From: Akkermansiaceae bacterium
GTDB lineage: Bacteria; Verrucomicrobiota; Verrucomicrobiia; Verrucomicrobiales; Akkermansiaceae
NCBI GenBank assembly: GCA_030725745.1
Contig: JANRFH010000002.1
Coordinates: forward strand, 5,848 to 69,847
Length of the DNA stretch: 64,000 nucleotides
Direction of reading: 5' to 3'
Both the position numbers and the translations under genes were made by a program. The notes below the pieces were generated by a model. It worked only from the letters and a program-made list of their open reading frames with translations. It made no database searches and had not been told where the DNA came from. Below are positions 1-64,000 of the stretch, one piece after another. The stretch's first letter is position 1. Each line of letters starts with the position of its first letter.

Positions 1-141
1 GTTGCGTCCATGCGTGGGGGCGGTGACGGCTTGGACACAACCCCGATTGGGGTTGGATTTTTCATTCCGGCATTATCCCAGGGTAGCCTTCGTTTTACTG
101 CGGCAACCCTGGGCTTAAATGCGCAACCCCGATTGGGGTTG
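1..141. repeat. REP-like multi-hairpin element, copy 1
   Basis: Non-coding stretch made of successive hairpins. AACCCC-GATT-GGGGTT occurs at 39-54 and again at 125-140. Between them CCCAGGGTAGCC (77-88) can pair in large part with GGCAACCCTGGG (102-113). A second copy with the same order of parts lies at 25778-25920. It begins at the window edge, so the left end may be cut off. It sits just after the 3' end of the minus-strand sulfatase gene, a usual place for REP-type palindromes. No RAYT transposase gene was seen in this window. Confidence 0.75.
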
Positions 142-147
142 ATGGTG

Positions 148-1497
148 CTATGGCTTGCCCCAGACAGGTCGCGCATTTGCGGTGATTTCATCGTCGATTT
201 TTTTCATGCGTGCGGTGAGTTGGGCGACTCTTTCTGGGTGTTGTTGAGCGAGGTTTTTGGACTCGCTGATGTCTTTGGAGAGGTCGAAGAGCATGGTGTT
301 GTTTTTTTGGATCAGGAGTTTCCAATCGCCCTTACGGATGCCTTCGAGTGCGCCTTTGCTGGCGTAGTAGAGGAATTCCTCGCGGCCTTTTGTTGGGTCG
401 CCGGTGATGGTTGCGGAGAGGTCGATGCCGTCGATTTTGGTTTCGGCGGGCAGTTCGCTATCGGCGAGGGCGGCGAAGGAGGGGAGCAGATCGATGCTGG
501 AGAAGACGGCATCGCTGGAGGTGCCTGCGGGGATGTGGCCTGGTGCCCACATGACACAGGGGACGCGCTGGCCACCCTCGAAGGTTTGCATCTTCGCGCC
601 GCGCAGTGGCTTGGCGCTGCCAGCGTGGTTTTTGAATTTCGTCCATGGGCCGTTATCGCTGGTGAAAATGATGTAGGTGTTTTCGGCGAGGCCGAGGTCT
701 TCGATGCATTTCACGAGGCGTCCGACTTCTGCATCGATGTGTTCAATGACGCATTTGTAGGCGTTTTTCGGATCGGGATCGTAGGCGTCTTCCGGGACGA
801 AGAGCGGGATGTGCGGCATGCTGTGGGCGAGGTAGAGGAAGAAGGGTGTTTCCTTGTTTTCGGTGACGAACTCGATGGCTTTGTCGGTGTAGCGGCGGGT
901 GATGGTGCGCTGATTGACGGGTAGCTCGATGATTTCCTCGTTCTCGATGAGAGGGGTGTTCCACTTTTTCACCCACTCATCCTGATTCAGCCAACTCTCG
1001 TCGACACTTGGCTTCACCTTACCCTTGTTGTCAGGGTGATTCATGTCGTTCGAGTAGGGGATGCCGAAATATGAATCGAATCCTTGGCTGCGCGGCAGGA
1101 CTTCCGGTTGGTGCCCGAGGTGCCATTTCCCGATGCAGGCGGTGGAGTAGTCGAGCGTCTTGAAATGATCGGCGATGGTGTATTCGGCGGGGTTAAGGCC
1201 GTGGGTGGAAAAGGGGAAGAGCACGCCCTTTTCCATACCGATGCGCTTCGGGTAGCAGCCAGTGAGCAGGCCGGCGCGGGAGGGTGAGCAGAGCGGGCTG
1301 GGGGACAGGAAATTGGTAAACTTGCGACCTTCTGCGGCCATGCGGTCGATGTTAGGCGTTGCGATGTTTTCCGAGCCGAAGCAGCCGAGGTCGTTGTAGC
1401 CCTGATCATCGGTGAGGATGATAATGAAATTCGGCTGGGCGGCGAGAGCAGGGAGCGCGGAGCTAAGAGCGAAGAGATAGATGAGGAGGGATTTCAT
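148..1497 (-). CDS. Exported type I sulfatase (arylsulfatase family)
   Basis: Hydrolyses sulfate esters, probably of polysaccharides or glycosaminoglycan-like substrates, outside the cytoplasm. The 449-residue form starts with a signal peptide (MKSLLIYLFALSSALPALA). Metal-binding Asp30-Asp31 sit in ILTDDQGYND. The sulfatase signature CSPSR is at residues 70-74, and its Cys is the one converted to formylglycine in this family. Further family motifs include GKWHLGH and TSDNGPW. A start 32 codons further upstream is open, but it would place residues before the signal peptide, so 1497 is preferred. Sulfatases are abundant in Verrucomicrobiota. No sulfatase-maturing enzyme is obvious next to it; the FGE-like protein at 32183 is fused to a pseudokinase and is a poor candidate. 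The substrate cannot be read from sequence. Confidence 0.92.
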   Translation of the reverse strand: MKSLLIYLFALSSALPALAAQPNFIIILTDDQGYNDLGCFGSENIATPNIDRMAAEGRKFTNFLSPSPLCSPSRAGLLTGCYPKRIGMEKGVLFPFSTHGLNPAEYTIADHFKTLDYSTACIGKWHLGHQPEVLPRSQGFDSYFGIPYSNDMNHPDNKGKVKPSVDESWLNQDEWVKKWNTPLIENEEIIELPVNQRTITRRYTDKAIEFVTENKETPFFLYLAHSMPHIPLFVPEDAYDPDPKNAYKCVIEHIDAEVGRLVKCIEDLGLAENTYIIFTSDNGPWTKFKNHAGSAKPLRGAKMQTFEGGQRVPCVMWAPGHIPAGTSSDAVFSSIDLLPSFAALADSELPAETKIDGIDLSATITGDPTKGREEFLYYASKGALEGIRKGDWKLLIQKNNTMLFDLSKDISESKNLAQQHPERVAQLTARMKKIDDEITANARPVWGKP

Positions 1498-1727
1498 GAT
1501 ATGGCGCGGAAGGCAGTAGTTACGGGTGGGAATACTTTGGTATTTCAACATCGCAGGGCGGATTTCGTAAGGGTGCTTGTGACAAGTGTGCAAAGGGTGC
1601 TAGGGTGAGTCCAGCGCTCGGTTAGCGGGCAGGAAGTTTGATTTCAGCGGTTGGAAAAGGTTTTGGTCGTTTTTGTTGAGGTGCCCTGCTGTGCAGAACC
1701 CGGTGACGCCTATAACCAAGAGATACC

Positions 1728-2096
1728 ATGATGAAATTATTCGTAAGCAACATTTCCTACGACACTACCGAACAGCAAGTCCGTGACGCCATTGGCGAAG
1801 AGATCGACATCGTCGAATTCCACAGGCCGAACGACCGCGAGACAGGCAAGCCGCGCGGCTTTGCTTTCATTACACTGGGCTCGCGCGAGGACGGGGAAAA
1901 GACTGTTGAGATACTTAACGAGACAAAGATCGATGGTCGTGAGTTGCGTGCGAATGAGGCGGAAGAGCGTGGCGGCGGTCCCGGCGGTGGAGCGGAGCGT
2001 CCGAAGTGGGTTTCTCTGAAAGTGCCAAAGACTCGCCCGGTGGACGACAGGCCGATCGGTAAGGATGGCAAGCGTGTGCGCTACAAAGGGATCTGA
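1728..2096 (+). CDS. Single-RRM RNA-binding protein
   Basis: Small RNA-binding protein of 122 residues with one RNA recognition motif. RNP2 (LFVSNI) is at residues 4-9 and RNP1 (RGFAFITL) at about 43-50. A Gly-rich hinge near residue 85 (GGGPGGG) and a basic tail follow. This is the bacterial RRM type (Rbp-like, as in cyanobacteria), thought to bind RNA or act as a chaperone. Two in-frame ATG codons are adjacent, at 1728 and 1731, and either could start translation. The GIY-YIG gene follows after 11 nt in the same direction, so the two may share a transcript. Confidence 0.88.
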   Translation: MMKLFVSNISYDTTEQQVRDAIGEEIDIVEFHRPNDRETGKPRGFAFITLGSREDGEKTVEILNETKIDGRELRANEAEERGGGPGGGAERPKWVSLKVPKTRPVDDRPIGKDGKRVRYKGI

Positions 2097-2107
2097 TTTA
2101 CCCATGT

Positions 2108-2371
2108 ATGAGTGAAACTCTCTGGTGGGTCTACATGCTGCGTTGCGGCGATGGCTCGCTCTATACCGGCATCGCCACGGATGTGGATCGGAGGTTTTGC
2201 GAACACGAGTCACAGGGGCCGAAGGGCGCGAAGTATCTTCGCGGGCGGCTGCCGCTGGAGATTGTTTTCCGCAAGGAGATCGGCACGCGATCTGAAGCGA
2301 GTAAGGAAGAGCTGCGGCTGAAAAAGCTATCGCGGCGCGAGAAGTTGGCGCTTTTGGCCGGCGGGGCTTGA
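2108..2371 (+). CDS. GIY-YIG superfamily protein (UPF0213-like)
   Basis: An 87-residue protein carrying a stand-alone GIY-YIG nuclease fold. WWVYMLRCGDGSLYTG gives the Y-M-L and Y-T-G strands that correspond to GIY-YIG, followed by the conserved Arg in TDVDRR and the helix with H and E. A basic tail (LRLKKLSRREK) is typical of the YhbQ/UPF0213 family. Members are small proteins of uncertain role that are linked to DNA damage or nuclease activity. It lies 11 nt after the RRM gene. No linker or DNA-binding domain is attached, so a homing endonuclease is unlikely. Confidence 0.85.
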   Translation: MSETLWWVYMLRCGDGSLYTGIATDVDRRFCEHESQGPKGAKYLRGRLPLEIVFRKEIGTRSEASKEELRLKKLSRREKLALLAGGA

Positions 2372-2480
2372 GGCTGTGTGGAAGGAGGGGATTTGCGAAG
2401 TTAGGTTTTGTGAGCTACGTGTAATCTGTTCTCACACAGCGGGTATTTCCGCTCCAGTAGGACTCAAAAGTAACCTGAAT

Positions 2481-3263
2481 ATGAAAAATAAGAAAATTTT
2501 TGTTAGAACTGGGCTGATGTCTTGGGTTCGTGGTGGTTTTTTCAGCCTAGCTGCGGTTTCTTTGGCAGGTATGGCTTTTGCTGCTGAAGAGAAAGATATG
2601 AAGAATCAACACACTGTCCTGATCACGGGAGCGAACCGTGGCTTGGGTCTTGAGTTTGCGAAGAAATTCCAAGCGGCGGGCTATGAGGTGATCGGCACGG
2701 CGCGCAAGCCGGATGAAGCGGCTGAGCTGAAGAAAATCGGAGCGGAGGTCATGGAACTGGACGTCACCAGCAATGAGCAGATCGAGGCTTTGGCGAAGAA
2801 GTTGGATGGGCGAAAAATCGATATCCTGATTAATAATGCGGGTATTTTCCCGAGAACGAAAGATCGTGAGGATATGATGCAGACGTATTCGGTGAACACG
2901 CTGGGGCCATATTTCGTTTCCGAGGCGCTGATCCCGAATTTGAAAAAATCGGATTCTCCAAGGATCGTGAACATTTCATCGGGGCTGGGTCAGCTGACGG
3001 GTGGCAACGGCGGTGCGGGAGGTTACTCCTTCAGCAAGGCGGCGCTGAACATGGTGACCCGCAATCTGCATTCATCGCATCACAGGGATGGGGTGATCGT
3101 GATTTCCGTGAATCCCGGCCACAACAAAACGGATATGGGTGGCGATGGTGCGCCGCTAGAACCGGCCAATACTGCTGAGAAACTTTTGGAACTTGTAGAA
3201 ACGCTTAAGCCGGATCAATCGGGGGGATTTTGGATGTATGATGGCGAGAAGCTAGACTGGTGA
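2481..3263 (+). CDS. Short-chain dehydrogenase/reductase with N-terminal signal-like segment
   Basis: NAD(P)-dependent oxidoreductase of the SDR family. After about 38 residues come the cofactor motif TGANRGLG, then the NNAG motif in DILINNAGIF, the Ser of IVNISSG and the catalytic YSFSK (Y-x-x-x-K). From ATG 2481 the product is 260 residues. It opens with a basic stretch and a hydrophobic run ending in AGMAFAAEE, which looks like a signal peptide or anchor. An internal ATG at 2598 (MKNQHTVLI) would give a plain cytoplasmic SDR of usual length, so the start is not certain. The substrate is unknown. Confidence 0.85.
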   Translation: MKNKKIFVRTGLMSWVRGGFFSLAAVSLAGMAFAAEEKDMKNQHTVLITGANRGLGLEFAKKFQAAGYEVIGTARKPDEAAELKKIGAEVMELDVTSNEQIEALAKKLDGRKIDILINNAGIFPRTKDREDMMQTYSVNTLGPYFVSEALIPNLKKSDSPRIVNISSGLGQLTGGNGGAGGYSFSKAALNMVTRNLHSSHHRDGVIVISVNPGHNKTDMGGDGAPLEPANTAEKLLELVETLKPDQSGGFWMYDGEKLDW

Positions 3264-3373
3264 GTGGAGAAGAAACCGCGAATGAACGCTATGGGCGCGA
3301 ATCTTAGATTGCGTGTGGTCAGAGTTCGGTGACGACGTGAATTACGGGCTGGAACTGAGCGCAGGTTTATTTT

Positions 3374-3459
3374 GGAAAGCCGCCCTTCCAGGCGGCAGCG
3401 AAGCACCACAGAATCCCGAAATCCTGGCACGCCGCTGCCGCCTGGAAGGACGGCTTTCC
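3374..3459. repeat. Long inverted repeat between convergent genes
   Basis: Two 27-nt arms, 3374-3400 and 3433-3459, are reverse complements with a single mismatch and a 32-nt spacer. The arms begin GGAAAGCCGCCCTTCC and end with the matching GGAAGGACGGCTTTCC. The element lies between the convergent SDR and ADP-ribosylglycohydrolase genes and could act as a bidirectional terminator, but there is no clear T-run. It may belong to a dispersed REP/MITE-like family. Confidence 0.8.
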
Positions 3460-3482
3460 AACGACATTACTGGTTAGATCGG

Positions 3483-4442
3483 TCATTTGATGCAGCTCAG
3501 GCCTTCGAGCCAGTGCGAACTGGGTGTCGCGGTGGCTCCTAGGAGTGCGCCGACTACGGCACCGCGGTGGCAGTTGTCGCCGCCGACCATGGCGTTGGCG
3601 GTGATGGCGGCGTCGAAATCGTCATGGTATTTCCATGCGAGGTAGAGAGAGGCTGGCATGGACTCGGCGATGTAGCAGGCGGGGCTGAAGCGCTGGCCGA
3701 TGACGTGCGTGTCCGGCTGGGTGCTCCATTTCTCCGCTTTGGTGCCGGAGATCCAGTCACCGGCTTCTTTCTGGATGGCTTCCCGGAGGGGGAGGCCTTC
3801 GTGGATGCGGAAAATGAGGCGGGTGAGGGTATCGGCAGCGCGGAGGACGTTTGCGTGAGCGTGAGTGAGGCCGACGTGTTCCTTCACGGCAGCGCGGAGC
3901 TCGGGGAGGTCGAGGTCTTGCAGGACAAAGCAGAGGGCGGGGACTTGGGCGAGGCCGCCGATATGCTCATCGTGGATGGCGCATTTGCGGGGGTCTTTTC
4001 CCTGGGAGTATTTGGTGAAAAAGCCGCGGTGGTATTCTTCTAGGTAGGTGTCTTTGTGCTTGCCGGGGGTGAGCATGAAATCGATGTAATGGGTGAGCCA
4101 TTCGTCGGGGTCGTAGCCGCCGTTTTTTTCGGAGAGTTTGACGAGTTCTTGGGCGAGCTGGAAGTTGAGGGTGTTTTCTCCGGCTGTTAGAAACTGGTGG
4201 TAGTGGATGCCGCGCTGTCCCCAGTATTGCGCTTGATCGTGGAGGATCTCGCCTTTTTCGTTGAGGGCGGTGTAGTCGGAGCGCCAGAGGATGGAGCCGG
4301 TGTGGGGGTTCTTCGGGGCTAGGTAGGTGGTGATTTCTCCGTATTCGTTGCGGAGTGCTTCGCGGTCGTAGTACCAGTGGACTGGCATCGATGCGGCGTC
4401 TGCGATGAGGGAGCCGAGGTAGGCGTTTTGGAAGGTGGGCAT
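3483..4442 (-). CDS. ADP-ribosylglycohydrolase family protein
   Basis: A 319-residue protein of the ADP-ribosylglycohydrolase (ADPRH/DraG/Tri1) superfamily. These enzymes cleave ADP-ribose from proteins or small molecules using two Mg ions. The N-terminus NAYLGSLIADAASMPVHW matches the family opening G-x-x-x-G-D-A-x-G-x-P, although the usual Gly-Asp reads Ala-Asp here. The C-terminal metal motif is seen in AMVGGDNCHRGAVVGALLGA (family form GGDxD), with Asp-Asn-Cys-His in place of the usual Asp-x-Asp. Those departures leave catalytic activity open. The gene is monocistronic and faces the SDR gene convergently. Confidence 0.8.
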   Translation of the reverse strand: MPTFQNAYLGSLIADAASMPVHWYYDREALRNEYGEITTYLAPKNPHTGSILWRSDYTALNEKGEILHDQAQYWGQRGIHYHQFLTAGENTLNFQLAQELVKLSEKNGGYDPDEWLTHYIDFMLTPGKHKDTYLEEYHRGFFTKYSQGKDPRKCAIHDEHIGGLAQVPALCFVLQDLDLPELRAAVKEHVGLTHAHANVLRAADTLTRLIFRIHEGLPLREAIQKEAGDWISGTKAEKWSTQPDTHVIGQRFSPACYIAESMPASLYLAWKYHDDFDAAITANAMVGGDNCHRGAVVGALLGATATPSSHWLEGLSCIK

Positions 4443-4526
4443 GGGATGGTAGTGGCTAGTGCCAAGTGGTCAGTGAGAAGTGGAAGACTTTGGTTGCAGA
4501 TTCCCAGGAAGGAGGTTGGTTGCTGG

Positions 4527-5090
4527 ATGAAAAATAAATTGGTTGCTGGGTATTTGGCTCTAAATATTGGTTTTTTGATGAGTGCGAATGCTGAGATGGA
4601 GAAGATCTCAGATTTTGATGGGAAGGAGGGGGAGCCGAAGTTGGAAGTTAAGGGAGATCGGGTGATGGGTGGGAGATCTGAGGGGGAGGTTGTTACTGAG
4701 GATGGTGTATTGAAGTTTTCGGGGAAACTTTCTCTGGAGAGGAATGGGGGTTTTATCATTTTCCTGATGAAGGGTCTGGAGTTAGATTTTTCGGGGAAAG
4801 AGGCGTTTGTGCTACGGGTGAAGGGGGATGGGCGGAAATATAAGGTGCGGATGGAGCTGGAGCCGAAGAATCCGGCATGTAAACAGTTTCATGCGGATCT
4901 TGAAACTAAGGCTGGGGAGTTTGTTGAGGTGAAGGTGCCATTTTCTGCATTTAGGCCGGGCTGGGGTGGGCAAATAATGGAAGGTGACGCGCCCGAGGAT
5001 TTATCGAGAATACTGAAGGTGGGGCTGATTCTGGCGGACTACGAGCAGGGGCCTTTTTCGGTGGAGTTGGACTGGATAGGAGTTGAGTGA
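4527..5090 (+). CDS. Exported CIA30-domain protein, paralogue 1
   Basis: A 187-residue protein with a short signal peptide (MKNKLVAGYLALNIGFLMSANA). It is followed by a CIA30/NDUFAF1-like galactose-binding fold: FDGKEGEPK, GDRVMGGRSEG, FSGKLSLERNGGF, VKGDGRKY and a final ELDWIGVE. In eukaryotes the domain belongs to a complex I assembly factor. Bacterial exported members have no fixed function and may bind carbohydrate or protein. The start at 4527 is supported by GGAGG at 4511-4515. A longer frame beginning at 4377 has no signal peptide at its start and overlaps the divergent neighbour. A second paralogue lies at 7195-7755. Confidence 0.82.
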   Translation: MKNKLVAGYLALNIGFLMSANAEMEKISDFDGKEGEPKLEVKGDRVMGGRSEGEVVTEDGVLKFSGKLSLERNGGFIIFLMKGLELDFSGKEAFVLRVKGDGRKYKVRMELEPKNPACKQFHADLETKAGEFVEVKVPFSAFRPGWGGQIMEGDAPEDLSRILKVGLILADYEQGPFSVELDWIGVE

Positions 5091-5094
5091 TATT

Positions 5095-6267
5095 TCAAAT
5101 ATGGGGGAAGAGGTCTTCGTGGCGTGGGTAGGTGAGCGAGGAATGGATTTTTGGGAGGGCTTTCTTGAGTTTGAAAAATCCTGCGGTGGCTTTTGGCCAG
5201 AGTTCGCGATCCCAATCGCGGATGAAGGGTTGGGGCTGGATGGGGAGGTTTTCGCTTTCTAGGAAATCGCGGGCGATGCCGACGGTGGGTTTTGAAATGA
5301 TGATGGAGTCGAGTTTTTCGGCAGAGATCCAGTCGTTGAGTGCGCTCTCAAATGTGCCGGTGAGGAGGGTGCCATGGGTGTGGTGGAGGGTGTCGTGAAC
5401 CGCTCCGCTGAGGAAATTTTCGACAAGGGGGGTGGTGTTGAGGGAGGGTGGGATGAAGGCAGCGGTGGCGGTGATGTTGCCTATGGATTCCGGCGGCGGG
5501 GAGAGGTCTTCGGGGAAAATCAGGTGGCCGGTGCGACCGGATGGTTTTGGGTTTTGAGGGAGGTGGAGGGGTTGTTTTTCGAAGTCGGTTTGCTCGGTGA
5601 GGGGGGTAGCGGATTCGTTGAGCTGGCCGGAGGGGTTGAAGCGGCCGTGGGTGAACTTTTCGATGTTAGAGGCACGAGATAGGTAGTGTTTCCCCCTAGT
5701 ATGCAGACCCGCGACCCAGCGCCAGGAAAGCGTGTTCGATGCAGGATCGGCATCGATGAGGTGGGTGAGGAAAAAATCCGCCCCGAGCTGCCAGGGGAGT
5801 TTCAGCGTGAAGATCCAGATCGAAGCGAACCACATGCGGGCGTGGTTGTGGAGGTAGCAGGTGGAGGTGAGTTCGTTCGCCCAGTGGTCGAAGCAGGCGA
5901 TGCCGGTGTTTCCTGTGATGGCGTTTTGGTAGTCGGGGAGTTTTCGTTGTTTTTCCAGATCGGCTAGGGTGGAGGTGTAGTGGCTCCAGACGGCTGGGCG
6001 CATTTCTAGCCAGCCTTTCCAGTAGGTGCGCCAGGCGATTTCTTGGAGGAATTTCTCGGCGGCGCGGGGGCTGTGTTTTCCGAGGACGGCGCGAGTGGCT
6101 TCTTCCTCCGTGATGAGGCGGGTGCGGAGGTAGGGGGAGAGCTGGGAGACGCCGGTGTGGTGGCCGGTGCCGAGATCGAAGTTTCGGGTTGAGGCGTATT
6201 TCGCGGCGAGGGGGACGAAGTTTTCCAACTGCTCCAGGGCGGCGGCGCGTGTGGGTGGGAAGGGCAT
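5095..6267 (-). CDS. Photolyase/cryptochrome-like FAD-binding protein lacking the N-terminal antenna domain
   Basis: A 390-residue flavoprotein. Residues 10-230 match the C-terminal FAD-binding helical domain of DNA photolyases: GTGHHTGVSQLSPYLR (phosphate-binding TSxLSPYL region), EIAWRTYWKGW, NTGIACFDHWANEL, LHNHARMW and HLIDADPASNTLSWRWVAG. The usual N-terminal alpha/beta (antenna) domain is absent, because the FAD domain begins within ten residues of the start. Residues 245-390 form a separate C-terminal segment with ALNDWISAEKLDSI and WPKATAGFFKLKKALPKI. That segment looks like part of an alpha/beta domain moved to the other end. It may repair DNA, sense light or do neither; the function is not settled by sequence. 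Confidence 0.82.
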   Translation of the reverse strand: MPFPPTRAAALEQLENFVPLAAKYASTRNFDLGTGHHTGVSQLSPYLRTRLITEEEATRAVLGKHSPRAAEKFLQEIAWRTYWKGWLEMRPAVWSHYTSTLADLEKQRKLPDYQNAITGNTGIACFDHWANELTSTCYLHNHARMWFASIWIFTLKLPWQLGADFFLTHLIDADPASNTLSWRWVAGLHTRGKHYLSRASNIEKFTHGRFNPSGQLNESATPLTEQTDFEKQPLHLPQNPKPSGRTGHLIFPEDLSPPPESIGNITATAAFIPPSLNTTPLVENFLSGAVHDTLHHTHGTLLTGTFESALNDWISAEKLDSIIISKPTVGIARDFLESENLPIQPQPFIRDWDRELWPKATAGFFKLKKALPKIHSSLTYPRHEDLFPHI

Positions 6268-6347
6268 TTCAGGGTTAAGCTGCGGCGGATCGGGGTTCCT
6301 GCAAGTGGGGACTTGAGTGATGAGCAGAGAAGGGGTAAATTCTGATC

Positions 6348-6563
6348 ATGAATAAGGAGCAGAAGAAGGTCGGTTCGTTCGATGACAATCCATTGGCGCA
6401 GGCGATTCTCCGGGAGGGCTTGAAAATCCAAGACCGATTCTCAGCCGAACCGATTTACGCGAAGACCGGCAAAGGTTATCTGAAGAGTGTGGGGGTTGCA
6501 GAGCTGGCCGAAATCAAGCGCCGGCTCAAGTCGTCTCTAAAAACGGTTAAAAATGAGCGATGA
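6348..6563 (+). CDS. Small hypothetical protein, 71 aa
   Basis: Family not recognised. The product is charged and soluble: NPLAQAILREGLKIQDRF in the first half and a basic C-terminal helix (ELAEIKRRLKSSLKTVKNER). There is no signal or membrane segment. It starts about 80 nt after the divergent photolyase-like gene and overlaps a second small ORF at its 3' end by 11 nt. That overlap and the Hsp15-like gene just downstream suggest one transcript. A nucleic-acid-binding role is possible from the basic tail, but this is only a guess. Confidence 0.6.
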   Translation: MNKEQKKVGSFDDNPLAQAILREGLKIQDRFSAEPIYAKTGKGYLKSVGVAELAEIKRRLKSSLKTVKNER

Positions 6564-6708
6564 ACGCCGCTGGCTTGTGAAGAAGTTGGAACTTGAGCCT
6601 GAGCTCGACTTCTATGCTCGCAGTCTCGCAGGACACATTGTGGCCGGGGTGGCGGGGGAAGAAGAGACTGAGGCATTTCGGCAGTTGTGCGAGTCGTTGG
6701 GAGTTTAA
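6553..6708 (+). CDS. Very small hypothetical protein, 51 aa
   Basis: An open frame of 51 codons (MSDERRWLVKK ... LCESLGV) that starts inside the end of the preceding 71-aa gene and stops 13 nt before the Hsp15-like gene. The protein would be acidic and amphipathic (LELEPELDFYARSLAGHIV). No family is recognised, and no strong Shine-Dalgarno is seen, so translation may be coupled to the upstream gene. The tight packing and lack of any competing gene are the main reasons to list it. Confidence 0.45.
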   Translation: MSDERRWLVKKLELEPELDFYARSLAGHIVAGVAGEEETEAFRQLCESLGV

Positions 6709-6721
6709 GTAGAAAGAAAAA

Positions 6722-7111
6722 ATGTCTGATTCGGTGCGTGCTGACAAATGGCTCTGGGCGGTGAGGTTTTTCAAAACCCGTGCACTTGCTGGCGAGGTCT
6801 TGGCGGATGGGAAGGTGCGGCGGAACGGGCATGTGCTCAAAAGATCGTCTTCGATACAGGTGGGGGATGTGTTGGAGGTGCCGTTTTTCGAGGGGCCGGG
6901 GGTGAGGACGGTTGTTGTGACCGGTGTGATCGAGAAGCGGGTGGGCGCGCCGGAGGCTCAGGCATGCTACGAGGACAGGACGAAGCCGGAGGTTTTCGAG
7001 GCGCTGAAGCAATGGCAAATCAACCGCCAGGAGGCGGCGAAGGGCAGGCCGACGAAGAAGGACAGGCGTGCGATCGACCAGATCAAGGCGGCGTGGGAGT
7101 GGGATGAGTGA
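6722..7111 (+). CDS. hslR: S4-domain RNA-binding protein, Hsp15-like
   Basis: A 129-residue protein with an N-terminal S4 RNA-binding domain: VRADKWLWAVRFFKTRALAGEVLADGKVRRNG at about residues 5-36, then IQVGDVLEVPF. A charged C-terminal extension includes GRPTKKDRRAIDQIKAAWEW. This layout is that of Hsp15, which binds free 50S subunits carrying nascent chains and helps recycle stalled ribosomes. Length (133 in E. coli) and motif order agree. It closes a cluster of two small ORFs. The symbol is given by family likeness; other S4 proteins such as RqcP are shorter. Confidence 0.85.
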   Translation: MSDSVRADKWLWAVRFFKTRALAGEVLADGKVRRNGHVLKRSSSIQVGDVLEVPFFEGPGVRTVVVTGVIEKRVGAPEAQACYEDRTKPEVFEALKQWQINRQEAAKGRPTKKDRRAIDQIKAAWEWDE

Positions 7112-7194
7112 GGATTTTCCATGGCGGTTCCTGCTGCTTGAAATTTCCTTCAACAAACCGCTTGTGGCCGGGGTTTGGCGTGATCTATTGCGCA

Positions 7195-7755
7195 ATGAAA
7201 TATCTTTTATTACTCGGGCTTATGTGCACGGCAATCTCACACGCGGAAGAAGAAGCATTGGCCAAGGATAAGTTGATTCAATTCGATGGGTCGGAATCGG
7301 AGCCGAAATGGCTCGCGGAGAACGATGGTGTCATGGGAGGCGTTTCAAAGGGCGGGCCGGAGCTGAAGTATGGATCGCTCCATTTCAGCGGGGTGTTGTC
7401 TTTGGAGAACGACGGCGGATTTTCATCGGCCCAGGCGGACATGAAGTACGATTTCAGCGGAAAATCGGGAATCGTCGTCCGTGTGAAGGGGGATGGCCGG
7501 ACTTATCAGTTCAGGCTCGCGACCGACGCGCGATACAGGGGCTCCGAAATATCCTACTGGGCAGAATTCGAGACCAAGAAAGGTGAGTGGGTGGAAGTGA
7601 AAATTCCTTTCGGTGAGTTCTCTCCAAGCCATCACGGCAGGCAGCTCGATGGGCCGCCGCTGGATGTTTCGAAAATCGAACAGGTGAGGTTCCTCATCGG
7701 TGATGGGAAAGCAGGGCCGTTTTCCATGGAAGTGGATTGGGTGGATGTGGAGTGA
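7195..7755 (+). CDS. Exported CIA30-domain protein, paralogue 2
   Basis: A 186-residue protein with signal peptide MKYLLLLGLMCTAISHAE and a CIA30-like domain: FDGSESEPKW, ENDGVMGGVSKG, FSGVLSLENDGGFSS, VVRVKGDGRTYQFRL, WVEVKIPFGEF and a final MEVDWVDVE. It aligns along its full length with the protein at 4527, including the closing D-W-x-x-V-E, so the two are paralogues with three plus-strand genes and one minus-strand gene between them. This copy fits the family better (NDGVMGG). A longer frame beginning at 7108 overlaps the Hsp15-like gene and would precede the signal peptide, so 7195 is preferred. The role is unknown. Confidence 0.85.
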   Translation: MKYLLLLGLMCTAISHAEEEALAKDKLIQFDGSESEPKWLAENDGVMGGVSKGGPELKYGSLHFSGVLSLENDGGFSSAQADMKYDFSGKSGIVVRVKGDGRTYQFRLATDARYRGSEISYWAEFETKKGEWVEVKIPFGEFSPSHHGRQLDGPPLDVSKIEQVRFLIGDGKAGPFSMEVDWVDVE

Positions 7756-7813
7756 GCCATGTTTCATTGCAATGGAATGAAATTCGGATCTGTATGGGAT
7801 CAAGACCATACGC

Positions 7814-8653
7814 ATGAACCTCCCAGCCTCCGTCCGCCTGTCAGATCCCGATGGGTCATATCCTGTTTTTGAAATCGAGCACCCAACATGCGCCGCCAAG
7901 GTTGCGCTGCACGGGGCGCATGTGATGTCGTGGAAGCCGACGGATGAGGAGGAGGTGCTCTACCTTAGCCCGGATGCGGTTTTTAAGGAAGGGAAGGCGA
8001 TACGTGGGGGGATTCCGGTGTGTTGGCCGTGGTTCAATGCGCATCCTGCCGATGCTAGCCAACCATCGCACGGGTTGGTGCGGGGGCGTTTTTGGGAACT
8101 TCTGGAAGCGAGCGAGGATGATGCGGGAGTGACGCTGCGCTTCGGTGTGAGCGTGGGCATCTGGAATGCGGAGGTGACGGTGAAGGCGGGCGAGGAGCTT
8201 GAGGTTGCGCTGGAGTCGAAGAATGTTTCCGAGGTGCCGATCGTGGTTTCAGGGGCGTTGCATACCTATCTTGGAGTTTCCGATATCTCGCAGGTGAGGG
8301 TGGTGAAACTGGATGGCTGTGACTACCTCGATACGGTGGGTGAGCCTACAGTGCGAAAGCAGAAGGGGGATGTGGTTTTCGACCGGGAGGTGGATCGGAT
8401 CTACGAGAGTTCTAGTAGCGTGCTGCTGGTGGATGATCTTTCGGGCAGGACGGTGCTGGTGGAGAAAAGCGGCAGCCCCTCGACGGTGGTTTGGAATCCG
8501 TGGGTGGAGAAATGCGCGGCGTTAGGAGATATGCCGGATGATGGCTACCAGAAGTTCTGCTGCATCGAGGCGGCGATCGCGAATGACCGGGCGGAGATCG
8601 TGATGCCCGGCGGTTCGCACGTGCTGATGACGCGGATCAGCGTGGAGGAGTGA
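7814..8653 (+). CDS. D-hexose-6-phosphate mutarotase (YeaD family)
   Basis: A 279-residue member of the galactose-mutarotase-like superfamily. It interconverts alpha and beta anomers of hexose 6-phosphates. Diagnostic motifs are ALHGAHVMSWKP near residue 30, IRGGIPVCWPWF near 65-75 and SHGLVRGRFWEL with the catalytic His. Further on are SGALHTYLGVSD and VWNPWVEKCAALGDMPDDGY, characteristic of the YeaD group. The length matches the family (about 290). It is a cytoplasmic housekeeping enzyme of sugar metabolism. It lies alone on the plus strand, after the CIA30 gene. Confidence 0.9.
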   Translation: MNLPASVRLSDPDGSYPVFEIEHPTCAAKVALHGAHVMSWKPTDEEEVLYLSPDAVFKEGKAIRGGIPVCWPWFNAHPADASQPSHGLVRGRFWELLEASEDDAGVTLRFGVSVGIWNAEVTVKAGEELEVALESKNVSEVPIVVSGALHTYLGVSDISQVRVVKLDGCDYLDTVGEPTVRKQKGDVVFDREVDRIYESSSSVLLVDDLSGRTVLVEKSGSPSTVVWNPWVEKCAALGDMPDDGYQKFCCIEAAIANDRAEIVMPGGSHVLMTRISVEE

Positions 8654-8727
8654 TTTTCTAAAGTCCGATGAGCATGAGGACGGCTAGGGTGAAGCGGAGG
8701 AGCTGGCTGAACTTCTACAGGTTGCTT

Positions 8728-9312
8728 CTAGTTTGGCTTGTGTTGTTTACGTTGAACGTAGTCTCTCGCCTTCGGTTCGTATTCGGGTGTCCTGATCCCT
8801 ATCGTTTTGGCTTCTTCGATGGCGTCTTCTATATCGATTCCTCCGTCGAGGACTCTCCAGGGAATCCACACGGCGCCGACGCGGTTGGCGGAGGAGCAGT
8901 GCAGTAGGATAGGCTTTTCACTAGTGTTGAGTAATTCGCGTGCCTGGTCGAAGACTTCGTCGGTGAGTTCCTCTGGCTTTGCCCATGGGAGATTGACGTA
9001 TTCCAGACCTAGCGCTGTGACTGTTGCTTCTTCGTTGAAGTCGGTCATTTCCTCGGGATGACGCATGTTGATGACGGTTTTCACTCCGGCATTTTTCGCG
9101 ATCTCAAAGTCTGCCTCCTGTGGTTGGCTAGCTAGATACACATCGCCGAATTTGTGGAGTGTGGGTATTTCGCCGAGTTTGGAGGGTTCGAGGGTTTCGG
9201 TGCTAGTTTCCGTTACGGTTGCTTTTTCGGACTGGCTGCAACTGTTCAGGATGCAAAGCGAAGGTAGTGCGATCGCGGCGAGAATTGCTGATTTCAGGAG
9301 TCGTGTTTTCAT
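8728..9312 (-). CDS. Lipoprotein tyrosine/dual-specificity phosphatase-like protein
   Basis: A 194-residue predicted lipoprotein with a lipobox ending in Cys25 (CILNSC). It carries a phosphatase domain of the DSP/BLH type found in beta-lactamase-hydrolase-like proteins. The P-loop signature C-x5-R is present as HCSSANRVG, with a DxxxxxASQPQEADF opening and a TVINMRHPEEMTDFNEE segment typical of this group. The catalytic Cys and Arg are both there, so activity is plausible. Its position outside the cytoplasm is unusual for a phosphatase of this type. It lies 17 nt downstream of the ccoI copper pump gene on the same strand and may be the last gene of the respiratory operon. Confidence 0.85.
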   Translation of the reverse strand: MKTRLLKSAILAAIALPSLCILNSCSQSEKATVTETSTETLEPSKLGEIPTLHKFGDVYLASQPQEADFEIAKNAGVKTVINMRHPEEMTDFNEEATVTALGLEYVNLPWAKPEELTDEVFDQARELLNTSEKPILLHCSSANRVGAVWIPWRVLDGGIDIEDAIEEAKTIGIRTPEYEPKARDYVQRKQHKPN

Positions 9313-9329
9313 GGGTTGGTTTGTGGTTT

Positions 9330-11249
9330 TTATTGGGAAGGTTCTGGAGATTTGTTGGCGAGTGAGAGGACGGTGATGCTGGAGGCGAGCATGAGGATGG
9401 CGGCGATGACGGGATGGAGGAGGCCGCTGGCGGCGAGGGCGATGCCGATGAAGTTGTAGATGAGGGTGAAGCTAAGGAGGCGGGTGAGTTTTGCTTTGTT
9501 GGAGCGGGATAGCTGGAGGGCGGTGATGATTGCCGAGAAGTCGTGGTGGCTGAGGGTTGCGGAGGCGACGGATGAGGCGGCTTGGGCTTCGGATCCTAGG
9601 GCGATGGATGCGTGGGCGCTGCGCATGGCTTCGGTGTCGTTGAGGCCGTCGCCGATGAGGAGGATTTTCTGTCCGGCGTTTTGTTTTTCTCGGACGATTG
9701 AGGCTTTCTGCTCGGTTGTCAGGCCGGTGGAGGAGGGGATGCGGGAGGTAAAAATTTTCGGGACGGTGGAGTCTCCTGTTAGGATTTCCACGCGGTAGCC
9801 GGAGGCGAGGAGTTGGTCGATGGCTTGGGCGGCACCTTCGCGGGATGTTTCGCGGAAGGTGGCATGTCCGGTGATTTCCCCATGGAGGACGAAATGGATG
9901 GAGCGGGTGTTGTTTTCTTCGGGGAGAAACTCCGGGTGGTGCTCTGCGAGGTAGAGGGAGTTGCAGATGATGAGGGTGTGGGAGGTTTCTCCGGCGGAAA
10001 AGGTGGCGCTGATGCCGCGTGCGGGGATGGGGGTGATGTGGAGATTTTGTAGGGTGGCTGGCTCGGCGATTTTCCAGAGGGGGCGTGCGATGGGGTGGGT
10101 GGAGTGGCGCTGGATGGTGGCGAGCCATGAGCGTATTTCGGTGGGGGCAGAGGGGGTTATTGAAATATTTTCCAAGGTCAGCGATGAGCTGGAGAGGGTG
10201 CCGGTTTTGTCGAAGGCTATGGTGTCGATAGTGGCTAGGCGTTCTAGGAAATCATGGCTGTGGGGGATGATTCCGAGGAGGCGGAGGCGGACGTGGCTGT
10301 TGCGGATGGCGAGTGGGATGGCGAGGCCGATTCCACAGGGGCAGGCGACGATGGTGACGGCGAGTCCGTTGAAAAGGGCTTGGGCGGGGCTACCGATGAA
10401 TGACCAGACCAGGACGGTGAGGAGGGCGATGAAAACGACGGATGGGATGAAGAAGCGGAGGATTTTCCCTGCGAGTGAGTCGGCGGGCGACTGGCTGGTG
10501 TTTTTGCAGGATTCGAGGAGGCGGTCGAGTTCGCGGTCGGTGCCGGAGGAGGTGGTGCGGAGACGGATGGTGCCATCGAGAACGCGGGATCCGGCGAGGA
10601 CTTTTGATCCGGGGTGCAGGGGGCTGGGGAATGGTTCGCCGGTGTGAGCGAGTTGCTCGATGAAGGCGTCACCGCTCTCGATGATGCCATCTGCGGGGAT
10701 GATTTCGCCGGCGCGGATTTCGAGGGCTTGGCCGGGCGTGACGTTGGAAATTGGTTCTTCGGTGAGGCCGGTTTCAGAAAAAATCCTGGCGGTGGAGCGG
10801 AGGCCGGGGATTTGATTTTCCAAATGGCTGAAGCGGGCGATCTGGATGCGGGTGACGGCCTGGCCGAGGTGGTAGATGGCGAGGAGGATGATGACGACCT
10901 CGTAGTAGATGTGGCCGATGCCGGTGATGGAGGAGTAGAGTGAGGCGGCGTAGCTGCCGCAGAGGCCGATGAGGAAGAGCTGCTCTAGGGTGATGCGTGG
11001 AACGAGGGAGTTTCTGAAAATGGGCGGTGAGGCGAGGATGAGGGCGAGGCCGCTAGCGACGGCGAGGATGCCGTGGATGATGGTTCGTGAGGAGCCGGCG
11101 GAGGGTGTTAGATTGATCGCTAGGGAAAGATACATCGACAACCCGCCGAGCATGATGAGCGCGCCGATGCGGAACCATGATACTGCTGGCTCCGTTTTCT
11201 CCGGGGATACAGGCGGAGGAGTTGGGGCGGCGCAGTTGCAGCAGCTCAT
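9330..11249 (-). CDS. ccoI: Copper-transporting P1B-type ATPase for cbb3 oxidase (CcoI/FixI-like)
   Basis: A 639-residue heavy-metal P-type ATPase. Seen motifs are TGE in the actuator domain (203-205), the metal-site CPC in transmembrane helix 6 (303-305), the phosphorylation site DKTGT (347-351), HP in the nucleotide domain (RHSTHPIA) and GDGLNDTEA. Together with its place after ccoP this identifies the pump that loads copper into cbb3 oxidase. The usual N-terminal HMA domain is missing; instead the protein starts with a short Cys cluster (MSCCNC) and a Pro-rich linker. It is the last cco gene, 3 nt after ccoP, followed by the phosphatase lipoprotein gene. Confidence 0.92.
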   Translation of the reverse strand: MSCCNCAAPTPPPVSPEKTEPAVSWFRIGALIMLGGLSMYLSLAINLTPSAGSSRTIIHGILAVASGLALILASPPIFRNSLVPRITLEQLFLIGLCGSYAASLYSSITGIGHIYYEVVIILLAIYHLGQAVTRIQIARFSHLENQIPGLRSTARIFSETGLTEEPISNVTPGQALEIRAGEIIPADGIIESGDAFIEQLAHTGEPFPSPLHPGSKVLAGSRVLDGTIRLRTTSSGTDRELDRLLESCKNTSQSPADSLAGKILRFFIPSVVFIALLTVLVWSFIGSPAQALFNGLAVTIVACPCGIGLAIPLAIRNSHVRLRLLGIIPHSHDFLERLATIDTIAFDKTGTLSSSSLTLENISITPSAPTEIRSWLATIQRHSTHPIARPLWKIAEPATLQNLHITPIPARGISATFSAGETSHTLIICNSLYLAEHHPEFLPEENNTRSIHFVLHGEITGHATFRETSREGAAQAIDQLLASGYRVEILTGDSTVPKIFTSRIPSSTGLTTEQKASIVREKQNAGQKILLIGDGLNDTEAMRSAHASIALGSEAQAASSVASATLSHHDFSAIITALQLSRSNKAKLTRLLSFTLIYNFIGIALAASGLLHPVIAAILMLASSITVLSLANKSPEPSQ

Positions 11250-11252
11250 GGA

Positions 11253-11912
11253 TTATTCCGCGAGGGCGGCTTCGAGGTCTGCGGCTGTCCAGGGGGCGTG
11301 GTCTTTGAATTTTTCCCGCAGGGTGGTGACGCTTTCTGGGGTAACGGGTGGGGCGGAGTTGCCCCATGAGGAGCGGATGTAGGAGAGGACGGCGGCTACT
11401 TTTCTATCGTCGAGGGTGGCACCTTGGGCTGGCATGGCACCGTTCCATGTTTCACCGTTGACGACGATTTCACCGACAAGTCCGTGGAGGACGGGGAGGA
11501 TGATTTTTTCTTCGGTGCCGTTGACCCAGTCTGATCCAGCGAGTGGCGGGAAGGCTCCGGGGAGGCCTGTGCCAGTGGCTTGGTGGCAGGCGGCGCAGAC
11601 GGCGGTGTAGACGGTTTCGCCCTCGGCGATGAGGGCTTTGGGGTCGTTGGAAACGGGTGCGGGTGTAGTTTCCTCGGTTGTTTCCGGGACGAAGGTGCGA
11701 AAGTAGCCTTCGCTGTATTCGTCCCAGCGGAAGCCGCCGGAAGCGACGATGAGATACCAGATGCCCCACATGGCTAGGGGGGCGTAGATGCCGTGTTTCA
11801 GCCACCAAGGGGCGGCGCGGAACTTCTCGCTGGGTTCGGATTTTTCGCGGATGATTGCGCCGTGGACTTTCCGTGTATCGAAGTCTTCGCCTGGTTCGTT
11901 GCCTGGTTTCAT
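11253..11912 (-). CDS. ccoP: cbb3 oxidase c-type cytochrome subunit, mono-heme (CcoP-like)
   Basis: A 219-residue membrane-anchored cytochrome c. One transmembrane helix lies at about residues 40-58, followed by a periplasmic domain with a single CxxCH heme site (C106, C109, H110, CAACH) and a likely Met ligand in NGAMPAQG. Standard CcoP is about 300 residues with two hemes, so this is a reduced version. Family placement also rests on the operon order ccoN-O-P-I. It carries electrons from periplasmic or membrane donors to CcoN. The gene starts 6 nt after ccoO. Confidence 0.88.
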   Translation of the reverse strand: MKPGNEPGEDFDTRKVHGAIIREKSEPSEKFRAAPWWLKHGIYAPLAMWGIWYLIVASGGFRWDEYSEGYFRTFVPETTEETTPAPVSNDPKALIAEGETVYTAVCAACHQATGTGLPGAFPPLAGSDWVNGTEEKIILPVLHGLVGEIVVNGETWNGAMPAQGATLDDRKVAAVLSYIRSSWGNSAPPVTPESVTTLREKFKDHAPWTAADLEAALAE

Positions 11913-11918
11913 GGAGGA

Positions 11919-12563
11919 TTATTCGGCTAGGGATTCGATGCGAGCCGCGGGTGCCTCGGGGATTTCGTAGGCGGAGAGTTTCAGCGACTGGAGGTAGGCG
12001 ACGAGGGCGCGCATTTCGTGGCTGGGCGTAACTTCGTAATCGGCCCCGGGGCCGAAGCCTTCGGGGAGGTTCAGGGCATCTTTGGCGGGGTTTTCCGGGT
12101 CCTTCTTTTTGGTTTCAAAAAGGAAGGTGAAGGGTGGCATGTTGGAGCCTTTGGAGGTGATCTGTGGATTGTAGAGGTGGAGGTAATGCCAGGTTTCCGA
12201 GGGGTTGCGGACGCCGATGTTCGAGAGGTCGGGGCCGGTGCGCATGGTGCCCATCTGGGCGACTTCTTGGTTCATGTAATCGCGCGCGACGGTGCGGCGG
12301 ACGCCCCAGCCGCGTGCGATGTCCGTGCGGACACGGGCGGGATGGACTTGCTGGGAGTGGCAATAGACGCAGCCATTGGCGATGTAGACATCGCGGCCTT
12401 CTTTTTCGAGGGAGGAAAGCTTTGGGGGGATCATTTCGCCAGTGGCGGGATCCGGGGTTTGTTCGAAGTTTCCCAGTCCCCACACGGGCATGAGAACCAA
12501 GCCGACCCATGAGGAAAGGAAGGTGAGCATGAAGCCGATGAAGATGTAGCGGAATTTGCTCAT
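11919..12563 (-). CDS. ccoO: cbb3 oxidase mono-heme cytochrome c subunit CcoO (FixO)
   Basis: A 214-residue subunit II of cbb3-type cytochrome oxidase. An N-terminal anchor helix (residues 6-28) precedes the heme site CVYCH (C65, C68, H69) and the family motif CVYCHSQQVHP. RTGPDLSNIGVR and SNMPPFTFLF supply the region of the Met ligand. It passes electrons from CcoP to the CcoN active site. Its start overlaps the end of ccoN by 4 nt (ATGA), showing translational coupling within the operon. Length agrees with the family (about 200-240). Confidence 0.95.
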   Translation of the reverse strand: MSKFRYIFIGFMLTFLSSWVGLVLMPVWGLGNFEQTPDPATGEMIPPKLSSLEKEGRDVYIANGCVYCHSQQVHPARVRTDIARGWGVRRTVARDYMNQEVAQMGTMRTGPDLSNIGVRNPSETWHYLHLYNPQITSKGSNMPPFTFLFETKKKDPENPAKDALNLPEGFGPGADYEVTPSHEMRALVAYLQSLKLSAYEIPEAPAARIESLAE

Positions 12564-14026
12564 GAGATGGGGTCTGGATTAGGAATTCTTTTGCTGAAAA
12601 GGGTGGGCTCTCCGGTGCTGGCGCGGTGGCTGATGATCATCCAGCAGAAGGAAACTGCGAAGGCGAGATGGCCCAGGGTCATGAGGCTGCCTGCGACGGT
12701 GCGGAGCTTCAGGTAGGGCATGGTGAGGGCGACGATTTCGAGGAAAGGGGTTTCCTTTTGGTTCATCTCGATCCCTTGGAGGATGCCGCCCCAGCTGAGG
12801 AAAATGAAGTAGGCGATGAAGCCGATGGCGCAGCTCCAGAAGTGGATGCGGATGAGGAAACGCGATGGCCACTCGCGCTCAAGCAGGCGTGGCATGATGT
12901 AGTAGATGGAGCCGAAGAACACCATGGTGGCGAAGCCGTAGGCACCGAGGTGGGCGTGGGCGATGGTGTAGTGGGTGAAATGGGTGATGCCGTTGAGCGA
13001 GCGGATCGCCATGGTCGATCCCTGGAAGGAGGCCAGCGTGTAGCACATGGCTCCGAAGACGACGAAGCGAAGGGTGGGCGAGTAGATGGTCTTTTTGAAA
13101 TGGCCGACCATGGTGAAGTGATGGTTGATGGCGACGGTGATGACCGGGATGAACATCATGATGCTGGCGACAACCGAGGCGGTGATGAGCCATGCGGGAA
13201 AGGGGCCGCCGATGAGGTGGTGCATGCCGTTCCAGGCGTAGAAGAAGGCCAGCGACCAGAATCCGATGACGGAGAGGTAGTAGGAATGGATGGGGCGGCC
13301 GATGATTTTCGGGATCAGATAATAGGCGGCACCGAGGCCGATGGGCGTGAACCATAGGCCGAGGGCGTTGTGCGCGAACCACCAGTTGATCGGCGGTTGC
13401 GCGGGTGCCTGAACCGGGGCGAGGACGAGCAGGCCGTGGGCGGTGAAATAGAGGGAAGGAAACCAGAAGAAGGCGGCCATAATATACCACTGGGAAATGT
13501 AGATGTGGCCGGGCGGGCGGCGGCGGATAAGGCCGACGGACTCGAGCATCACGAAGGCGAAGGAGACGAGCAGAAAGGGGGCGGCGTAGGTGGGATACTC
13601 CAGCCATTCCACGGCGGTGGAGTCTCCGCGTAGGATGCCCCATGTGCCGACGGCGTTGCCCATATTCCAGAGGGCGGCGGCGAGGGTGAGGGAGCGGTTG
13701 TCACGGATCGGGGCGCGGCAGAGGCGGGAGAGAATCCAGAGGCCGATGCCGATGCCTGCGGTGGAAAGCCAGCCGTAAGCGACGATATTCAGGTGGGCGG
13801 GGCGGACGCGACCGAAGGTGAGCCATGGGTTTTCCGCGAGGAAGGCGGGGTCGTGCAGCTTGATGGATGCGGCGATGGCAAGAGCGGAGCCGAGGAGCAG
13901 CCAGAAGATTGAACTGCCGATGAAAATGCCGACCGGCCAGCGTGCGGCGAGGTCGATTTCGAGGCGTTGCTGGCGGCTTTTCTCGATGGCCTCCGGGTCG
14001 TGCTGCTGATCTTTTTCAGGATTCAT
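12560..14026 (-). CDS. ccoN: cbb3-type cytochrome oxidase catalytic subunit CcoN (FixN)
   Basis: The 488-residue heme-copper oxidase subunit I, with about 12 membrane helices. It reduces oxygen to water and pumps protons under low oxygen. Ligand-bearing motifs are RPAHLN (low-spin heme His), WWFAHN (CuB His), MHHLIGGP (two CuB His) and THYTIAHAHLG (heme His near the C-terminal part). The start at 14026 (MNPEKDQQHD) is chosen because the 26 extra residues upstream overlap the ccoS frame and lack family likeness. It overlaps ccoS by 11 nt and ccoO by 4 nt. CcoQ and CcoH are not visible in the operon. Confidence 0.95.
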   Translation of the reverse strand: MNPEKDQQHDPEAIEKSRQQRLEIDLAARWPVGIFIGSSIFWLLLGSALAIAASIKLHDPAFLAENPWLTFGRVRPAHLNIVAYGWLSTAGIGIGLWILSRLCRAPIRDNRSLTLAAALWNMGNAVGTWGILRGDSTAVEWLEYPTYAAPFLLVSFAFVMLESVGLIRRRPPGHIYISQWYIMAAFFWFPSLYFTAHGLLVLAPVQAPAQPPINWWFAHNALGLWFTPIGLGAAYYLIPKIIGRPIHSYYLSVIGFWSLAFFYAWNGMHHLIGGPFPAWLITASVVASIMMFIPVITVAINHHFTMVGHFKKTIYSPTLRFVVFGAMCYTLASFQGSTMAIRSLNGITHFTHYTIAHAHLGAYGFATMVFFGSIYYIMPRLLEREWPSRFLIRIHFWSCAIGFIAYFIFLSWGGILQGIEMNQKETPFLEIVALTMPYLKLRTVAGSLMTLGHLAFAVSFCWMIISHRASTGEPTLFSKRIPNPDPIS

Positions 14027-14207
14027 GTGAGTCGGTGATAAAGTTGTCCGTCGGTTTGCCGATGGGTTCGTCTGCGTCGAAAATGGATTCCGCAGCGGCT
14101 TCAAGATTCTCGAACTGCTGGTGCGTGGCGGCCCATGAAAAGGCGAAGAGTGCGCCGACGCTGCCCAAGAGCATGACGATGAGGATGACGGTGACGGCTA
14201 CGAACAT
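14016..14207 (-). CDS. ccoS: cbb3 oxidase assembly protein CcoS
   Basis: A 63-residue protein with a single N-terminal membrane helix (residues 2-25) followed by FSWAATHQQFENLEAAAE. That corresponds to the CcoS signature W-A-x-x-x-x-Q-F-D-D-L-E, with a trailing acidic D-A-D-E-P motif. CcoS is needed for heme b and CuB insertion into CcoN. Unusually for the known order (often ccoGHIS) it leads the operon here and overlaps ccoN by 11 nt. It is the first gene of the run ccoS-N-O-P-I, so the promoter should lie in 14208-14418, where no clear FNR box was found. Confidence 0.85.
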   Translation of the reverse strand: MFVAVTVILIVMLLGSVGALFAFSWAATHQQFENLEAAAESIFDADEPIGKPTDNFITDSHES

Positions 14208-14418
14208 GGGGGAGTGATTTTCAAAGGTTCAGGTGAGCCCCGCCGATGATGGAATGGGCGTCGAATCCGTTCTACTGGAGGATATGTGCGGTAAAGTATG
14301 ACGTCTTTCCCGTCTAGCAAATGGTATGGAGCGGTTTCGACAAATCGATTTCCCGGCTGATGTGGCAGGGCGGGTGCCTTTGTTGATGAGAGCTTTCAAG
14401 GTGTTTGGTCAAACGGGC

Positions 14419-15033
14419 TTAATCGAGTTCGACGACGACGCGGAAGGCGCCCCGCAGGTCTCCTTCGGCAAAGTTCGTTGCGGTGTCTGCGGGGTATAGC
14501 TTGGTGAGTGATTCGGTGAGCTCTGGGGAGAATACGGATGGGTCTCCGTGGCATGTGAGGCAGATGGGTTTGGTCAGGATGGGCTTGTAGTAGATCGCTT
14601 GGTTGGGGGGCTTGCTGATGATCTTTGAGGGAGGAAGTTCGGTTCCGTTTGCGAGGAGCGTTTCCCATTCGGAAAGGATGGCACGGGCTTCTTCGCTGGG
14701 CGCGTTTGCTTCGTTGCGATAGCGGAGCGCGGTGCGGGTGACGGTGGCCTGCGGGAGTGAGTCGCTGGTCTGGGCGGTGAGGGGTTGCGCGACCTGTTGG
14801 CAGACATGCAGTGCTTTTTCCGGGCCGCCGGATTGGAGGGCGGCCTTGAGTTGTTTTCCGAGGCTTTCCTCCAAATTCTGTGTGGCTTCGGAGCCGATGC
14901 GCTCTGCGGTTTCGAGTTGTTGGGGCGTCAGGATGTCAGTTGCGGCGCTGGATTTTTCAGACTGGCAACCGATCGAGGGGAGCAGGCAGGAGAAAAGCAA
15001 AGCGACAAGGAGGTAGGGGCGCGGGTGGGTCAT
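14419..15033 (-). CDS. DUF3365/Tll0287-like heme-binding lipoprotein
   Basis: A 204-residue exported protein. The signal sequence ends in a lipobox (LLPSIGC, Cys23). The domain is the DUF3365 type, a PAS-like fold seen in Tll0287. It has ALHVCQQVAQPL, RTALRYRNEANAP and, near the end, a c-type heme site in CLTCHGDP. These proteins act as heme sensors or electron carriers outside the cytoplasm. Its place between the cbb3 operon and an ArsR regulator suggests a link to redox or oxygen response. The frame stays open upstream to 15417, but those residues have no signal and overlap the divergent regulator; 15033 gives a good signal peptide. Confidence 0.82.
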   Translation of the reverse strand: MTHPRPYLLVALLFSCLLPSIGCQSEKSSAATDILTPQQLETAERIGSEATQNLEESLGKQLKAALQSGGPEKALHVCQQVAQPLTAQTSDSLPQATVTRTALRYRNEANAPSEEARAILSEWETLLANGTELPPSKIISKPPNQAIYYKPILTKPICLTCHGDPSVFSPELTESLTKLYPADTATNFAEGDLRGAFRVVVELD

Positions 15034-15181
15034 GGTGGTGGAAATTTTTTGACGCATACGTTTGCTGTCCTGTCTGGTGCCGAGGGCATGACCTTCCGCG
15101 AACTCGACATCGCTGCCCGCGTCTGACATGATACCCGAACCATCCGCCATTGCGGGCAGGATGGATTTTATCTTGTGAGAA

Positions 15182-15219
15182 CTCATAAATGAATATATTC
15201 CTATAAAAGAATAAATGAG
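15182..15219. promoter_or_regulatory. Candidate operator/promoter region of the ArsR gene
   Basis: AT-rich dyad in front of the regulator. CTCATAAATGAA at 15182-15193 is the partial reverse complement of AGAATAAATGAG at 15208-15219. A perfect 10-bp palindrome GAATATATTC lies at 15191-15200. The dyad ends inside the start codon region of the gene at 15215. No clear Shine-Dalgarno precedes that ATG. ArsR-type repressors often bind such AT-rich palindromes over their own promoter. Confidence 0.45.
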
Positions 15220-15574
15220 CGACTTGTCCAATGTAAATTTAGCGAAAGGGTCGAAACTCGGCGTGGCAGCGCTGGAGTCGGTCGCCGAGATATTCAAGGT
15301 TTTGGCGGATCCCGGCAGATTGGCGCTGCTGCAGGAGCTGAAGGCTGGTGAGAAGACCGTGACCGAGCTGGTGGAGGGCATGCAGATGGCGCAGCCGAGC
15401 GTCTCCAAGCATCTCAAGGTGCTGGCGGATGCGGATCTCGTGTGCCGCAGGAAGGACGGGGTGAAGGTATATTACTCGATGAAAGGCGAGCTGGTGTTTC
15501 CGCTATGCCGTCTGGTTTGCGAAAAGCTATCGCAGGAGCAGCAGCAGCGGGTGATGGTGGATTACTCGATCTAA
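15215..15574 (+). CDS. ArsR-family winged-helix transcription regulator
   Basis: A 119-residue DNA-binding protein of the ArsR/SmtB type. Core motifs are FKVLADPGRLALLQEL (helices 2-3), MAQPSVSKHLKVLADADLV (recognition helix) and RRKDGVKVYYSMKGE (wing). The classical metal site ELCVCDL is absent: the region reads VTELVEGMQMAQPS with no Cys. It therefore probably senses something other than arsenic or cadmium, or responds by another site. It is divergent from the DUF3365 lipoprotein gene, and its stop overlaps the hemL stop by 3 nt. Neighbouring redox genes are possible targets. Confidence 0.9.
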   Translation: MSDLSNVNLAKGSKLGVAALESVAEIFKVLADPGRLALLQELKAGEKTVTELVEGMQMAQPSVSKHLKVLADADLVCRRKDGVKVYYSMKGELVFPLCRLVCEKLSQEQQQRVMVDYSI

Positions 15575-16857
15575 ATGCTCGCGAGCGCTTCGCCGAATAC
15601 TTCCATGGTCTCGTCGATGTCGTCCTCGTTGTGGGCGAGGGAGATGAAGCCGGTTTCGTAGGGGGAGGGGGCGATGTAGACGCCGCGCTCGAGGGAGGCC
15701 CAGAAGAACTTTTTGAAGAGTTCCATGTCCTGTTTCATGACGTCGTCGACGTTGCGGATTTCGCGGTCGGTGAAGTAGAGGCAGAACATGGAGCCGACAC
15801 GGTTGATGCGGTGGGGGATGCCTTTTTTCTCCATGAGGGCGCGCAGGCCTTTTTCGAAATGGGCGCCGAGTTGGTCGAGACGGGCGAAGCCATCGGGTCT
15901 GCCGGAGGAAAGCTCCTGGAGCTGGGTGAGTCCGGCGGCCATGGCGAGGGGGTTCCCTGAAAGGGTGCCTGCTTGGTAAACGGGGCCGATGGGAGCGAGC
16001 ATGTCCATGACGTCTGCGCGGCCACCGAAGGCTCCGACCGGGAGGCCGCCGCCGATGACTTTTCCGAAGCAGGAAATGTCCGGGGTGAGGTTTTCGAGGC
16101 CTTGCACGCCTGCCTTGCCGAGGCGGAAGCCGGTCATGACTTCATCGAAGATGAGGAGTGCTCCGAATTTTTTAGTGATGGAGGAGAGGAGGTTGAGGTA
16201 GCCGGGTTGCGGGAAAACGAGGCCGGCGTTGGCGGGGTAGGACTCGACGATGATCGCGGCGATTTGCTCACCTTTTTCCTCGAAGAGCTTGGTGAGGGAT
16301 TCGGGGTCGTTGTAGGGGAGGACGATGGTTTTTTCCGCGAAAGCTTTCGGGACACCTGCGGAATCCGGTTCGCCGTGGGTGAGTGCGCCGGAGCCTGCGG
16401 CGACGAGGAGGGAGTCGCTGTGGCCGTGGTAGCAGCCGTCGAATTTCACGATGTAGTCGCGTTTCGTGAAGCCGCGGGCGAGGCGGATGGCGGACATGGT
16501 CGCCTCGGTGCCGGAGGAGGTCATGCGGACTTTTTCCACGGAGGGCACCCATTCGCAGATGGTTTTTGCCATGGTCACCTCGTGCGGATTGGGGATGCCG
16601 AAGGAGATGCCGTCCTTGGCGACCTGGTGGATCGTGTTGGTGACGGAGACCGGAGCGTGGCCGAGGATGTTCGGCCCCCATGAGCCGATGTAGTCGATGT
16701 AAGTTTTGCCATCGATGTCGGTGATGCGTGAGCCTTTTGCGCGGCGGATGAAGAAAGGCTCGCCGCCGACGTTTTTGAATGCGCGGACAGGGGAGTTCAC
16801 ACCGCCGGGGATGTATTGCTTGGCGGTGGCGAACATTTTGCTGGAAAGGGTGGACAT
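15571..16857 (-). CDS. hemL: Glutamate-1-semialdehyde 2,1-aminomutase
   Basis: A 428-residue PLP-dependent enzyme of the C5 pathway. It converts glutamate-1-semialdehyde into 5-aminolevulinate for heme and other tetrapyrroles. Motifs are PGGVNSPVRAF near the N-terminus, SSGTEATMSAIRLAR, DGCYHGHSDSLLV, LIFDEVMTGFR (PLP-ring Asp) and FGKVIGGGLPVGAFGG, which holds the Schiff-base Lys. Length matches family (about 427). The start at 16857 (MSTLSSKMF) is chosen over a long upstream extension to 17379 that has no homology and runs antisense to the next gene. Cytoplasmic, presumably dimeric. The many cytochromes in the window depend on its product. Confidence 0.97.
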   Translation of the reverse strand: MSTLSSKMFATAKQYIPGGVNSPVRAFKNVGGEPFFIRRAKGSRITDIDGKTYIDYIGSWGPNILGHAPVSVTNTIHQVAKDGISFGIPNPHEVTMAKTICEWVPSVEKVRMTSSGTEATMSAIRLARGFTKRDYIVKFDGCYHGHSDSLLVAAGSGALTHGEPDSAGVPKAFAEKTIVLPYNDPESLTKLFEEKGEQIAAIIVESYPANAGLVFPQPGYLNLLSSITKKFGALLIFDEVMTGFRLGKAGVQGLENLTPDISCFGKVIGGGLPVGAFGGRADVMDMLAPIGPVYQAGTLSGNPLAMAAGLTQLQELSSGRPDGFARLDQLGAHFEKGLRALMEKKGIPHRINRVGSMFCLYFTDREIRNVDDVMKQDMELFKKFFWASLERGVYIAPSPYETGFISLAHNEDDIDETMEVFGEALASI

Positions 16858-16862
16858 GCGAG

Positions 16863-16899
16863 AAACTCTAAATTTTAAACCATAAACCTCAAGGAAGAG
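16863..16899. repeat. 37-nt direct repeat, copy A
   Basis: AT-rich 37-nt stretch (AAACTCTAAATTTTAAAC ... CTCAAGGAAGAG) just upstream of the hemL start. It matches 32 of 37 positions in 17766-17802. The two copies bracket the membrane protein gene at 16978-17766. Confidence 0.7.
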
Positions 16900-16977
16900 T
16901 GTCTGGTAACCGAGTGCCCCGGATTGGGCTTTCATGTTGCTGGCGGAAAGTATTCCCTTCGTGCGAAATTTTCCCCG

Positions 16978-17766
16978 ATGACGACTCAAAAAACCACGAA
17001 GAAACCCGACCAAGAGCATCCGCTGGCAAACATTTTGATCAACGTGCTGATCCCTGTCCTTGCGCTCAGCTACCTGAGCAAGGATCCGGCGATCCAGGAG
17101 ATGCTGGGGAAATCTGTCAAATTCTGGCACATCGGGCCCTTGAACGCGCTGTTCGTGGCGTTGGCGTTCCCGATCTGCTACGGGGTGTGGTTTTTCATAA
17201 AAACGAAGAAGATGAATTTCTTCTCGGGGCTGGGTCTGTTCTCCGTACTGCTGACGGGTGGCCTGACGCTTTTCCTCTGGAACAAGGACGGAACGGTGAA
17301 GGAGCATGCGGCGGTGCTTTTCGGACTCAAGGAGGCTTCGATCCCCTTTGTTCTGGGCATCGTCATCATCGCCTCGCATTGGTCGAAGACACCTTTGCTG
17401 CGGACTTTCCTCTACAGCGACTCGATTTTCGACATCAACAAGATCGAGAACAAGGTGGCGGAGCTTGGCAAGGAAACCGACTACGGGAAGGTCTTGCTGA
17501 ATGCGACGGTGCTGTTCTCCTTGTCGTTTTTCGTAAGCACTGTGCTGAACTTTGTCCTAGCGATGTATTTCCTCGGCGACCTCGACCATGCGGCGAAGGA
17601 TGCGATGTCCGTCTATAACGAAAAGGTGGCGAAGATCACTGGTTGGGGCTTCCTAGTCATCGGTGTGCCGATCATGGTTTTCCTTTTCTTTACATTGAAA
17701 AAGCTGCTGAGCGGCCTGCGCGGGATCACCGGGCTGAGCGACGACGAACTGATGATGCCGCGCTAA
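16978..17766 (+). CDS. Polytopic membrane protein (VC0807-like)
   Basis: A 262-residue integral membrane protein with about six hydrophobic helices (near 20-35, 50-75, 80-98, 115-132, 180-200, 225-248). The N-terminus is basic and hydrophilic (MTTQKTTKKPDQEHP). Polar loops include WSKTPLLRTFLYSDSIFDINKIENKV. It resembles the VC0807/septation-protein-A-like group, often found in Verrucomicrobiota and of unknown function; databases may label it MFS-like, which the length does not support. It is divergent from hemL and framed by a 37-nt direct repeat on each side. Confidence 0.72.
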   Translation: MTTQKTTKKPDQEHPLANILINVLIPVLALSYLSKDPAIQEMLGKSVKFWHIGPLNALFVALAFPICYGVWFFIKTKKMNFFSGLGLFSVLLTGGLTLFLWNKDGTVKEHAAVLFGLKEASIPFVLGIVIIASHWSKTPLLRTFLYSDSIFDINKIENKVAELGKETDYGKVLLNATVLFSLSFFVSTVLNFVLAMYFLGDLDHAAKDAMSVYNEKVAKITGWGFLVIGVPIMVFLFFTLKKLLSGLRGITGLSDDELMMPR

Positions 17767-17802
17767 AACTTCAAATTTTAAACTCTAAATCTCAAGGAAG
17801 AG
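17766..17802. repeat. 37-nt direct repeat, copy B
   Basis: AAACTTCAAATTTTAAAC ... CTCAAGGAAGAG, starting at the last base of the stop codon of the membrane protein gene. It differs from copy A (16863-16899) at five positions. The orientation is the same as copy A. Confidence 0.7.
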
Positions 17803-17811
17803 AGTAGCGGG

Positions 17812-17842
17812 TATAAAAAACCCGCGCTCGTGGGCGCGGGTT
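17812..17842 (-). terminator. Rho-independent terminator for the pterin dehydratase gene
   Basis: Perfect 9-bp stem: AACCCGCGC at 17819-17827 and GCGCGGGTT at 17834-17842 with a 6-nt loop. Read on the minus strand the stem is followed by a run of Ts (the A-run at 17815-17820). It lies about 40 nt after the stop of the minus-strand gene at 17883. Confidence 0.85.
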
Positions 17843-17882
17843 CTGGAAGTTGAAGTAGCGGGACGCAGCAGCTATGCTTTGA

Positions 17883-18167
17883 TCAATCGACGAGGTTGTC
17901 GATGCGCTGTGCTAGCTCGATGTCGGAGTCGGTGACGCCGCCGACATCGTGGGTGGTGAGCTTGAGGGTCACCTTGGTGTGCTTGATCGTGATGTCCGGG
18001 TGATGCTGTGCTTCCTCGGCGATCTCGCCGACGGTGCTGACAAAATCGATACCGTCCATGAACTCCTCGAACTCAAAAACGCGAGTGATGTATTTCTTCT
18101 CAACTTCCCACTCGGGGCATTTCTTGAGGGCGGAGAGCAATTCGTCTTCTTCTAGCAGGTCTGACAT
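17883..18167 (-). CDS. 4a-hydroxytetrahydrobiopterin dehydratase (pterin-4a-carbinolamine dehydratase)
   Basis: A 94-residue enzyme that dehydrates 4a-hydroxytetrahydropterin, recycling the cofactor of aromatic amino acid hydroxylases. It may also serve in folate or molybdopterin-linked pathways. The family signature E-x-x-H-H-P-x-x-x is clear in EEAQHHPDITIKHTKVTLKLTTHD (residues about 50-73), with the catalytic His pair and the Asp-Ile segment. Length agrees with the family (about 95-110). No hydroxylase gene is adjacent. It ends at a strong terminator. Confidence 0.93.
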   Translation of the reverse strand: MSDLLEEDELLSALKKCPEWEVEKKYITRVFEFEEFMDGIDFVSTVGEIAEEAQHHPDITIKHTKVTLKLTTHDVGGVTDSDIELAQRIDNLVD

Positions 18168-18336
18168 GGATAATGGGAGTTGTTGTGATGCGTTTCACAA
18201 AGATTGGACGGATGCTTTCCGGGTTGGCAAGCCCGTCTTTGATTTTTCCGGGAAATAGATGGCTCTTTGCAAAAGGTGCATGCCTGTTATCGCTCCGTGT
18301 TGTTGCGATTTTCGGCGAATCGTGCAAGGTTTCGGT

Positions 18337-18780
18337 ATGAAAAACCCTTTGCTCCTAGTTTCGGCGGTAGTCGTTGCCTTGGCCTTTGTATCCTGCGCGA
18401 CTTCCTCTACGCCGGAGCAGCGCATTGCCTCAAGGTCGGCGGCCTACGAGAAACTGAGCCAAAAACACAAGGATTTGGTGAGTCGTGGCGAGATTTCGGA
18501 GGGCATGAGCAAGGAGGCTGTTTCGCTGGCATGGGGCAGCCCAGACGGCACGGTGGAAGGTCTGCGTAATGGCAAAGAAATGGAGCGATGGGATTACCAA
18601 GGAACGCGTTCGGTCGTTACCAATAACTTTTTCGGAGGGTATCGCACCGGATACGGATATGGTTATCGCTATTCAGGCTTCGGCGGTGGCTTTGGCCCCA
18701 CGATCAGCTATGTCCCTTACCGCAAAGCGTCGGTATGGTTCGTAAGAGGGCGGGTGGATGAGTGGGAGCGCAGCCAATGA
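18337..18780 (+). CDS. Hypothetical lipoprotein with Gly/Tyr-rich C-terminal part
   Basis: A 147-residue predicted lipoprotein. The lipobox ends at Cys20 (LAFVSC). Residues 35-90 include DLVSRGEISEGMSKEAVSLAWGSPDG. This resembles the SmpA/BamE-type motif (G-M-x-x-x-x-V-x-x-x-x-G-x-P) used by small envelope lipoproteins. The C-terminal part is rich in Gly and Tyr (GYRTGYGYGYRYSGFGGGFG) and ends in a basic stretch. An earlier in-frame start at 18259 would precede the signal peptide. It directly precedes the two L,D-transpeptidase lipoproteins and may share their envelope role. Confidence 0.75.
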   Translation: MKNPLLLVSAVVVALAFVSCATSSTPEQRIASRSAAYEKLSQKHKDLVSRGEISEGMSKEAVSLAWGSPDGTVEGLRNGKEMERWDYQGTRSVVTNNFFGGYRTGYGYGYRYSGFGGGFGPTISYVPYRKASVWFVRGRVDEWERSQ

Positions 18781-18838
18781 CCCGTTCACGCAAGGAGTTG
18801 GCTTGCCACTTTTTCTCCTCCGGGCATCCTTCGCGCAA

Positions 18839-19516
18839 ATGAAAATGCAGCGATTCCTTTTTGCGATCTTGGCTCTCGCCCTTATGGCGAGCTTTACATC
18901 ATGCACGATGAATGCTGCAGGCGGCGGGATTAATTCCTACAAGGACTACGACAGGCCGGCGAAGCTTCCGACCAATCCCTCTGCAGTGGTGGTGAAAGTC
19001 TCGCTGAGTAAGCAGCGCGTCTATGTGACGGAAGGTGGGAATATACTTCTCATTATGCCGGTGGGAATCGGCGTGCCGTCCACGCCCACTCCCACCGGGG
19101 ATTTCCGCATTTACAACAAGACCCAGAAGTATCGGTCACCGGATCACGGGTTTTCTTACAAGGGTGACAAGGTGAAGCCCACCGCTCTGACGAACAAACC
19201 TTCCGGCTGGAAGTTCATCGGCACGCCGCTGCCTTACTGGTGTGAGATAAAGCCGGGAATCAGTTTTCACACAGGCTGGGTGAAGCATTCGCCTTCTACA
19301 AACGGCGCCATCCGCATGCATGAGAATCTTGCGCCGAAGTTCTTCCGCCTCGTTTCGAGCGGCACTCCGGTAAATATTTCCTACCGGCAGGCTGAAGATG
19401 AGGATCACTCGAACATCCCGCTCCCTCCTGATGCCGGTCCGTTACCCGACTACCCGAACTCAATGTACATCGGCGAGGGCTACTTCAGCGAACACAAGAC
19501 GCCGAAGTTCGACTGA
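18839..19516 (+). CDS. L,D-transpeptidase-like (YkuD) lipoprotein without catalytic Cys
   Basis: A 225-residue protein with signal peptide and lipobox (Cys22, SFTSC) and a YkuD domain from about residue 50 (KVSLSKQRVYV, TPTPTGDFRIY, SFHTGWVKH). YkuD enzymes use an active-site Cys in S-H-G-C to make 3-3 crosslinks or attach proteins to peptidoglycan. Here residues 154-158 read T-N-G-A-I: the His is Asn155 and the Cys is Ala157 (codon 19307-19309). The next gene, a close paralogue of the same length, has S-H-G-C-I at the same positions. The fold is otherwise kept, so this is a likely pseudoenzyme that could bind peptidoglycan or regulate its twin. Confidence 0.88.
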   Translation: MKMQRFLFAILALALMASFTSCTMNAAGGGINSYKDYDRPAKLPTNPSAVVVKVSLSKQRVYVTEGGNILLIMPVGIGVPSTPTPTGDFRIYNKTQKYRSPDHGFSYKGDKVKPTALTNKPSGWKFIGTPLPYWCEIKPGISFHTGWVKHSPSTNGAIRMHENLAPKFFRLVSSGTPVNISYRQAEDEDHSNIPLPPDAGPLPDYPNSMYIGEGYFSEHKTPKFD

Positions 19517-19672
19517 AGTGTTTTCCCTAGGCGCGTGTAAGGCTCTTGTGCCTGCCGTGTTGGCGATAATTGCCCGCCTTCGCTGATTACCCGAAGCCCG
19601 GTTCGCCGGATTGAGGGCAGCTATCAAGGAGCAGGCTTGCCATTTTTTCTACGTCGGGCATCCTGCGCCACG

Positions 19673-20350
19673 ATGAAAATGCAGAAAATCTTATTGGCGC
19701 TTGCGGGGCTCTATCTCGTCGCGGGTCTTTCCTCCTGCACGATGAATTCCGCAGGTGGCGGGATCAATTCCTACCAGTCCTACGATCGGCCAGCGAAGCT
19801 TCCGAGCAACCCTTCCGCAGTGAAAGTGAAGGTCTCGCTGAGCAAGCAGCGCGTTTATGTGATGGAGGGCAACGATATGCTGATGGTGATGCCCGTTTGC
19901 GTTGGCAAAGCTGAGACGCCCACCCCTACGGGAAATTTCCGTATCTTCAACAAGGAGCACAAGCACCGCGCCTATACTCATGGATACGCCTACAGCGGAA
20001 ATTCCGTGAAGCCCAGCTACCTAAAAAACAAGCCCTCCGGGTGGGGCTTCAAGGGGACGCCGATGCCCTACTGGTGCGAGTTCAAGCCCGCCTACGGCTT
20101 CCACACCGGCTGGGTGAAACACTACCCCGCCTCGCACGGCTGCATCCGTATGCATGAGAATCTTTCCCCGAAGTTTTTCCGCCTCGTTTCCAACGGCACT
20201 CCGGTCAATATCTCCTATTCTCAGCCTGAGGATGCGGAACATTCGAATATCCCGCTGCCTCCCGATGCTGGTCCGCTCCCCGACTACCCGACCTCGATGT
20301 ATGTGAGCGACGGTTTCTTCAGCCAACACAAGGCACCGAAGTTCGACTAA
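19673..20350 (+). CDS. L,D-transpeptidase (YkuD family) lipoprotein
   Basis: A 225-residue lipoprotein (lipobox at Cys22, GLSSC) with a complete YkuD domain. It has KVSLSKQRVYV, the TPTPTGNFRIF strand, the first active-site His in GFHTGWVKH (His144) and the catalytic S-H-G-C-I-R-M motif (His155, Cys157). It would form 3-3 peptidoglycan crosslinks or anchor proteins in the periplasm. The C-terminal tail NIPLPPDAGPLPDYP is shared with the upstream paralogue. Both genes are also preceded by a similar leader of about 50 nt (AGGAG, GGCTTGCCA, GGGCATCCT), so they come from one tandem duplication. Confidence 0.92.
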   Translation: MKMQKILLALAGLYLVAGLSSCTMNSAGGGINSYQSYDRPAKLPSNPSAVKVKVSLSKQRVYVMEGNDMLMVMPVCVGKAETPTPTGNFRIFNKEHKHRAYTHGYAYSGNSVKPSYLKNKPSGWGFKGTPMPYWCEFKPAYGFHTGWVKHYPASHGCIRMHENLSPKFFRLVSNGTPVNISYSQPEDAEHSNIPLPPDAGPLPDYPTSMYVSDGFFSQHKAPKFD

Positions 20351-20455
20351 AGACTTTTCCCGCACACACGCCGCATGTCCCGCAGGCTTGCGTCGTGTTT
20401 TTTTGGAATCCTCTTGCATCACAGGGACATCGGTTGCCTTGTCTAAGGATTAGAT

Positions 20456-21328
20456 ATGAGCAAATTTTCTTCGATTCTGACACACCCCGGAAGCTCGCAT
20501 AAAGACGAGTTTCTCGCCTGCTGCCTGCTGGTGGCGGTGAATAACGCAACCATTTACCGCCGTGAACCGAGGCAGGAGGATCTCGATGATCCGGCCGTAG
20601 CCGTCGTCGATGTCGGTGGAGAGCACGATGCTGCACGGGGAAATTTCGATCATCATCAGTTTCCGAAAGACCACCCGCCAACCTGTTCGCTCAGCCTCGT
20701 GCTGATGGATCTGGGTCTCTATGAGGACGCGCGGGAGTATTGCGATTGGCTGGAGGTTGCGGAGTGGTTCGATACCCGCGGCCCCGTCGAGACCGCCGCA
20801 TGGCTCGGCGTCGAGCGCGAGCTGCTTTCCAAGCTGAACTCCACTGTGGATCTGACTCTCCTCCGCCGATTCGCGGGCATGAGCGAGATCCGCCCCGGCG
20901 AGCCGATGTGGGAGGTCATGAAATGGGTTGGCTCCGATCTCATCGGCTACCTGAAATCGCTGCGTGAAAAGCTCAACGAGATCGCCCGCATCAGCGAGAT
21001 CTGGGAGCTGAATCACGAGTCGGGCCCGTTCCGCATCCTTTTCCTGCCTCGCTCGGAAAACCTCTCGGAAGACGCCTCCGCAGGTCTCGCGCGCTACGCC
21101 GCCGGGCTACCTGAAGATCAGCAGGTTATCGGCATGGTCTATCCAGACAGGCGCGGCAAGGGCTTCGCCCTCTCCCGTTTCAATGACAACCTCGCTCTGG
21201 ATTTCACGCTCATCGAAGCAGAGGAAGACGTGCATTTTGCCCATGCCCGCGGCTTCGTCGCGAAATCCTCCGCCACGGAATTCGGCAGGCTTGCTGAGCT
21301 ACTCATAAAGAGCCGCGTGGTGCTTTGA
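20456..21328 (+). CDS. MYG1/UPF0160 family protein (DHH-type metal hydrolase)
   Basis: A 290-residue protein of the MYG1 family. The opening THPGSSHKDEFLACCLL is the family's THxGxFHxDE signature and FDHHQ near residue 66 matches its DHH metal motif. A later GMVYPDRRGKGFALSRF segment and HARGFVAKS fit the C-terminal half. Eukaryotic MYG1 is a 3'-5' RNA exonuclease; the role of bacterial members is untested. No signal peptide is present. Length is a little short of eukaryotic members (about 340). It is alone on the plus strand, with a CACGAAG-type inverted repeat after its stop. Confidence 0.85.
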   Translation: MSKFSSILTHPGSSHKDEFLACCLLVAVNNATIYRREPRQEDLDDPAVAVVDVGGEHDAARGNFDHHQFPKDHPPTCSLSLVLMDLGLYEDAREYCDWLEVAEWFDTRGPVETAAWLGVERELLSKLNSTVDLTLLRRFAGMSEIRPGEPMWEVMKWVGSDLIGYLKSLREKLNEIARISEIWELNHESGPFRILFLPRSENLSEDASAGLARYAAGLPEDQQVIGMVYPDRRGKGFALSRFNDNLALDFTLIEAEEDVHFAHARGFVAKSSATEFGRLAELLIKSRVVL

Positions 21329-21347
21329 GGTAGGCAGAGGGAATTTT

Positions 21348-21446
21348 TCACACGAAGGCACGAAGCCACGAAGTTTTTTTTGGTTGTGTTTTAAAGTGAC
21401 TAAATTTTCCAGTGCCCCAGCTTCGTGCCTTCGTGTCTTCGTGTGA
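21348..21446. repeat. Inverted repeat of CACGAAG units
   Basis: Arms 21348-21373 (starting TCACACGAAGGCACGAAG) and 21421-21446 (ending TTCGTGTCTTCGTGTGA) are reverse complements at 24 of 26 positions, with a 47-nt AT-rich centre that includes a T-run. Each arm is itself built from repeated CACGAAG units. A related stretch appears at 30959-30986. It resembles a small MITE or a hyper-repeat seen in many PVC and environmental genomes. Confidence 0.75.
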
Positions 21447-21514
21447 GAAACGCCATTTGCCCACATCGAACTGTATTGGCGTGACAGCCGGGAGCGCTCC
21501 GGCATCCTCCATTG

Positions 21515-22588
21515 ATGAGCACGATTTCCATTTCCAGCCTCAAGGAGCAGGCGGGCGAGGTACCGCTGATTGCCTCCGTATTGGCGCAGCTTCAGGCGCG
21601 GGCGGTGAAGACGACCAAGGGCGGCAAGCCATACTTCGATCTCGTTTTCGCGGATGCAACCGGCTCGCTCAATCTCAAGATCTGGTCGGACACCCCGCTC
21701 CACACCGAGGCGGAATCGCTGCAGCTCCAGACCATCGTGCGGCTGGAGGGCGAGTGGACACAGAACCAATACGGCGTCAACGGAGCTAGCGTGAGCTGGG
21801 CACGGCTCGACGATGACTCTATCGCCGATTTCCTCCCTGGAGATCCGGTGGTCAGGAAAAAGCAGGAGAAGGATTTCGCGGAGATCGCCCACCTTTGTGG
21901 AGCGATGGAAGACCCGCGGCTGAAGAAGCTCTGCGAGCATTTTTTCGAAACCATGGGAGACAGATTCCGCCGCACCGCCGCCGCACGGAAGAACCACCAT
22001 GCACGCCGGGGCGGGCTGGTGGAGCACGTCGCGCAAATGATGCGCACTGCGGAGGCCGTCAGCACCATCTACCCGGAGCTCAACCGCGACCTCATGATCG
22101 CTGGAGTGCTATTCCACGATTGCGGCAAGCTCTGGGAGAACAGCTACCCGGAGGATGGCTTCGGTCAGATCCACTCGCGTTACGGAGAAATGCTCGGCCA
22201 CATCCCCCTCGGCATCGAACTCGTCAACAAGCTCTGGCACGACCTCATCGCTGCCGGGGATTTCGAGCCATACTCCGCCTGCAAGCCCTCCGCCGAGGAC
22301 GTGCGCCTGCACCTCCTCCACCTCATCGGCAGCCACCACGGCCAGCTTGAGTTTGGCTCCCCCATCCTCCCGAAAACCCCCGAGGCCTACGCCCTCCACT
22401 ACATCGACAACCTCGATGCCAAAATGGAAATGCTTCGCGATGCCTACCCGCAGGCAAACGAAGTCGCGCCGGGCATCTACGACCGCGTCTTCCCGCTGCC
22501 CACCGGCTTGGTCAAGCCCTTGGGGGAGTTTGAGATGGTTGAGTTGGAAAAGGAAGAAGGGGAAGAGATGAGCGATAAAGCTGACTAG
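21515..22588 (+). CDS. OB-fold plus HD-domain protein, YhaM-like 3'-5' exoribonuclease
   Basis: A 357-residue protein in two parts. Residues 15-110 look like an OB-fold nucleic-acid-binding module (VKTTKGGKPYFDLVFADATGSLNLKIW). Residues 160-330 hold an HD phosphohydrolase domain with H-x-R-R-G-G-L-V-E-H, LFHDCGKLWE (the His-Asp pair), HIPLGIELV and LIGSHHGQLEFGSP. This order and the motifs match YhaM/CBF1, a 3'-5' exoribonuclease. The C-terminal tail is acidic. The frame can also start at a TTG three nt upstream, but ATG 21515 is more likely. Cytoplasmic RNA turnover is the probable role. Confidence 0.9.
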   Translation: MSTISISSLKEQAGEVPLIASVLAQLQARAVKTTKGGKPYFDLVFADATGSLNLKIWSDTPLHTEAESLQLQTIVRLEGEWTQNQYGVNGASVSWARLDDDSIADFLPGDPVVRKKQEKDFAEIAHLCGAMEDPRLKKLCEHFFETMGDRFRRTAAARKNHHARRGGLVEHVAQMMRTAEAVSTIYPELNRDLMIAGVLFHDCGKLWENSYPEDGFGQIHSRYGEMLGHIPLGIELVNKLWHDLIAAGDFEPYSACKPSAEDVRLHLLHLIGSHHGQLEFGSPILPKTPEAYALHYIDNLDAKMEMLRDAYPQANEVAPGIYDRVFPLPTGLVKPLGEFEMVELEKEEGEEMSDKAD

Positions 22589-22610
22589 GCCAACAGAGTC
22601 GCAAGAAAGT

Positions 22611-23102
22611 TTAGTTTTGGTTCTTCGGCCAAGGGAGAACTTTCCCTGTCTCGAGAAGCGTTTTCAGGGACGATGCAATGACTGGCCAGCCTCCGGTGAT
22701 GTTGGCAAAGCTCTGATCCTCAGCTTGGAATCCGGTATGGGAAATCGTAAGTGAACACATCGCATCACCGATGGGCTCGATTTTATAGGTCACGCTTGTC
22801 TCTAGATCCTCGGAGCCAGAAAATTTGAAAGTGTGAACCAAGGTCTTCGGAGCTTCGAGTTTCGTGATCGTTCCGGTTATCACCTCTGTGTCGCCCCCAT
22901 AGCTGATCTTGCCACCCTTCTTGAGTTCCAAAGTATGGACTGGAGCCATGTAGTATTGATCGATCACTTTCTTCTCCGTCACCGCGCTCCAAACTTCGGT
23001 TGCTGGCTTGGCGATGAAGATCGTGTAGTGGAATTCAGGCTTAATGGATTGTGCGACCAGTAACGACGAACTGGCCAGAAAGGCGAGGATTGCGGTTTTC
23101 AT
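22611..23102 (-). CDS. Exported SRPBCC (START-like) domain protein
   Basis: A 163-residue protein with a signal peptide (MKTAILAFLASSSLLVAQS) and an SRPBCC/AHSA1-like fold. KPEFHYTIFIAKPATEVWSAVTEKKVIDQYY is the usual opening of these lipid- or ligand-binding barrels, followed by LEAPKTLVHTFKF and a C-terminal helix GGWPVIASSLKTLLETG. Most relatives are cytoplasmic, so export is unusual; many act with ArsR regulators or as stress proteins. Convergent with the YhaM-like gene, and first of the minus-strand run up to 25601. Confidence 0.85.
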   Translation of the reverse strand: MKTAILAFLASSSLLVAQSIKPEFHYTIFIAKPATEVWSAVTEKKVIDQYYMAPVHTLELKKGGKISYGGDTEVITGTITKLEAPKTLVHTFKFSGSEDLETSVTYKIEPIGDAMCSLTISHTGFQAEDQSFANITGGWPVIASSLKTLLETGKVLPWPKNQN

Positions 23103-23231
23103 TTTTTTGACGAACAGCGTTGTTTGTCTCTACTGACCGCAGATATGCGGAGAGGTGTTTCCTGATATGAAAGTGTCGAAAGTCGCTCGTAGAGTCAACG
23201 GGCGTTTGGATTGCGGCTTTGTTGGGTGGAA

Positions 23232-23492
23232 TCAATCGTCCAATCCCAGCTCCCAGCTGTGAGCGGGTATGGATGGGGCGATGGTCAATGCTCCGCACTG
23301 CGTACAATACAGCCCGGCGGCGCTTCTGCTAGGGTTCATGAATGCCATCCATCGCTTCTTCTTCATCCGGATCTGGAGCTGGGAACTGCCAAAGCTGGTG
23401 AGCAGCGCATTGCTCCAGGTGCGGTTCAAAGCAGCCTCGACTTCTATCAAAACGTCTCCGCACAAAGGACAATGGTGGTTGTTTTGGCTCAT
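23232..23492 (-). CDS. Small zinc-ribbon protein (DUF6487-like)
   Basis: An 86-residue protein with two CxxC pairs: CPLC at residues 8-11 and CTQC at 63-66. They frame a hydrophobic core that contains TW and KKKRW and make a likely zinc ribbon. The spacing resembles small DUF6487-type proteins of unknown role. There is no signal peptide. The last residues (HSWELGLDD) are acidic. It lies in a minus-strand run of small accessory genes. A different frame on the same strand (23329-23538) has no zinc motif and is taken as a shadow. Confidence 0.7.
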   Translation of the reverse strand: MSQNNHHCPLCGDVLIEVEAALNRTWSNALLTSFGSSQLQIRMKKKRWMAFMNPSRSAAGLYCTQCGALTIAPSIPAHSWELGLDD

Positions 23493-23569
23493 GGTGTTTT
23501 AGGAAAAAGTAGGTAGGGCTATGATGGGACGATGTCACGTCGGGGCAGTCATAGTCCCCTCTTTAAAGG

Positions 23570-23890
23570 CTATGCCCATCCAGGTGGTGGCGGCGGCTCT
23601 TCGTATGGCAGCCACATTACCCTGAATCCCTCAAACCTTTGCGAAAGTGGAGACGGGCAACTGGGATGCTCGCTGCTTGGCACGGTGGCATGGATCAAAT
23701 ACTCGCCGCAGTGGTATGTTCCTACAGTGACGTCGAGAACCTGATGCTTTGAGGAAATGGCTAACCGTCCTGCTGCCGTGTATGGAATGCCAATATTTTC
23801 TCTCTCGTAGGTATTCCAGCTCAGCTTTAAATCTTCCTGCTCGACCTCCGAGAGTTCGAGCCATTCTTCATAGGAACTGATCTTTTGCAT
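23570..23890 (-). CDS. Hypothetical protein, 106 aa
   Basis: Family not recognised. The product is soluble with an acidic N-terminal part (SYEEWLELSEVEQEDLKL), a middle segment VTVGTYHCGEYLIHA and a Pro-rich end (EEPPPPPGWA). There is no signal peptide or membrane helix. It lies 14 nt downstream of the YcxB-like gene in the same direction, so it is probably in the same operon. Its size, composition and place next to a SUFU-domain gene fit the small proteins found in immunity-type gene runs, but this is inference from context. Confidence 0.6.
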   Translation of the reverse strand: MQKISSYEEWLELSEVEQEDLKLSWNTYERENIGIPYTAAGRLAISSKHQVLDVTVGTYHCGEYLIHATVPSSEHPSCPSPLSQRFEGFRVMWLPYEEPPPPPGWA

Positions 23891-23904
23891 GATGATTTCC
23901 AGCT

Positions 23905-24435
23905 CTATTGCCGGCTGTTAACGGAAATGTGTTTTTCCACGTATGCCTGAGCATCCCGCGCAGCCTCTTTGCCGATGTCTTGAATCGGAATCGGGTAGCC
24001 TATTGGGCCATTGAGGAAAATGAACAGGTAGGTTTCGGTGAGCGATACGCGGTCAATGGATGACCAATGAAACGTGCTTGTCCCGCTGGGGCCGGTGGAA
24101 TGAATCCCGGAATCGGATAGCAAAAGTTCATAGGAGCCGAAATTTTTGCCGTAGGAGCCTTCGTCGATCATCTTTTCGGAATACTTCTCCACGTTGTGCC
24201 GATAGCGATGAGGATAAATGAAAAACCAAAGCGCAGCTATCCCCAGATAGATGCAGGTGATTGTAGGTTCGAATCCTGTTCTCCATGTCGAATACATCCA
24301 GAAGATCACCATGATGACCGGCAGCGTCAGGCGGACTTTTGTTTGCATACGCCTGAACGTTGGCGAGGCATCATGGTAGGCTCTGCTGAAGGCCAAGGCA
24401 TCTTCGCGGCGAATTTGGAAATTCAGTGTCATCAT
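23905..24435 (-). CDS. YcxB-like membrane protein
   Basis: A 176-residue protein with two transmembrane helices (about residues 35-50 and 58-75) followed by a cytoplasmic YcxB-like/PH-like domain. GSYELLLSDSGIHSTGPSGTSTFHWSSIDRVSLTETYLFIFLN matches the recurrent pattern of a short strand, W-S-x-I-x-x-V and a tail with LIF. The C-terminal part has PIPIQDIG. Members are common near toxin-immunity or stress genes, with no proven function. The first ATG of two adjacent ones is listed. It overlaps the next upstream gene by 4 nt, showing coupling. Confidence 0.8.
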   Translation of the reverse strand: MMTLNFQIRREDALAFSRAYHDASPTFRRMQTKVRLTLPVIMVIFWMYSTWRTGFEPTITCIYLGIAALWFFIYPHRYRHNVEKYSEKMIDEGSYGKNFGSYELLLSDSGIHSTGPSGTSTFHWSSIDRVSLTETYLFIFLNGPIGYPIPIQDIGKEAARDAQAYVEKHISVNSRQ

Positions 24436-24851
24436 GGATTTGGTGTGGCGACAGAGATTCTGCTTCCTTTGGGTAAATTGCGGAGCGGAATGACAACCAC
24501 CTTCTGGTCAGGAAGTTCTTGTGCGTTAAGAAGTAGGACTCTCCACGCGGCCGGTTGCTTCTCTTTGAAATTGTAGCTGATGCTGGCGATACCTTGTGAA
24601 TTGGTTCTCGTCCCAAAGGTGTTTTCATCAATCTTCGTAAGCTGACCGACCAAAAGTTCACCATTGGGATTGGAGGGCAAGGTTGTTCTAACCCCGAAGC
24701 TATCGGTGTGCTGCAGTCCCTCATCTAGTTCGAAATGCAGTGGAAAGCCGCTTATCGGTGCATGGTTTTCATCTAAAACCTGAACCTTGGTCGTGCTGGG
24801 TAAGCAGCCAGCTAAAAGCAGTATGCCGATCAATGGGATAAGTGATTTCAT
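24432..24851 (-). CDS. Hypothetical lipoprotein, 139 aa
   Basis: Predicted lipoprotein with a short signal and lipobox (LLLAGC, Cys16). The mature part is a single beta-rich domain: TTKVQVLDENHAPISGFPLHFEL, then TRTNSQGIASISYNFKEK. This looks like a carboxypeptidase-regulatory or Big-like fold with the D-x-x-x-x-P-x-x-G pattern. It would sit in the periplasm or outer membrane. It overlaps the YcxB-like gene by 4 nt (ATGA) and lies 18 nt after the SUFU gene, so all three are likely one transcript. The function is unknown. Confidence 0.7.
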   Translation of the reverse strand: MKSLIPLIGILLLAGCLPSTTKVQVLDENHAPISGFPLHFELDEGLQHTDSFGVRTTLPSNPNGELLVGQLTKIDENTFGTRTNSQGIASISYNFKEKQPAAWRVLLLNAQELPDQKVVVIPLRNLPKGSRISVATPNP

Positions 24852-24869
24852 AGTCCCGGATGGTAAGTC

Positions 24870-25601
24870 TCAGCGTCCGAAGGAAAACCACGACTTCTTC
24901 TTTTTCTCAACTACGCTGCTTCGCGATGGATTGAGCAATTCCGATACACCATGCTTTTCGAAACCGTCGAACAAAGCCTCAGCACCTGCTTTGAGTTTCA
25001 AGTCCATCTCATCCGCGTGTAGTGGGATGACTGCATGGAAATGGATGGTTTTGTTTTCATCGATGACGAGTTCTTGGAATTCACCCGCGATGGTGATCGG
25101 CGGGAGTAGCATCACGCCGCTCATTTGCACGTTTGGCGCGAACGGTTCAGGGGGATTGCCGTTCGGGATGGTGTGCAGCGCCCAAAGCCAGGTCTGATAC
25201 TCGTGAGGAAAGCGTGAGAGGAATTTCAGTGTCCGTATCGGCCAATAGTTTTTCTCTTCCTTCCAGGCGTCTTGGCTCATTGCCCAATCCGGGGGCAGGC
25301 AGATGAGCAGCTCTGAATATTTAAATTCTGGGTAGTCCTCGGGGCTGGCCATGGCGATGTCACTCATTCCCGATGTCACGAGGGTATAGCAAGGCCGGGC
25401 TTCCGTGGGCTCGACGATGTGCACATCGATGTGAACCAGATCGGAAATGACCTCATGAAAAACGGTGGCAACGGGGCCAATATGCCGCTCGATGTGTTCG
25501 CTGATTTTCTCGATGTTCTCCGAGTCGCCGATGGCGAATTCAAAATCGCGCTCACGGTTCTCATGCCGATAGATGGGTGCTCCAGATTCCGATTGTTCCA
25601 T
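24870..25601 (-). CDS. Suppressor-of-fused (SUFU) domain protein
   Basis: A 243-residue cytoplasmic protein with a SUFU-like domain over residues 30-170: HIGPVATVFHEVISDLVHIDVHIVEP, YTLVTSGMSDIAM, ELLICLPPDW and KNYWPIRTLKFLSRFPHEYQTWL. These motifs (the H-I-D-V start, T-x-G-M-S, L-P-x-x-W) are typical of bacterial SUFU proteins. Many of these have been proposed, from comparative genomics of polymorphic toxin systems, to be immunity proteins. The C-terminus ends in a Lys-rich stretch and W-F-S-F-G. No toxin gene is visible here. It is the first gene of the minus-strand run and is preceded by a 388-nt non-coding region. Confidence 0.82.
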   Translation of the reverse strand: MEQSESGAPIYRHENRERDFEFAIGDSENIEKISEHIERHIGPVATVFHEVISDLVHIDVHIVEPTEARPCYTLVTSGMSDIAMASPEDYPEFKYSELLICLPPDWAMSQDAWKEEKNYWPIRTLKFLSRFPHEYQTWLWALHTIPNGNPPEPFAPNVQMSGVMLLPPITIAGEFQELVIDENKTIHFHAVIPLHADEMDLKLKAGAEALFDGFEKHGVSELLNPSRSSVVEKKKKSWFSFGR

Positions 25602-25683
25602 AACTGATGGTAAAGATAGGGGGATTTGATCTTTGGCGGGAAGCCTCGAATGGGTTCATATGACTTACGATACGGGGCGAATA

Positions 25684-25920
25684 GCCCAACGGGCTTGCGT
25701 ATTTGAGCCCGGGGTTGGCGGAGCGCCGCGTAGACTACCCCGGGTATTAATCCGTAGTATGTTACAACGCCGAAGGTGTTGCGTCCGAGCGCGAGGATGG
25801 TGACGGCATGGACACAACCCCGGTTGGGGTTGGATGATGCTCACGGATATTTTTCCTAGGGTAGCCTCCGTTTTACTGCGGCAACCCTAGGCTCAAATGC
25901 GCAACCCCGATTGGGGTTGA
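25684..25920. repeat. REP-like multi-hairpin element, copy 2
   Basis: The 25602-25989 gap has no gene but holds a chain of hairpins. GCCC-AAC-GGGC is at 25684-25694. CCCGGGGT (25708-25715) pairs with ACCCCGGG (25737-25744). AACGCC-GAA-GGTGTT is at 25766-25780 and AACCCC-GGTT-GGGGTT at 25816-25831. CCTAGGGTAGCC (25855-25866) faces GGCAACCCTAGG (25880-25891), and a last AACCCC-GATT-GGGGTT is at 25903-25918. The part 25778-25920 repeats the layout of 1-141. It lies just after the 3' end of the minus-strand cytochrome gene. Confidence 0.8.
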
Positions 25921-25989
25921 GAGATGGCGGAGATAGTGGGCAGGTGCAGGCAGCCATAGGCAGCCTCTCCTTGTGCCTCCGGCGGCGGG

Positions 25990-28900
25990 CTACTTCAGGC
26001 TTTTGATGTAGGTGATGAGGTCGACCATGGTCTGCTCCGGGAGGGTGCCGAAGGAGGTGGGCATGAAGGAGCGGTTGTTGACGAAGCGTTCGCGTTTGAT
26101 CTGTTCTTTCGGAATGAACTGGGTGGCTCCGCCCATGAAGGCGAGGGTGGTGCCGTTGGTGTTGGTGTTGAACATGTAGCCCTCAAGGATGTCACCGTTG
26201 GTCTTGGTGATGCGGTAGAGCTTGTATCCGCCTTCCATGGCGTCGTTGGGCTTCACGATGGCGGTGAGGAGGTGTTCGAGCTCGCGGTTCGAGGAGCCAT
26301 CGAGGGATGGTGCGAGGTCGTAGCCTTTTCCTCCGGCTTGGTGGCAGGCGAGGCAGGCGTTGAACATGCCTTCGCCGACGGTGGGGTTGCCTTTCAATGT
26401 CTCCGCTGCTTTCACGTAGGATGCGATTCGTTGGTCGGCGTCGGCGTCTTCCTTGGCGCGCATTTCCGCTGCTTGTTTGGCGAGGGGTCTAACGATGGAG
26501 TTTCTCGGGAAGGATTCCACGAGCTTTTCGATGGCCACCAGATCGAGCGTATCGGCGGAGAGTAATTTCCGGCTGAGGAGTTCTATGATGAAAATCGCGC
26601 CTTGTTCGTTGCTAGATGCCGCGCCGACGAGGGAGGTTTTTGTGGCTTCATCTGCGCCTTCGTAAAGAGGGACGAAGATGCCGATAGCCTCTTTCTGCTG
26701 GACGAGGGCTAGGGCGAAGATGGCTTTCATGCGAGGGCTGGTGGGGACGCTGGCGTCACCGGCGATCTTGCGGAGGTCGGCTTCGTTTTCCTTCGGGGAA
26801 ATGGCGAGAGCTTCCACGAGCTGGGAGCTGACTTCGGCAAGCGGCTTGGAGCCAATGAGTTTAACAACCTCGTCATTGATGGCGGGGGATTGGAAACGAA
26901 TGGCGGCGTCGATTGCTAATTTCAAATCTTCGGGTGAAGGAGAGGTGATGAGCTTTTTGAGTCCCGGCTCCAAGGCTTTGGTGAGAGAGGCGGAGCGGAG
27001 GAGCGGCTGAGTATCGAGAGCGAGTTGGATGAATTCCTTGGACTCGAGTTTGTCTTTCAGGGCGGCGAGGACTTTCGGTTCGTCGAGGCTTTCGGAGAGC
27101 GAGACGAGGGTGTTCGCATCGAGCTCGGCTTTGCCGCTTGTGATGGCGGCGAGGACTTTGTCGGTGCGTTCGCCTTTGGGGAGGACTTGGGTCGCTTCGT
27201 TGAGATTCGCGGCGGGGACGTTCTTGGCGGAGGGGGAGTTAAGGAAAGCTTCGAGCTGAGACGGGTAGTTTTCCAAAGCGAGGAGTGCGAGGAAGCGCTG
27301 GAAGTTGTTCTCATAGCCGGCACCGAATTCGTTTTTGCCTTTCGTCTCCGGGTTTGCGGCGGAGACGAGCATTTCGATGGTTGCTTCATTGGCGGTTTTA
27401 ATTTCGCCGAGGGTTCTGAGCACCTGTTCCCTGACCATGTAGTGTGGGTCGTTGATGAAAGGCTTGGTGAGGGTGGCGATGTCTTCGATGCTTGGCTTGA
27501 AGGTGATTAGGGAGCGCAGGGTTTCCCTTCTGAGGTCGGGATCTTTGTCGGCGAGCAAGGATTTCATGAGGTCGAGGTCGTAGCTGCCGAGGCTTTCGAG
27601 AGACCATAGGGCGAGGATGCGTGTTGAGAGAGTCTGGGAGGTGTCGGCGGCGATCTTGGCGAGGGCGGGGGTGAGATCTTTCGCTTGGCGGTCGGCGATT
27701 TGGTGCCATGCGGCGCGTTTTTCCCAGAGGTTCTCGGCGACGAGGTGTTTCAGGAGATCCGTGTCGGAGGCGGTCATGACGTTTGGTATGGGAGCGGGCT
27801 TCTGGCTCTCGTGCCTGACACGCCAGATGCGACCGTGGGATTTGTCTCGGTCGGGGTGATCGCGGGAGACCTCGTTGTGGGAGACGATCTTATTATACCA
27901 ATCGACGATGTAGAGACAGCCATCGGGGCCGAACTCGATGTTGACGGGGCGGAACCAATCATCGGAGCAGGAGAGGAAGTCCTCGCGGTGTTCGGAGATG
28001 ACGGAGCCGTCGGGATTGCGGTCGGCAATGACGCAGTTGATCTTGCTGGTGATGGGATTAGCGAGGAAGCCGACCTTGTCCCATTGATCCGGGAAGCCTT
28101 TGCTGCCGTTTTCATCATAAGCGAGTCCGGAAATGCCTGTGCCGCCCACCTGAAATTTATGGAAGTTGCCGGGGAAGGGTTGGTAAGGCCGGATCTTGTC
28201 GTTGCCGATGCCCTTGTAGCCCATCATGGGGTGGAGCGGTGTGAGGCTGTAGAAAAAGTCGTTCGCCTCCGTGCCATACCATTGGCCGTTGGCTTTCATC
28301 TGGAAGCCCCAGATGTTGTTGAAGCCGTTGTTCACCACCTCGATGTGGTTTCCATCGAGGGAAAAGCGCGCGATTTTGCTGTAATTGATCACGGTGGATT
28401 CACCGGATTTCACGGCGGTGACTTGCCCTTTGTTCAGGGCGCCGTGGGAAAACTGAACCCATCCGCCGGGAGCGCGGACGAGGGTGTGGGACATGGTGTG
28501 GGTGTCGGTGAAGCCGAAGCCGGTCAGGATGGTTTGCTGGACGTCAAATTTCCCGTCGCCGTTTTCATCATCCAGGAAAAGCATTTCTGAGCCATGGGCG
28601 ACGAAGACTCCGTTTTTGTAGGGCAGGAGGCTCTGGGGAAGCGCCATTCCTTCGGCGAAGACGTGGAGCTGGCCGGTCGCTTGTTTGGTGGGATCCGGGA
28701 TGACGAGGATCTTGTCGGTTCCCAGGGTTTTGCGCTGATAGAGGTCGCGGATTTCGTCAAAGGCCGTCTTCGCACCGATGGTTCCATTATCGAGAGCTTC
28801 GAGTGATTTTCTGCCCACCAGTTTGGAATTGGGATCGAGGGGATACATTTCCGCCGTCTGCGTCCAGAGTCTACCAGCATCGTCGAAGGCGAGGTCGATG

Positions 28901-29112
28901 GGATTGACCAAGCCGTTTTCCTCGGAGGCGACGAGCTCGATGGTGAAGCCAGGAGGGAGGGTGAAGGTCTTGAGCTGCTCTTCCGGTGTCAGGGCTTCCT
29001 TGCGCTCGGAGCCGGTTTTCTTCCTGGGTGCCTTCTCGGGTTTCGCATCCACGGGGATGGCGAAAGTGATAGAGAGCGCCAGCAGGGTGGAAGTGTAGCG
29101 GAAAAAAGACAT
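25990..29112 (-). CDS. PVC-type membrane-bound dehydrogenase/HEAT/heme-c protein
   Basis: A 1040-residue exported protein of a group found mainly in Planctomycetes and Verrucomicrobiota. Order: signal peptide (MSFFRYTSTLLALSITFAIP), a beta-propeller-like PVC dehydrogenase domain (about 60-450; FTLPPGFTIELVASEE, YIVDWYNKIVSHNE), HEAT-like helical repeats (about 460-890) and a C-terminal cytochrome c part with heme site CLACH and the segment LYRITKTNGDILEGY. Relatives are thought to oxidise sugars or other carbon compounds outside the cytoplasm; the substrate is not known. The start at 29112 gives the signal peptide; the open frame reaches 29310. A 280-nt gap to the next gene holds nothing clear. 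Confidence 0.92.
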   Translation of the reverse strand: MSFFRYTSTLLALSITFAIPVDAKPEKAPRKKTGSERKEALTPEEQLKTFTLPPGFTIELVASEENGLVNPIDLAFDDAGRLWTQTAEMYPLDPNSKLVGRKSLEALDNGTIGAKTAFDEIRDLYQRKTLGTDKILVIPDPTKQATGQLHVFAEGMALPQSLLPYKNGVFVAHGSEMLFLDDENGDGKFDVQQTILTGFGFTDTHTMSHTLVRAPGGWVQFSHGALNKGQVTAVKSGESTVINYSKIARFSLDGNHIEVVNNGFNNIWGFQMKANGQWYGTEANDFFYSLTPLHPMMGYKGIGNDKIRPYQPFPGNFHKFQVGGTGISGLAYDENGSKGFPDQWDKVGFLANPITSKINCVIADRNPDGSVISEHREDFLSCSDDWFRPVNIEFGPDGCLYIVDWYNKIVSHNEVSRDHPDRDKSHGRIWRVRHESQKPAPIPNVMTASDTDLLKHLVAENLWEKRAAWHQIADRQAKDLTPALAKIAADTSQTLSTRILALWSLESLGSYDLDLMKSLLADKDPDLRRETLRSLITFKPSIEDIATLTKPFINDPHYMVREQVLRTLGEIKTANEATIEMLVSAANPETKGKNEFGAGYENNFQRFLALLALENYPSQLEAFLNSPSAKNVPAANLNEATQVLPKGERTDKVLAAITSGKAELDANTLVSLSESLDEPKVLAALKDKLESKEFIQLALDTQPLLRSASLTKALEPGLKKLITSPSPEDLKLAIDAAIRFQSPAINDEVVKLIGSKPLAEVSSQLVEALAISPKENEADLRKIAGDASVPTSPRMKAIFALALVQQKEAIGIFVPLYEGADEATKTSLVGAASSNEQGAIFIIELLSRKLLSADTLDLVAIEKLVESFPRNSIVRPLAKQAAEMRAKEDADADQRIASYVKAAETLKGNPTVGEGMFNACLACHQAGGKGYDLAPSLDGSSNRELEHLLTAIVKPNDAMEGGYKLYRITKTNGDILEGYMFNTNTNGTTLAFMGGATQFIPKEQIKRERFVNNRSFMPTSFGTLPEQTMVDLITYIKSLK

Positions 29113-29392
29113 GTCGGGACTATACAGGGTTTCGGGGAATTTCTTACAGGGCTTTCTCGGGGATATTCTTATCTTCGAACCTGGCTGATTGCGATGGTTC
29201 ATATCGATAGCCGGGGCTTCTGCAGTGAGAGGGTTATTGTCATTCAGGACTCCGCGAATTGGCTTCCAAGCTAAAAGCGGAAAGCGGTTTTGGCCATATC
29301 GGAAATGCACATTTGGATTCAGTCAAAATCGGTGAGGAAAGACGGCATTCTATCACAACGGAACGAGGCCTTTGGTGTGGTCTTCGATTTCT

Positions 29393-30772
29393 TCAAAACA
29401 ACATTAGCGCCAGTGCCGTGATGAGGAGGATGAAGGAGAGGTTCAGCGCGAGGCCGGTGCGCATCATGGCGGGTAGGGGGATGCGACCGGTGGCGAAGAC
29501 GATGGCGTTTGGCGGGGTGCCGACGGGGAGCATGAAGGCGCAGGAGGCGGCGAGTGCGAGGGGGAGGACGAGCTGGGCGGGGGCGAGCGAGGACTCCTGG
29601 GCCATGGTGTAAAAGATGGGGACGAGGAGGGCGGCGGAGGCGGTGTTGCTGGAGAGCTCGGTGAGGAAAATGACGAAGGCGACGACGGCGGCGATGATGA
29701 GCCAGAAGGGCCATGCCTGCATGGTGGCGCCGAGGAGGCGAGCCATGAAGAGACTGGCGCCGGAGGTGGATAGGATGCCACTGAGGGCGAGGCCGCCGCC
29801 GAAGAGGAGAAGGACTCCCCAATCGGTGCCGCGGTCGATCTGCTGCCAGGTGACGGTTTTCGTGAGGGCGAGGAGGGCGACGGCGGCTAGGGCGATCCAA
29901 GTATCGGTGTCTGAGATGCCGAGGAGGGGGCCGAGTTTTGCGGAGAAAATCCAGGCGAGGGCGGTGAGGGCGAAGATGGCGAGGGTGATTTTCCGAGGGA
30001 GGTCGAATGAGAAGCGGCCGGTTTTGCTTTCGCCATCGGCGAGGGAGGGGATTTCGCCGATGACGGGGCTGGTAGGCTTGAGGATGAGCCAGAGAAGTGC
30101 GACCATGGCGGGGAGGAGGAGAGCGACGGCGGGGACGCCGAAGGCCATCCATTCGGTGAAGCCGATGCCGAGCTGCTTGGCGGCGATGCCGTTGGGCGGG
30201 CTGCCGACGATGGTGCCGAGGCCGCCGATGGAGGCGGAGTAGGCGAGGCCGAGGAGGAGGAAGCGGGAGTTGCTTGTGGTGATGGAGGCGTCGCTATCGT
30301 TGAAACGGTTGAGGATGCCGAGGGTGAGGGGGATCATCATGGCGGTGGTGGCGGTGTTGCTGATCCACATGGAGAGGATGGCGGTGCCGAGGAAGAGCCA
30401 GAGGGCGACGGGGATAAATTTCCCTTTTCCGAGGATGGCGAGGCGATCGGCGATCCAGCTATCGAGGCCTTGAGCGGACAGGGCGGCGGCGAGGGCGAAA
30501 CCGCCAAAGAAGAGGAAGATGAGGGGATTGGAAAATGAGGCGAGGGAGTCTTTTATTTCCGTGAGGCCCATGGCGGCGCCGAGGACGGGGACGAGGAGGG
30601 CGGTGATGGCGAGGGGGAGGGCTTCGGTCATCCAGAGGCAGGCAATGCAGGCGAAGAAGGCGAGGCCGAGGCGGACTTTTTGGGGATCGAGGCCAGCCAT
30701 GGCGGCGCTTTCCGGGAGGGGGAGGAGGAAGGCGATGGATAGGAGGAGGGCGAGGCTTAGGGCTAGCTTCAT
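29393..30772 (-). CDS. SLC13/DASS-family sodium-coupled anion transporter
   Basis: A 459-residue membrane transporter with about 11-12 helices. The paired Ser-Asn-Thr signature of the divalent-anion:sodium symporters appears as SNTATTAMM (near 137-145), with LSSNTASAALLVP in the second half. WMTEALPLAITALLVP is typical of the DASS family. It probably imports dicarboxylates, citrate or sulfate-like anions with Na+. Length matches VcINDY-like proteins (about 460). It lies alone between two repeat-bearing gaps. The substrate cannot be decided from the sequence. Confidence 0.92.
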   Translation of the reverse strand: MKLALSLALLLSIAFLLPLPESAAMAGLDPQKVRLGLAFFACIACLWMTEALPLAITALLVPVLGAAMGLTEIKDSLASFSNPLIFLFFGGFALAAALSAQGLDSWIADRLAILGKGKFIPVALWLFLGTAILSMWISNTATTAMMIPLTLGILNRFNDSDASITTSNSRFLLLGLAYSASIGGLGTIVGSPPNGIAAKQLGIGFTEWMAFGVPAVALLLPAMVALLWLILKPTSPVIGEIPSLADGESKTGRFSFDLPRKITLAIFALTALAWIFSAKLGPLLGISDTDTWIALAAVALLALTKTVTWQQIDRGTDWGVLLLFGGGLALSGILSTSGASLFMARLLGATMQAWPFWLIIAAVVAFVIFLTELSSNTASAALLVPIFYTMAQESSLAPAQLVLPLALAASCAFMLPVGTPPNAIVFATGRIPLPAMMRTGLALNLSFILLITALALMLF

Positions 30773-30848
30773 GGGTGGAGTTAAGGTGGGAAGGGGGGGA
30801 GTTGCTAGTTTTCAGTTTGAAGGCGGGGGTTGAGGGGGAATATTTCAA

Positions 30849-30986
30849 CGCAGAGGCGCAGAGGCGCAGAGGCGCAGAGGCGCAGAGGTCGCGGAGGTCG
30901 CGGAGGTCGCGGAGGGAACGCGGAGCTGTGGTTGGGTGCTGGGGTTTTGGAGGTAGACTCACACGAAGACGCTAAGGCACGAAGGT
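30849..30986. repeat. Tandem CGCAGAGG / TCGCGGAGG repeat and CACGAAG block
   Basis: Inside the 312-nt gap 30773-31085, which holds no gene. Five CGCAGAGG octamers (30849-30888) run on into three TCGCGGAGG nonamers (30889-30915). A CACACGAAG..GGCACGAAGG block (30959-30986) follows, similar to the arm at 21348. Farther on, TGCTCTC heptamers (about 31007-31028) repeat three times. A single TTTCAACGC motif starts both this array and the one at 33676. Confidence 0.8.
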
Positions 30987-31085
30987 TTTTGGGTGCTGGG
31001 CTCCGCTCTCTGCTCTCTGCTCTCTGCTCCGGGATGGAACATGAAATTTGACGGGGTGGGGGATTTCCGACAGGCTCAGGGGACT

Positions 31086-32150
31086 ATGAAGGGACAACGG
31101 TTGTTTGTTGGTGCGTGTTGCGGGCTGGGGCTTGTGGCGTTTTCGCAGCTGTTGGTGGCGGGGATGGCGCTGGCGGTGAGGATGGAGGAGAGCCGGGAGG
31201 TGAAGATTGTGGAGAAAGAGGTGGAGAAGATTGTGCCGATACGGATCAATGTGCCGGTGGAGGGGGAGGAGCTGGTGAGGCCGCTGGTGAAGGAGGATCC
31301 GGTGTTGCCGCCGGTGCCTGCGCCGGAGCCGCTGGAGATGCCGGGTATTGTGGATCCGAGGTCGGAGCGGCTGGTGGAGGAGGGGCGGAAGGCGAGGATC
31401 GCGGGGGATATGGGGATGGCGATTGTGAAGCTGGAGGAGGCGCTCCAGGAGTCTCCGGAGGATCCGACGGTGCTCTATGAGCTGGGGATGGTGCATGAGT
31501 CGATGGAGGTTTTCGACAAGGCTTCGGAGTATTATGAGCGGGTTTTCCGGTTGGGTGTATCGGGAGCGGGCGGGCTCTATCAGGCGGCGGCGACGAAGCT
31601 GCGGGATGGTTTTGCGCAGCCCGCGGATATGATCGGCAAGGTGGCGCTGGGGCGGGTGAGGATTTTCAACGATGCGAATGCGGATGGAGGGCAGCGTGTG
31701 ATCCTGACGGTGCCGGTGCAGAAGGCTCCGGGCGAGGAGCTGGACACGCAGGACATGGAGGTCTCGGTGCTGTTTTTTAATAAAGACGCGAAGGGCGAGA
31801 TCCAGAAGCTGCAGGATGATCAGCAGCATTGGGCGGTGCCTTCGTGGGCTTCGCTGCCGTTTGACTGGGCGGGTGGTGAGGAGACGCTGCGAATGGATTA
31901 CAACATCCCGGAGCAGGATGCGCAGACGGCGCACCTCTTCGGTCAGCCGAATTATTACGGGCAAGTCGTGACGCTGACCTACAAGGGCGAGGTGCTGGAT
32001 GTGCAGGCATGGCCGCGGGATTTGGCGGCAAGGATCGGCCAGGTGGACGATGGTGGGATGGACGATTTCCCGGAGTTTCTTCAGGGCGATATGCTGCCGC
32101 CAGACTTCGATCCTGAGAATCCGCTTCTCATGCCGCTTCCGGAGAGGTGA
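31086..32150 (+). CDS. Membrane-anchored TPR-repeat protein
   Basis: A 354-residue protein with one N-terminal transmembrane segment (residues 5-30), a Pro/Val-rich linker (VPPVPAPEPLEMPG-like) and two or three TPR units. The units are DPRSERLVEEGRKARIAGDM, AIVKLEEALQESPEDPTVLYELG and MVFDKASEYYERVFRLG. The C-terminal 170 residues form a domain (ALGRVRIFNDANADGG, LDVQAWPRDLAARIG) that I do not recognise. An upstream ATG at 31041 is in frame but would add 15 residues before the helix. The next gene, a pseudokinase-FGE protein, is 32 nt downstream, so they are probably one operon and may form one complex. Confidence 0.82.
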   Translation: MKGQRLFVGACCGLGLVAFSQLLVAGMALAVRMEESREVKIVEKEVEKIVPIRINVPVEGEELVRPLVKEDPVLPPVPAPEPLEMPGIVDPRSERLVEEGRKARIAGDMGMAIVKLEEALQESPEDPTVLYELGMVHESMEVFDKASEYYERVFRLGVSGAGGLYQAAATKLRDGFAQPADMIGKVALGRVRIFNDANADGGQRVILTVPVQKAPGEELDTQDMEVSVLFFNKDAKGEIQKLQDDQQHWAVPSWASLPFDWAGGEETLRMDYNIPEQDAQTAHLFGQPNYYGQVVTLTYKGEVLDVQAWPRDLAARIGQVDDGGMDDFPEFLQGDMLPPDFDPENPLLMPLPER

Positions 32151-32158
32151 AATAAGCG

Positions 32159-32172
32159 CCTCCAAGGGGAGG
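32159..32172 (+). promoter_or_regulatory. Hairpin that masks the ribosome-binding site
   Basis: CCTCC (32159-32163), AAGG loop (32164-32167), GGAGG (32168-32172). The GGAGG is the Shine-Dalgarno of the following gene, whose start is a TTG at 32183. Pairing would hide the site, so translation may be low or regulated. This is seen directly in the sequence; the effect is inferred. Confidence 0.6.
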
Positions 32173-32182
32173 TATAAGAATT

Positions 32183-33661
32183 TTGGAAACGGAAAAAGAC
32201 TTCGGCGATTACAAGGCATTCGAATGTGTGGCAGAATCGCGCCACACGCGCACGTGGCTGGCTGAGCAAGGCTCGGTGGGGCGCAAGGTGCTGATTGAGG
32301 AACTCAAGGAGGGGGCCTTCGGCGAGAGGGATTCCTTTCTGGCGGATGCGCGGGCGAAGGCGACGGTGGAGCATCCATCGGTCGGCTCGATCTATGAGGC
32401 ATCGCGAGGTGAGGATGGCTGCTTTTTCGCCTACGAGCTGCTGCCTGGAGAAACTCTCGGGCAGATGGTGGCGGCGGGGAAAACGATGGCTGCCATCGAT
32501 TTCGTGAAAGTCCTCGGAAAGATCGCGGAAGCGAACCTTTACCATGAGAGCAAGAAGAACGCGACTTCTGTGCTGGATGCAGGGTCGGTGCACATCGATG
32601 ACCACGGAGTGGTGCGCGTGGCGAACCTCGCGGTGGCGGGCGAGCGCATGCCGGATCAATCGCTGCGCGATACTTTGAAGCTCGGCAGAGCATTGGAACC
32701 GCTGCCGGAGCGTGGCAAGCCGGGTGCCTCGCGGTGCCTAACTCTGCTGGCGTGGATGCGCGGCGAGGAAGTGGTGCAGCCGCTCTCATGGGAGGCGGTG
32801 CAGGATTACTGTGAGCAGATCGAGCTGCAACTCACCGAGCCATCGGATCTGGTGGCTCCGCCGACGAGGGCGCTGCGGCCGTCGCGGAAGATCACCTGGA
32901 TCTGGGGTGCGGCGGCGCTTGTTGCCGTGGTTCCGCTGGGCGGATTTTTCCTGATGTCGTCGGGGAAAAAGAAGGTTTCCCAAAAATCCGTACAGACGGA
33001 GTTTGTGGATATCGAGATGGGAAATTGGAAGACTCCGGATAATCTTAATGTGAAGACGCAGGCTTTCCGGATTGCTGAGGCGGAGGTGACGATCGGGCAG
33101 TATGCGGAGTTTTTAGAGACGCTGGAGTTGCTTTCCGCAGATGGGGCTGAGAAGGCTTTCGATCATCCTGAACAGCCCGAAGAGAAAAAAGGCCATATGG
33201 CTGATGATTGGAGCAATCTGTTAGCAGCGGCGAAAACAGGGGAGCTGTGGAACGATCAGTATGTGACAGTGAACACTCCCGTGGTGGGAGTGGATTGGTG
33301 GGATGCGTATGCGTATGCAAAGTGGAAACGCGGCTTCCTGCCGACGTGTGAGCAGTGGCTTGCGGCGGTGCTTTCTGGCGCGAAAAATCCCTCTGGAATA
33401 CAAGGAAGTGCGTGGCTACCGGTGACAGAAGAGACGATGGATCGCACGAATGGCGGCGTGATCGGTCTAGCGGGTTCCGTTTCCGAATGGACGTCGGAGG
33501 CGAGGAAAAATCCGGCCAATCCCTTGGGTGATGAGCTGTGGGTGATTGCGGGCGGGTCTTATTTGAAACCCGGGAAAGGTGCGCTGAATTTGGATTATGT
33601 GCCGGATAGGATGTTGCGGAGGGCAGATCTGGGGTTCCGGATCTGTGTGGAGAAGGAGTGA
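32183..33661 (+). CDS. Pseudokinase-transmembrane-FGE (formylglycine-generating-like) protein
   Basis: A 492-residue protein in three parts. Residues 7-215 resemble a protein kinase fold without catalytic residues: the beta-3 Lys site reads VLIEEL, the HRD loop reads H-E-S (121-123), and the DFG is A-N-L (147-149). A transmembrane helix lies near 237-258, and residues 275-490 resemble the FGE/SUMF1-type C-type-lectin fold (EAEVTIGQYAEFLE, VVGVDWWDAYAYAKWKRGFLPTCEQW, GVIGLAGSVSEW, GFRI). The fold is used as a binding module in many proteins. Start: TTG at 32183 with GGAGG 10 nt upstream and no other early start codon in frame. It pairs with the TPR protein just upstream. Confidence 0.8.
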   Translation: METEKDFGDYKAFECVAESRHTRTWLAEQGSVGRKVLIEELKEGAFGERDSFLADARAKATVEHPSVGSIYEASRGEDGCFFAYELLPGETLGQMVAAGKTMAAIDFVKVLGKIAEANLYHESKKNATSVLDAGSVHIDDHGVVRVANLAVAGERMPDQSLRDTLKLGRALEPLPERGKPGASRCLTLLAWMRGEEVVQPLSWEAVQDYCEQIELQLTEPSDLVAPPTRALRPSRKITWIWGAAALVAVVPLGGFFLMSSGKKKVSQKSVQTEFVDIEMGNWKTPDNLNVKTQAFRIAEAEVTIGQYAEFLETLELLSADGAEKAFDHPEQPEEKKGHMADDWSNLLAAAKTGELWNDQYVTVNTPVVGVDWWDAYAYAKWKRGFLPTCEQWLAAVLSGAKNPSGIQGSAWLPVTEETMDRTNGGVIGLAGSVSEWTSEARKNPANPLGDELWVIAGGSYLKPGKGALNLDYVPDRMLRRADLGFRICVEKE

Positions 33662-33675
33662 CTTGACTCGATATT

Positions 33676-33719
33676 TTCAACGCGGAGGCGCGGAGGTCGC
33701 AGAGGAGGCGCGGAGGAAG
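33676..33719. repeat. GGAGG/GCGGAGG-type repeat array
   Basis: TTTTCAACGCGGAGGCGCGGAGG followed by TCGCAGAGG and AGGCGCGGAGG. The units match those in the array at 30849 (CGCAGAGG and TCGCGGAGG) and begin with the same TTTCAACGC. It sits between convergent genes at the 3' end of the pseudokinase-FGE gene. Confidence 0.65.
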
Positions 33720-33793
33720 GATTTTGGGGGCAGGCGCAATGGGCGCTGGGGTTATGCTGCGGTTGCGGACGCGATTCCAAAACGCGGTTCCTC

Positions 33794-36196
33794 TCAGGGG
33801 ATGAGGAAGCCCTCGCCATCCAAGGTGGCGCCTTCGGGGAGGTGATGGTTGCCTGGGTGAATGGCGGCGTTTTCTAGGTGGAAGCCGGGCAGGATTTTTC
33901 CGTAGGAGCCAGGTTTGTTGCCTGTCTGGAAGGTGTTGGATTTATGCGGCATCGGGGGATGCTGCATGGACATGGCGATGATCTCTCCGGCGATGGCGAG
34001 GGCGGGGAGATGAAGGAGGTTTTCCTTTTCCAGAGGTGTCGCGGTGGAGGAGCTGAAGTCGTGGAAATGGATTTCGTTTTCGAGGATGTGGGTGCCTTCG
34101 ATCTGGGTGCGGAGCTTTGCTGCACCCAGCCAGGTTTTTCCTAACAGCGGGGCGAAGGCGGCGTGTTGTACGAGGCGACTGTTGGTGGCGCGGCAGAATT
34201 CTGCGAGGATGGGGAGGAAATCCACTTCGCCTTCGATGAGATGGATCTCAGAGCCGCGCGGGATGGCATTGAGCTGCGTGAGGCGGTGGGCGGAGATTTG
34301 TGCGGGGGTGCCTTTTTTCGCGTAGCGGCAGGTGATGGCTTCGGTGGAGGCCTTCATGAGGGCGGCTTGCACTTCCGCGCAGGTGGGCTTGGGAGAAGTG
34401 ATTTCCTCACCGATGGCGATGACGAGGGGATAAGGAATGCTACGCGGAATTTTCAGGAAAAAACGGCCACGCTCGAAGGAGAAAACGGAGCCCCATGAGC
34501 CATCGACCCAGAGTGGGAAGATGGGTGATTTCGCTTTTCGGGCGATGAGTTCGAAGCCGCGCTCGATCTCGCAGAGGCCGCCGGTGCGGGTGAGTTGGCC
34601 TTCGGGGAAAAGCACCACGACGTGGCCTTCTTCTAAGGCTGAGATGGTGGTGCGGATGGCTTCGAGGGGTTGGTCGCGGCGGATGGTGACGGTGCCGAAA
34701 AGCTTCGCCGAGAGGCGTATGGCGCGGCTTTTCATGAAGGTCTCGTCCATGACGAACCGAACCGGGCGGTCGCAGCCGGCAGCGATGAAAAAGGCATCTG
34801 CGTAGGTGACGTGGTTCGGCAGGAGGAGCACGCCGCCGGTTTTCGGGATGCGTTCTCTGCCGGTGAATTTGATGCGGTAGATGGATTTCATGATGCCGAC
34901 ACAGACGAGGCGTATGAAATCCGCAGGGAGGATGCGGAGGATGAACCATGACATCAGGCCGCAGGACAGGCCGACGACAATGAGCTGCATGCGGAATCCG
35001 GCGATCTCCGACATTCCTAGTAGTTTCGCGAGGAGGATCATGCCCTCGATGGCGATGACAACGATGATGCCCGCGAAGCAGTCCTGGAGATTGACGGCGG
35101 ACTGGAGTTCTCCGCGCTTGTCTGCGGGGTAGCGATCCTGCATCCATGCATTGAGCGGGGCTAGAAATAGCGCGGCGGAGAAGGCGAGGAAACCGAGGCC
35201 GATGAGGAAAGGCCAGCCGCCAGCAGGGAGGAAGGCGAGGATGAGAGCGGAGATCGTCATCAGGATACCGGCGAGCGGCACCCAGCCGAGTTCGATTTTT
35301 TTCCGCAGGAGCCATGAAGCGAAGCCGAAACCTACGACCATCCCGAGGGCTGCGGAGGCCATGAAGACGGAAGAAAGCGTGCCGAAGCCTTTGCCTCCGT
35401 CGGTGAGGGATTTCGCGACTTTCACCGACCAGAGATTGATGAATGCGGCGAAGCCCCAGAAGTAGGCGACGCCGAAGGAAGCGCGGCGCAGCGCCTTGTC
35501 CGCCCAGAGTTCACGGAGATCCTTGAAGTGGCTGACGAGGAGTTTTCCGGAAAGCTTGTCTCGTGCGTGGGCGGGAACCCGCGGAATGGAAACGGCCATG
35601 AGCACTGCAGGGGCTGAGCAGCAGGTGAGCAGGATGAGAGGGAAAATCGCGGCTTCCCACGCAGTATCCGCGGATCCTCCGAGAGCGACATGGCGCTTAT
35701 CATACCACCAGCCTGCGACGATTTGTCCGGCGAGTATGGCGAGTGTAGCCATCATTTGCTGCACCCCGGCGGCAAAGCCGAGATGTTTCGAGCCGACGAG
35801 TTCCTTGTTGATGCCGATCTTCGCGGGACTGAAAAAGGCGGACTGCATGGCGAGCAGGAAGAAGCCGACGAGGGCGAGCGGCATCTGCTGTTTGACCACG
35901 GAAACGCAGATGAGCGAAAGGATGGCGACTTGGGCGATGGCGGAACCGATGATGACGTTGCGCTTCGAGAAGCGGTCGCTCATCCAGCCGGCGAGCGGGG
36001 CAAAGAGGACGAAGGGGATGGCGATCATCAGTCCGGCGGCGGACTCCACGGAATAGCCCACCGCCCCGCCGAGCGGGATGAGGATGAATTGCGCGGCCTT
36101 GTCGTTGAAGGCGTTCTGCGTCTGCTGGACAATCATGCTCCAGTAGCCCGCCCATTGCCGTTTGCTCGGCTCACCTTCGGGTTCCAGATGCGTCAT
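33794..36196 (-). CDS. MFS lysophospholipid transporter-PlsC acyltransferase fusion with a relic C-terminal domain
   Basis: An 800-residue protein. Residues 15-430 form an MFS transporter of the LplT type (about 12 helices, AGWMSDRFSKRN between helices 2 and 3). Residues 435-635 are a PlsC-like acyltransferase with NHVTYAD (461-467) and FPEG (530-533). Such fusions take up or flip lysophospholipids and reacylate them, as in Aas/LplT systems, where a third domain supplies acyl-ACP. Here residues 640-800 lack the usual adenylation P-loop but retain KPGSYGKILPG (761-771), like the late part of an AMP-forming domain. The C-terminal part therefore looks truncated and degenerate. The start 36196 lies 7 nt after cysE. 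Confidence 0.85.
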   Translation of the reverse strand: MTHLEPEGEPSKRQWAGYWSMIVQQTQNAFNDKAAQFILIPLGGAVGYSVESAAGLMIAIPFVLFAPLAGWMSDRFSKRNVIIGSAIAQVAILSLICVSVVKQQMPLALVGFFLLAMQSAFFSPAKIGINKELVGSKHLGFAAGVQQMMATLAILAGQIVAGWWYDKRHVALGGSADTAWEAAIFPLILLTCCSAPAVLMAVSIPRVPAHARDKLSGKLLVSHFKDLRELWADKALRRASFGVAYFWGFAAFINLWSVKVAKSLTDGGKGFGTLSSVFMASAALGMVVGFGFASWLLRKKIELGWVPLAGILMTISALILAFLPAGGWPFLIGLGFLAFSAALFLAPLNAWMQDRYPADKRGELQSAVNLQDCFAGIIVVIAIEGMILLAKLLGMSEIAGFRMQLIVVGLSCGLMSWFILRILPADFIRLVCVGIMKSIYRIKFTGRERIPKTGGVLLLPNHVTYADAFFIAAGCDRPVRFVMDETFMKSRAIRLSAKLFGTVTIRRDQPLEAIRTTISALEEGHVVVLFPEGQLTRTGGLCEIERGFELIARKAKSPIFPLWVDGSWGSVFSFERGRFFLKIPRSIPYPLVIAIGEEITSPKPTCAEVQAALMKASTEAITCRYAKKGTPAQISAHRLTQLNAIPRGSEIHLIEGEVDFLPILAEFCRATNSRLVQHAAFAPLLGKTWLGAAKLRTQIEGTHILENEIHFHDFSSSTATPLEKENLLHLPALAIAGEIIAMSMQHPPMPHKSNTFQTGNKPGSYGKILPGFHLENAAIHPGNHHLPEGATLDGEGFLIP

Positions 36197-36203
36197 GTCT
36201 GGT

Positions 36204-37061
36204 TCAGATGTTGGAGCCGTAGCAATTGAGGTGCTGATCCATTTCCATGGCGGGATTGCTCTCCTTTGCCTCGCCAACGACGATTGCAGGCACGCCCGCG
36301 ACGGTGGTGTGCGGTGGGACATCGGCGAGCACCACGCTGCCAGCTCCCACCTTGGCATGAGTGCCGATCTCTACGCGACCTAGGATTTTCGAACCGGCGC
36401 CTATAAGAACGCCCGAGCGGATGATCGGGTGACGGTCTCCAGTCGCCTTGCCGGTGCCGCCGAGGGTCACTTCGTGCAAAATGGAGACATCGTCCTCGAT
36501 GATGGCCGTTTCCCCGACGACGAACGAGGTCGCGTGGTCGAGCAAGATGCCGCAGCCGATGCGTGCCGCCGGATGAATGTCCGTTGAGAAAACTTCCGAG
36601 GAGACGCTCTGGAGGTAGAGGGCGAGCCAGCGGCGGCCATCGTGCCAGAGCTGGTGGCTCACGCGGTAGGTGGCGAGCGCCATGAAGCCTTTGAAGAAAA
36701 GCAACGGCTCGAGCGGGGAAAAGCATGCCGGATCGCGCTCGAACATGGCCAGCAGGTCGCGGCTGCAAGCATGGGCTATCGCAGGGTTGGCGGAAATAAT
36801 TTCAGCGAAAAGCGGTTCGATCATTTCGCGCGGCATGTCCTCACGCGCAAGGCGACGACCCAGGCGCGCCGAGAGCGCTTCCGAGAAACTACCTCTTGAA
36901 AGCACCACATCCTCGACAAGATGACGGAGGCCGTCCTCTTCTTCCAGCAGCCTTTCGGCCTCGGAGCGGAGTTTTGCCCAGAGGTTTTCCAAATTCGCGG
37001 CTTCCCCCCTGCACAACTTCATTCCAACCTGTCCCACCGCTTTTTGCTCTTTATCGCTCAT
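36204..37061 (-). CDS. cysE: Serine O-acetyltransferase
   Basis: A 285-residue acetyltransferase making O-acetylserine for cysteine synthesis. The N-terminal helical SATase part (LRSEAERLLEEEDGLRHLVEDVVLSRGSFSEAL) precedes a left-handed beta-helix with hexapeptide repeats. Motifs are DIHPAARIGCGILLDHATSFVVGETAIIEDD (catalytic His) and LHEVTLGGTGKATGDRHP. The C-terminus (PAMEMDQHLNCYGSNI) is longer than a short truncated type. The start codon at 37061 overlaps that of the divergent Rrf2 gene by 2 nt. An ATG at 37022 (MKLCRGEAANL) with GGGACAGG upstream is another possible start. The acyltransferase fusion follows 7 nt downstream. Confidence 0.95.
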   Translation of the reverse strand: MSDKEQKAVGQVGMKLCRGEAANLENLWAKLRSEAERLLEEEDGLRHLVEDVVLSRGSFSEALSARLGRRLAREDMPREMIEPLFAEIISANPAIAHACSRDLLAMFERDPACFSPLEPLLFFKGFMALATYRVSHQLWHDGRRWLALYLQSVSSEVFSTDIHPAARIGCGILLDHATSFVVGETAIIEDDVSILHEVTLGGTGKATGDRHPIIRSGVLIGAGSKILGRVEIGTHAKVGAGSVVLADVPPHTTVAGVPAIVVGEAKESNPAMEMDQHLNCYGSNI

Positions 37062-37476
37062 GAAAATTTCCCAGAAATTGGAATATGCCTGCCGTGCCCT
37101 CGCGCAGCTCGCGAAGACCTATGACGGGAAGACACTTACTCGGCTAGACGACTTGGCGCAACGCGAAGTTGTCTCCTCGAACTTTTTGGTGCAGATCCTC
37201 AATGACGTGCGCAGGGCGGGTCTCATCGACTCCCGGCGAGGTGCCAACGGGGGTTACATGCTCTCCAGGCCGCCTGCGAACATCACTTTGCGGCAGATTG
37301 TGGATGCCGTGGAGCCTTCGCAGCTCCAAAATACCGCCCAATCCGGCCAGGGCGAATCCGGCACGGCCATCCATCGTGCTTGGGAGACCGTTTCCGGGAA
37401 ACTGGCGGCGGATCTTGACGCGATCACGCTGGAATCAGTTGCCAGCCCGCCATCCGACCCGATGTTTTATATATGA
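37060..37476 (+). CDS. Rrf2-family transcription regulator
   Basis: A 138-residue winged-helix regulator. The opening MKISQKLEYACRALAQLAKTY is the family's start; VVSSNFLVQILNDVRRAGLIDSRRGANGGYMLSRP is the recognition helix and wing with the typical R-G-x-x-G-G-Y. The Rrf2 Cys triad for an Fe-S cluster is not present, so it is more like CymR/HscB-type cysteine regulators than IscR. Its divergent position from cysE, with overlapping start codons, makes cysteine biosynthesis the likely target. It is followed by a lipoprotein gene with a 4-nt overlap. Confidence 0.92.
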   Translation: MKISQKLEYACRALAQLAKTYDGKTLTRLDDLAQREVVSSNFLVQILNDVRRAGLIDSRRGANGGYMLSRPPANITLRQIVDAVEPSQLQNTAQSGQGESGTAIHRAWETVSGKLAADLDAITLESVASPPSDPMFYI

Positions 37477-38057
37477 GCAGGGTAGTTTTGCGTTTAATGA
37501 GCCCGCTGATTGCCTTTTTTGCGATCATGTTGTCGGCTTGCGAAAAAGAGGGAGAAGTTGCGGTGCCCGATGCTCCGGCCATTTCACCTAAAATGCTGGT
37601 CGGGGATATCGAGGAGTCGATCCTGCCAGTCATCCATTACAAGAGGATCACCGATAGCCGGGGTGCGAGTTTAAGGGGCGGCCATGGGTCGTTTCATGAA
37701 ATCTTCGAGCTGGATGCTCTGCGATATAAGCCGCTCGCGACGCATTGGGCGGGCATCAAGTCCCTCGATCCGATACCGGGGTCAACCGATCTCTATTTCA
37801 GATACAATGTAATCGCGGAGCTCTACGCGGACGCGGAAACGGCGGCCAAGCGTGAGAGTGAATTCGATGCGGTCTACATGGAGCATCTGGAGAAAGCCGG
37901 GAGTGATCGGTCGAGTATCGGTAAGATGGTCATTCCGGTGCTGCATTTCTCGCATGAGCGGGTGTTTTACCTTTTCGTCACAGACATGGCCGCCTCTTCC
38001 AACCGCAACGAAGCGGGAAAGATCAAATTCGGGATTTTGAAAGAACTCACCGAATAA
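37473..38057 (+). CDS. Hypothetical lipoprotein, 194 aa
   Basis: Predicted lipoprotein. The signal peptide has a lipobox with Cys23 (IMLSAC). The mature part contains SILPVIHYKRITDSRGASLRGGHGSFHEIFELDALRYKPLATHW and ends in an amphipathic stretch; no known domain is recognised. Its start overlaps the end of the Rrf2 gene by 4 nt (ATGA), so they are translated together. The RND transporter gene starts 70 nt downstream and may be part of the same unit. It may be a periplasmic partner of that pump, but this is a guess. Confidence 0.75.
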   Translation: MSRVVLRLMSPLIAFFAIMLSACEKEGEVAVPDAPAISPKMLVGDIEESILPVIHYKRITDSRGASLRGGHGSFHEIFELDALRYKPLATHWAGIKSLDPIPGSTDLYFRYNVIAELYADAETAAKRESEFDAVYMEHLEKAGSDRSSIGKMVIPVLHFSHERVFYLFVTDMAASSNRNEAGKIKFGILKELTE

Positions 38058-38127
38058 AACCGGAGACCATGGCATTACTAACGTCCCGGCAAGATCGCCC
38101 GTTTTTCCCCGTATCCTATAACGCCCG

Positions 38128-41100
38128 ATGATCCGCTGGTTTGCAAAAAACGATATCGCCGCCAATTTCCTGCTCTTTGGGATCTTGGCGTGGGGGACTT
38201 GGTCTGCGTTGGAGAAGGTGGCGCTGGAGGTGCAGCCGGCATTTGAGCAGCAGCAGATCGAAATACGTGTGGAATATCGGGGCGGCAGCCCTGCGGATAC
38301 GGAAAAGGCGGTGATCCTGCCCATTGAGGCGGCCTTGGAAGGGCTTTCCGGGGTGGACATGATCGAATCTCGCGCAGGTGATGGTGGCGCCAAGGTGACG
38401 GTTTTTTCCGAATCCAAGTCAGGTTTGAAAACCCTACTCGAGGAGGTGAAAACGCGGGTGGAGCGCATCAATTCCTTCCCGCCGGAAACTGAGCCTCCGG
38501 AGGTGCGGATACCAGACAGCAGCCGTTGGTTCGATGTGATCAAGATCGCGGTGAAGGGTGATATGGCGGATGAAGATCTGCTGCGAGCGGCGCGAAGCGT
38601 GCGAGACGATATCATTGCTATGAAGGGCATTTCCCAAGCGGAGGTGCTGGGCAGCTCTCCTCCGGAAATTTCCATCGAAGCGGATCCTCAGCGGCTGCGT
38701 GACTTCGGGCTGACCTTCGCGGATCTCTCCGCCGCAATCCAGAGATCGTCCATCGATCTCCCGGCCGGTCGAATTCTAACAGATGAGGGGGCGCTGACGA
38801 TTCGCTCGAAGGGGCAGGCCTACACGCGTGAGGATTTCGAAAAGATTGTGATCAAGAATCGCAGCGGCTCTGAGGTGACTGTAGGCACGGTGGCGACCGT
38901 TTCAGATGGCTTCGAGGAGGCGAAGAAGATCATGTATTTCAATGGCGAGCGTTGCCTGCTTGTCGAGGTGCTACGGCTGGGTGATGAAAACGCCCTAGAT
39001 ATCGCCGCAAAAGTGAAGAACTACGTGGCCAGCGCCCCGCAGCGTTTCCCGGAAGGCATCTCGCTGGCGGTGTGGGACGATTCCTCGGAAGAGCTCGAAG
39101 GCCGGCTCGGCACCTTGGTGACATCGATGCTACAGGGCGGGCTGCTGGTGCTCATCGTGCTAGGCCTTTTCCTCCGCCCCATGCTGGCGGTGTGGGTGAC
39201 AATCGGCATCCCCGTCGCCTTCGCCGGTGGCTTCATTATGATGCCATTCTTCGGCATCACTGCGAACGTGATGTCGATCTTTGGTTTCATCATTGTGATC
39301 GGTCTGGTGGTGGACGACGCGATCGTCACGGCGGAAAATGTCTATCTCAAGCTGCGCACCGGGATGGATCCGTTGGATGCGGCGACGGAAGGAACCGTGG
39401 AAGTTGCCACTCCCGTGACCTTCGGGGTGATCACGACCATCGTCGCCTTCGTGCCGCTGATGTTTTTCGATGGCTTCTATGGGTCGTTCACGCGACAGAT
39501 CCCGCCAATCGTGGCGGCGGTGCTGATTTTCTCCCTGATCGAGTCGAAGTTCGCCCTGCCCTGCCACCTCAAGTATGTGAAAATTCGGCGGAAGAAGCTG
39601 AATGTCATTGAGCGTTTCCAGAAGCGCATCGCAGACAGCCTGGAGAGATTCGTAGAGAAGTTTTACGAGCCTTCACTGCGCTTCGCGACGCACCACCGTT
39701 ACATCACGCTCTCCTTGTTCTTTGCGGCTGGCATGGCCTCGCTGGGTTATTTCTCCTCGGGAAAAATGGGTTTCGTGAACATGCCGTCCATCGATAGGAA
39801 CCGCATTTTCGCAATGGTGCAGATGCCAAACGAGACCAAGGTCGAGGAGACTGAGGAACGCACGCAGTATATCGCGAAGGCGGTCGAGGAGCTAAAAAAG
39901 GAATTTATCGATCCTGGCACGGGCGAGTCAGTGATCACGGATGTGCTGACGACATCCGGTGGCTGGGCTGGGCGAAACAACATCGATCCGGAGACCGGTT
40001 TCGTGGTGATCGGCATCACGGATCCGGGTAAACGCAGCGAGCCGGGGCCAAAGAACAGCGAGATCGCGGCGAAGTGGACGGAGCTGGTGGGCGAGATGTC
40101 AGATGTGAGGAGTTTCTACATCTCCGGAGACCAAGGGCACGGCATGGGCAAAGAAGAGGAACTGGAATCTCTGCGCGTGGAAATACGCGGGCCGAATGGC
40201 GATGACAAAGACGAGGTGGTCATGGCGGTGGAGGAACTTTTGCAATCCTATGATGGCATCGCGAGCGCCTGGAGCAACACCCGTGGAACCAACGACGAGC
40301 TGCTGATTACGATACGCCCCGAGGGCGAGGCGCTGGGGCTGACACAGCGCGAGCTTTCCCGGCAGGTGCGTGGTGCGTTTTTCGGCGAGCAGGCGCAGCG
40401 CGTGCAGAGGGATAGAGATGACATTCGCGTGATGGTGCGGCTGCCGCTGGAGCAGCGGCAATCCCTCTCTACGCTAGAATCGCTGCGCATACGCACCCCT
40501 TCCGGCGGGGAGGCTCCGTTCCACACTGTCGCCACGGCAACATTTGAAAAGGCTCGGTCTGGCATTGAGCGGATCGATGGGGCGCAGGTTGCCTCTGTGG
40601 TGGCCAAGCCGGAGGATGAGACCATCGATGTGGTGGCGATCTCCCGCTCCCTCGCCCCGGAGCTGGACAAGCTGATGAACCAGCACCGCGATCTCTCTTG
40701 GCGCTACCGTGGCTACGTGGCGGATCATGAGGAAACGAAAAAGCGCTCGCTCTACGGCGGACTGGCCTTGTTCTTCGCGCTCTATGCCCTGCTTGCGATC
40801 CCGTTCCGCTCCCTCTATCAGCCGTTTTTCGTGATGCTCGCGGTGCCCTTCGGTGCTATCGGAGCGCTCTTCGGCCATATCATCATGGATATTACCCCGT
40901 CCTACCTTTCGATCTTCGGTATCCTCGCACTGGCTGGAGTGGTGGTGAACGACTCGCTGGTGATGGTGGATTTCATCAACCGGAAAGTCCGTGCGGGAGA
41001 AGATCTTAGGACGGCAGTGATCGAGTCCGGCACGCGCCGTTTCCGCCCGATCTTCCTCACTTCCGCAACGACTTTCGCCGGGCTGATGCCTTTGCTCTTT

Positions 41101-41316
41101 GATCGTTCCCTGCAAGCTCAATTCCTCATCCCGATGGCGACCTCGCTTGCCTTCGGAATCCTTTTCGCGACGGCGATCACCCTCTACCTCATCCCCTCCG
41201 CCTATGTGGCGGCAGAGGAAATCCGCGAACTACTAGGAAAGGCGTGGGTCTGGTGGCGCTACCCCAGCGGCAAGCCAAAACTGGTGGAAGATCCACACGC
41301 ACCTATTACGGACTAA
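38128..41316 (+). CDS. RND-family efflux transporter
   Basis: A 1062-residue inner-membrane pump of the resistance-nodulation-division (AcrB-like) superfamily, with two halves each of about 6 helices plus large periplasmic loops. MIRWFAKNDIAANFLLFG opens the protein; GLVVDDAIVTAEN (D-D motif in helix 4), PAFEQQQIEIRVEYRGGSPADTEKAV and DSLVMVDFIN in the second half are typical. Proton-driven export of drugs, metals or lipids is expected; the substrate is unknown. No periplasmic adaptor or outer-membrane factor is adjacent. The C-terminus is Pro-rich and ends in APITD. The stop overlaps the convergent HAD gene by 4 nt. Confidence 0.9.
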   Translation: MIRWFAKNDIAANFLLFGILAWGTWSALEKVALEVQPAFEQQQIEIRVEYRGGSPADTEKAVILPIEAALEGLSGVDMIESRAGDGGAKVTVFSESKSGLKTLLEEVKTRVERINSFPPETEPPEVRIPDSSRWFDVIKIAVKGDMADEDLLRAARSVRDDIIAMKGISQAEVLGSSPPEISIEADPQRLRDFGLTFADLSAAIQRSSIDLPAGRILTDEGALTIRSKGQAYTREDFEKIVIKNRSGSEVTVGTVATVSDGFEEAKKIMYFNGERCLLVEVLRLGDENALDIAAKVKNYVASAPQRFPEGISLAVWDDSSEELEGRLGTLVTSMLQGGLLVLIVLGLFLRPMLAVWVTIGIPVAFAGGFIMMPFFGITANVMSIFGFIIVIGLVVDDAIVTAENVYLKLRTGMDPLDAATEGTVEVATPVTFGVITTIVAFVPLMFFDGFYGSFTRQIPPIVAAVLIFSLIESKFALPCHLKYVKIRRKKLNVIERFQKRIADSLERFVEKFYEPSLRFATHHRYITLSLFFAAGMASLGYFSSGKMGFVNMPSIDRNRIFAMVQMPNETKVEETEERTQYIAKAVEELKKEFIDPGTGESVITDVLTTSGGWAGRNNIDPETGFVVIGITDPGKRSEPGPKNSEIAAKWTELVGEMSDVRSFYISGDQGHGMGKEEELESLRVEIRGPNGDDKDEVVMAVEELLQSYDGIASAWSNTRGTNDELLITIRPEGEALGLTQRELSRQVRGAFFGEQAQRVQRDRDDIRVMVRLPLEQRQSLSTLESLRIRTPSGGEAPFHTVATATFEKARSGIERIDGAQVASVVAKPEDETIDVVAISRSLAPELDKLMNQHRDLSWRYRGYVADHEETKKRSLYGGLALFFALYALLAIPFRSLYQPFFVMLAVPFGAIGALFGHIIMDITPSYLSIFGILALAGVVVNDSLVMVDFINRKVRAGEDLRTAVIESGTRRFRPIFLTSATTFAGLMPLLFDRSLQAQFLIPMATSLAFGILFATAITLYLIPSAYVAAEEIRELLGKAWVWWRYPSGKPKLVEDPHAPITD

Positions 41317-42107
41317 GCGAAGGCGTGCTGCAGTGCCTCCATGATGCCGTTTCCTGCTGTCTTGGAGGAGATGTAGCCACCGCGTGATTGGATTAGGGCG
41401 CGGATGTCTGCTACGGCGTTGATGGGGCATGCGGCGTAAGCGGAGTGATCAGGGGAGAGCATCTCGATATCATTGTGGCTGTCTCCCGCTGCGAAGGTGT
41501 GCTCCGTGCTGAGGCCGTAAAGGCGCGCGACTTCCGTCAATGTACTGCCTTTCTGGTAGTTCTTGTGGCCGAAGCGGAGGTAGATGGAGTTCCGCTGCCA
41601 GCCGAGATCTGGCACTTCTGCAACCAGTGGAGAGATGTGCCCGACAATCCATTCCATTTCCTCCTCGGTGCGCGAGATCAGTCCAGCAGGCTCACCATCG
41701 ATTTCGATATATTGTGCCCCTGTGTGCTCTTCTATCTCGTGGCGGATGGCTTTGAGTGTTTTCTTCGCTTTCTTGAAAAGCTTGTGGATGTCTTTCTCGC
41801 AGCGGTTATTCCAGTCCTTGTGCGGGAGATAGCGCCCAAAGTCGTTGGGGAAATGGATTTCCCGCTCGCGGGCGATCACCCAGTCTGGGATGAAGGGGAA
41901 ATTGCTCTCGATGAAGCCCTCGACCACCTGTGGCATTGAGCGGCCAGTGTTGATCCCCCAGATGGCGTTTCGCGTTTCGCGTAGGCGGCGGATGGTATCG
42001 AAGAAAGCGGTGGGAACCGGTGGACTCTCCGCAGGGTCGTGCAGCGTGCCATCGAAATCGAAGGAAAGGATCAGTTCAGGCTTCGGGCAGGCATCGAGCG
42101 TTCTCAC
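41313..42107 (-). CDS. HAD-superfamily phosphatase (Cof/SPP-like)
   Basis: A 264-residue hydrolase with the HAD catalytic DxDxT motif in SFDFDGTLHDP (residues 15-20) and the downstream Lys and GDSHNDIEML (Asp pair). The cap between contains WGINTGRS (motif II Thr). The arrangement of a C2-type cap and GDSxNDxxM is that of Cof-type phosphatases and sucrose-phosphate phosphatases. A soluble cytoplasmic dephosphorylating enzyme with unknown substrate. Convergent with the RND pump gene. Confidence 0.9.
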   Translation of the reverse strand: MRTLDACPKPELILSFDFDGTLHDPAESPPVPTAFFDTIRRLRETRNAIWGINTGRSMPQVVEGFIESNFPFIPDWVIAREREIHFPNDFGRYLPHKDWNNRCEKDIHKLFKKAKKTLKAIRHEIEEHTGAQYIEIDGEPAGLISRTEEEMEWIVGHISPLVAEVPDLGWQRNSIYLRFGHKNYQKGSTLTEVARLYGLSTEHTFAAGDSHNDIEMLSPDHSAYAACPINAVADIRALIQSRGGYISSKTAGNGIMEALQHAFA

Positions 42108-42167
42108 GTGGGGAAGCTACAGGGAAACGGGCGTGGGGCAAGGGCGGGACTGAAGCTTCGCGTAAGG

Positions 42168-42602
42168 CTAGAGAAATGGAGCAATCGTCAGGCTGAATAC
42201 TAAAAGCGCTTTCGCTGACCAGAGGACGGTGCGTATCCAATTGCTTCGGGTGAGCAGCCTGCATTTTGCCTCATCGAAGCCCTGCATGAGCTGGCGGTGG
42301 CAGGGTGCTTGGATGAGTGCCGTTGAAATGAAATTTCCCAAAGTGAAGATAAGAATCAACCATTGCACCCATCCGCCGCTGCCTGCCCAGACGAGGAATA
42401 CGGCAGTGAAAAGCTCGATTAACATGAGCGGTGCGACAACCATTCCTATCCCTGCGCAGTGACGCGTGTGGGCGCCGATGAATTTTTCCGGATCAATATC
42501 TGCGAAGCGGGGATAGACGCAGAGCTGGACGACCCAGATGACACCGAGCATGGCCATGGTTGCTACCAGTTGCAAAACTCCTGCTAATTCGACCCAATTC
42601 AT
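42168..42602 (-). CDS. Small polytopic membrane protein, 144 aa
   Basis: A 144-residue protein with about four transmembrane helices (near 8-28, 54-72, 80-96, 124-142). Conserved-looking features are QLCVYPRFADIDPEKF, H-T-R-H, and PCHRQLMQGFDEAKCRLL in the loops. It resembles DUF1772-type membrane proteins in length and topology, but the match is loose and no function is known. It lies between the HAD phosphatase and a secreted hypothetical protein, on the same strand. Confidence 0.65.
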   Translation of the reverse strand: MNWVELAGVLQLVATMAMLGVIWVVQLCVYPRFADIDPEKFIGAHTRHCAGIGMVVAPLMLIELFTAVFLVWAGSGGWVQWLILIFTLGNFISTALIQAPCHRQLMQGFDEAKCRLLTRSNWIRTVLWSAKALLVFSLTIAPFL

Positions 42603-42639
42603 ATTGCTGTTGAGTATTCGTGAGAAATTTTACGCGGCG

Positions 42640-43044
42640 TTACGGCTTGGCAGGGCCTTGTCGGTAGAGGCAGTAGAAAACGGAATGCTCCTTTGTTACA
42701 TCTATCTTATCTGAGTTAGATCGCTCTCGAATGAAGTCGTAGCCACGAGCGTGCTTTTGCAGTCGATAGGTGTAGATGGCCGCTACGCCTTTATTCGGCT
42801 TATCAGGGTCTTCCCAGACGACGACCCGGACACGGTGGGCAATTCCATTTTTGGGCGGTATGAGTTTGACGAGCAATTCGATGGGAAGAAAAAGTTTCTC
42901 CTCTGCCTCAAGGTATTTCTCGATATCGATGTGCTCGTATTCTTTTCGAGGGAAAAATTTCGAGGCCTTGATCTCAGCGAGCAGATTCCCCGAGCAGGCG
43001 AGAAGAACGGCGCAGGCTATGGGTAATGAGGCTTTGATCCGCAT
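42640..43044 (-). CDS. Hypothetical exported protein, 134 aa
   Basis: A 134-residue protein with a signal peptide (MRIKASLPIACAVLLACSGNLLAE); the Cys in ACSG could be a lipobox. The mature part is charged (KYLEAEEKLFLPIELLVKLIPP) and contains VRVVVWEDPDKPNKGVAAIYTYRLQK. No domain is recognised. It lies 12 nt downstream of the MsbA-like transporter gene in the same direction, so it may be cotranscribed. Confidence 0.6.
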   Translation of the reverse strand: MRIKASLPIACAVLLACSGNLLAEIKASKFFPRKEYEHIDIEKYLEAEEKLFLPIELLVKLIPPKNGIAHRVRVVVWEDPDKPNKGVAAIYTYRLQKHARGYDFIRERSNSDKIDVTKEHSVFYCLYRQGPAKP

Positions 43045-43056
43045 TGCGGAGTGTTC

Positions 43057-44871
43057 TCAGGATAGTTGCGTTTCTGCGAGGAATTTGTAGGTGCCGTTGG
43101 CGGCGTAGAGTTCGTCGTGGGTGCCTCGCTCGGTGAGTTTGCCTTTGGAGATGACGAGGATCTGGTCGGCGTGGCGGACGGTGGAGAGGCGGTGGGCTAT
43201 GACGAGGGAGGTGCGGCCTGCCATGAGGCGCTCGAGGGCTTCGTTGACGAGGCGTTCGGACTCGCTGTCGAGGGCGGAGGTGGCTTCGTCGAGCAGGAGG
43301 ATTTTGGGATCGGCTAGGATGGCGCGGGCGATGGCGATACGTTGGCGCTGACCGCCGGAGAGTTTGGTGCCGCGGGGGCCGACGAGGGTTTCGTATTTTT
43401 CGGGGAGCTCGTTGATGAAGGAGTGGGCGTTGGCGCGGTCTGCGGCGGCTTCGATTTCCTCTTCGGATGCGCCGGGTTTGCCGTAGGCGATGTTTTCGGA
43501 AATGGTGCCGCCGAAGAGCATGACTTCCTGGGGGACGATGGCGATCTGGGAGCGGAGGGAGGCGAGAGAGATTTCTTGGGCGTCTGTGCCGTCGAAGAGG
43601 AGCTTGCCGGAGGTGGGGTCGTTGAAGCCTAGGAGGAGGGAGAAGAGGGTGGATTTACCTGCGCCCGAGGGGCCGACGATGGCGGTGCGCTGGCCGGCGG
43701 GGAGGTCGATGGTAATTCCCGAAAGGACGGGGATTTCTGGGCGGGATGGGTAGGTGAAGGCGAGATCTTCGATGGCGATGCGGCCGGTGAGGGTGTGGGC
43801 GGTGCCGGTGTCGCGTTCGCCGGGCATGTCGAGGATTTCACGGAGGCGCTCGGTGGCTCCGGCGGTTTGCTGGAATTGGGAGATAATTTCCGGGAAGGAG
43901 CCGAGCGATGCGCCGACGAAGATGGAGAAGATGATGAATGCGAAGAAGTTTTCCCAGTTAATGAGGCCGTTGGCATACATGCGTGCGCCGTACCAGACGA
44001 CGAAGGCGATGGTGCCGAAGAGGACGAAGATGATGAAAGAGAGGAAGGCTCCGCGTGCTTGGGCGCCCTTGTAGGTGACGGCGAGGAATTCGCTGAGGGA
44101 GGTGGCGTAGCGGGAGTTTTCGAGGGGCTCGTTGGTGTAGGCTTTGACGTCGGCGATGTTTTGGACGGATTCTTCGATGACCGTGGAGGCATCGGCGAGG
44201 GATGCTTGGGCGGCCTTGGAGTGGCCGCGGACTTTCCGGCCAAACAAGGCGATGAGCAGGACGACGACGGGGATGCAGGCGAGCATCACGAGCGAGAGTT
44301 TCCAGGATGAGATGAAGATGAAGACGAGACCGCCGATGAGGATGACGGTCTGGCGGACGGCTTGGGGGACGGTGTTGATGAGCGTTTCGCGGACGAGGGA
44401 GAGATCGGAGGAGACGCGGTTGCTGAGGGAGCCGGCGCGTTGATCTTGGAAATAGGGAACGGGGAGGCGGAGGAGGTGGGCGAAGATGTCGCTGCGGAGG
44501 CGGTTTAGCGCGGATTCGCCGGAGCGGATGAAGCCTTGAACGCGGAAGAAGCCGATGGTGGCCTGGAGGAAAAGGACGGCAACGAGGCTGAGGACGATGC
44601 GGTTGATCTTTTCAAGGATCTCGGCGGGCGGAACGGAGTTCTGAAGGCCGTCGACGGGATTTCCGATGAGTTCTTTGAGAAAATAGGGGAAAGCGAGGGC
44701 TAGACCGGCGGTGAGAAAAAGGGCGATGAGGGAAGGGATGAAGACCTTCTTTTCCCGCATCAGATAGGTGAGGATCCAGCGGTGCGAGGAGATGGGAGAC
44801 TTTTTATCCGCCGAGGGCATGGGCGGATGGGAAACGATGGAAGAGCCCGCGTCAATGACGGGGGTGGCCAA
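43057..44871 (-). CDS. ABC exporter, MsbA-like (fused permease and ATPase)
   Basis: A 604-residue half-size ABC transporter. The first 340 residues hold six transmembrane helices (ABC type 1 exporter domain). The ATPase follows with Walker A GPSGAGKSTLF, signature LSGGQRQRIAIARA, Walker B ILLLDEATSALDSE and the H-loop in VIAHRLS. It is of the MsbA/lipid A or drug exporter type. Homodimerisation is expected. The short linker between domains and the C-terminal ending TQLS are normal. It follows the serine protease gene on the same strand by 9 nt. Confidence 0.92.
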   Translation of the reverse strand: MATPVIDAGSSIVSHPPMPSADKKSPISSHRWILTYLMREKKVFIPSLIALFLTAGLALAFPYFLKELIGNPVDGLQNSVPPAEILEKINRIVLSLVAVLFLQATIGFFRVQGFIRSGESALNRLRSDIFAHLLRLPVPYFQDQRAGSLSNRVSSDLSLVRETLINTVPQAVRQTVILIGGLVFIFISSWKLSLVMLACIPVVVLLIALFGRKVRGHSKAAQASLADASTVIEESVQNIADVKAYTNEPLENSRYATSLSEFLAVTYKGAQARGAFLSFIIFVLFGTIAFVVWYGARMYANGLINWENFFAFIIFSIFVGASLGSFPEIISQFQQTAGATERLREILDMPGERDTGTAHTLTGRIAIEDLAFTYPSRPEIPVLSGITIDLPAGQRTAIVGPSGAGKSTLFSLLLGFNDPTSGKLLFDGTDAQEISLASLRSQIAIVPQEVMLFGGTISENIAYGKPGASEEEIEAAADRANAHSFINELPEKYETLVGPRGTKLSGGQRQRIAIARAILADPKILLLDEATSALDSESERLVNEALERLMAGRTSLVIAHRLSTVRHADQILVISKGKLTERGTHDELYAANGTYKFLAETQLS

Positions 44872-44880
44872 GGCGGGTAT

Positions 44881-45717
44881 TTAGCGCCTACGGCGAAGGA
44901 TGAACAGGGCGGAGGTGAGGTAGAAGAGGAGAGAGGAGGGCTCGGGGATGGAGCCTTGGGTCTGTATGATGTTGGTTATCTGGGACGAGTAGTAAGAGAT
45001 GTTGGAAAACAGGGTCTCGTTCGGCGATGATGTGGTGTCGACGGCGTTCATCATGCCTACGATCTTCCATTCCCCGCCGATGTATGCGAAGGCCGCGCCT
45101 CCCGAATCACCGCCAGTGGCCTGGCCCTCGGTCAGGGTTGCTGTGTCATAGTCGGTAGCGAACCCGACGAAGTCATTGTCAGAGGGATTCGTGTAGTCGT
45201 AGGGATTGAGGAGCGATGTTCCCTCGATGTTGTTTGTTCCCCAAGATTTTCCGCTACCAAAGCCGATCATGGTGATCTGCATGTTCACGGTGGGGTCTCC
45301 CAAGGAGATGGTGGGGAGACCGGGTAGGGCTTCCTGTAGGCGGAACAGGACGATATCGGCTTTTGCAGTGAGACCTAGGGCTTGGGCTGCCAAAGTGTTG
45401 TCCAAGACGTAGGACTTGCTGAGGTCGGCGAGGTATTGGGTGGAGTTGTAGGTGACGAAGGGCTGAGCCTGATCGTCGAAGACGTGTTCAGCGGTCAACA
45501 TCCATCCACCGCCAAGGTAGACACCGGAGGCGCCATTGGTGAGGACGACGTTGCTCCATGGCGCGCCATTATCAGGTGCGGAAGTTCTTGGATTGGTTGG
45601 CGAGGGGCTGGCGACTAGAACCGCTCCGGCTTGCTGGCAGATGAGCAGGGACACCAAGGCTGCGATATCGGATTTTCTCACTTGTGTGTGTTTAATGGGT
45701 GTTTTGCGCAAAGTCAA
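44881..45717 (-). CDS. Trypsin-like serine protease with PEP-CTERM anchor
   Basis: A 278-residue exported protease. The catalytic triad is seen as His78 (GWMLTAEHVF), Asp121 (KADIVLFRL) and Ser205 (TGGDSGGAAF). The N-terminal signal (MTLRKTPIKHTQVRKSDIAALVSLLICQQAGA) is long. The C-terminus carries a PEP-CTERM sorting motif (IPEPSS, a hydrophobic segment and RRRR), so it is targeted to the surface or matrix by an exosortase, which is not encoded here. The role may be processing of other surface proteins. It lies 9 nt before the ABC exporter. Confidence 0.9.
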   Translation of the reverse strand: MTLRKTPIKHTQVRKSDIAALVSLLICQQAGAVLVASPSPTNPRTSAPDNGAPWSNVVLTNGASGVYLGGGWMLTAEHVFDDQAQPFVTYNSTQYLADLSKSYVLDNTLAAQALGLTAKADIVLFRLQEALPGLPTISLGDPTVNMQITMIGFGSGKSWGTNNIEGTSLLNPYDYTNPSDNDFVGFATDYDTATLTEGQATGGDSGGAAFAYIGGEWKIVGMMNAVDTTSSPNETLFSNISYYSSQITNIIQTQGSIPEPSSLLFYLTSALFILRRRR

Positions 45718-45770
45718 TTATCCGTCTTAGGTGTTGATAAAGAGGGGGCATCCGGTTTATTAAATCTTCC

Positions 45771-46142
45771 ATGAAAATCAAGCATTACTGCGTTGCTGGG
45801 TGGTTGGGGCTGCTCGTTGGCTGTGGAGGAAGCGGCCAGATGGGGGATTTGCCGCCGGATGACGATGGCTCGGTAGGCGGGATTTCCGAAGTACCGAATC
45901 CGACGCAGGAGATGGCCAAAGCAAGCGGCAAATCGCTTTCGCAGCTTCAGCGTGGGCATGTGGTTTACATGCTCAAGTGCGGGGAGTGCCATGAATACCA
46001 GCTCCCAGAGGAGGTGGATATCATGGACTTCGAGGACGTGATGCCGAAGATGATCAATCATGCGGGGCTGCCTTCATCGGATGAAAAGGCGGTTCTCGAC
46101 TACGTCATGGCAGTGAAGAAGCAAGAGGGTGTCGAATTTTAG
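45771..46142 (+). CDS. Small c-type cytochrome-like lipoprotein
   Basis: A 123-residue exported protein with lipobox (GLLVGC, Cys18), a Gly/Asp-rich linker and a single heme-binding motif CGECH (Cys70, Cys73, His74) followed by EYQLP. The later MINHAGLPSSDEKAVLDYVMA forms the last helices of a class I cytochrome c; a Met ligand may be in VMPKM. It would carry one electron in the periplasm. It is divergent from the serine protease gene and precedes the importer operon by 56 nt. Confidence 0.82.
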   Translation: MKIKHYCVAGWLGLLVGCGGSGQMGDLPPDDDGSVGGISEVPNPTQEMAKASGKSLSQLQRGHVVYMLKCGECHEYQLPEEVDIMDFEDVMPKMINHAGLPSSDEKAVLDYVMAVKKQEGVEF

Positions 46143-46198
46143 GTTAGCGCGGGACTTGCCAAGCGCGGCAGCGCGGTGAAACTGTCGGACCGCAACGA

Positions 46199-47545
46199 GT
46201 GAAGAGTTATTTTCTTAGACGGTTCCTTATGATCCCCCCGACCTTGTTGGGGATCACGTTTTTCGTTTTCGCGATTACACGTTTTGTGCCGGGTGGTTCT
46301 ATGGATCGTATGCTCCAGCAGGCAGCGGGAAATGCAGAAGGCGGTGGTGGAAAAAAGGCATCAAATGAGGCAAGCGGCGGGCTGAGTGAGGAGCAGATGG
46401 AGGAGCTTGAGGAGGAGTATGGCTTGGATAAGTCGATGCCAATTGCTTACTTGCAGTGGCTAGGTGTCGTTCCTAGAGAGGTCTCCTTGTCAAAGGGCGA
46501 GTTCGGAGAGACGGGGGATGATGCGATTGGCGGAGCGGAAACGGATCCCGATAACACGGCGATCCTTGTGCTGCGCGGCGACGGGCGACTGGTGCGCGTG
46601 ACGAAAAAGGACGAGAAAATTGTTTCTGCCGTATATAACTCCAACGGGAAAGAAATCAGCGACGATGGATGGAGCCTCCGCTATGAGGATGAGGAGGCGA
46701 GGCAGGACAGGTTCAAGCGGCGCAATCAAGAGGGAGCGGATGTGCCTTCGTATGCTCCTCGCGTAGTGGCGTACAAGACTAGGTTCAACGGATTGTTCCA
46801 AGGCGAACTCGGGCGCTCTAAGGTTTACAACGATCCGGTCTCTGAAATGATCATGGATCGTGTGCCGGTGGCGCTTTATTTCGGCTTACTAACAGCGGTG
46901 ATCACTTATGCGGTGTGTTTGCCCTTGGGGGTGGTGAAAGCGCTAAAGCACCGCACATTCATCGATAGTGCGAGCTCGATCCTGATCTTCATCGGCTACT
47001 CGATCCCGGGATTTGCGCTCGGCGCAATCTTGCTGGTGCATTTTGGCGCGCGCATGAACCTGTTCCCGCTCTTTGGCCTGACGAGTCCTGACTTTCCCGG
47101 GATGACGACTTGGGAGCAAGTGAAAGACTTGGCGCATCACACTGTCCTGCCGCTGCTTTGTTATCTGGTGGGTTCTTTCGCCATGCTGACGATGCTGACG
47201 AAAAACAATCTGATGGAGCAGCTCTCGGCGGATTATGTGAGGACGGCGGTTTCGAAAGGTGTTGGCTTCCGCAAGGCGGTGTTTGGCCATGCGTTCCGGA
47301 ACTCGATGATACCAGTGGCGACTAGTGCGGGGAGTTTGGTGGAAATTTTCATCGGCGGTTCTCTTCTTGTGGAGACGGTTTTTGATATTCAGGGCTTCGG
47401 CCTGCTCCAGTATCAGGCGGTCATCGAGCGTGATGTGCCGGTGATCATGGGGACTCTCACAATCGCGGCATTCTTGATGCTACTGGGCAAAGTTTTATCG
47501 GACATGATCGTCGCGATGGTGGATCCAAGGATCAAATTCAAATGA
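46199..47545 (+). CDS. Peptide-type ABC importer permease 1 (OppB/YejB-like), enlarged
   Basis: A 448-residue permease. Helix 1 (about 9-30) is followed by an insertion of about 180 residues in the first extracytoplasmic loop: a charged region (SNEASGGLSEEQMEELEEEY) and a globular segment. The typical OppB part (EAA loop: SADYVRTAVSKGVGFRKAVFGHAFRNSMIP) starts near residue 215. Standard OppB/YejB are 300-365 residues. The start is a GTG at 46199. The overlap with the second permease gene (4 nt) marks an operon. YejB-like permeases serve importers of microcin-like or other peptides. Confidence 0.92.
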   Translation: MKSYFLRRFLMIPPTLLGITFFVFAITRFVPGGSMDRMLQQAAGNAEGGGGKKASNEASGGLSEEQMEELEEEYGLDKSMPIAYLQWLGVVPREVSLSKGEFGETGDDAIGGAETDPDNTAILVLRGDGRLVRVTKKDEKIVSAVYNSNGKEISDDGWSLRYEDEEARQDRFKRRNQEGADVPSYAPRVVAYKTRFNGLFQGELGRSKVYNDPVSEMIMDRVPVALYFGLLTAVITYAVCLPLGVVKALKHRTFIDSASSILIFIGYSIPGFALGAILLVHFGARMNLFPLFGLTSPDFPGMTTWEQVKDLAHHTVLPLLCYLVGSFAMLTMLTKNNLMEQLSADYVRTAVSKGVGFRKAVFGHAFRNSMIPVATSAGSLVEIFIGGSLLVETVFDIQGFGLLQYQAVIERDVPVIMGTLTIAAFLMLLGKVLSDMIVAMVDPRIKFK

Positions 47546-49128
47546 GCAAGCGTTCCATCAGCATCATCCTTCTCTTGCTCGGGTCGCTCGCGGTCTACGG
47601 GGAAATAAGCAGTATCGATTTTCCGACGGCGCGATGGTTTTTCTCCACTAGCCGGGATGTGCCGCTGTTGAACTGGAAAGCCGAAGGAGTGGAATTTCTA
47701 TGGTTCGGTTGGTTGAGCTCGACGATCATGGTTGCGGTTGGCCTGTGTCTGCTGGTGTCCTCATTTCGTAGCGGGCCTCCGAATCCAGTGACGATGCGCC
47801 GCATCAAGCGTTTCAAGGAAATCAAGCGGGGCTACTATTCGCTCATCATCCTGATGGGGCTCGTGGGTCTAGCTGCTCTGGATCAGTTGGTTGTTGGGAA
47901 AGAGGCGCTAGCGGTGCGTTATGAGGGCAAATGGGAGTTTCCAGCATTTAATCCGAAGCCTTTCATTGGTTCGCAGTTCGGCATTGAGGGAGAGCGGGCG
48001 GATGCGCCGGTGAATTACCGGAAGTTGAAGATCGCGTTCAAGGAGGCTGGCGAAGGTGGAAAGGTCATCATGCCGCTGATACCCTACGGCTCCACGGACG
48101 ATACACTGCCGCCGCGCTCGCGCTCGCTGGTGTTGAAGGATGGCGTTTACCAGGAAGATGGTAGTAATAGCCCTTACTACGGACTGGCGGCGAAATATTA
48201 TGATGTCGTCGAGGGGACGTTTCATCTCCGCTATACCTTGCGGAACGGAATGCTCAGCGGTGCCGTGGATGGTTGGAACGAAGCGGGAGATAGTGTTTAT
48301 ACCGCCGAGTACCTCAAGGGTGTGAAGTTGATAGAGAAAGAAAAATACAGTGGAGAAGGCGATGTGAAGGATTTTCTCGGAGCTGAAGATGTTCAACTTC
48401 GTGCTGTTAAGTATCCGCCTTCACCGCCGATCCCCGAGGAGCGGAATTGGCTGGGGACGACCTCACAGAGCTATGATGTACTGGCTTACCTCTACGGCGG
48501 GCTTCAAGTGAACTTTAAGGCGGCGCTGATCTTCCTGCCTATCGTTTACACAGTCGGAATTGTGATCGGTATGTTGATGGGTTATCTCGGGGGTTGGTTT
48601 GATTTGCTAATGGATCGTATCATCGAGATTTTTTCGAACATGCCCTACCTTTTTGTGGTGATCATTTTATCGAGCATGGTGCCTGAGCAGTTCAAGGGCT
48701 TGCCGATCATTCTGGCGATCCTGATCCTCTTCGGCTGGATGGGCATCACTTCGCTGATGCGCACAGCTGCCTATCGTGACAAGGAGCGCGACTACATCGC
48801 TGCATCCCGCGTACTCGGTGCCGGGACAACCCGTATCATCTTCCGCCATCTGTTGCCGAACACTGTAGCGATCATTGTGACCCTTGTGCCGTTCACCGTT
48901 TCCGCACTGGTTTTTTCCCTGACTGCGCTCGACTACCTTGGCTTCGGGCTGCCACCTGAGTATGCGACATGGGGTCGCCTGCTTAACGACGGCCTTTCGA
49001 ATCTCTCCGCGCCGTGGCTGGTTTCCTCCACTTTCGTTGTGCTTGTTGGCCTGTTGATCCTTATCACTTTCATCGGCGAAGCGGTGCGCGAGGCCTTTGA
49101 TCCGAAAAAATACAGCTACTACCGTTAA
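47542..49128 (+). CDS. Peptide-type ABC importer permease 2 (OppC/YejE-like), enlarged
   Basis: A 528-residue permease. Three helices in the first 118 residues (about 6-20, 55-73, 100-118) are followed by a large extracytoplasmic segment of about 200 residues. From residue 320 the normal OppC core appears: EERNWLGTTSQSYDVLAYLYGGL, GYLGGWFDLLMDR and the EAA loop RDYIAASRVLGAGTTRIIFRHLLPNT. OppC/YejE are usually about 300-340 residues, so the N-terminal half is an elaboration. It overlaps OppB by 4 nt and touches the next gene by one base (TAATG). Confidence 0.92.
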   Translation: MSKRSISIILLLLGSLAVYGEISSIDFPTARWFFSTSRDVPLLNWKAEGVEFLWFGWLSSTIMVAVGLCLLVSSFRSGPPNPVTMRRIKRFKEIKRGYYSLIILMGLVGLAALDQLVVGKEALAVRYEGKWEFPAFNPKPFIGSQFGIEGERADAPVNYRKLKIAFKEAGEGGKVIMPLIPYGSTDDTLPPRSRSLVLKDGVYQEDGSNSPYYGLAAKYYDVVEGTFHLRYTLRNGMLSGAVDGWNEAGDSVYTAEYLKGVKLIEKEKYSGEGDVKDFLGAEDVQLRAVKYPPSPPIPEERNWLGTTSQSYDVLAYLYGGLQVNFKAALIFLPIVYTVGIVIGMLMGYLGGWFDLLMDRIIEIFSNMPYLFVVIILSSMVPEQFKGLPIILAILILFGWMGITSLMRTAAYRDKERDYIAASRVLGAGTTRIIFRHLLPNTVAIIVTLVPFTVSALVFSLTALDYLGFGLPPEYATWGRLLNDGLSNLSAPWLVSSTFVVLVGLLILITFIGEAVREAFDPKKYSYYR

Positions 49129-51290
49129 TGTTGAAATACCTGACATTCCTTTTCTTAGCTGCGGCTTTATTCGCCACGACCGGTTGTCGCCGTGATCTGG
49201 ATGTGTCTATGCGCACATCCGCTTTTGAGGAATTCATCCCGCGCTATAACTCCTACATTACTAAGTGGCTGGAGGAGCAGCGCGAGGAAACGATTCAGCA
49301 AGTGCGTAAGGCTGAGGAGGATGTGCTGGGCGCTGAGGGGGAGGAGAGGGAGGCCTTCGAGCGGCACCTCATTAGTCTGAAACGTGATGAGGAGAAATAC
49401 GATTTCCGTCTCGGGCTGGGTGATTATTTCCGCTACGGCGACATCTCGGAAGTGCCGGACAATCTTGTTTGGGAAAATGGCATGGAGCACGAGGAGATCG
49501 GCGATCCGCGAGCGAAAAAGGGCGGCACCTTCAATGTCGATATTCGTACCTTCCCTCCGACCTTGCGCCCCTTCGGCGACAACTCGAACAACAGCTTCCG
49601 TGGCTCGCTTTATGATGACATCGACATGCCGCTAGTGGGACTTCATCCGAAATCAATGGAGATGATCCCTGGGCTGGCAAAGGAGTGGGCGGTTTCAGAA
49701 GACGGTAGGACGGTGTATTTCCGTATTGATGAGGAAGCACGTTATTCTGACGGCGTTCCGGTGAAGGCGAGGGATTTTCTATTCGGCTCTTACATCCGTA
49801 TCTCGGATGATATCGTGAACCCTTATTCCAAGCAATATTATCGTGAGAATATCGCCGGGATGGTGGCCTATGACGAGCGCACGCTTTCGATCTCACTTCC
49901 GGAAGCGCAAATCTACGCCCCGGCTGCGACGGGTGGCTTGTCTCCATCGCCTCCCCACTTCTATGCGGATTACGGGCCGGACTTTACAGAGCGTTATCAG
50001 TGGAAATTTCCGCCGACCACGGGTGCCTACGAGGTGCTGGACGAGGATGTGGTGAAGGGCGTTTCTGTGACCCAGACGCGGGTGAAGGACTGGTGGGCGA
50101 AGGATAGAAAATACTATAAATACCGTTTTAATCCAGATCGCATACGACACGTGGTGGTGCGCGACGAGGCAAAAGCCTTCGAGCTTTTCCGTGCCGGTGA
50201 AATCGATACCATCGATCTCACCCGCCCTGAGTGGTGGTATCAGAAGTCCGAGGTGGAACCGGTTTTCAAAGGCTACATCGAGCGCTACACCTTCTACAAC
50301 CAGTGGCCGGCGTTGCCGCGTGGATTGTATTTGAATGTCACTCAGCCGCTTCTTGAAGAGCAGGATATTCGTCTCGGTATACAGCATTCGATGAACTGGC
50401 AGAAAGTTATCGATGTTATTTTTCGGGGAGACTTTGCACGGCTCGACTCATTTAACCAAGGTTATCTGCTCTTCAGCGATCCTGATATCAAGGCGCGGAA
50501 ATATTCGATCTCGGCAGCCAGAAGGTATTTTGCCAAGGCGGGCTTCACGCGCACCGGACGCGATGGGATTCTCCGTCGCCCCAATGGCAAAAAGCTTTCC
50601 GTTTCAATTACCTATCCAGCGATACCGAGCTTCGACAAGATCTTTGCAATTCTCAGAGAGGATGCAAAGGCATGCGGCTTTGATCTCAGGCTGGACTCCA
50701 ATGAGGCCACGGTGACATACAAGAAAGTCATGCTGAAGCAGCATGAGATGTATTTCGGTGCATGGGTGATCGGGCCGCCTACGCCAGATTTCCATCAGTT
50801 CATGCATTCCTCTAACGCTCGTGATGAGCGGGGCAATCTCAAACCGCAAACGAATAACCTTTGGGTGTGGGGGCGCGATGATACAGATGTGTTATGCGAC
50901 AAGGTGCGCAATGCCAGGACGGAGGAGGAACTCCACGATGCGGCGGTGAAATTGCAGCGCATCATCCATGACGAAGGGATTTTTGTCCCCGCCTATACCA
51001 CGGATTTCCTGCGTGTCGGCTCATGGCGCTGGTTGCGCTGGCCGGATTGTGAGGAAACAAGATTCTGCCCGCCTATCGTCTATGATCCGCGTGAAGCATA
51101 CGTGCAATGGATCGACGAGGACATGAAGAAGGAGACCATGGATGCGCGTCGGAATGGGAAAACCTTTGAAGAGGTGAACCGTATCTTCGATGACTACCGC
51201 TACCTTGGTTCCGAAGAAGCAGTGGAGCCTTTGGATGAGGAATCTGCAATTTCCCCAGAACCCGAAGTGGAAGAGGAGGATGCGGAATGA
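49128..51290 (+). CDS. Extracellular solute-binding lipoprotein (SBP_bac_5 family)
   Basis: A 720-residue substrate-binding protein of the importer. A lipobox gives Cys20 (FATTGC). An N-terminal helical charged segment (about 35-110; EEQREETIQQVRKAEEDVLG) precedes the usual OppA fold with RTFPPTLRPFGDNS, VYFRIDEEARYSDGVPVKARDF and YLNVTQPLLEEQDIRLGIQHS. The C-terminal tail is acidic ([10 protein letters not shown]). Typical OppA/YejA are 500-600 residues, so it is enlarged like the permeases. The substrate may be a large peptide or oligomer. Its ATG overlaps the stop of the upstream permease gene. Confidence 0.92.
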   Translation: MLKYLTFLFLAAALFATTGCRRDLDVSMRTSAFEEFIPRYNSYITKWLEEQREETIQQVRKAEEDVLGAEGEEREAFERHLISLKRDEEKYDFRLGLGDYFRYGDISEVPDNLVWENGMEHEEIGDPRAKKGGTFNVDIRTFPPTLRPFGDNSNNSFRGSLYDDIDMPLVGLHPKSMEMIPGLAKEWAVSEDGRTVYFRIDEEARYSDGVPVKARDFLFGSYIRISDDIVNPYSKQYYRENIAGMVAYDERTLSISLPEAQIYAPAATGGLSPSPPHFYADYGPDFTERYQWKFPPTTGAYEVLDEDVVKGVSVTQTRVKDWWAKDRKYYKYRFNPDRIRHVVVRDEAKAFELFRAGEIDTIDLTRPEWWYQKSEVEPVFKGYIERYTFYNQWPALPRGLYLNVTQPLLEEQDIRLGIQHSMNWQKVIDVIFRGDFARLDSFNQGYLLFSDPDIKARKYSISAARRYFAKAGFTRTGRDGILRRPNGKKLSVSITYPAIPSFDKIFAILREDAKACGFDLRLDSNEATVTYKKVMLKQHEMYFGAWVIGPPTPDFHQFMHSSNARDERGNLKPQTNNLWVWGRDDTDVLCDKVRNARTEEELHDAAVKLQRIIHDEGIFVPAYTTDFLRVGSWRWLRWPDCEETRFCPPIVYDPREAYVQWIDEDMKKETMDARRNGKTFEEVNRIFDDYRYLGSEEAVEPLDEESAISPEPEVEEEDAE

Positions 51291-52267
51291 GTGACGAAAA
51301 TCTTTTGGAAGTGGATCGCCTGATCACGTCTTTCGAGACGGAGAAAGGGCTGTTGCGTGCAGTGGATCAGGTTTCCTTCTCTATCCCCTACGGGAAAACG
51401 GTAGGTATAGTAGGTGAGTCTGGCTGCGGGAAGAGTGTGACGGCGATGTCGATCATGCGCCTACTTCCCCAGCCTTCCGGCAAGGTGCTGGGTGGTGAGA
51501 TTCATTTCAAAGGAGAGGATCTGCTCCATGCCACCGACAAGCGCATGCGGCAGGTGCGCGGAGGTGAGATCGGGGTCATTTTCCAAGAGCCAATGTCTGC
51601 ACTTAATCCAGTGCACCGCATAGGGCGGCAGGTGGCGGAGGTGTTCCGCCTGCACACGAAGATGTCGAAAAAAGAGGCATGGGATGCGGCGACCGAGATG
51701 CTGGCACTACTACGCATCCCGGCACCGGAGAAGCGTATGATGGATTACCCGCACCATCTTTCTGGAGGTATGAGACAGCGGGTGGTCATCGCACTCGCTC
51801 TTGCGTGTAGGCCAGATCTGGTCATCGCCGATGAGCCGACGACCGCGCTCGATGTGACGGTGCAGGCGCAGATCCTCGATTTGCTCAACGGTTTCCAAGC
51901 CGAGCGGAACATGTCCCTGATGCTCATCACCCACGATCTGGGCGTGATCGCAGAAACCTGCGACGAAGTGGTGGTGATGTATGCGGGTCGCGTGGTCGAG
52001 AGCGCGCCGGTGAAGGAACTTTTTGCGAACCCACTACATGCCTACACGCAGGCCTTGCTGCGTTCGATTCCAAAGCTGGATACGGAGCCGAAATCCGTGC
52101 TGCCAACAATCCCGGGAACAGTGGCTGGGCTAGCGGAATACACGCACGGCTGCCGTTTCTGCCAGCGCATGGGCAGAAAATCTGTGGCGACGCGTGAGCG
52201 CCCGGTCTTTAAAGAAGTGCAGCCGGGACACAAAGTTGAAATCTGCAAGGAGTGCTGCGATCTATGA
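51287..52267 (+). CDS. ABC importer ATP-binding protein 1 (OppD/DppD-like)
   Basis: A 326-residue ATPase. Walker [14 protein letters not shown], signature [14 protein letters not shown], Walker [15 protein letters not shown] and H-loop ITHDLG are present. The C-terminal oligopeptide extension ([15 protein letters not shown]) ends with a Cys-rich patch (HGCRFCQRM and ICKECC), as in Opp/Dpp ATPases, where it can hold an Fe-S cluster. It couples ATP hydrolysis to import by the two permeases. The start overlaps the end of the binding-protein gene by 4 nt. Confidence 0.95.
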
Positions 52268-53277
52268 GTGAATCACCGATGTTAGAGGCGACCGATCTAC
52301 GGGTGCATTTCCCCGTGCGCAGCGGTGTATTCCTGCGCCAGACAGGTGCGGTTAAGGCAGTGGACGGAGTCTCGCTACAGCTGGGCGTTGGAGAAACGCT
52401 CGGGCTTGTCGGGGAGTCGGGCTGTGGAAAGTCGACCTTAGGAAAAGCGCTTGTCCGGCTGTTGAAGCCGACTTCTGGGACGATACATTTTGAGGGGCGT
52501 GATATCAGCCATCTAGGGCAAGGGGCACTGAGACCTTTGCGTCGGGATTTTCAAATGATTTTCCAAGATCCTTCAGAATCGCTCGATGCGAGGATGAATG
52601 TGCGGAGCTTGGTCGAGGAGCCGTTCCGCATTCACAAACTTGGCAATCGCGCTGAGCGCAGGAAATGGGTCGACGATTTACTCGATACCGTGGGTCTTGC
52701 CGCAGCATCGGCGGAGCGTCATCCGTTCGAGTTCTCCGGCGGGCAGAGGCAGCGCATCGGCATCGCGCGTGCGCTCGCACTAAAGCCGAAGTGGTTAGTG
52801 TGCGACGAGCCGGTGTCCGCGCTCGATGTTTCCGTGCAGTCGCAGATCCTAAACTTGCTGGTGGATCTGCAGAAAGAGTTTGATCTCTCCTACCTTTTCA
52901 TCGCCCACGACCTTTCTGTAGTGAAGCACATCAGCGATCGCGTTGCGGTGATGTATCTCGGAAAAATCGTCGAGCTCGCGGATTCAGAAACGATTTATCG
53001 CAATCCGAAGCATGCCTACACCAAGGCGCTGCTTTCCGCCGTGCCGATCGCCGATCCTACGATCAAGCGCGAGAAAATTCTACTCGAAGGCGACGTGCCC
53101 TCACCCATCGATCCGCCGGAAGGGAGCGCCTTCGGCCACCGTATCAATCATGCCCGCTACCAAGAGACCATCGACATGGATCTCGGGCTTAGAGAAATCG
53201 AGCCGGGGCACTGGGTTGCTGCCGATCCGTGCTGCTTAGATGCGAACGACTGGGCGGCTATTTCCAAAATCAGCTAA
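52264..53277 (+). CDS. ABC importer ATP-binding protein 2 (OppF/DppF-like)
   Basis: A 337-residue ATPase partner. Walker [16 protein letters not shown], signature FSGGQRQRIGIARA, Walker B WLVCDEPVSALDV and the H-loop IAHDLSVVKH are present. The C-terminal part has EGDVPSPIDPPEGSAFGHR and a Cys (DPCCLD). The ATG at 52264 with AAGGAG at 52247-52252 is taken as the start, overlapping the previous stop codon (ATGA); a GTG four codons earlier is possible. It closes the five-gene operon and its stop overlaps the convergent NadD-NadK gene. Confidence 0.95.
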   Translation: MSESPMLEATDLRVHFPVRSGVFLRQTGAVKAVDGVSLQLGVGETLGLVGESGCGKSTLGKALVRLLKPTSGTIHFEGRDISHLGQGALRPLRRDFQMIFQDPSESLDARMNVRSLVEEPFRIHKLGNRAERRKWVDDLLDTVGLAAASAERHPFEFSGGQRQRIGIARALALKPKWLVCDEPVSALDVSVQSQILNLLVDLQKEFDLSYLFIAHDLSVVKHISDRVAVMYLGKIVELADSETIYRNPKHAYTKALLSAVPIADPTIKREKILLEGDVPSPIDPPEGSAFGHRINHARYQETIDMDLGLREIEPGHWVAADPCCLDANDWAAISKIS

Positions 53278-54674
53278 GGCAACAGTGGCTCTCCAGTTGG
53301 AAACTGGAGCCGCGAGATCTTCTCCGCCATGTCGCGTTGGGCGGCGAAGACGATCTCCACAGTGGCGATGCGGCTCTGCCTTGCGCGGAAAACGGAGACC
53401 GAGCCCAGCGGCACACCTCCGACGTAGCCGTTGAGCGGGCGCTTGTCTCCGCCGATGGAGCGCAGGGTCACCGTGGCCTCGGGAGCAAGCAGGGCGCTTT
53501 TCCACCCTGCGGGGCTCATGACATTTGATCCGGCTAGTATCCAGCCCGGTGAATCCGCCAGCAGCGGAGCGACGCCCATCGAGCGCGCGTAGGCAGTGGA
53601 GCCTGCTGCCGTGGAAACCAGAGCCCCGTCTGCCACGAGCTTCGGGATACGGATTTCGCCGCTCACTTCCACTTCCAGCCAGGCCGACTGGCTGGTGGCG
53701 CGTTCGATCCAAGCGTCGTTGAAAGCGAGGGATTTTTTACGTTCACCTTCTGGGCTTTCCGTTTCTATGAAAAGCATTGGCATGAGTCGTATCACGCAAT
53801 CGGTCTTGGGGAGATTTTCCGCGGCGAGCATTTCAGGCTCATTCAGCAGGAAGCCGAGGTGACCCTGGTTCACGCCGATGAAGGGTAGCCGCAGCCGCCA
53901 GTGCTCTCGGATCGCGCGGAGCATGGTGCCGTCCCCGCCGAGGACGAGGATGCTTGTCGGGTTTTCCTTGTCCTCCCACTTCCGGTAGGTCTCGGCTAAG
54001 GCCATGGCTCGCTCGTTCCATTGATCTGCATAAATGAGCAGTCCCGGATGCTCGTTGCGCCAGTTTGTCCGATTTGAGGGGATACGCCCTCGATAGAGAC
54101 CGTAGCGCTCGATGTAGGCGGCTACCTTCGGGGTCACCATATCCGCGTAGGGCAGGCGCTTGAAAATATGCTCTCGTATATCGGAGCTGGCTCCCGAGGT
54201 ATTTTCCGGGAGGTGGATGAGCTGGCTTTTAGGCGGTAGGTCGCCGTCTTGCACCTCGTATCCCTCGCGAGCAGTGATGCAGAAATTCAGTTCCTTCCAC
54301 ATGCGCTCTCCAAAATCCCAATAGCGGTGGATGGCGGATTCGCCCTTGCCGCCACCCTGACTCAGGTCGGATCCGATGACGTGCCAGATTTCCCCAAGGT
54401 GGCCGTAGCGCTTCTCGAAAACGTCGTTCGGGGTGAAGCTCGCAAGCTCCAGATCGAAGAGATCCACCTCCACTTTCGCGATGTCGCGGAAGACGATGTC
54501 CGTCAGGGCAGCGCGGTGCCAGGGCTCGATGTCGTTGGTTGTCTCCTTATCGGGTCGCGGGCCGCAGGGGATGACAATGATTTTATCAAAGTGAGGAACG
54601 AGTGCTTCGACAACTAGCCTGTGGTGAATGCCTGGTGGGTTGAAGCTTCCTCCAAAAATCGCGATTTTGTCCAT
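53274..54674 (-). CDS. Fused nicotinate-nucleotide adenylyltransferase (NadD-like) and NAD kinase (NadK-like)
   Basis: A 466-residue two-domain protein. Residues 1-195 are a nucleotidyltransferase of the NadD type: GGSFNPP (8-14), H-H (17-18, family (H/T)xGH), and SSDIR (163-167, family SSTxIR). Residues 205-466 are an NAD kinase: VLGGDGTMLRA (246-250 is GGDGT), GVNQGHLGFL and ADGALVSTAAGSTAYARS. It would carry out two steps, NaMN to NaAD and NAD to NADP. NAD synthetase, which works between them, is not adjacent. Start at 54674 (MDKIAIFGG) fits NadD better than an upstream start at 54713. Fusions of these two are not a standard arrangement. Confidence 0.88.
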   Translation of the reverse strand: MDKIAIFGGSFNPPGIHHRLVVEALVPHFDKIIVIPCGPRPDKETTNDIEPWHRAALTDIVFRDIAKVEVDLFDLELASFTPNDVFEKRYGHLGEIWHVIGSDLSQGGGKGESAIHRYWDFGERMWKELNFCITAREGYEVQDGDLPPKSQLIHLPENTSGASSDIREHIFKRLPYADMVTPKVAAYIERYGLYRGRIPSNRTNWRNEHPGLLIYADQWNERAMALAETYRKWEDKENPTSILVLGGDGTMLRAIREHWRLRLPFIGVNQGHLGFLLNEPEMLAAENLPKTDCVIRLMPMLFIETESPEGERKKSLAFNDAWIERATSQSAWLEVEVSGEIRIPKLVADGALVSTAAGSTAYARSMGVAPLLADSPGWILAGSNVMSPAGWKSALLAPEATVTLRSIGGDKRPLNGYVGGVPLGSVSVFRARQSRIATVEIVFAAQRDMAEKISRLQFPTGEPLLP

Positions 54675-54758
54675 AACTTCAGGAATATTCCCCGTAAATA
54701 GACGGTTTGTCACGATTGAAGGAGCATCAGGAGCTAAGTCACCTAGCTGTTGGTGTAA

Positions 54759-55640
54759 ATGGTGTTGCTGGCCCTGGCGAAAACACCAGTGGTTTTCGTA
54801 GCGGTGTCGTTCCTCTGCGGACTGATGACTTGCTTGTACTATCCTGCTAGTAGTTCGTTGATTGCCGACCTCATCGGCAAGGAACTGCGTGTGAGAGCGT
54901 ATGCGGTGCAGCGTTTCTCCATCAACCTTGCCTTCGCTTGCGGGATGATGACCGCGGGGCTTGTCGCGTCGTCGTCGTTCTTCTGGCTCTTCATCGCGGA
55001 TGCCGGGACGACGGCGATCCTCGGTCTCATCGTGCTCTTCGGTCTGAAGCGCGGTATCGGTAGAGCGCCTTCGAAAAACGCCGGCTGGGGCGATGCTGTT
55101 CCTTTCATCGCCAGGGACTGGGCGTTCCTGCGCGTGGTGGGGGCATCGTTCCTGGTGGCGGTCATCTTCTGGCAGACGAGCAGCACCTTCGGCCTTCAGG
55201 TCACGGAGGGCTCGGGTCTCAATGAGAAAGCCTTCGGTTTCCTCCTCGGGCTGAACGGTCTGATGATCGTTCTCATGGAGCTTCCCCTCACGAACGTGAC
55301 AAAACGCTTCGACCCGCAGAAAACGATGGCTTTTGGCTACGTCCTGATCGGCGGCGGCCTGTGTCTACTCGCTTTCGGCGCTAGCCTGCCGATGCTGATC
55401 CTCTCCATCGTGGTGCTTACCCTCGGTGAAATGATCGCCATGCCCATCGCCAGCAGTTACGTCGCAAACCTCGCGCCCGACGACATGCGCGGGCGCTACA
55501 TGGGTGTGCTCGGCTTCAGCTGGAACACCGCGGTAGGCGTCGGCCCCATGGTCGGGCTGTGGATCTTCGGTCGTAGCCCGGAGCTGCTCTGGTTGCTCTG
55601 CGGACTCGCCGGAGTCGTGGCAGCCTGCTTATCCTTGTGA
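54759..55640 (+). pseudogene. MFS transporter lacking its N-terminal part
   Basis: An open frame of 293 codons resembling the last nine or ten helices of an MFS transporter: VSFLCGLMTCLYYPASSSLIAD (helix 4 region), a central loop (KRGIGRAPSKNAGWGD) and a second half with MAMPIASSYVANLAPDDMRGRYMG. A standard member has about 400 residues, and helices 1-2 with the D-R-x-G-R loop are missing. A TAA lies directly before the ATG at 54759, and upstream bases belong to the divergent NadD-NadK gene. It is most likely a decaying fragment, though a short protein could be made. Confidence 0.75.
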
Positions 55641-55688
55641 GGGCAAGGATTTCTAGTCCTAAAGCTGTCGATATACCAGCGAGTTGAT

Positions 55689-55732
55689 GTAATCGAACGT
55701 ATGCAAATGTATTTTTGTGTATGTTCGATTAC
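55689..55732. promoter_or_regulatory. Inverted repeat in front of hipBA (operator candidate)
   Basis: Two perfect 10-bp arms, GTAATCGAAC at 55689-55698 and GTTCGATTAC at 55723-55732, with further partial pairing inside and 24 nt between. It ends six bases before the first ATG of hipB. HipB proteins bind inverted repeats at their own promoter, so an autoregulatory role is likely. A T-run follows it, so it might also terminate transcripts from upstream. Confidence 0.7.
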
Positions 55733-55738
55733 TTTTTA

Positions 55739-56032
55739 ATGATTGCATATGAACGCTTACATGCTAGATCTGTCTCTGTGAGAATTAAATCCGTCAAATC
55801 AGCAGGTGCCCTAGTGCGCGATCAGCGGAAAGAGTTGGGTTGGTCGCAGGAGGAGCTTGCAGGAAAGGTGGGCGTGAGCCGCCTCTGGATCGGACATTTA
55901 GAGAAAGGCAAGGAGTCGGTCGAATTCGGTCTGGTTCTAAGGACTTTCCGGGTGCTGGGACTGGCAATGGATTTAGCCAAGGAAGAGAAGCCGCGGATTG
56001 AATGGCTCGAACGTGGGAATACCGGGATATGA
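55739..56032 (+). CDS. hipB: HTH-type antitoxin, HipB-like
   Basis: A 97-residue DNA-binding protein with an XRE-type helix-turn-helix (AGALVRDQRKELGWSQEELAGKVGVSRLWIGHLEKGKESVEFGL). It ends in the tail LAKEEKPRIEWLERGNTG. It would neutralise HipA and repress the operon. The start is uncertain: ATG 55739 is used, but a GTG at 55778 gives a tighter domain and a TTG at 55715 would lie inside the inverted repeat. The stop overlaps the hipA start by 4 nt (ATGA), a strong sign of a toxin-antitoxin operon. Confidence 0.82.
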   Translation: MIAYERLHARSVSVRIKSVKSAGALVRDQRKELGWSQEELAGKVGVSRLWIGHLEKGKESVEFGLVLRTFRVLGLAMDLAKEEKPRIEWLERGNTGI

Positions 56033-57315
56033 TTGATGTTCTGCATATTCTCCGTGAGTCAGATCATGTCGGGCGGCTTGAGTATGACCGGAAGCGGGAT
56101 TCGATCTCGCTGCATTACGAGGAGGGCTGGCGGTTCGGCTCGGATGGCTTTCCCGTTTCAGTCTCGTTGCCTTTGGTAGCGAGTGCACATGAAGACCCGA
56201 AGGTAAGAGCATTTCTCCAAGGGCTTTTGCCGGATAATGATGCGGTGCTGAGTGCTTGGGGAAAAAGTTTTCAGGTTTCCCCGCGGAATCCCTTCGATCT
56301 CATCAAGCATGTGGGCGAGGACTGTGCGGGCGGTTTGCAGTTCGTGAGGCCAGGCCGACTGGATTCGATCCTGTCAGGTGAGTTCGATTCCTTGCAGGAG
56401 CTTTCCGAGAGCGATTTGGTAGGGCGGCTTGAGAGGCTCAAAGCACGGACGCGGGCGATACCTGTTCAGATCGATGGGAGGTTCAGTTTGGCAGGTGCGC
56501 AAGCAAAGGATGCCCTGCATCTCAAAGATGGAAAATGGTATGTTCCAGGGGGCAGGATACCGACCACACACATCCTAAAGCCTCAGCCGGAGGACCTCAG
56601 TGAGCAGGCGCTCCATGAGCATTTCTGCCTCAGGCTGGTATCGGAGATCGGTTTACCTACCGCAAAAAGCGAAGTGATACAGGTGGGTGACATGAGTGTT
56701 CTATCTGTCCAGAGGTATGACCGTATTACCGATCCGGACGACGGAAAGCTGAAGCGGCTCCATCAAGAAGATCTCTGTCAGGCTTTGGGGCATTTTCCGT
56801 CAGAGAAATATGAACGGGACGGCGGGCCATCGGCGGCAGATATCGTAAAGCTTCTTCGCCAGGAGTCTTCTGAGGCAGAGGAAGATATCGATCGATTTGT
56901 GATGGCTCTTGCATTCAACTGGATCATTTACGGCAGCGATGCCCACTCGAAGAATTACTCGCTGATTCACGCTTGGGGCAGTTACTTACGTCTTGCGCCG
57001 ATTTACGATGTCGCATCATTCCTGCCTTATGATCCGAACCCTAAGTCTACGAAACGGAAACTTTCCATGAAGGTGGGAGGGGAGTATCGACTTCATTTGA
57101 TAGGAAAGAGGAGTTGGACGAAATGGGCAGAGGAAGCAGGACTGGATTCGGCATGGGTAGGGGTTGAGGTCAATCTCATGATCGAAAAAGTCGGCGAGAA
57201 GTTGGGTGAAGTCATTGAGGAGGTCTCGCCGCATTGTAGAACCGATTTTATCGGGAAGCTGGGTGAACTGATTGGGGAGAGGGTGGAGGTGTGTAGGGAG
57301 CTAATGGAGTTGTGA
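56029..57315 (+). CDS. hipA: HipA-family serine/threonine kinase toxin
   Basis: A 428-residue kinase of the HipA type. The N-terminal subdomain has VGRLEYDRKRDSISLHYEE and LPDND with a downstream F-D-L-I-K-H-V-G-E-D-C-A-G. SLAGAQAKDALHLKDGKWYVPGG and PTTHILKP contain the Ser-bearing loop and the Lys. The catalytic loop is NWIIYGSDAHSKNYSLIH (Asp and Asn). In E. coli HipA phosphorylates GltX and induces persistence; a relative may do so here. ATG 56029 overlaps the hipB stop; a start at 56002 is also open. No antiphage genes are adjacent. Confidence 0.9.
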   Translation: MIDVLHILRESDHVGRLEYDRKRDSISLHYEEGWRFGSDGFPVSVSLPLVASAHEDPKVRAFLQGLLPDNDAVLSAWGKSFQVSPRNPFDLIKHVGEDCAGGLQFVRPGRLDSILSGEFDSLQELSESDLVGRLERLKARTRAIPVQIDGRFSLAGAQAKDALHLKDGKWYVPGGRIPTTHILKPQPEDLSEQALHEHFCLRLVSEIGLPTAKSEVIQVGDMSVLSVQRYDRITDPDDGKLKRLHQEDLCQALGHFPSEKYERDGGPSAADIVKLLRQESSEAEEDIDRFVMALAFNWIIYGSDAHSKNYSLIHAWGSYLRLAPIYDVASFLPYDPNPKSTKRKLSMKVGGEYRLHLIGKRSWTKWAEEAGLDSAWVGVEVNLMIEKVGEKLGEVIEEVSPHCRTDFIGKLGELIGERVEVCRELMEL

Positions 57316-57336
57316 GTTGGCTGTTCGCCGTTGTTC

Positions 57337-57786
57337 TCAGCTATTTACTAGCGTCTTGAGCATGGAAACGTGGGGGATTCCTACTTCTGTGAATGTATCC
57401 CCTTCCTCCATGTATCCGGCCTTTTTGTAGAATGGAACTGCTGTGAGCCTGGCGTGAAGCTCAAGTCGTTCGACCCCTTGATGGATGAGGTGGTTTTCGA
57501 TGCATGAAAGCAAAGCCGATCCATGTCCCTTTCCCCTGTATTCGGCAGATGCCGCCATCTGACGCAACTTTGCGATGGAGTCGGATTGCGGCACCGCGAT
57601 GGCGCAGGCGATCAACTTGGCTGATTGGGCGAACAGGCCGAAATGCATTTGATCACGCTCTTGGGTGAGATCTTCATCAAACAGGCTGAGCCCGAGAGGC
57701 TGCCTGAGAACGATGTCTCTCAATTGGCACGCTTCCCGGAACGCGTCTGAGCCGTAGGGTATTTGTCTGAAGGTGGGAGGTTTCAT
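57337..57786 (-). CDS. GNAT-family N-acetyltransferase
   Basis: A 149-residue acetyltransferase. The acetyl-CoA-binding motif A appears as QMAASAEYRGKGHGSALLSCIENHL (R-G-x-G-x-G/A), and motif B as LELHARLTAVPFYKKAGYMEEG. Similar proteins are YjdJ-like or ElaA-type; the substrate is unknown. The start at 57786 (MKPPTF) avoids 15 residues upstream that lack likeness and lie near the next terminator. It is convergent with hipA. Confidence 0.88.
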   Translation of the reverse strand: MKPPTFRQIPYGSDAFREACQLRDIVLRQPLGLSLFDEDLTQERDQMHFGLFAQSAKLIACAIAVPQSDSIAKLRQMAASAEYRGKGHGSALLSCIENHLIHQGVERLELHARLTAVPFYKKAGYMEEGDTFTEVGIPHVSMLKTLVNS

Positions 57787-57823
57787 GTTCCTGTGATTTC
57801 GGCCGGATTTGTAACATAAAAAA

Positions 57824-57851
57824 GAAGTCATCCCTGCATTGGGATGACTTC
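57824..57851 (-). terminator. Rho-independent terminator of the PEP-CTERM gene
   Basis: Perfect 11-bp stem: GAAGTCATCCC (57824-57834) and GGGATGACTTC (57841-57851) with a 6-nt loop. On the minus strand it is followed by a T-run (A-run at 57818-57823). It lies about 40 nt after the stop of the minus-strand gene at 57889. Confidence 0.9.
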
Positions 57852-57888
57852 CAGAGCGTTTGGTTCGGTATGGGCCGAAATCGAAGAT

Positions 57889-58551
57889 CTACTTACGCCT
57901 GCGAGCGAGCAAGGCCAAGCTTGCTAGGCCGAGTAGTGCCGCAGACGAAGGCTCAGGAATCGCAGTGATCGTGATATTGTCCAAGCCGGTATCGATGAGA
58001 GCAGTGGCACTGGAGTTGTCCGTGAAGGTCAGGACTCCCGACGTTTCCGTGGCGGTGAAGGTGAAGGTGGCAGTAGTTCCCCCATTTCCTACGGCAGTGG
58101 CTTGGCCGCTTCCGGATCCCAAGGAAACGCTGGAACTGCTGAAGTCGCCGCCGACGATGACATTATTGGTTATGCTGAATAACGCGATGACATCGAAAGA
58201 AACCCGATAAAGTTGATTGATATCAAGTCCTGTAATGGTCTGAAACAAGGTTCCTCCCGTGGCAGATCCGCCTTCGTTGAAGACAACGTATTGATCACCT
58301 GCGGTCTTGCCGGTATTAGCGCTAGGGGCGGGGTTGCCGTTTGCAAGAATGTTGACTTGACCGCTGGTGGCTCCGGTGAAAGTCCAGCCACTGATAGTGT
58401 CTATGCCAGTGGCAGCAAAAGAGTTGTTGGCAGTGACTGGGGTGGTCGGGGTTTGGAAATCTCCGTTTACGACGGTAATCGCCGCTTGGGATGTGCCTGC
58501 GAAGAGAGCTGCAAGAGCCGTCGTTGATATGAATTGTTTTGAGAGTTTCAT
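57889..58551 (-). CDS. PEP-CTERM surface protein
   Basis: A 220-residue exported protein. The signal peptide MKLSKQFISTTALAALFAGTSQA is followed by a beta-rich domain: VVNGDFQTPTTPV and ISGWTFTGATSGQVNI at the start, then repetitive Ser/Thr/Gly segments and ALIDTGLDNITI. It ends with a PEP-CTERM sorting signal (IPEPSS, a hydrophobic helix, LLARRRK). The start VNGDF and DNI/TITA at the end recall the DUF642 or PEP-CTERM carbohydrate-binding types. It would be displayed on the surface or in the matrix by an exosortase encoded elsewhere. It ends at a strong terminator. Confidence 0.88.
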   Translation of the reverse strand: MKLSKQFISTTALAALFAGTSQAAITVVNGDFQTPTTPVTANNSFAATGIDTISGWTFTGATSGQVNILANGNPAPSANTGKTAGDQYVVFNEGGSATGGTLFQTITGLDINQLYRVSFDVIALFSITNNVIVGGDFSSSSVSLGSGSGQATAVGNGGTTATFTFTATETSGVLTFTDNSSATALIDTGLDNITITAIPEPSSAALLGLASLALLARRRK

Positions 58552-58782
58552 ATTTGTTTTTTTATGGCTTAGCCGAGTCGGGCACCAATTGGGCAGGGAT
58601 CATATAAAAGTTTAGTGGGCTGTCAAACTGCAAAAGTCTGATCTTTTACAGCGGAGTTTCAAAAGTGAGCCGAATAAATCCGATCAGGTGTTTTTCCGAA
58701 ATGTGAAATGGTTTTCCGTGGCGAGGTTCTAGGCAGCTACGAACCGCATTGCAAAACCATCTTGGATAGCTAGAGCTTGTGC

Positions 58783-60297
58783 ATGGGTTCTTGGGAATTA
58801 GCTGTGGGGGTTTTGACGAAAGCGGTTGAGGCGGGTGTGGGGGAGTTTGTGGTGTGTGGTGGTGCGCGGAATGCAGTGTTGCTGGAGGTGCTGGCGAAGA
58901 TGGAGGCGGCGGGGAAGGTGCGGGTGTGGAGTCATTTCGAGGAGAGGTCGGCGGGGTTCTTCGCGCTTGGGCGGACGATGGAGACGGCGAGGCCGTGTGC
59001 GGTGGTGGTGACGAGCGGGACGGCGGTGGCGGAGCTTTTGCCGGCGGCGGTGGAGGCTTTTTACCAGGCGAAGCCGTTGGTTTTGATTACTGCGGATCGG
59101 CCAGCGGAGGCGCGGGGCAGTGGTGCGCCGCAGGCGGTGGAGCAGGTAGGGATTTTCACGGAATATGCTTCCTGTGATCTGGATAGCTGGGAGGGGAAGG
59201 CACCGCTTCATCTGAATGTGGAGCTTGGGGAGGAGTTTGAAATAGGCGGGGAGGATTTTGCGGAGCTGGCGGTGGGGGATTTTTCCGTGGACTATGGGAA
59301 GCCGAATGTGGCGGGGCTGGCGAGGTGGCTGCGTGAGCCGTCGATGCGTGGGCTGGTGGTGATGGTGGGTGAGCTTGATGTGAGCGAGCAGGAGGAGGTC
59401 TACCATTTCTGCGAGGATCTCGCGGTGCCGGTCGTGGCGGAGGGGACAAGTGGATTGCGCGAGTTGCTACAGCATTTGGCGGTGGTGGATGCGGATGTGG
59501 TGTTGAAAGAGAATCCGCCGTCAAAAGTGTTGCGGCTAGGCGGGGTGCCGAGCGGGAGGTTTTGGAGGGATCTTGAGGAGTTGCCGAAGGTGGATGTGTT
59601 TTCGGTGTGCCGTAATGGGCTGCGTGGATTGGCGCGTGAGGCGATTGTGCTGCCGGGGACGCTTGATCGGATCTTGGCGGCGCTGGGTGAAATGGAGGAG
59701 CAGGGAGATAGGCAGGAGCTTTTGGACGGAGCGGAGGCGCGGGGTCAGCGCATCGAGGAAATGCTTGAGTCGCAGCCCGATAGCGAGGCGGGGTGGATGC
59801 GCACGCTTTCGGTTTATGCCTCGATCGGCAGCAGTGTTTATCTAGGAAATAGCCTGCCAATTCGTGAATGGAATGCCTACGCGCAGTGGGAGCGGCAGGT
59901 GCCAGTGGTGCGGGCGAACCGTGGAGCAAACGGGATAGATGGACAGATCAGCTCGTGGCTGGGCGCAAGTGCGGATGAGGAAAATGCATGGGGAATCTTC
60001 GGTGATCTCACGGCTCTTTATGACCTAGCTGGGCTGAAAATGCTCGCGCAGGTGAAATGCGAGGGGCGTGTGATGGCCGTGATCAACAACGGCGGCGGCA
60101 AGATTTTCTCCAAAGTCCCGAGGCTGGAGGGGATGAGCGATGCTGCGAAATCCTGGATGGCAGCGGAGACCCCGGTGGATTTTGCTTCAGTGGCGAAGGC
60201 ATTTGGGTTGGATCACCTGCGGGTGACGCGGGCGGATGAATTCGATGGCGTGGAGGATGGTGGGAGGGCGGTGCTGCTGGAGGTAGTGCCGGGGTAG
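58783..60297 (+). CDS. menD: 2-succinyl-5-enolpyruvyl-6-hydroxy-3-cyclohexene-1-carboxylate synthase
   Basis: A 504-residue ThDP-dependent enzyme of menaquinone synthesis that joins isochorismate and 2-oxoglutarate. Motifs: VVCGGARNAVLLE (family GxRxxP/L), HFEERSAGFFALG (ThDP-activating Glu), VVTSGTAVAELLPAAVEA, PLVLITADRPAE, and later GDLTALYDLAGL and NNGGGKIFSKVP (ThDP-binding). The catalytic set is intact. Length is slightly shorter than E. coli MenD (556). ATG 58783 is taken as the start; a TTG at 58777 is two codons earlier. No other men genes are near. The RBS is weak. It supports a menaquinone-based respiratory chain. Confidence 0.95.
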   Translation: MGSWELAVGVLTKAVEAGVGEFVVCGGARNAVLLEVLAKMEAAGKVRVWSHFEERSAGFFALGRTMETARPCAVVVTSGTAVAELLPAAVEAFYQAKPLVLITADRPAEARGSGAPQAVEQVGIFTEYASCDLDSWEGKAPLHLNVELGEEFEIGGEDFAELAVGDFSVDYGKPNVAGLARWLREPSMRGLVVMVGELDVSEQEEVYHFCEDLAVPVVAEGTSGLRELLQHLAVVDADVVLKENPPSKVLRLGGVPSGRFWRDLEELPKVDVFSVCRNGLRGLAREAIVLPGTLDRILAALGEMEEQGDRQELLDGAEARGQRIEEMLESQPDSEAGWMRTLSVYASIGSSVYLGNSLPIREWNAYAQWERQVPVVRANRGANGIDGQISSWLGASADEENAWGIFGDLTALYDLAGLKMLAQVKCEGRVMAVINNGGGKIFSKVPRLEGMSDAAKSWMAAETPVDFASVAKAFGLDHLRVTRADEFDGVEDGGRAVLLEVVPG

Positions 60298-60307
60298 AGG
60301 GGGGTTC

Positions 60308-60402
60308 ACCGCCAAGAACGCCAAGTTCGCCAATGGGAAAAGATTGAGCTTTAGACTACCTTATTTGAGTTCTTACTTGGCGCACCTTTCTTACTTGGCG
60401 GT
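60308..60402. repeat. CGCCAAG-unit repeat with inverted ends
   Basis: Left part 60308-60333 (ACCGCCAAGAACGCCAAG ...) is built of CGCCAAG units, and right part 60377-60402 (... ACTTGGCGGT) is its partial reverse complement, with an AT-rich centre. It lies in the 211-nt gap between menD and ptsH and resembles the CACGAAG and CGCAGAGG arrays elsewhere in the window. Confidence 0.6.
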
Positions 60403-60508
60403 TTAATCCCCTCAGAAGTGTAACCGAATGAGTGCAATATCAGGTGAACTTTTGCCTTGGAGAGTGGGGGTTTGACTTCCTACCCTCCCGCCAGCGAGAT
60501 CCACAATT

Positions 60509-60775
60509 ATGGCAAAGAAAGACTTCACGATATTGAACAAGCTGGGAATTCATGCGCGTCCGGCGGCGCAGTTTGTGAAGATGGCGAACCGTTACAAATC
60601 CGACATCATGGTCGAGAAGGACGGCGAGGAAGTGGACGGCAAGAGTATCATGGGCTTGATGATGCTTGCGGCAGGGCACGGCTCCGTGATCGCGGTGAGT
60701 GCCGAGGGAGAGGATGAGGAAGCGGCCTTGGCGGCGATCGAAGATCTGATTGCGCGTAAGTTCGAGGAGGAGTGA
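60509..60775 (+). CDS. ptsH: HPr phosphocarrier protein
   Basis: An 88-residue HPr. The active-site His15 is in GIHARPAAQ and the regulatory Ser46 in KSIMGLM, with the end LIARKFEEE. Both residues are conserved, so it could serve in sugar uptake and be phosphorylated by an HPr kinase. No Enzyme I or PTS permease lies nearby, so it may be a regulatory HPr, as in other bacteria with incomplete PTS. The leuB gene starts 20 nt downstream. Confidence 0.95.
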   Translation: MAKKDFTILNKLGIHARPAAQFVKMANRYKSDIMVEKDGEEVDGKSIMGLMMLAAGHGSVIAVSAEGEDEEAALAAIEDLIARKFEEE

Positions 60776-60786
60776 TCCGTAGTTAG

Positions 60787-63251
<2,465 letters not shown>

Positions 63252-63264
63252 TCCCGCCCGTCTT

Positions 63265-63493
63265 CGTCCTGAAAGGACGTTTTATACCAGCCAGGAGTGT
63301 AACCCCTGAGCTTGCGACGCAGTGACCCGTGTCCTAACGGGACACCTCATGCATCATGTAGCTCCGTGTATGAAGGCGCGTTCGGATGAATCCAACGTTT
63401 CCATGCATGTGTCGTCCATTCAGGACGCGGGACAAACATCCAACAAGACCCGGGGTTTCACCCGCGGGCTGGTATGAATCGTCCTTTTGGGAC
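63265..63493. repeat. Series of GTCC/GGAC hairpins between convergent genes
   Basis: Four short hairpins: GTCCT-GAA-AGGAC (63266-63278), GTCCT-AAC-GGGAC (63331-63343), GTCC-ATTCA-GGAC (63414-63426) and GTCC-TTTTG-GGAC (63481-63493). Spacings are about 65-85 nt. The first is followed by TTTT and may also end transcription of the preceding gene. The loop length and style recall the elements at 1 and 25684. Confidence 0.7.
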
Positions 63494-63527
63494 GGAAAAA
63501 GTAGCGCGAAGAAGAGTCCGAATGGCG

Positions 63528-64000
63528 TTATTCTCCACCAAGATCGATGAGAGAATTGACGGCCTCCATGGTCTTGATCTGCTTTTCGATCATTTTCTCT
63601 GTGTCGACGAGAGACCTAGGTTTCGTCTCTCCTATTCCGCCAATGAAGACTTTCTGCTGAGGGGTTTGTGCTTGGATGTCTTCATATTCGGCTTCGGTCA
63701 TTTCACCGCGAGTGACGGCATCTGCTGCTAGGAGTTCTTCCTGAAGAGGGGTGGAGTCCTCTTTGAGTTTTTCTTGGGCGTCGCGCATTTTCGCCATGGC
63801 TTCCTCTACCTTCACGTTCGCTTCGGGGGCTCCCTCAGATGGGGACTCTTCTCCGGCAGACTCTTTCGCTTTGTCGGTGAGTTCGCGGAGCTTTTCTGGA
63901 TCGGAGAGATCCTTGAGATTGATGTCACCCAGATCGCCCTGATCGAGTCTGATGACTTTTACGTTCGATGTGATGTTGCCGTTCCCTCCGGATGACGCGA
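63528..64000 (-). CDS. Partial hypothetical protein running off the right edge
   Basis: The frame is open on the minus strand from the window edge down to the stop at 63528, at least 156 codons, so the true start lies outside the window. The visible part is hydrophilic and acidic with a Gly-rich beginning (ASSGGNGNITSNVKVIRLDQ), a stretch LKDLSDPEKLRELTDKAKES and MAKMRDAQEKLKEDSTPLQEEL, which suggests helical or coiled-coil structure. It ends SLIDLGGE. No family is recognised. An internal GTG at 63815 would give a 95-residue protein, but coding likeness continues upstream. Confidence 0.6.
   Translation of the reverse strand, partial: ASSGGNGNITSNVKVIRLDQGDLGDINLKDLSDPEKLRELTDKAKESAGEESPSEGAPEANVKVEEAMAKMRDAQEKLKEDSTPLQEELLAADAVTRGEMTEAEYEDIQAQTPQQKVFIGGIGETKPRSLVDTEKMIEKQIKTMEAVNSLIDLGGE

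Follow-up and report, generated by a model that had tools for sequence, protein, structure and literature searches.

A tandem pair of YkuD-domain lipoproteins in an Akkermansiaceae genome, one of them a probable maintained pseudo-L,D-transpeptidase

Can a YkuD-domain lipoprotein that has lost its nucleophilic Cys be kept by selection, and for what role? This question is raised by two adjacent genes, herein referred to as A and B, in the genome of an Akkermansiaceae bacterium (3.42 Mb in 57 contigs, with 12 YkuD-domain loci in total). The analyzed window is a stretch of 64,000 nucleotides of this genome (assembly GCA_030725745.1, contig JANRFH010000002.1, positions 5,848 to 69,847 of the forward strand). 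Our preferred reading, with a probability of about 0.62, is that selection maintains A as a pseudo-L,D-transpeptidase which serves the envelope in a non-catalytic role, split from the enzyme B. The coordinates of the features are collected in Table 1.

Table 1. Genes, leaders, and active-site codons of the A/B locus (positions in the window).
Feature	Coordinates	Strand	Remark
Pterin-4a-carbinolamine dehydratase gene	17883..18167	-	conserved neighbour
lipo0, small lipoprotein gene	18337..18780	+	no Pfam family
A leader	18791..18838	+	holds GGCTTGCC; 37 of 48 bases match the B leader
Gene A, YkuD-domain lipoprotein, probable pseudoenzyme	18839..19516	+	225 aa; T-N-G-A replaces [ST]-x-G-C
A codons 141-142	19259..19264	+	Ile-Ser; Tyr-Gly in 81/81 canonical relatives
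A codon 144	19268..19270	+	His, catalytic base position, retained; role as reported in PMC3605043
A codons 155-157	19301..19309	+	Asn-Gly-Ala, nucleophile gone
B leader	19625..19672	+	
Gene B, YkuD-domain lipoprotein, canonical paralogue	19673..20350	+	225 aa; S-H-G-C
B codons 155-157	20135..20143	+	His-Gly-Cys, nucleophile present
Gene with N-terminal MYG1_exonuc (PF03690) match	20456..21328	+	downstream neighbour in nearest relatives

The original prediction described A and B as two lipoproteins of equal length that align without gaps, share similar upstream leaders, and stem from one duplication, and each of these points was confirmed. The two proteins are identical in 157 of 225 amino acids, and their genes in 493 of 678 nucleotides. 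Both match the Pfam YkuD family (PF03734), with 60.2 bits for A and 76.1 bits for B against a cut-off of 23.4, and the matches to NCBIfam were all far below cut-off. A lipobox Cys22 follows a hydrophobic N-terminus in A and B, where signal peptide and lipobox were judged by eye, and is invariant over 41 aligned sequences. The agreement between the two leaders (Table 1) suggests that a short upstream piece was copied along in the duplication. A and B are sisters in the protein tree (SH-aLRT 94) and in the codon tree (97.4/98); a placement of A outside the clade gave a far worse tree (lnL -6549 vs -6512) and was rejected. Of the two, B is the closer match to single-copy orthologues, and the next nearest sequence to the pair by distance comes from genome G022. 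An origin of A as an old paralogue common to the relatives was also rejected, since no second tandem copy was seen among the matches listed for 72 further genomes of the genus, including incomplete ones. Genome G064 carries two copies, located on separate contigs; one of them (L110) clusters with a sequence from a different family within the order.

The nucleophilic Cys of these enzymes lies in the motif [ST]-x-G-C, which reads S-H-G-C in B and T-N-G-A in A. As predicted, A has Asn155 and Ala157 at the positions of His155 and Cys157 in B; His144 is present in both. A one-base sequencing error at position 157 can be set aside, because the Cys/Ala difference involves two bases (TGC/GCC). The further claim that A has lost its catalytic His was incorrect. 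In Mycobacterium tuberculosis LdtMt2, His336 is reported as the catalytic base of YkuD enzymes (PMC3605043), and His352 is reported to belong to the oxyanion loop and to contact the substrate (PMC3605043, PMC11410929). By motif alignment, His336 corresponds to His144, His352 to position 155, and Cys354 to position 157. The base is therefore retained in A, and the lost His155 is not an essential residue. The motif as given in a review leaves the residue preceding Gly-Cys open (PMC12729407). The view that loss of His155 alone makes a dead enzyme was rejected, since Bacillus subtilis YkuD aligns with S-K-G-C, having Lys at this position, and His is missing from 53 of 145 family sequences. Among motifs matched by regular expression, 46 of 82 read SHGC or THGC; the underlying 96 loci include three of the A/B subfamily, two repeats, and five matches in a wrong frame.

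To what extent the loss of Cys157 is peculiar to this genome can be judged from the orthologue family. In total, 260 genomes were searched and 144 had a match, yielding 146 distinct sequences from 143 genomes. The named relatives of the present genome are mostly metagenome genomes of Akkermansiaceae and Verrucomicrobiaceae. The active site is readable in 145 sequences; the remaining one (L196) covers the first portion of a gene divided between two contigs and ends before it. Position 157 is Cys in 139 sequences, Ser in three (G192, G071, and G077), Thr in two (G092 and G064), and Ala in A only. The objection that the substitution is unique to this genome holds for A itself, but five other genomes of the family have also lost the Cys. 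Of the 145 sequences, 92 retain His155, 135 retain Tyr141, and all retain His144. The losses are nested, the six Cys-less sequences lying inside ten Tyr-less ones and these inside 53 His-less ones: both Tyr141 and His155 are missing from 6/6 Cys-less sequences, and His155 from 10/10 Tyr-less sequences.

With the trait columns masked in tree building, Cys157 was lost on four to five separate branches. Five changes are needed to explain the losses; G192 and G064, which belong to the same poorly resolved group, possibly share one of them. Four independent pairs were found on well-supported branches, and Cys and Tyr changed in the same direction in 3.4 of the four on average and never in opposite directions, a number of pairs with which a sign test cannot reach 0.05; nor is the nesting independent evidence for each sequence. 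Fisher p-values ignore kinship, and no proof is drawn from them. For G092, G192, G071, and G077, no close member of the subfamily was found besides the Cys-less protein. In G064, a second, unlinked copy bears the Cys. Other deviations were also seen in the family. Residues at about 100-125 are shortened in G071 and G077 (201 aa) and likewise in G004 (203 aa), which retains the Cys. Eleven sequences of genus g24 (L177, L179-L182, L184-L186, L189, L190, and L197) have Gly, in one case Ser, before Gly-Cys, with the Cys kept.

AlphaFold2 models based on 41-sequence alignments have mean pLDDT values of 90.2 for A and 89.8 for B. The conserved positions of the family were defined as the 90 positions with at least 90% conservation among 79 relatives having both His155 and Cys157. 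A departs at 11 of them (M64T, V77I, A100S, A106S, K127I, M131L, F137I, Y141I, G142S, H155N, and C157A) and B at one. The 78 canonical relatives of sufficient length have 0-15 departures, with a median of two, and three have at least 11. Several departures in A appear to lie beside the active site, nearness at positions 100, 131, 137, 141, and 142 being judged by sequence position and not by distances; in the A model, residues 141 and 142 precede His144 in the same strand. Tyr141 is changed in 0/81 canonical sequences, in 4/30 sequences that lack His155 and have Cys157, and in 6/6 Cys157-less sequences. The changes of A at positions 141, 155, 157, 100, and 131 fall where other Cys-less lineages are also altered. 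A has kept its predicted fold and C-terminal tail as well as His144, Arg159, and the lipobox Cys. Thus, the earlier statement that everything else in the fold is kept is right for His144, but must be amended for the 11 changed positions, which include some around the pocket. Additionally, another Cys was noted in this region: Cys135, in the sequence PYWCE (19241-19243 in A, 20075-20077 in B), occurs in 132 of the 146 family sequences, including 6/6 Cys157-less ones, and aligns with Leu in B. subtilis YkuD.

Selection was analyzed over 204 codons in a tree of 16 sequences, comprising A, B, and 14 relatives, using a simple model with one rate per branch, written for this analysis, under high synonymous change. 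Omega on the A branch was 0.14, which does not differ from the rest of the tree (0.12), and omega = 1 was rejected (2dlnL 44.7). Neutrality of A was rejected on the first topology as well (2dlnL 42.7). With equal synonymous lengths for A and B, an assumption that was not rejected (2dlnL 3.1), omega was 0.185 for A and 0.046 for B, and this difference had a 2dlnL of 24.0. When the synonymous length of A was fixed at 1 to 8 units, its omega ranged from 0.44 to 0.05; the omega values are loose because of the large synonymous change. Gene A is under purifying selection: the catalytic residue is lost and the gene is constrained. The original prediction of a maintained pseudoenzyme rather than decay is in line with these values (omega of A 0.14-0.185). 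The proposed search for a conserved A version gave a divided answer: neutrality was rejected, but A was found in this genome alone, which gives no measure of conservation between species. Constraint was also seen in Cys-less relatives. For the gene of G092, omega was 0.134 and neutrality was rejected (2dlnL 35.1). The genes of two species, G071 and G077, both with Ser157 in a TDGS motif, have 57 base differences (13, 4, and 40 at codon positions 1, 2, and 3) and 14 differing residues of 201; omega between them was 0.052 over 201 codons, with neutrality rejected (2dlnL 99.7).

A could instead be a young duplicate on its way to loss, with a frame that is intact by chance. Its occurrence in one genome only would fit this explanation, as would its faster protein change (end branch 0.47 vs 0.13 for B) and the 11 changed positions of the 90. 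We regard it as quite improbable, however, because 101 of the 185 nucleotide differences between A and B are at third codon positions (51 and 33 at the first and second), omega = 1 was rejected, the full-length frame, lipobox, and tail of A are intact, and several of its changes coincide with positions altered in other Cys-less lineages. Partial relaxation could be an alternative source of the faster change of A and its departures from the conserved positions.

In many relatives among the matches listed, a membrane protein gene is followed by the genes of the pterin dehydratase (reverse), the lipoprotein, and the YkuD lipoprotein. Since A and B occupy this conserved place, A hardly resembles a mobile insertion. 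An assembly or sequencing artefact, or a chimera of strains in a metagenome bin, might be suspected in a genome of 57 contigs whose named relatives are mostly metagenome-assembled; it is nevertheless very improbable. A and B differ in 27% of bases and lie on one contig in the conserved gene order, the change from Cys to Ala takes two bases, and the assemblies of the Cys-less genomes G192 and G077 are single-contig.

A homologue of lipo0 was found within 900 bases upstream of the YkuD lipoprotein gene at 75 of the 115 loci with enough flank (the flank of two more was too short). It is present at four of the six Cys-less loci and absent from 40 loci, including those of G071 and G077. The product of lipo0 is a possible candidate partner of the YkuD lipoprotein. 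The heptamer GGCTTGC was observed 38-70 bases before the starts of four genes, namely the pterin dehydratase gene (18227-18233, reverse strand), A (18800-18806), B (19634-19640), and the MYG1-like gene (20385-20391), and similar CTTGC elements precede several orthologues. Its candidacy as a shared promoter element was dropped, the window containing 19 copies against 14.2 expected. Scans for promoters, terminators, tRNAs, and Rfam families gave nothing useful.

Other YkuD subfamilies were used as a control in nine genomes (G000, G022, G033, G004, G092, G192, G071, G077, and G064). Pfam searches found 107 YkuD loci in these genomes, 11 belonging to the A/B subfamily and 96 to others. Of the latter, 91 were read without overlaps, L115 was read separately, and four were left out. 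The Cys is present in 91/91 loci read, including L226, L242, L287, L296, and L305. The loss of Cys therefore looks peculiar to the A/B subfamily, in a comparison that is descriptive, given that a Cys-less member occurs in six of the nine genomes, among them G000, and was the reason for choosing five. Eight of the loci (L003, L265, L276-L278, and L281-L283) form another YkuD subfamily of these genomes, which has S-H-A-C, with Ala for the usual Gly. In the single-contig genome G004, four partial YkuD matches (L279, L284, L291, and L294), two of them with stops, lie within about 4 kb (C1:310232-314240). This row looks like decayed tandem copies, in contrast to the intact A.

Activity of A through a moved nucleophile, either Cys135 or a Ser/Thr near positions 153-157, was also considered. 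Cys135 is shared by all Cys157-less members, five of the six replacements at position 157 are Ser or Thr, and serine-dependent beta-lactam turnover is reported for a YafK-family protein (PMC13400389). However, A is the exception among the six, with Ala at 157, and Cys135 is equally common where Cys157 is present, so that it looks structural or subfamily-specific; the aligned residue of B. subtilis YkuD is Leu. We consider a moved nucleophile improbable. It is likely that A is maintained and is not an L,D-transpeptidase.

A different role was suggested for A, that of a regulator or decoy which pairs with B or competes with it for the stem peptide, thereby tuning cross-linking. The tandem arrangement, the alike leaders, lipobox, and tail, and the retention of His144 and Arg159 would suit such a role. 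The Cys-less proteins of G092, G192, G071, and G077, however, have no twin, each being the only close member found, with the qualification that these genomes hold 8-12 other YkuD loci and that G064 has its unlinked Cys-bearing copy. Regulation of B or competition with it is an unlikely explanation, and, more generally, an action of A on or with B would be rather doubtful.

The loss of Cys in A under constraint, together with the repeated independent losses in relatives, suggests a second, non-enzymatic job in the envelope. The preferred reading of A as a maintained pseudoenzyme starts from what the sequences show: a YkuD-domain lipoprotein of Akkermansiaceae was duplicated in tandem. B remained canonical under strong constraint, and A lost Cys157, Tyr141, and His155 while the predicted fold, His144, Arg159, lipobox Cys, and tail were retained under purifying selection. 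Relatives took the same path several times, in four genomes with the sole copy, His155 being kept least and Cys157 best. Before the duplication, the ancestor may already have served the envelope as a lipoprotein with a further, non-catalytic function; the duplication would here have divided the roles between B as the enzyme and A as a binder. The retained cleft would most likely bind peptidoglycan stem peptides or a partner, holding the envelope to the wall. The invariance of His144 in nucleophile-less proteins fits binding, since its counterpart in LdtMt2 is reported to contact the diaminopimelate residue of the stem (PMC11410929). Stem-peptide binding as the specific mechanism of A is proposed tentatively. 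Against it, with Tyr141 and the residue at 155 lost and the pocket otherwise changed, A may have given up binding of the stem peptide or may have another ligand.

A broader scheme can be put forward tentatively. The orthologue group would slide repeatedly from enzyme to non-enzyme, each time losing first His155, next Tyr141, and last Cys157; its main job in the envelope would not be transpeptidation, and His144 would serve ligand binding. The tandem pair would then be a case of both jobs caught while splitting into two genes. The name L,D-transpeptidase is usually assigned on the basis of the domain, a practice that would misname several proteins here. Repeated loss of the nucleophile under purifying selection provides a natural test of non-chemical roles of YkuD domains, for which close relatives differing in their Cys, Tyr, and His states provide ready-made comparison sets. 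These proteins also bear on the linkage of outer membrane and wall in the little-studied Verrucomicrobiota.

Among known structures, a match search run with the A model found B. subtilis YkuD (1y7m; Z 15.0, 109 residues, rmsd 2.0, 23% identity) and LdtMt2 (4gsq; Z 14.2). B. subtilis YkuD, the namesake of PF03734, has a fold like that of A, and the segments with the base His and G-x-[IV]-R-M-H align; it differs in having the Cys, in S-K-G-C, with no His before Gly-Cys. By their entry titles, 4gsq, 3tx4, and 8pxy cover LdtMt2 and its Cys354 Ala/Ser mutants, and the Cys-less state of A resembles these mutants; 8pxy is by title a complex with natural substrate, though not one stated to sit in the active site of the mutant. 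The mutants, however, carry a man-made change in a different domain layout. Compared with LdtMt2, A is without a counterpart of His352, and the Tyr141 of its own family is lost too.

Dead paralogues kept beside active ones are a known kind. ClpR is described as a catalytically dead partner retained beside active paralogues in one pathway, with a fold other than that of A. EnvC and NlpD, likewise of other folds, are degenerate LytM activators, dead paralogues kept beside active ones. The likeness of A to ClpR, EnvC, and NlpD would be one of working principle. No naturally Cys-less YkuD protein was found in the literature, in a search that missed most subscription journals, so that absence from print is unproven. 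For Lpg1514, a YafK-family protein, serine-dependent turnover of beta-lactams is reported (PMC13400389). Like A, it has a YkuD-type scaffold, and the reported activity is independent of the canonical Cys; unlike A, which has Ala at the site, it still has this residue (Cys174) and uses another Ser (PMC13400389). This YafK-type protein, with its reported Cys-independent activity, is the nearest precedent found for A.
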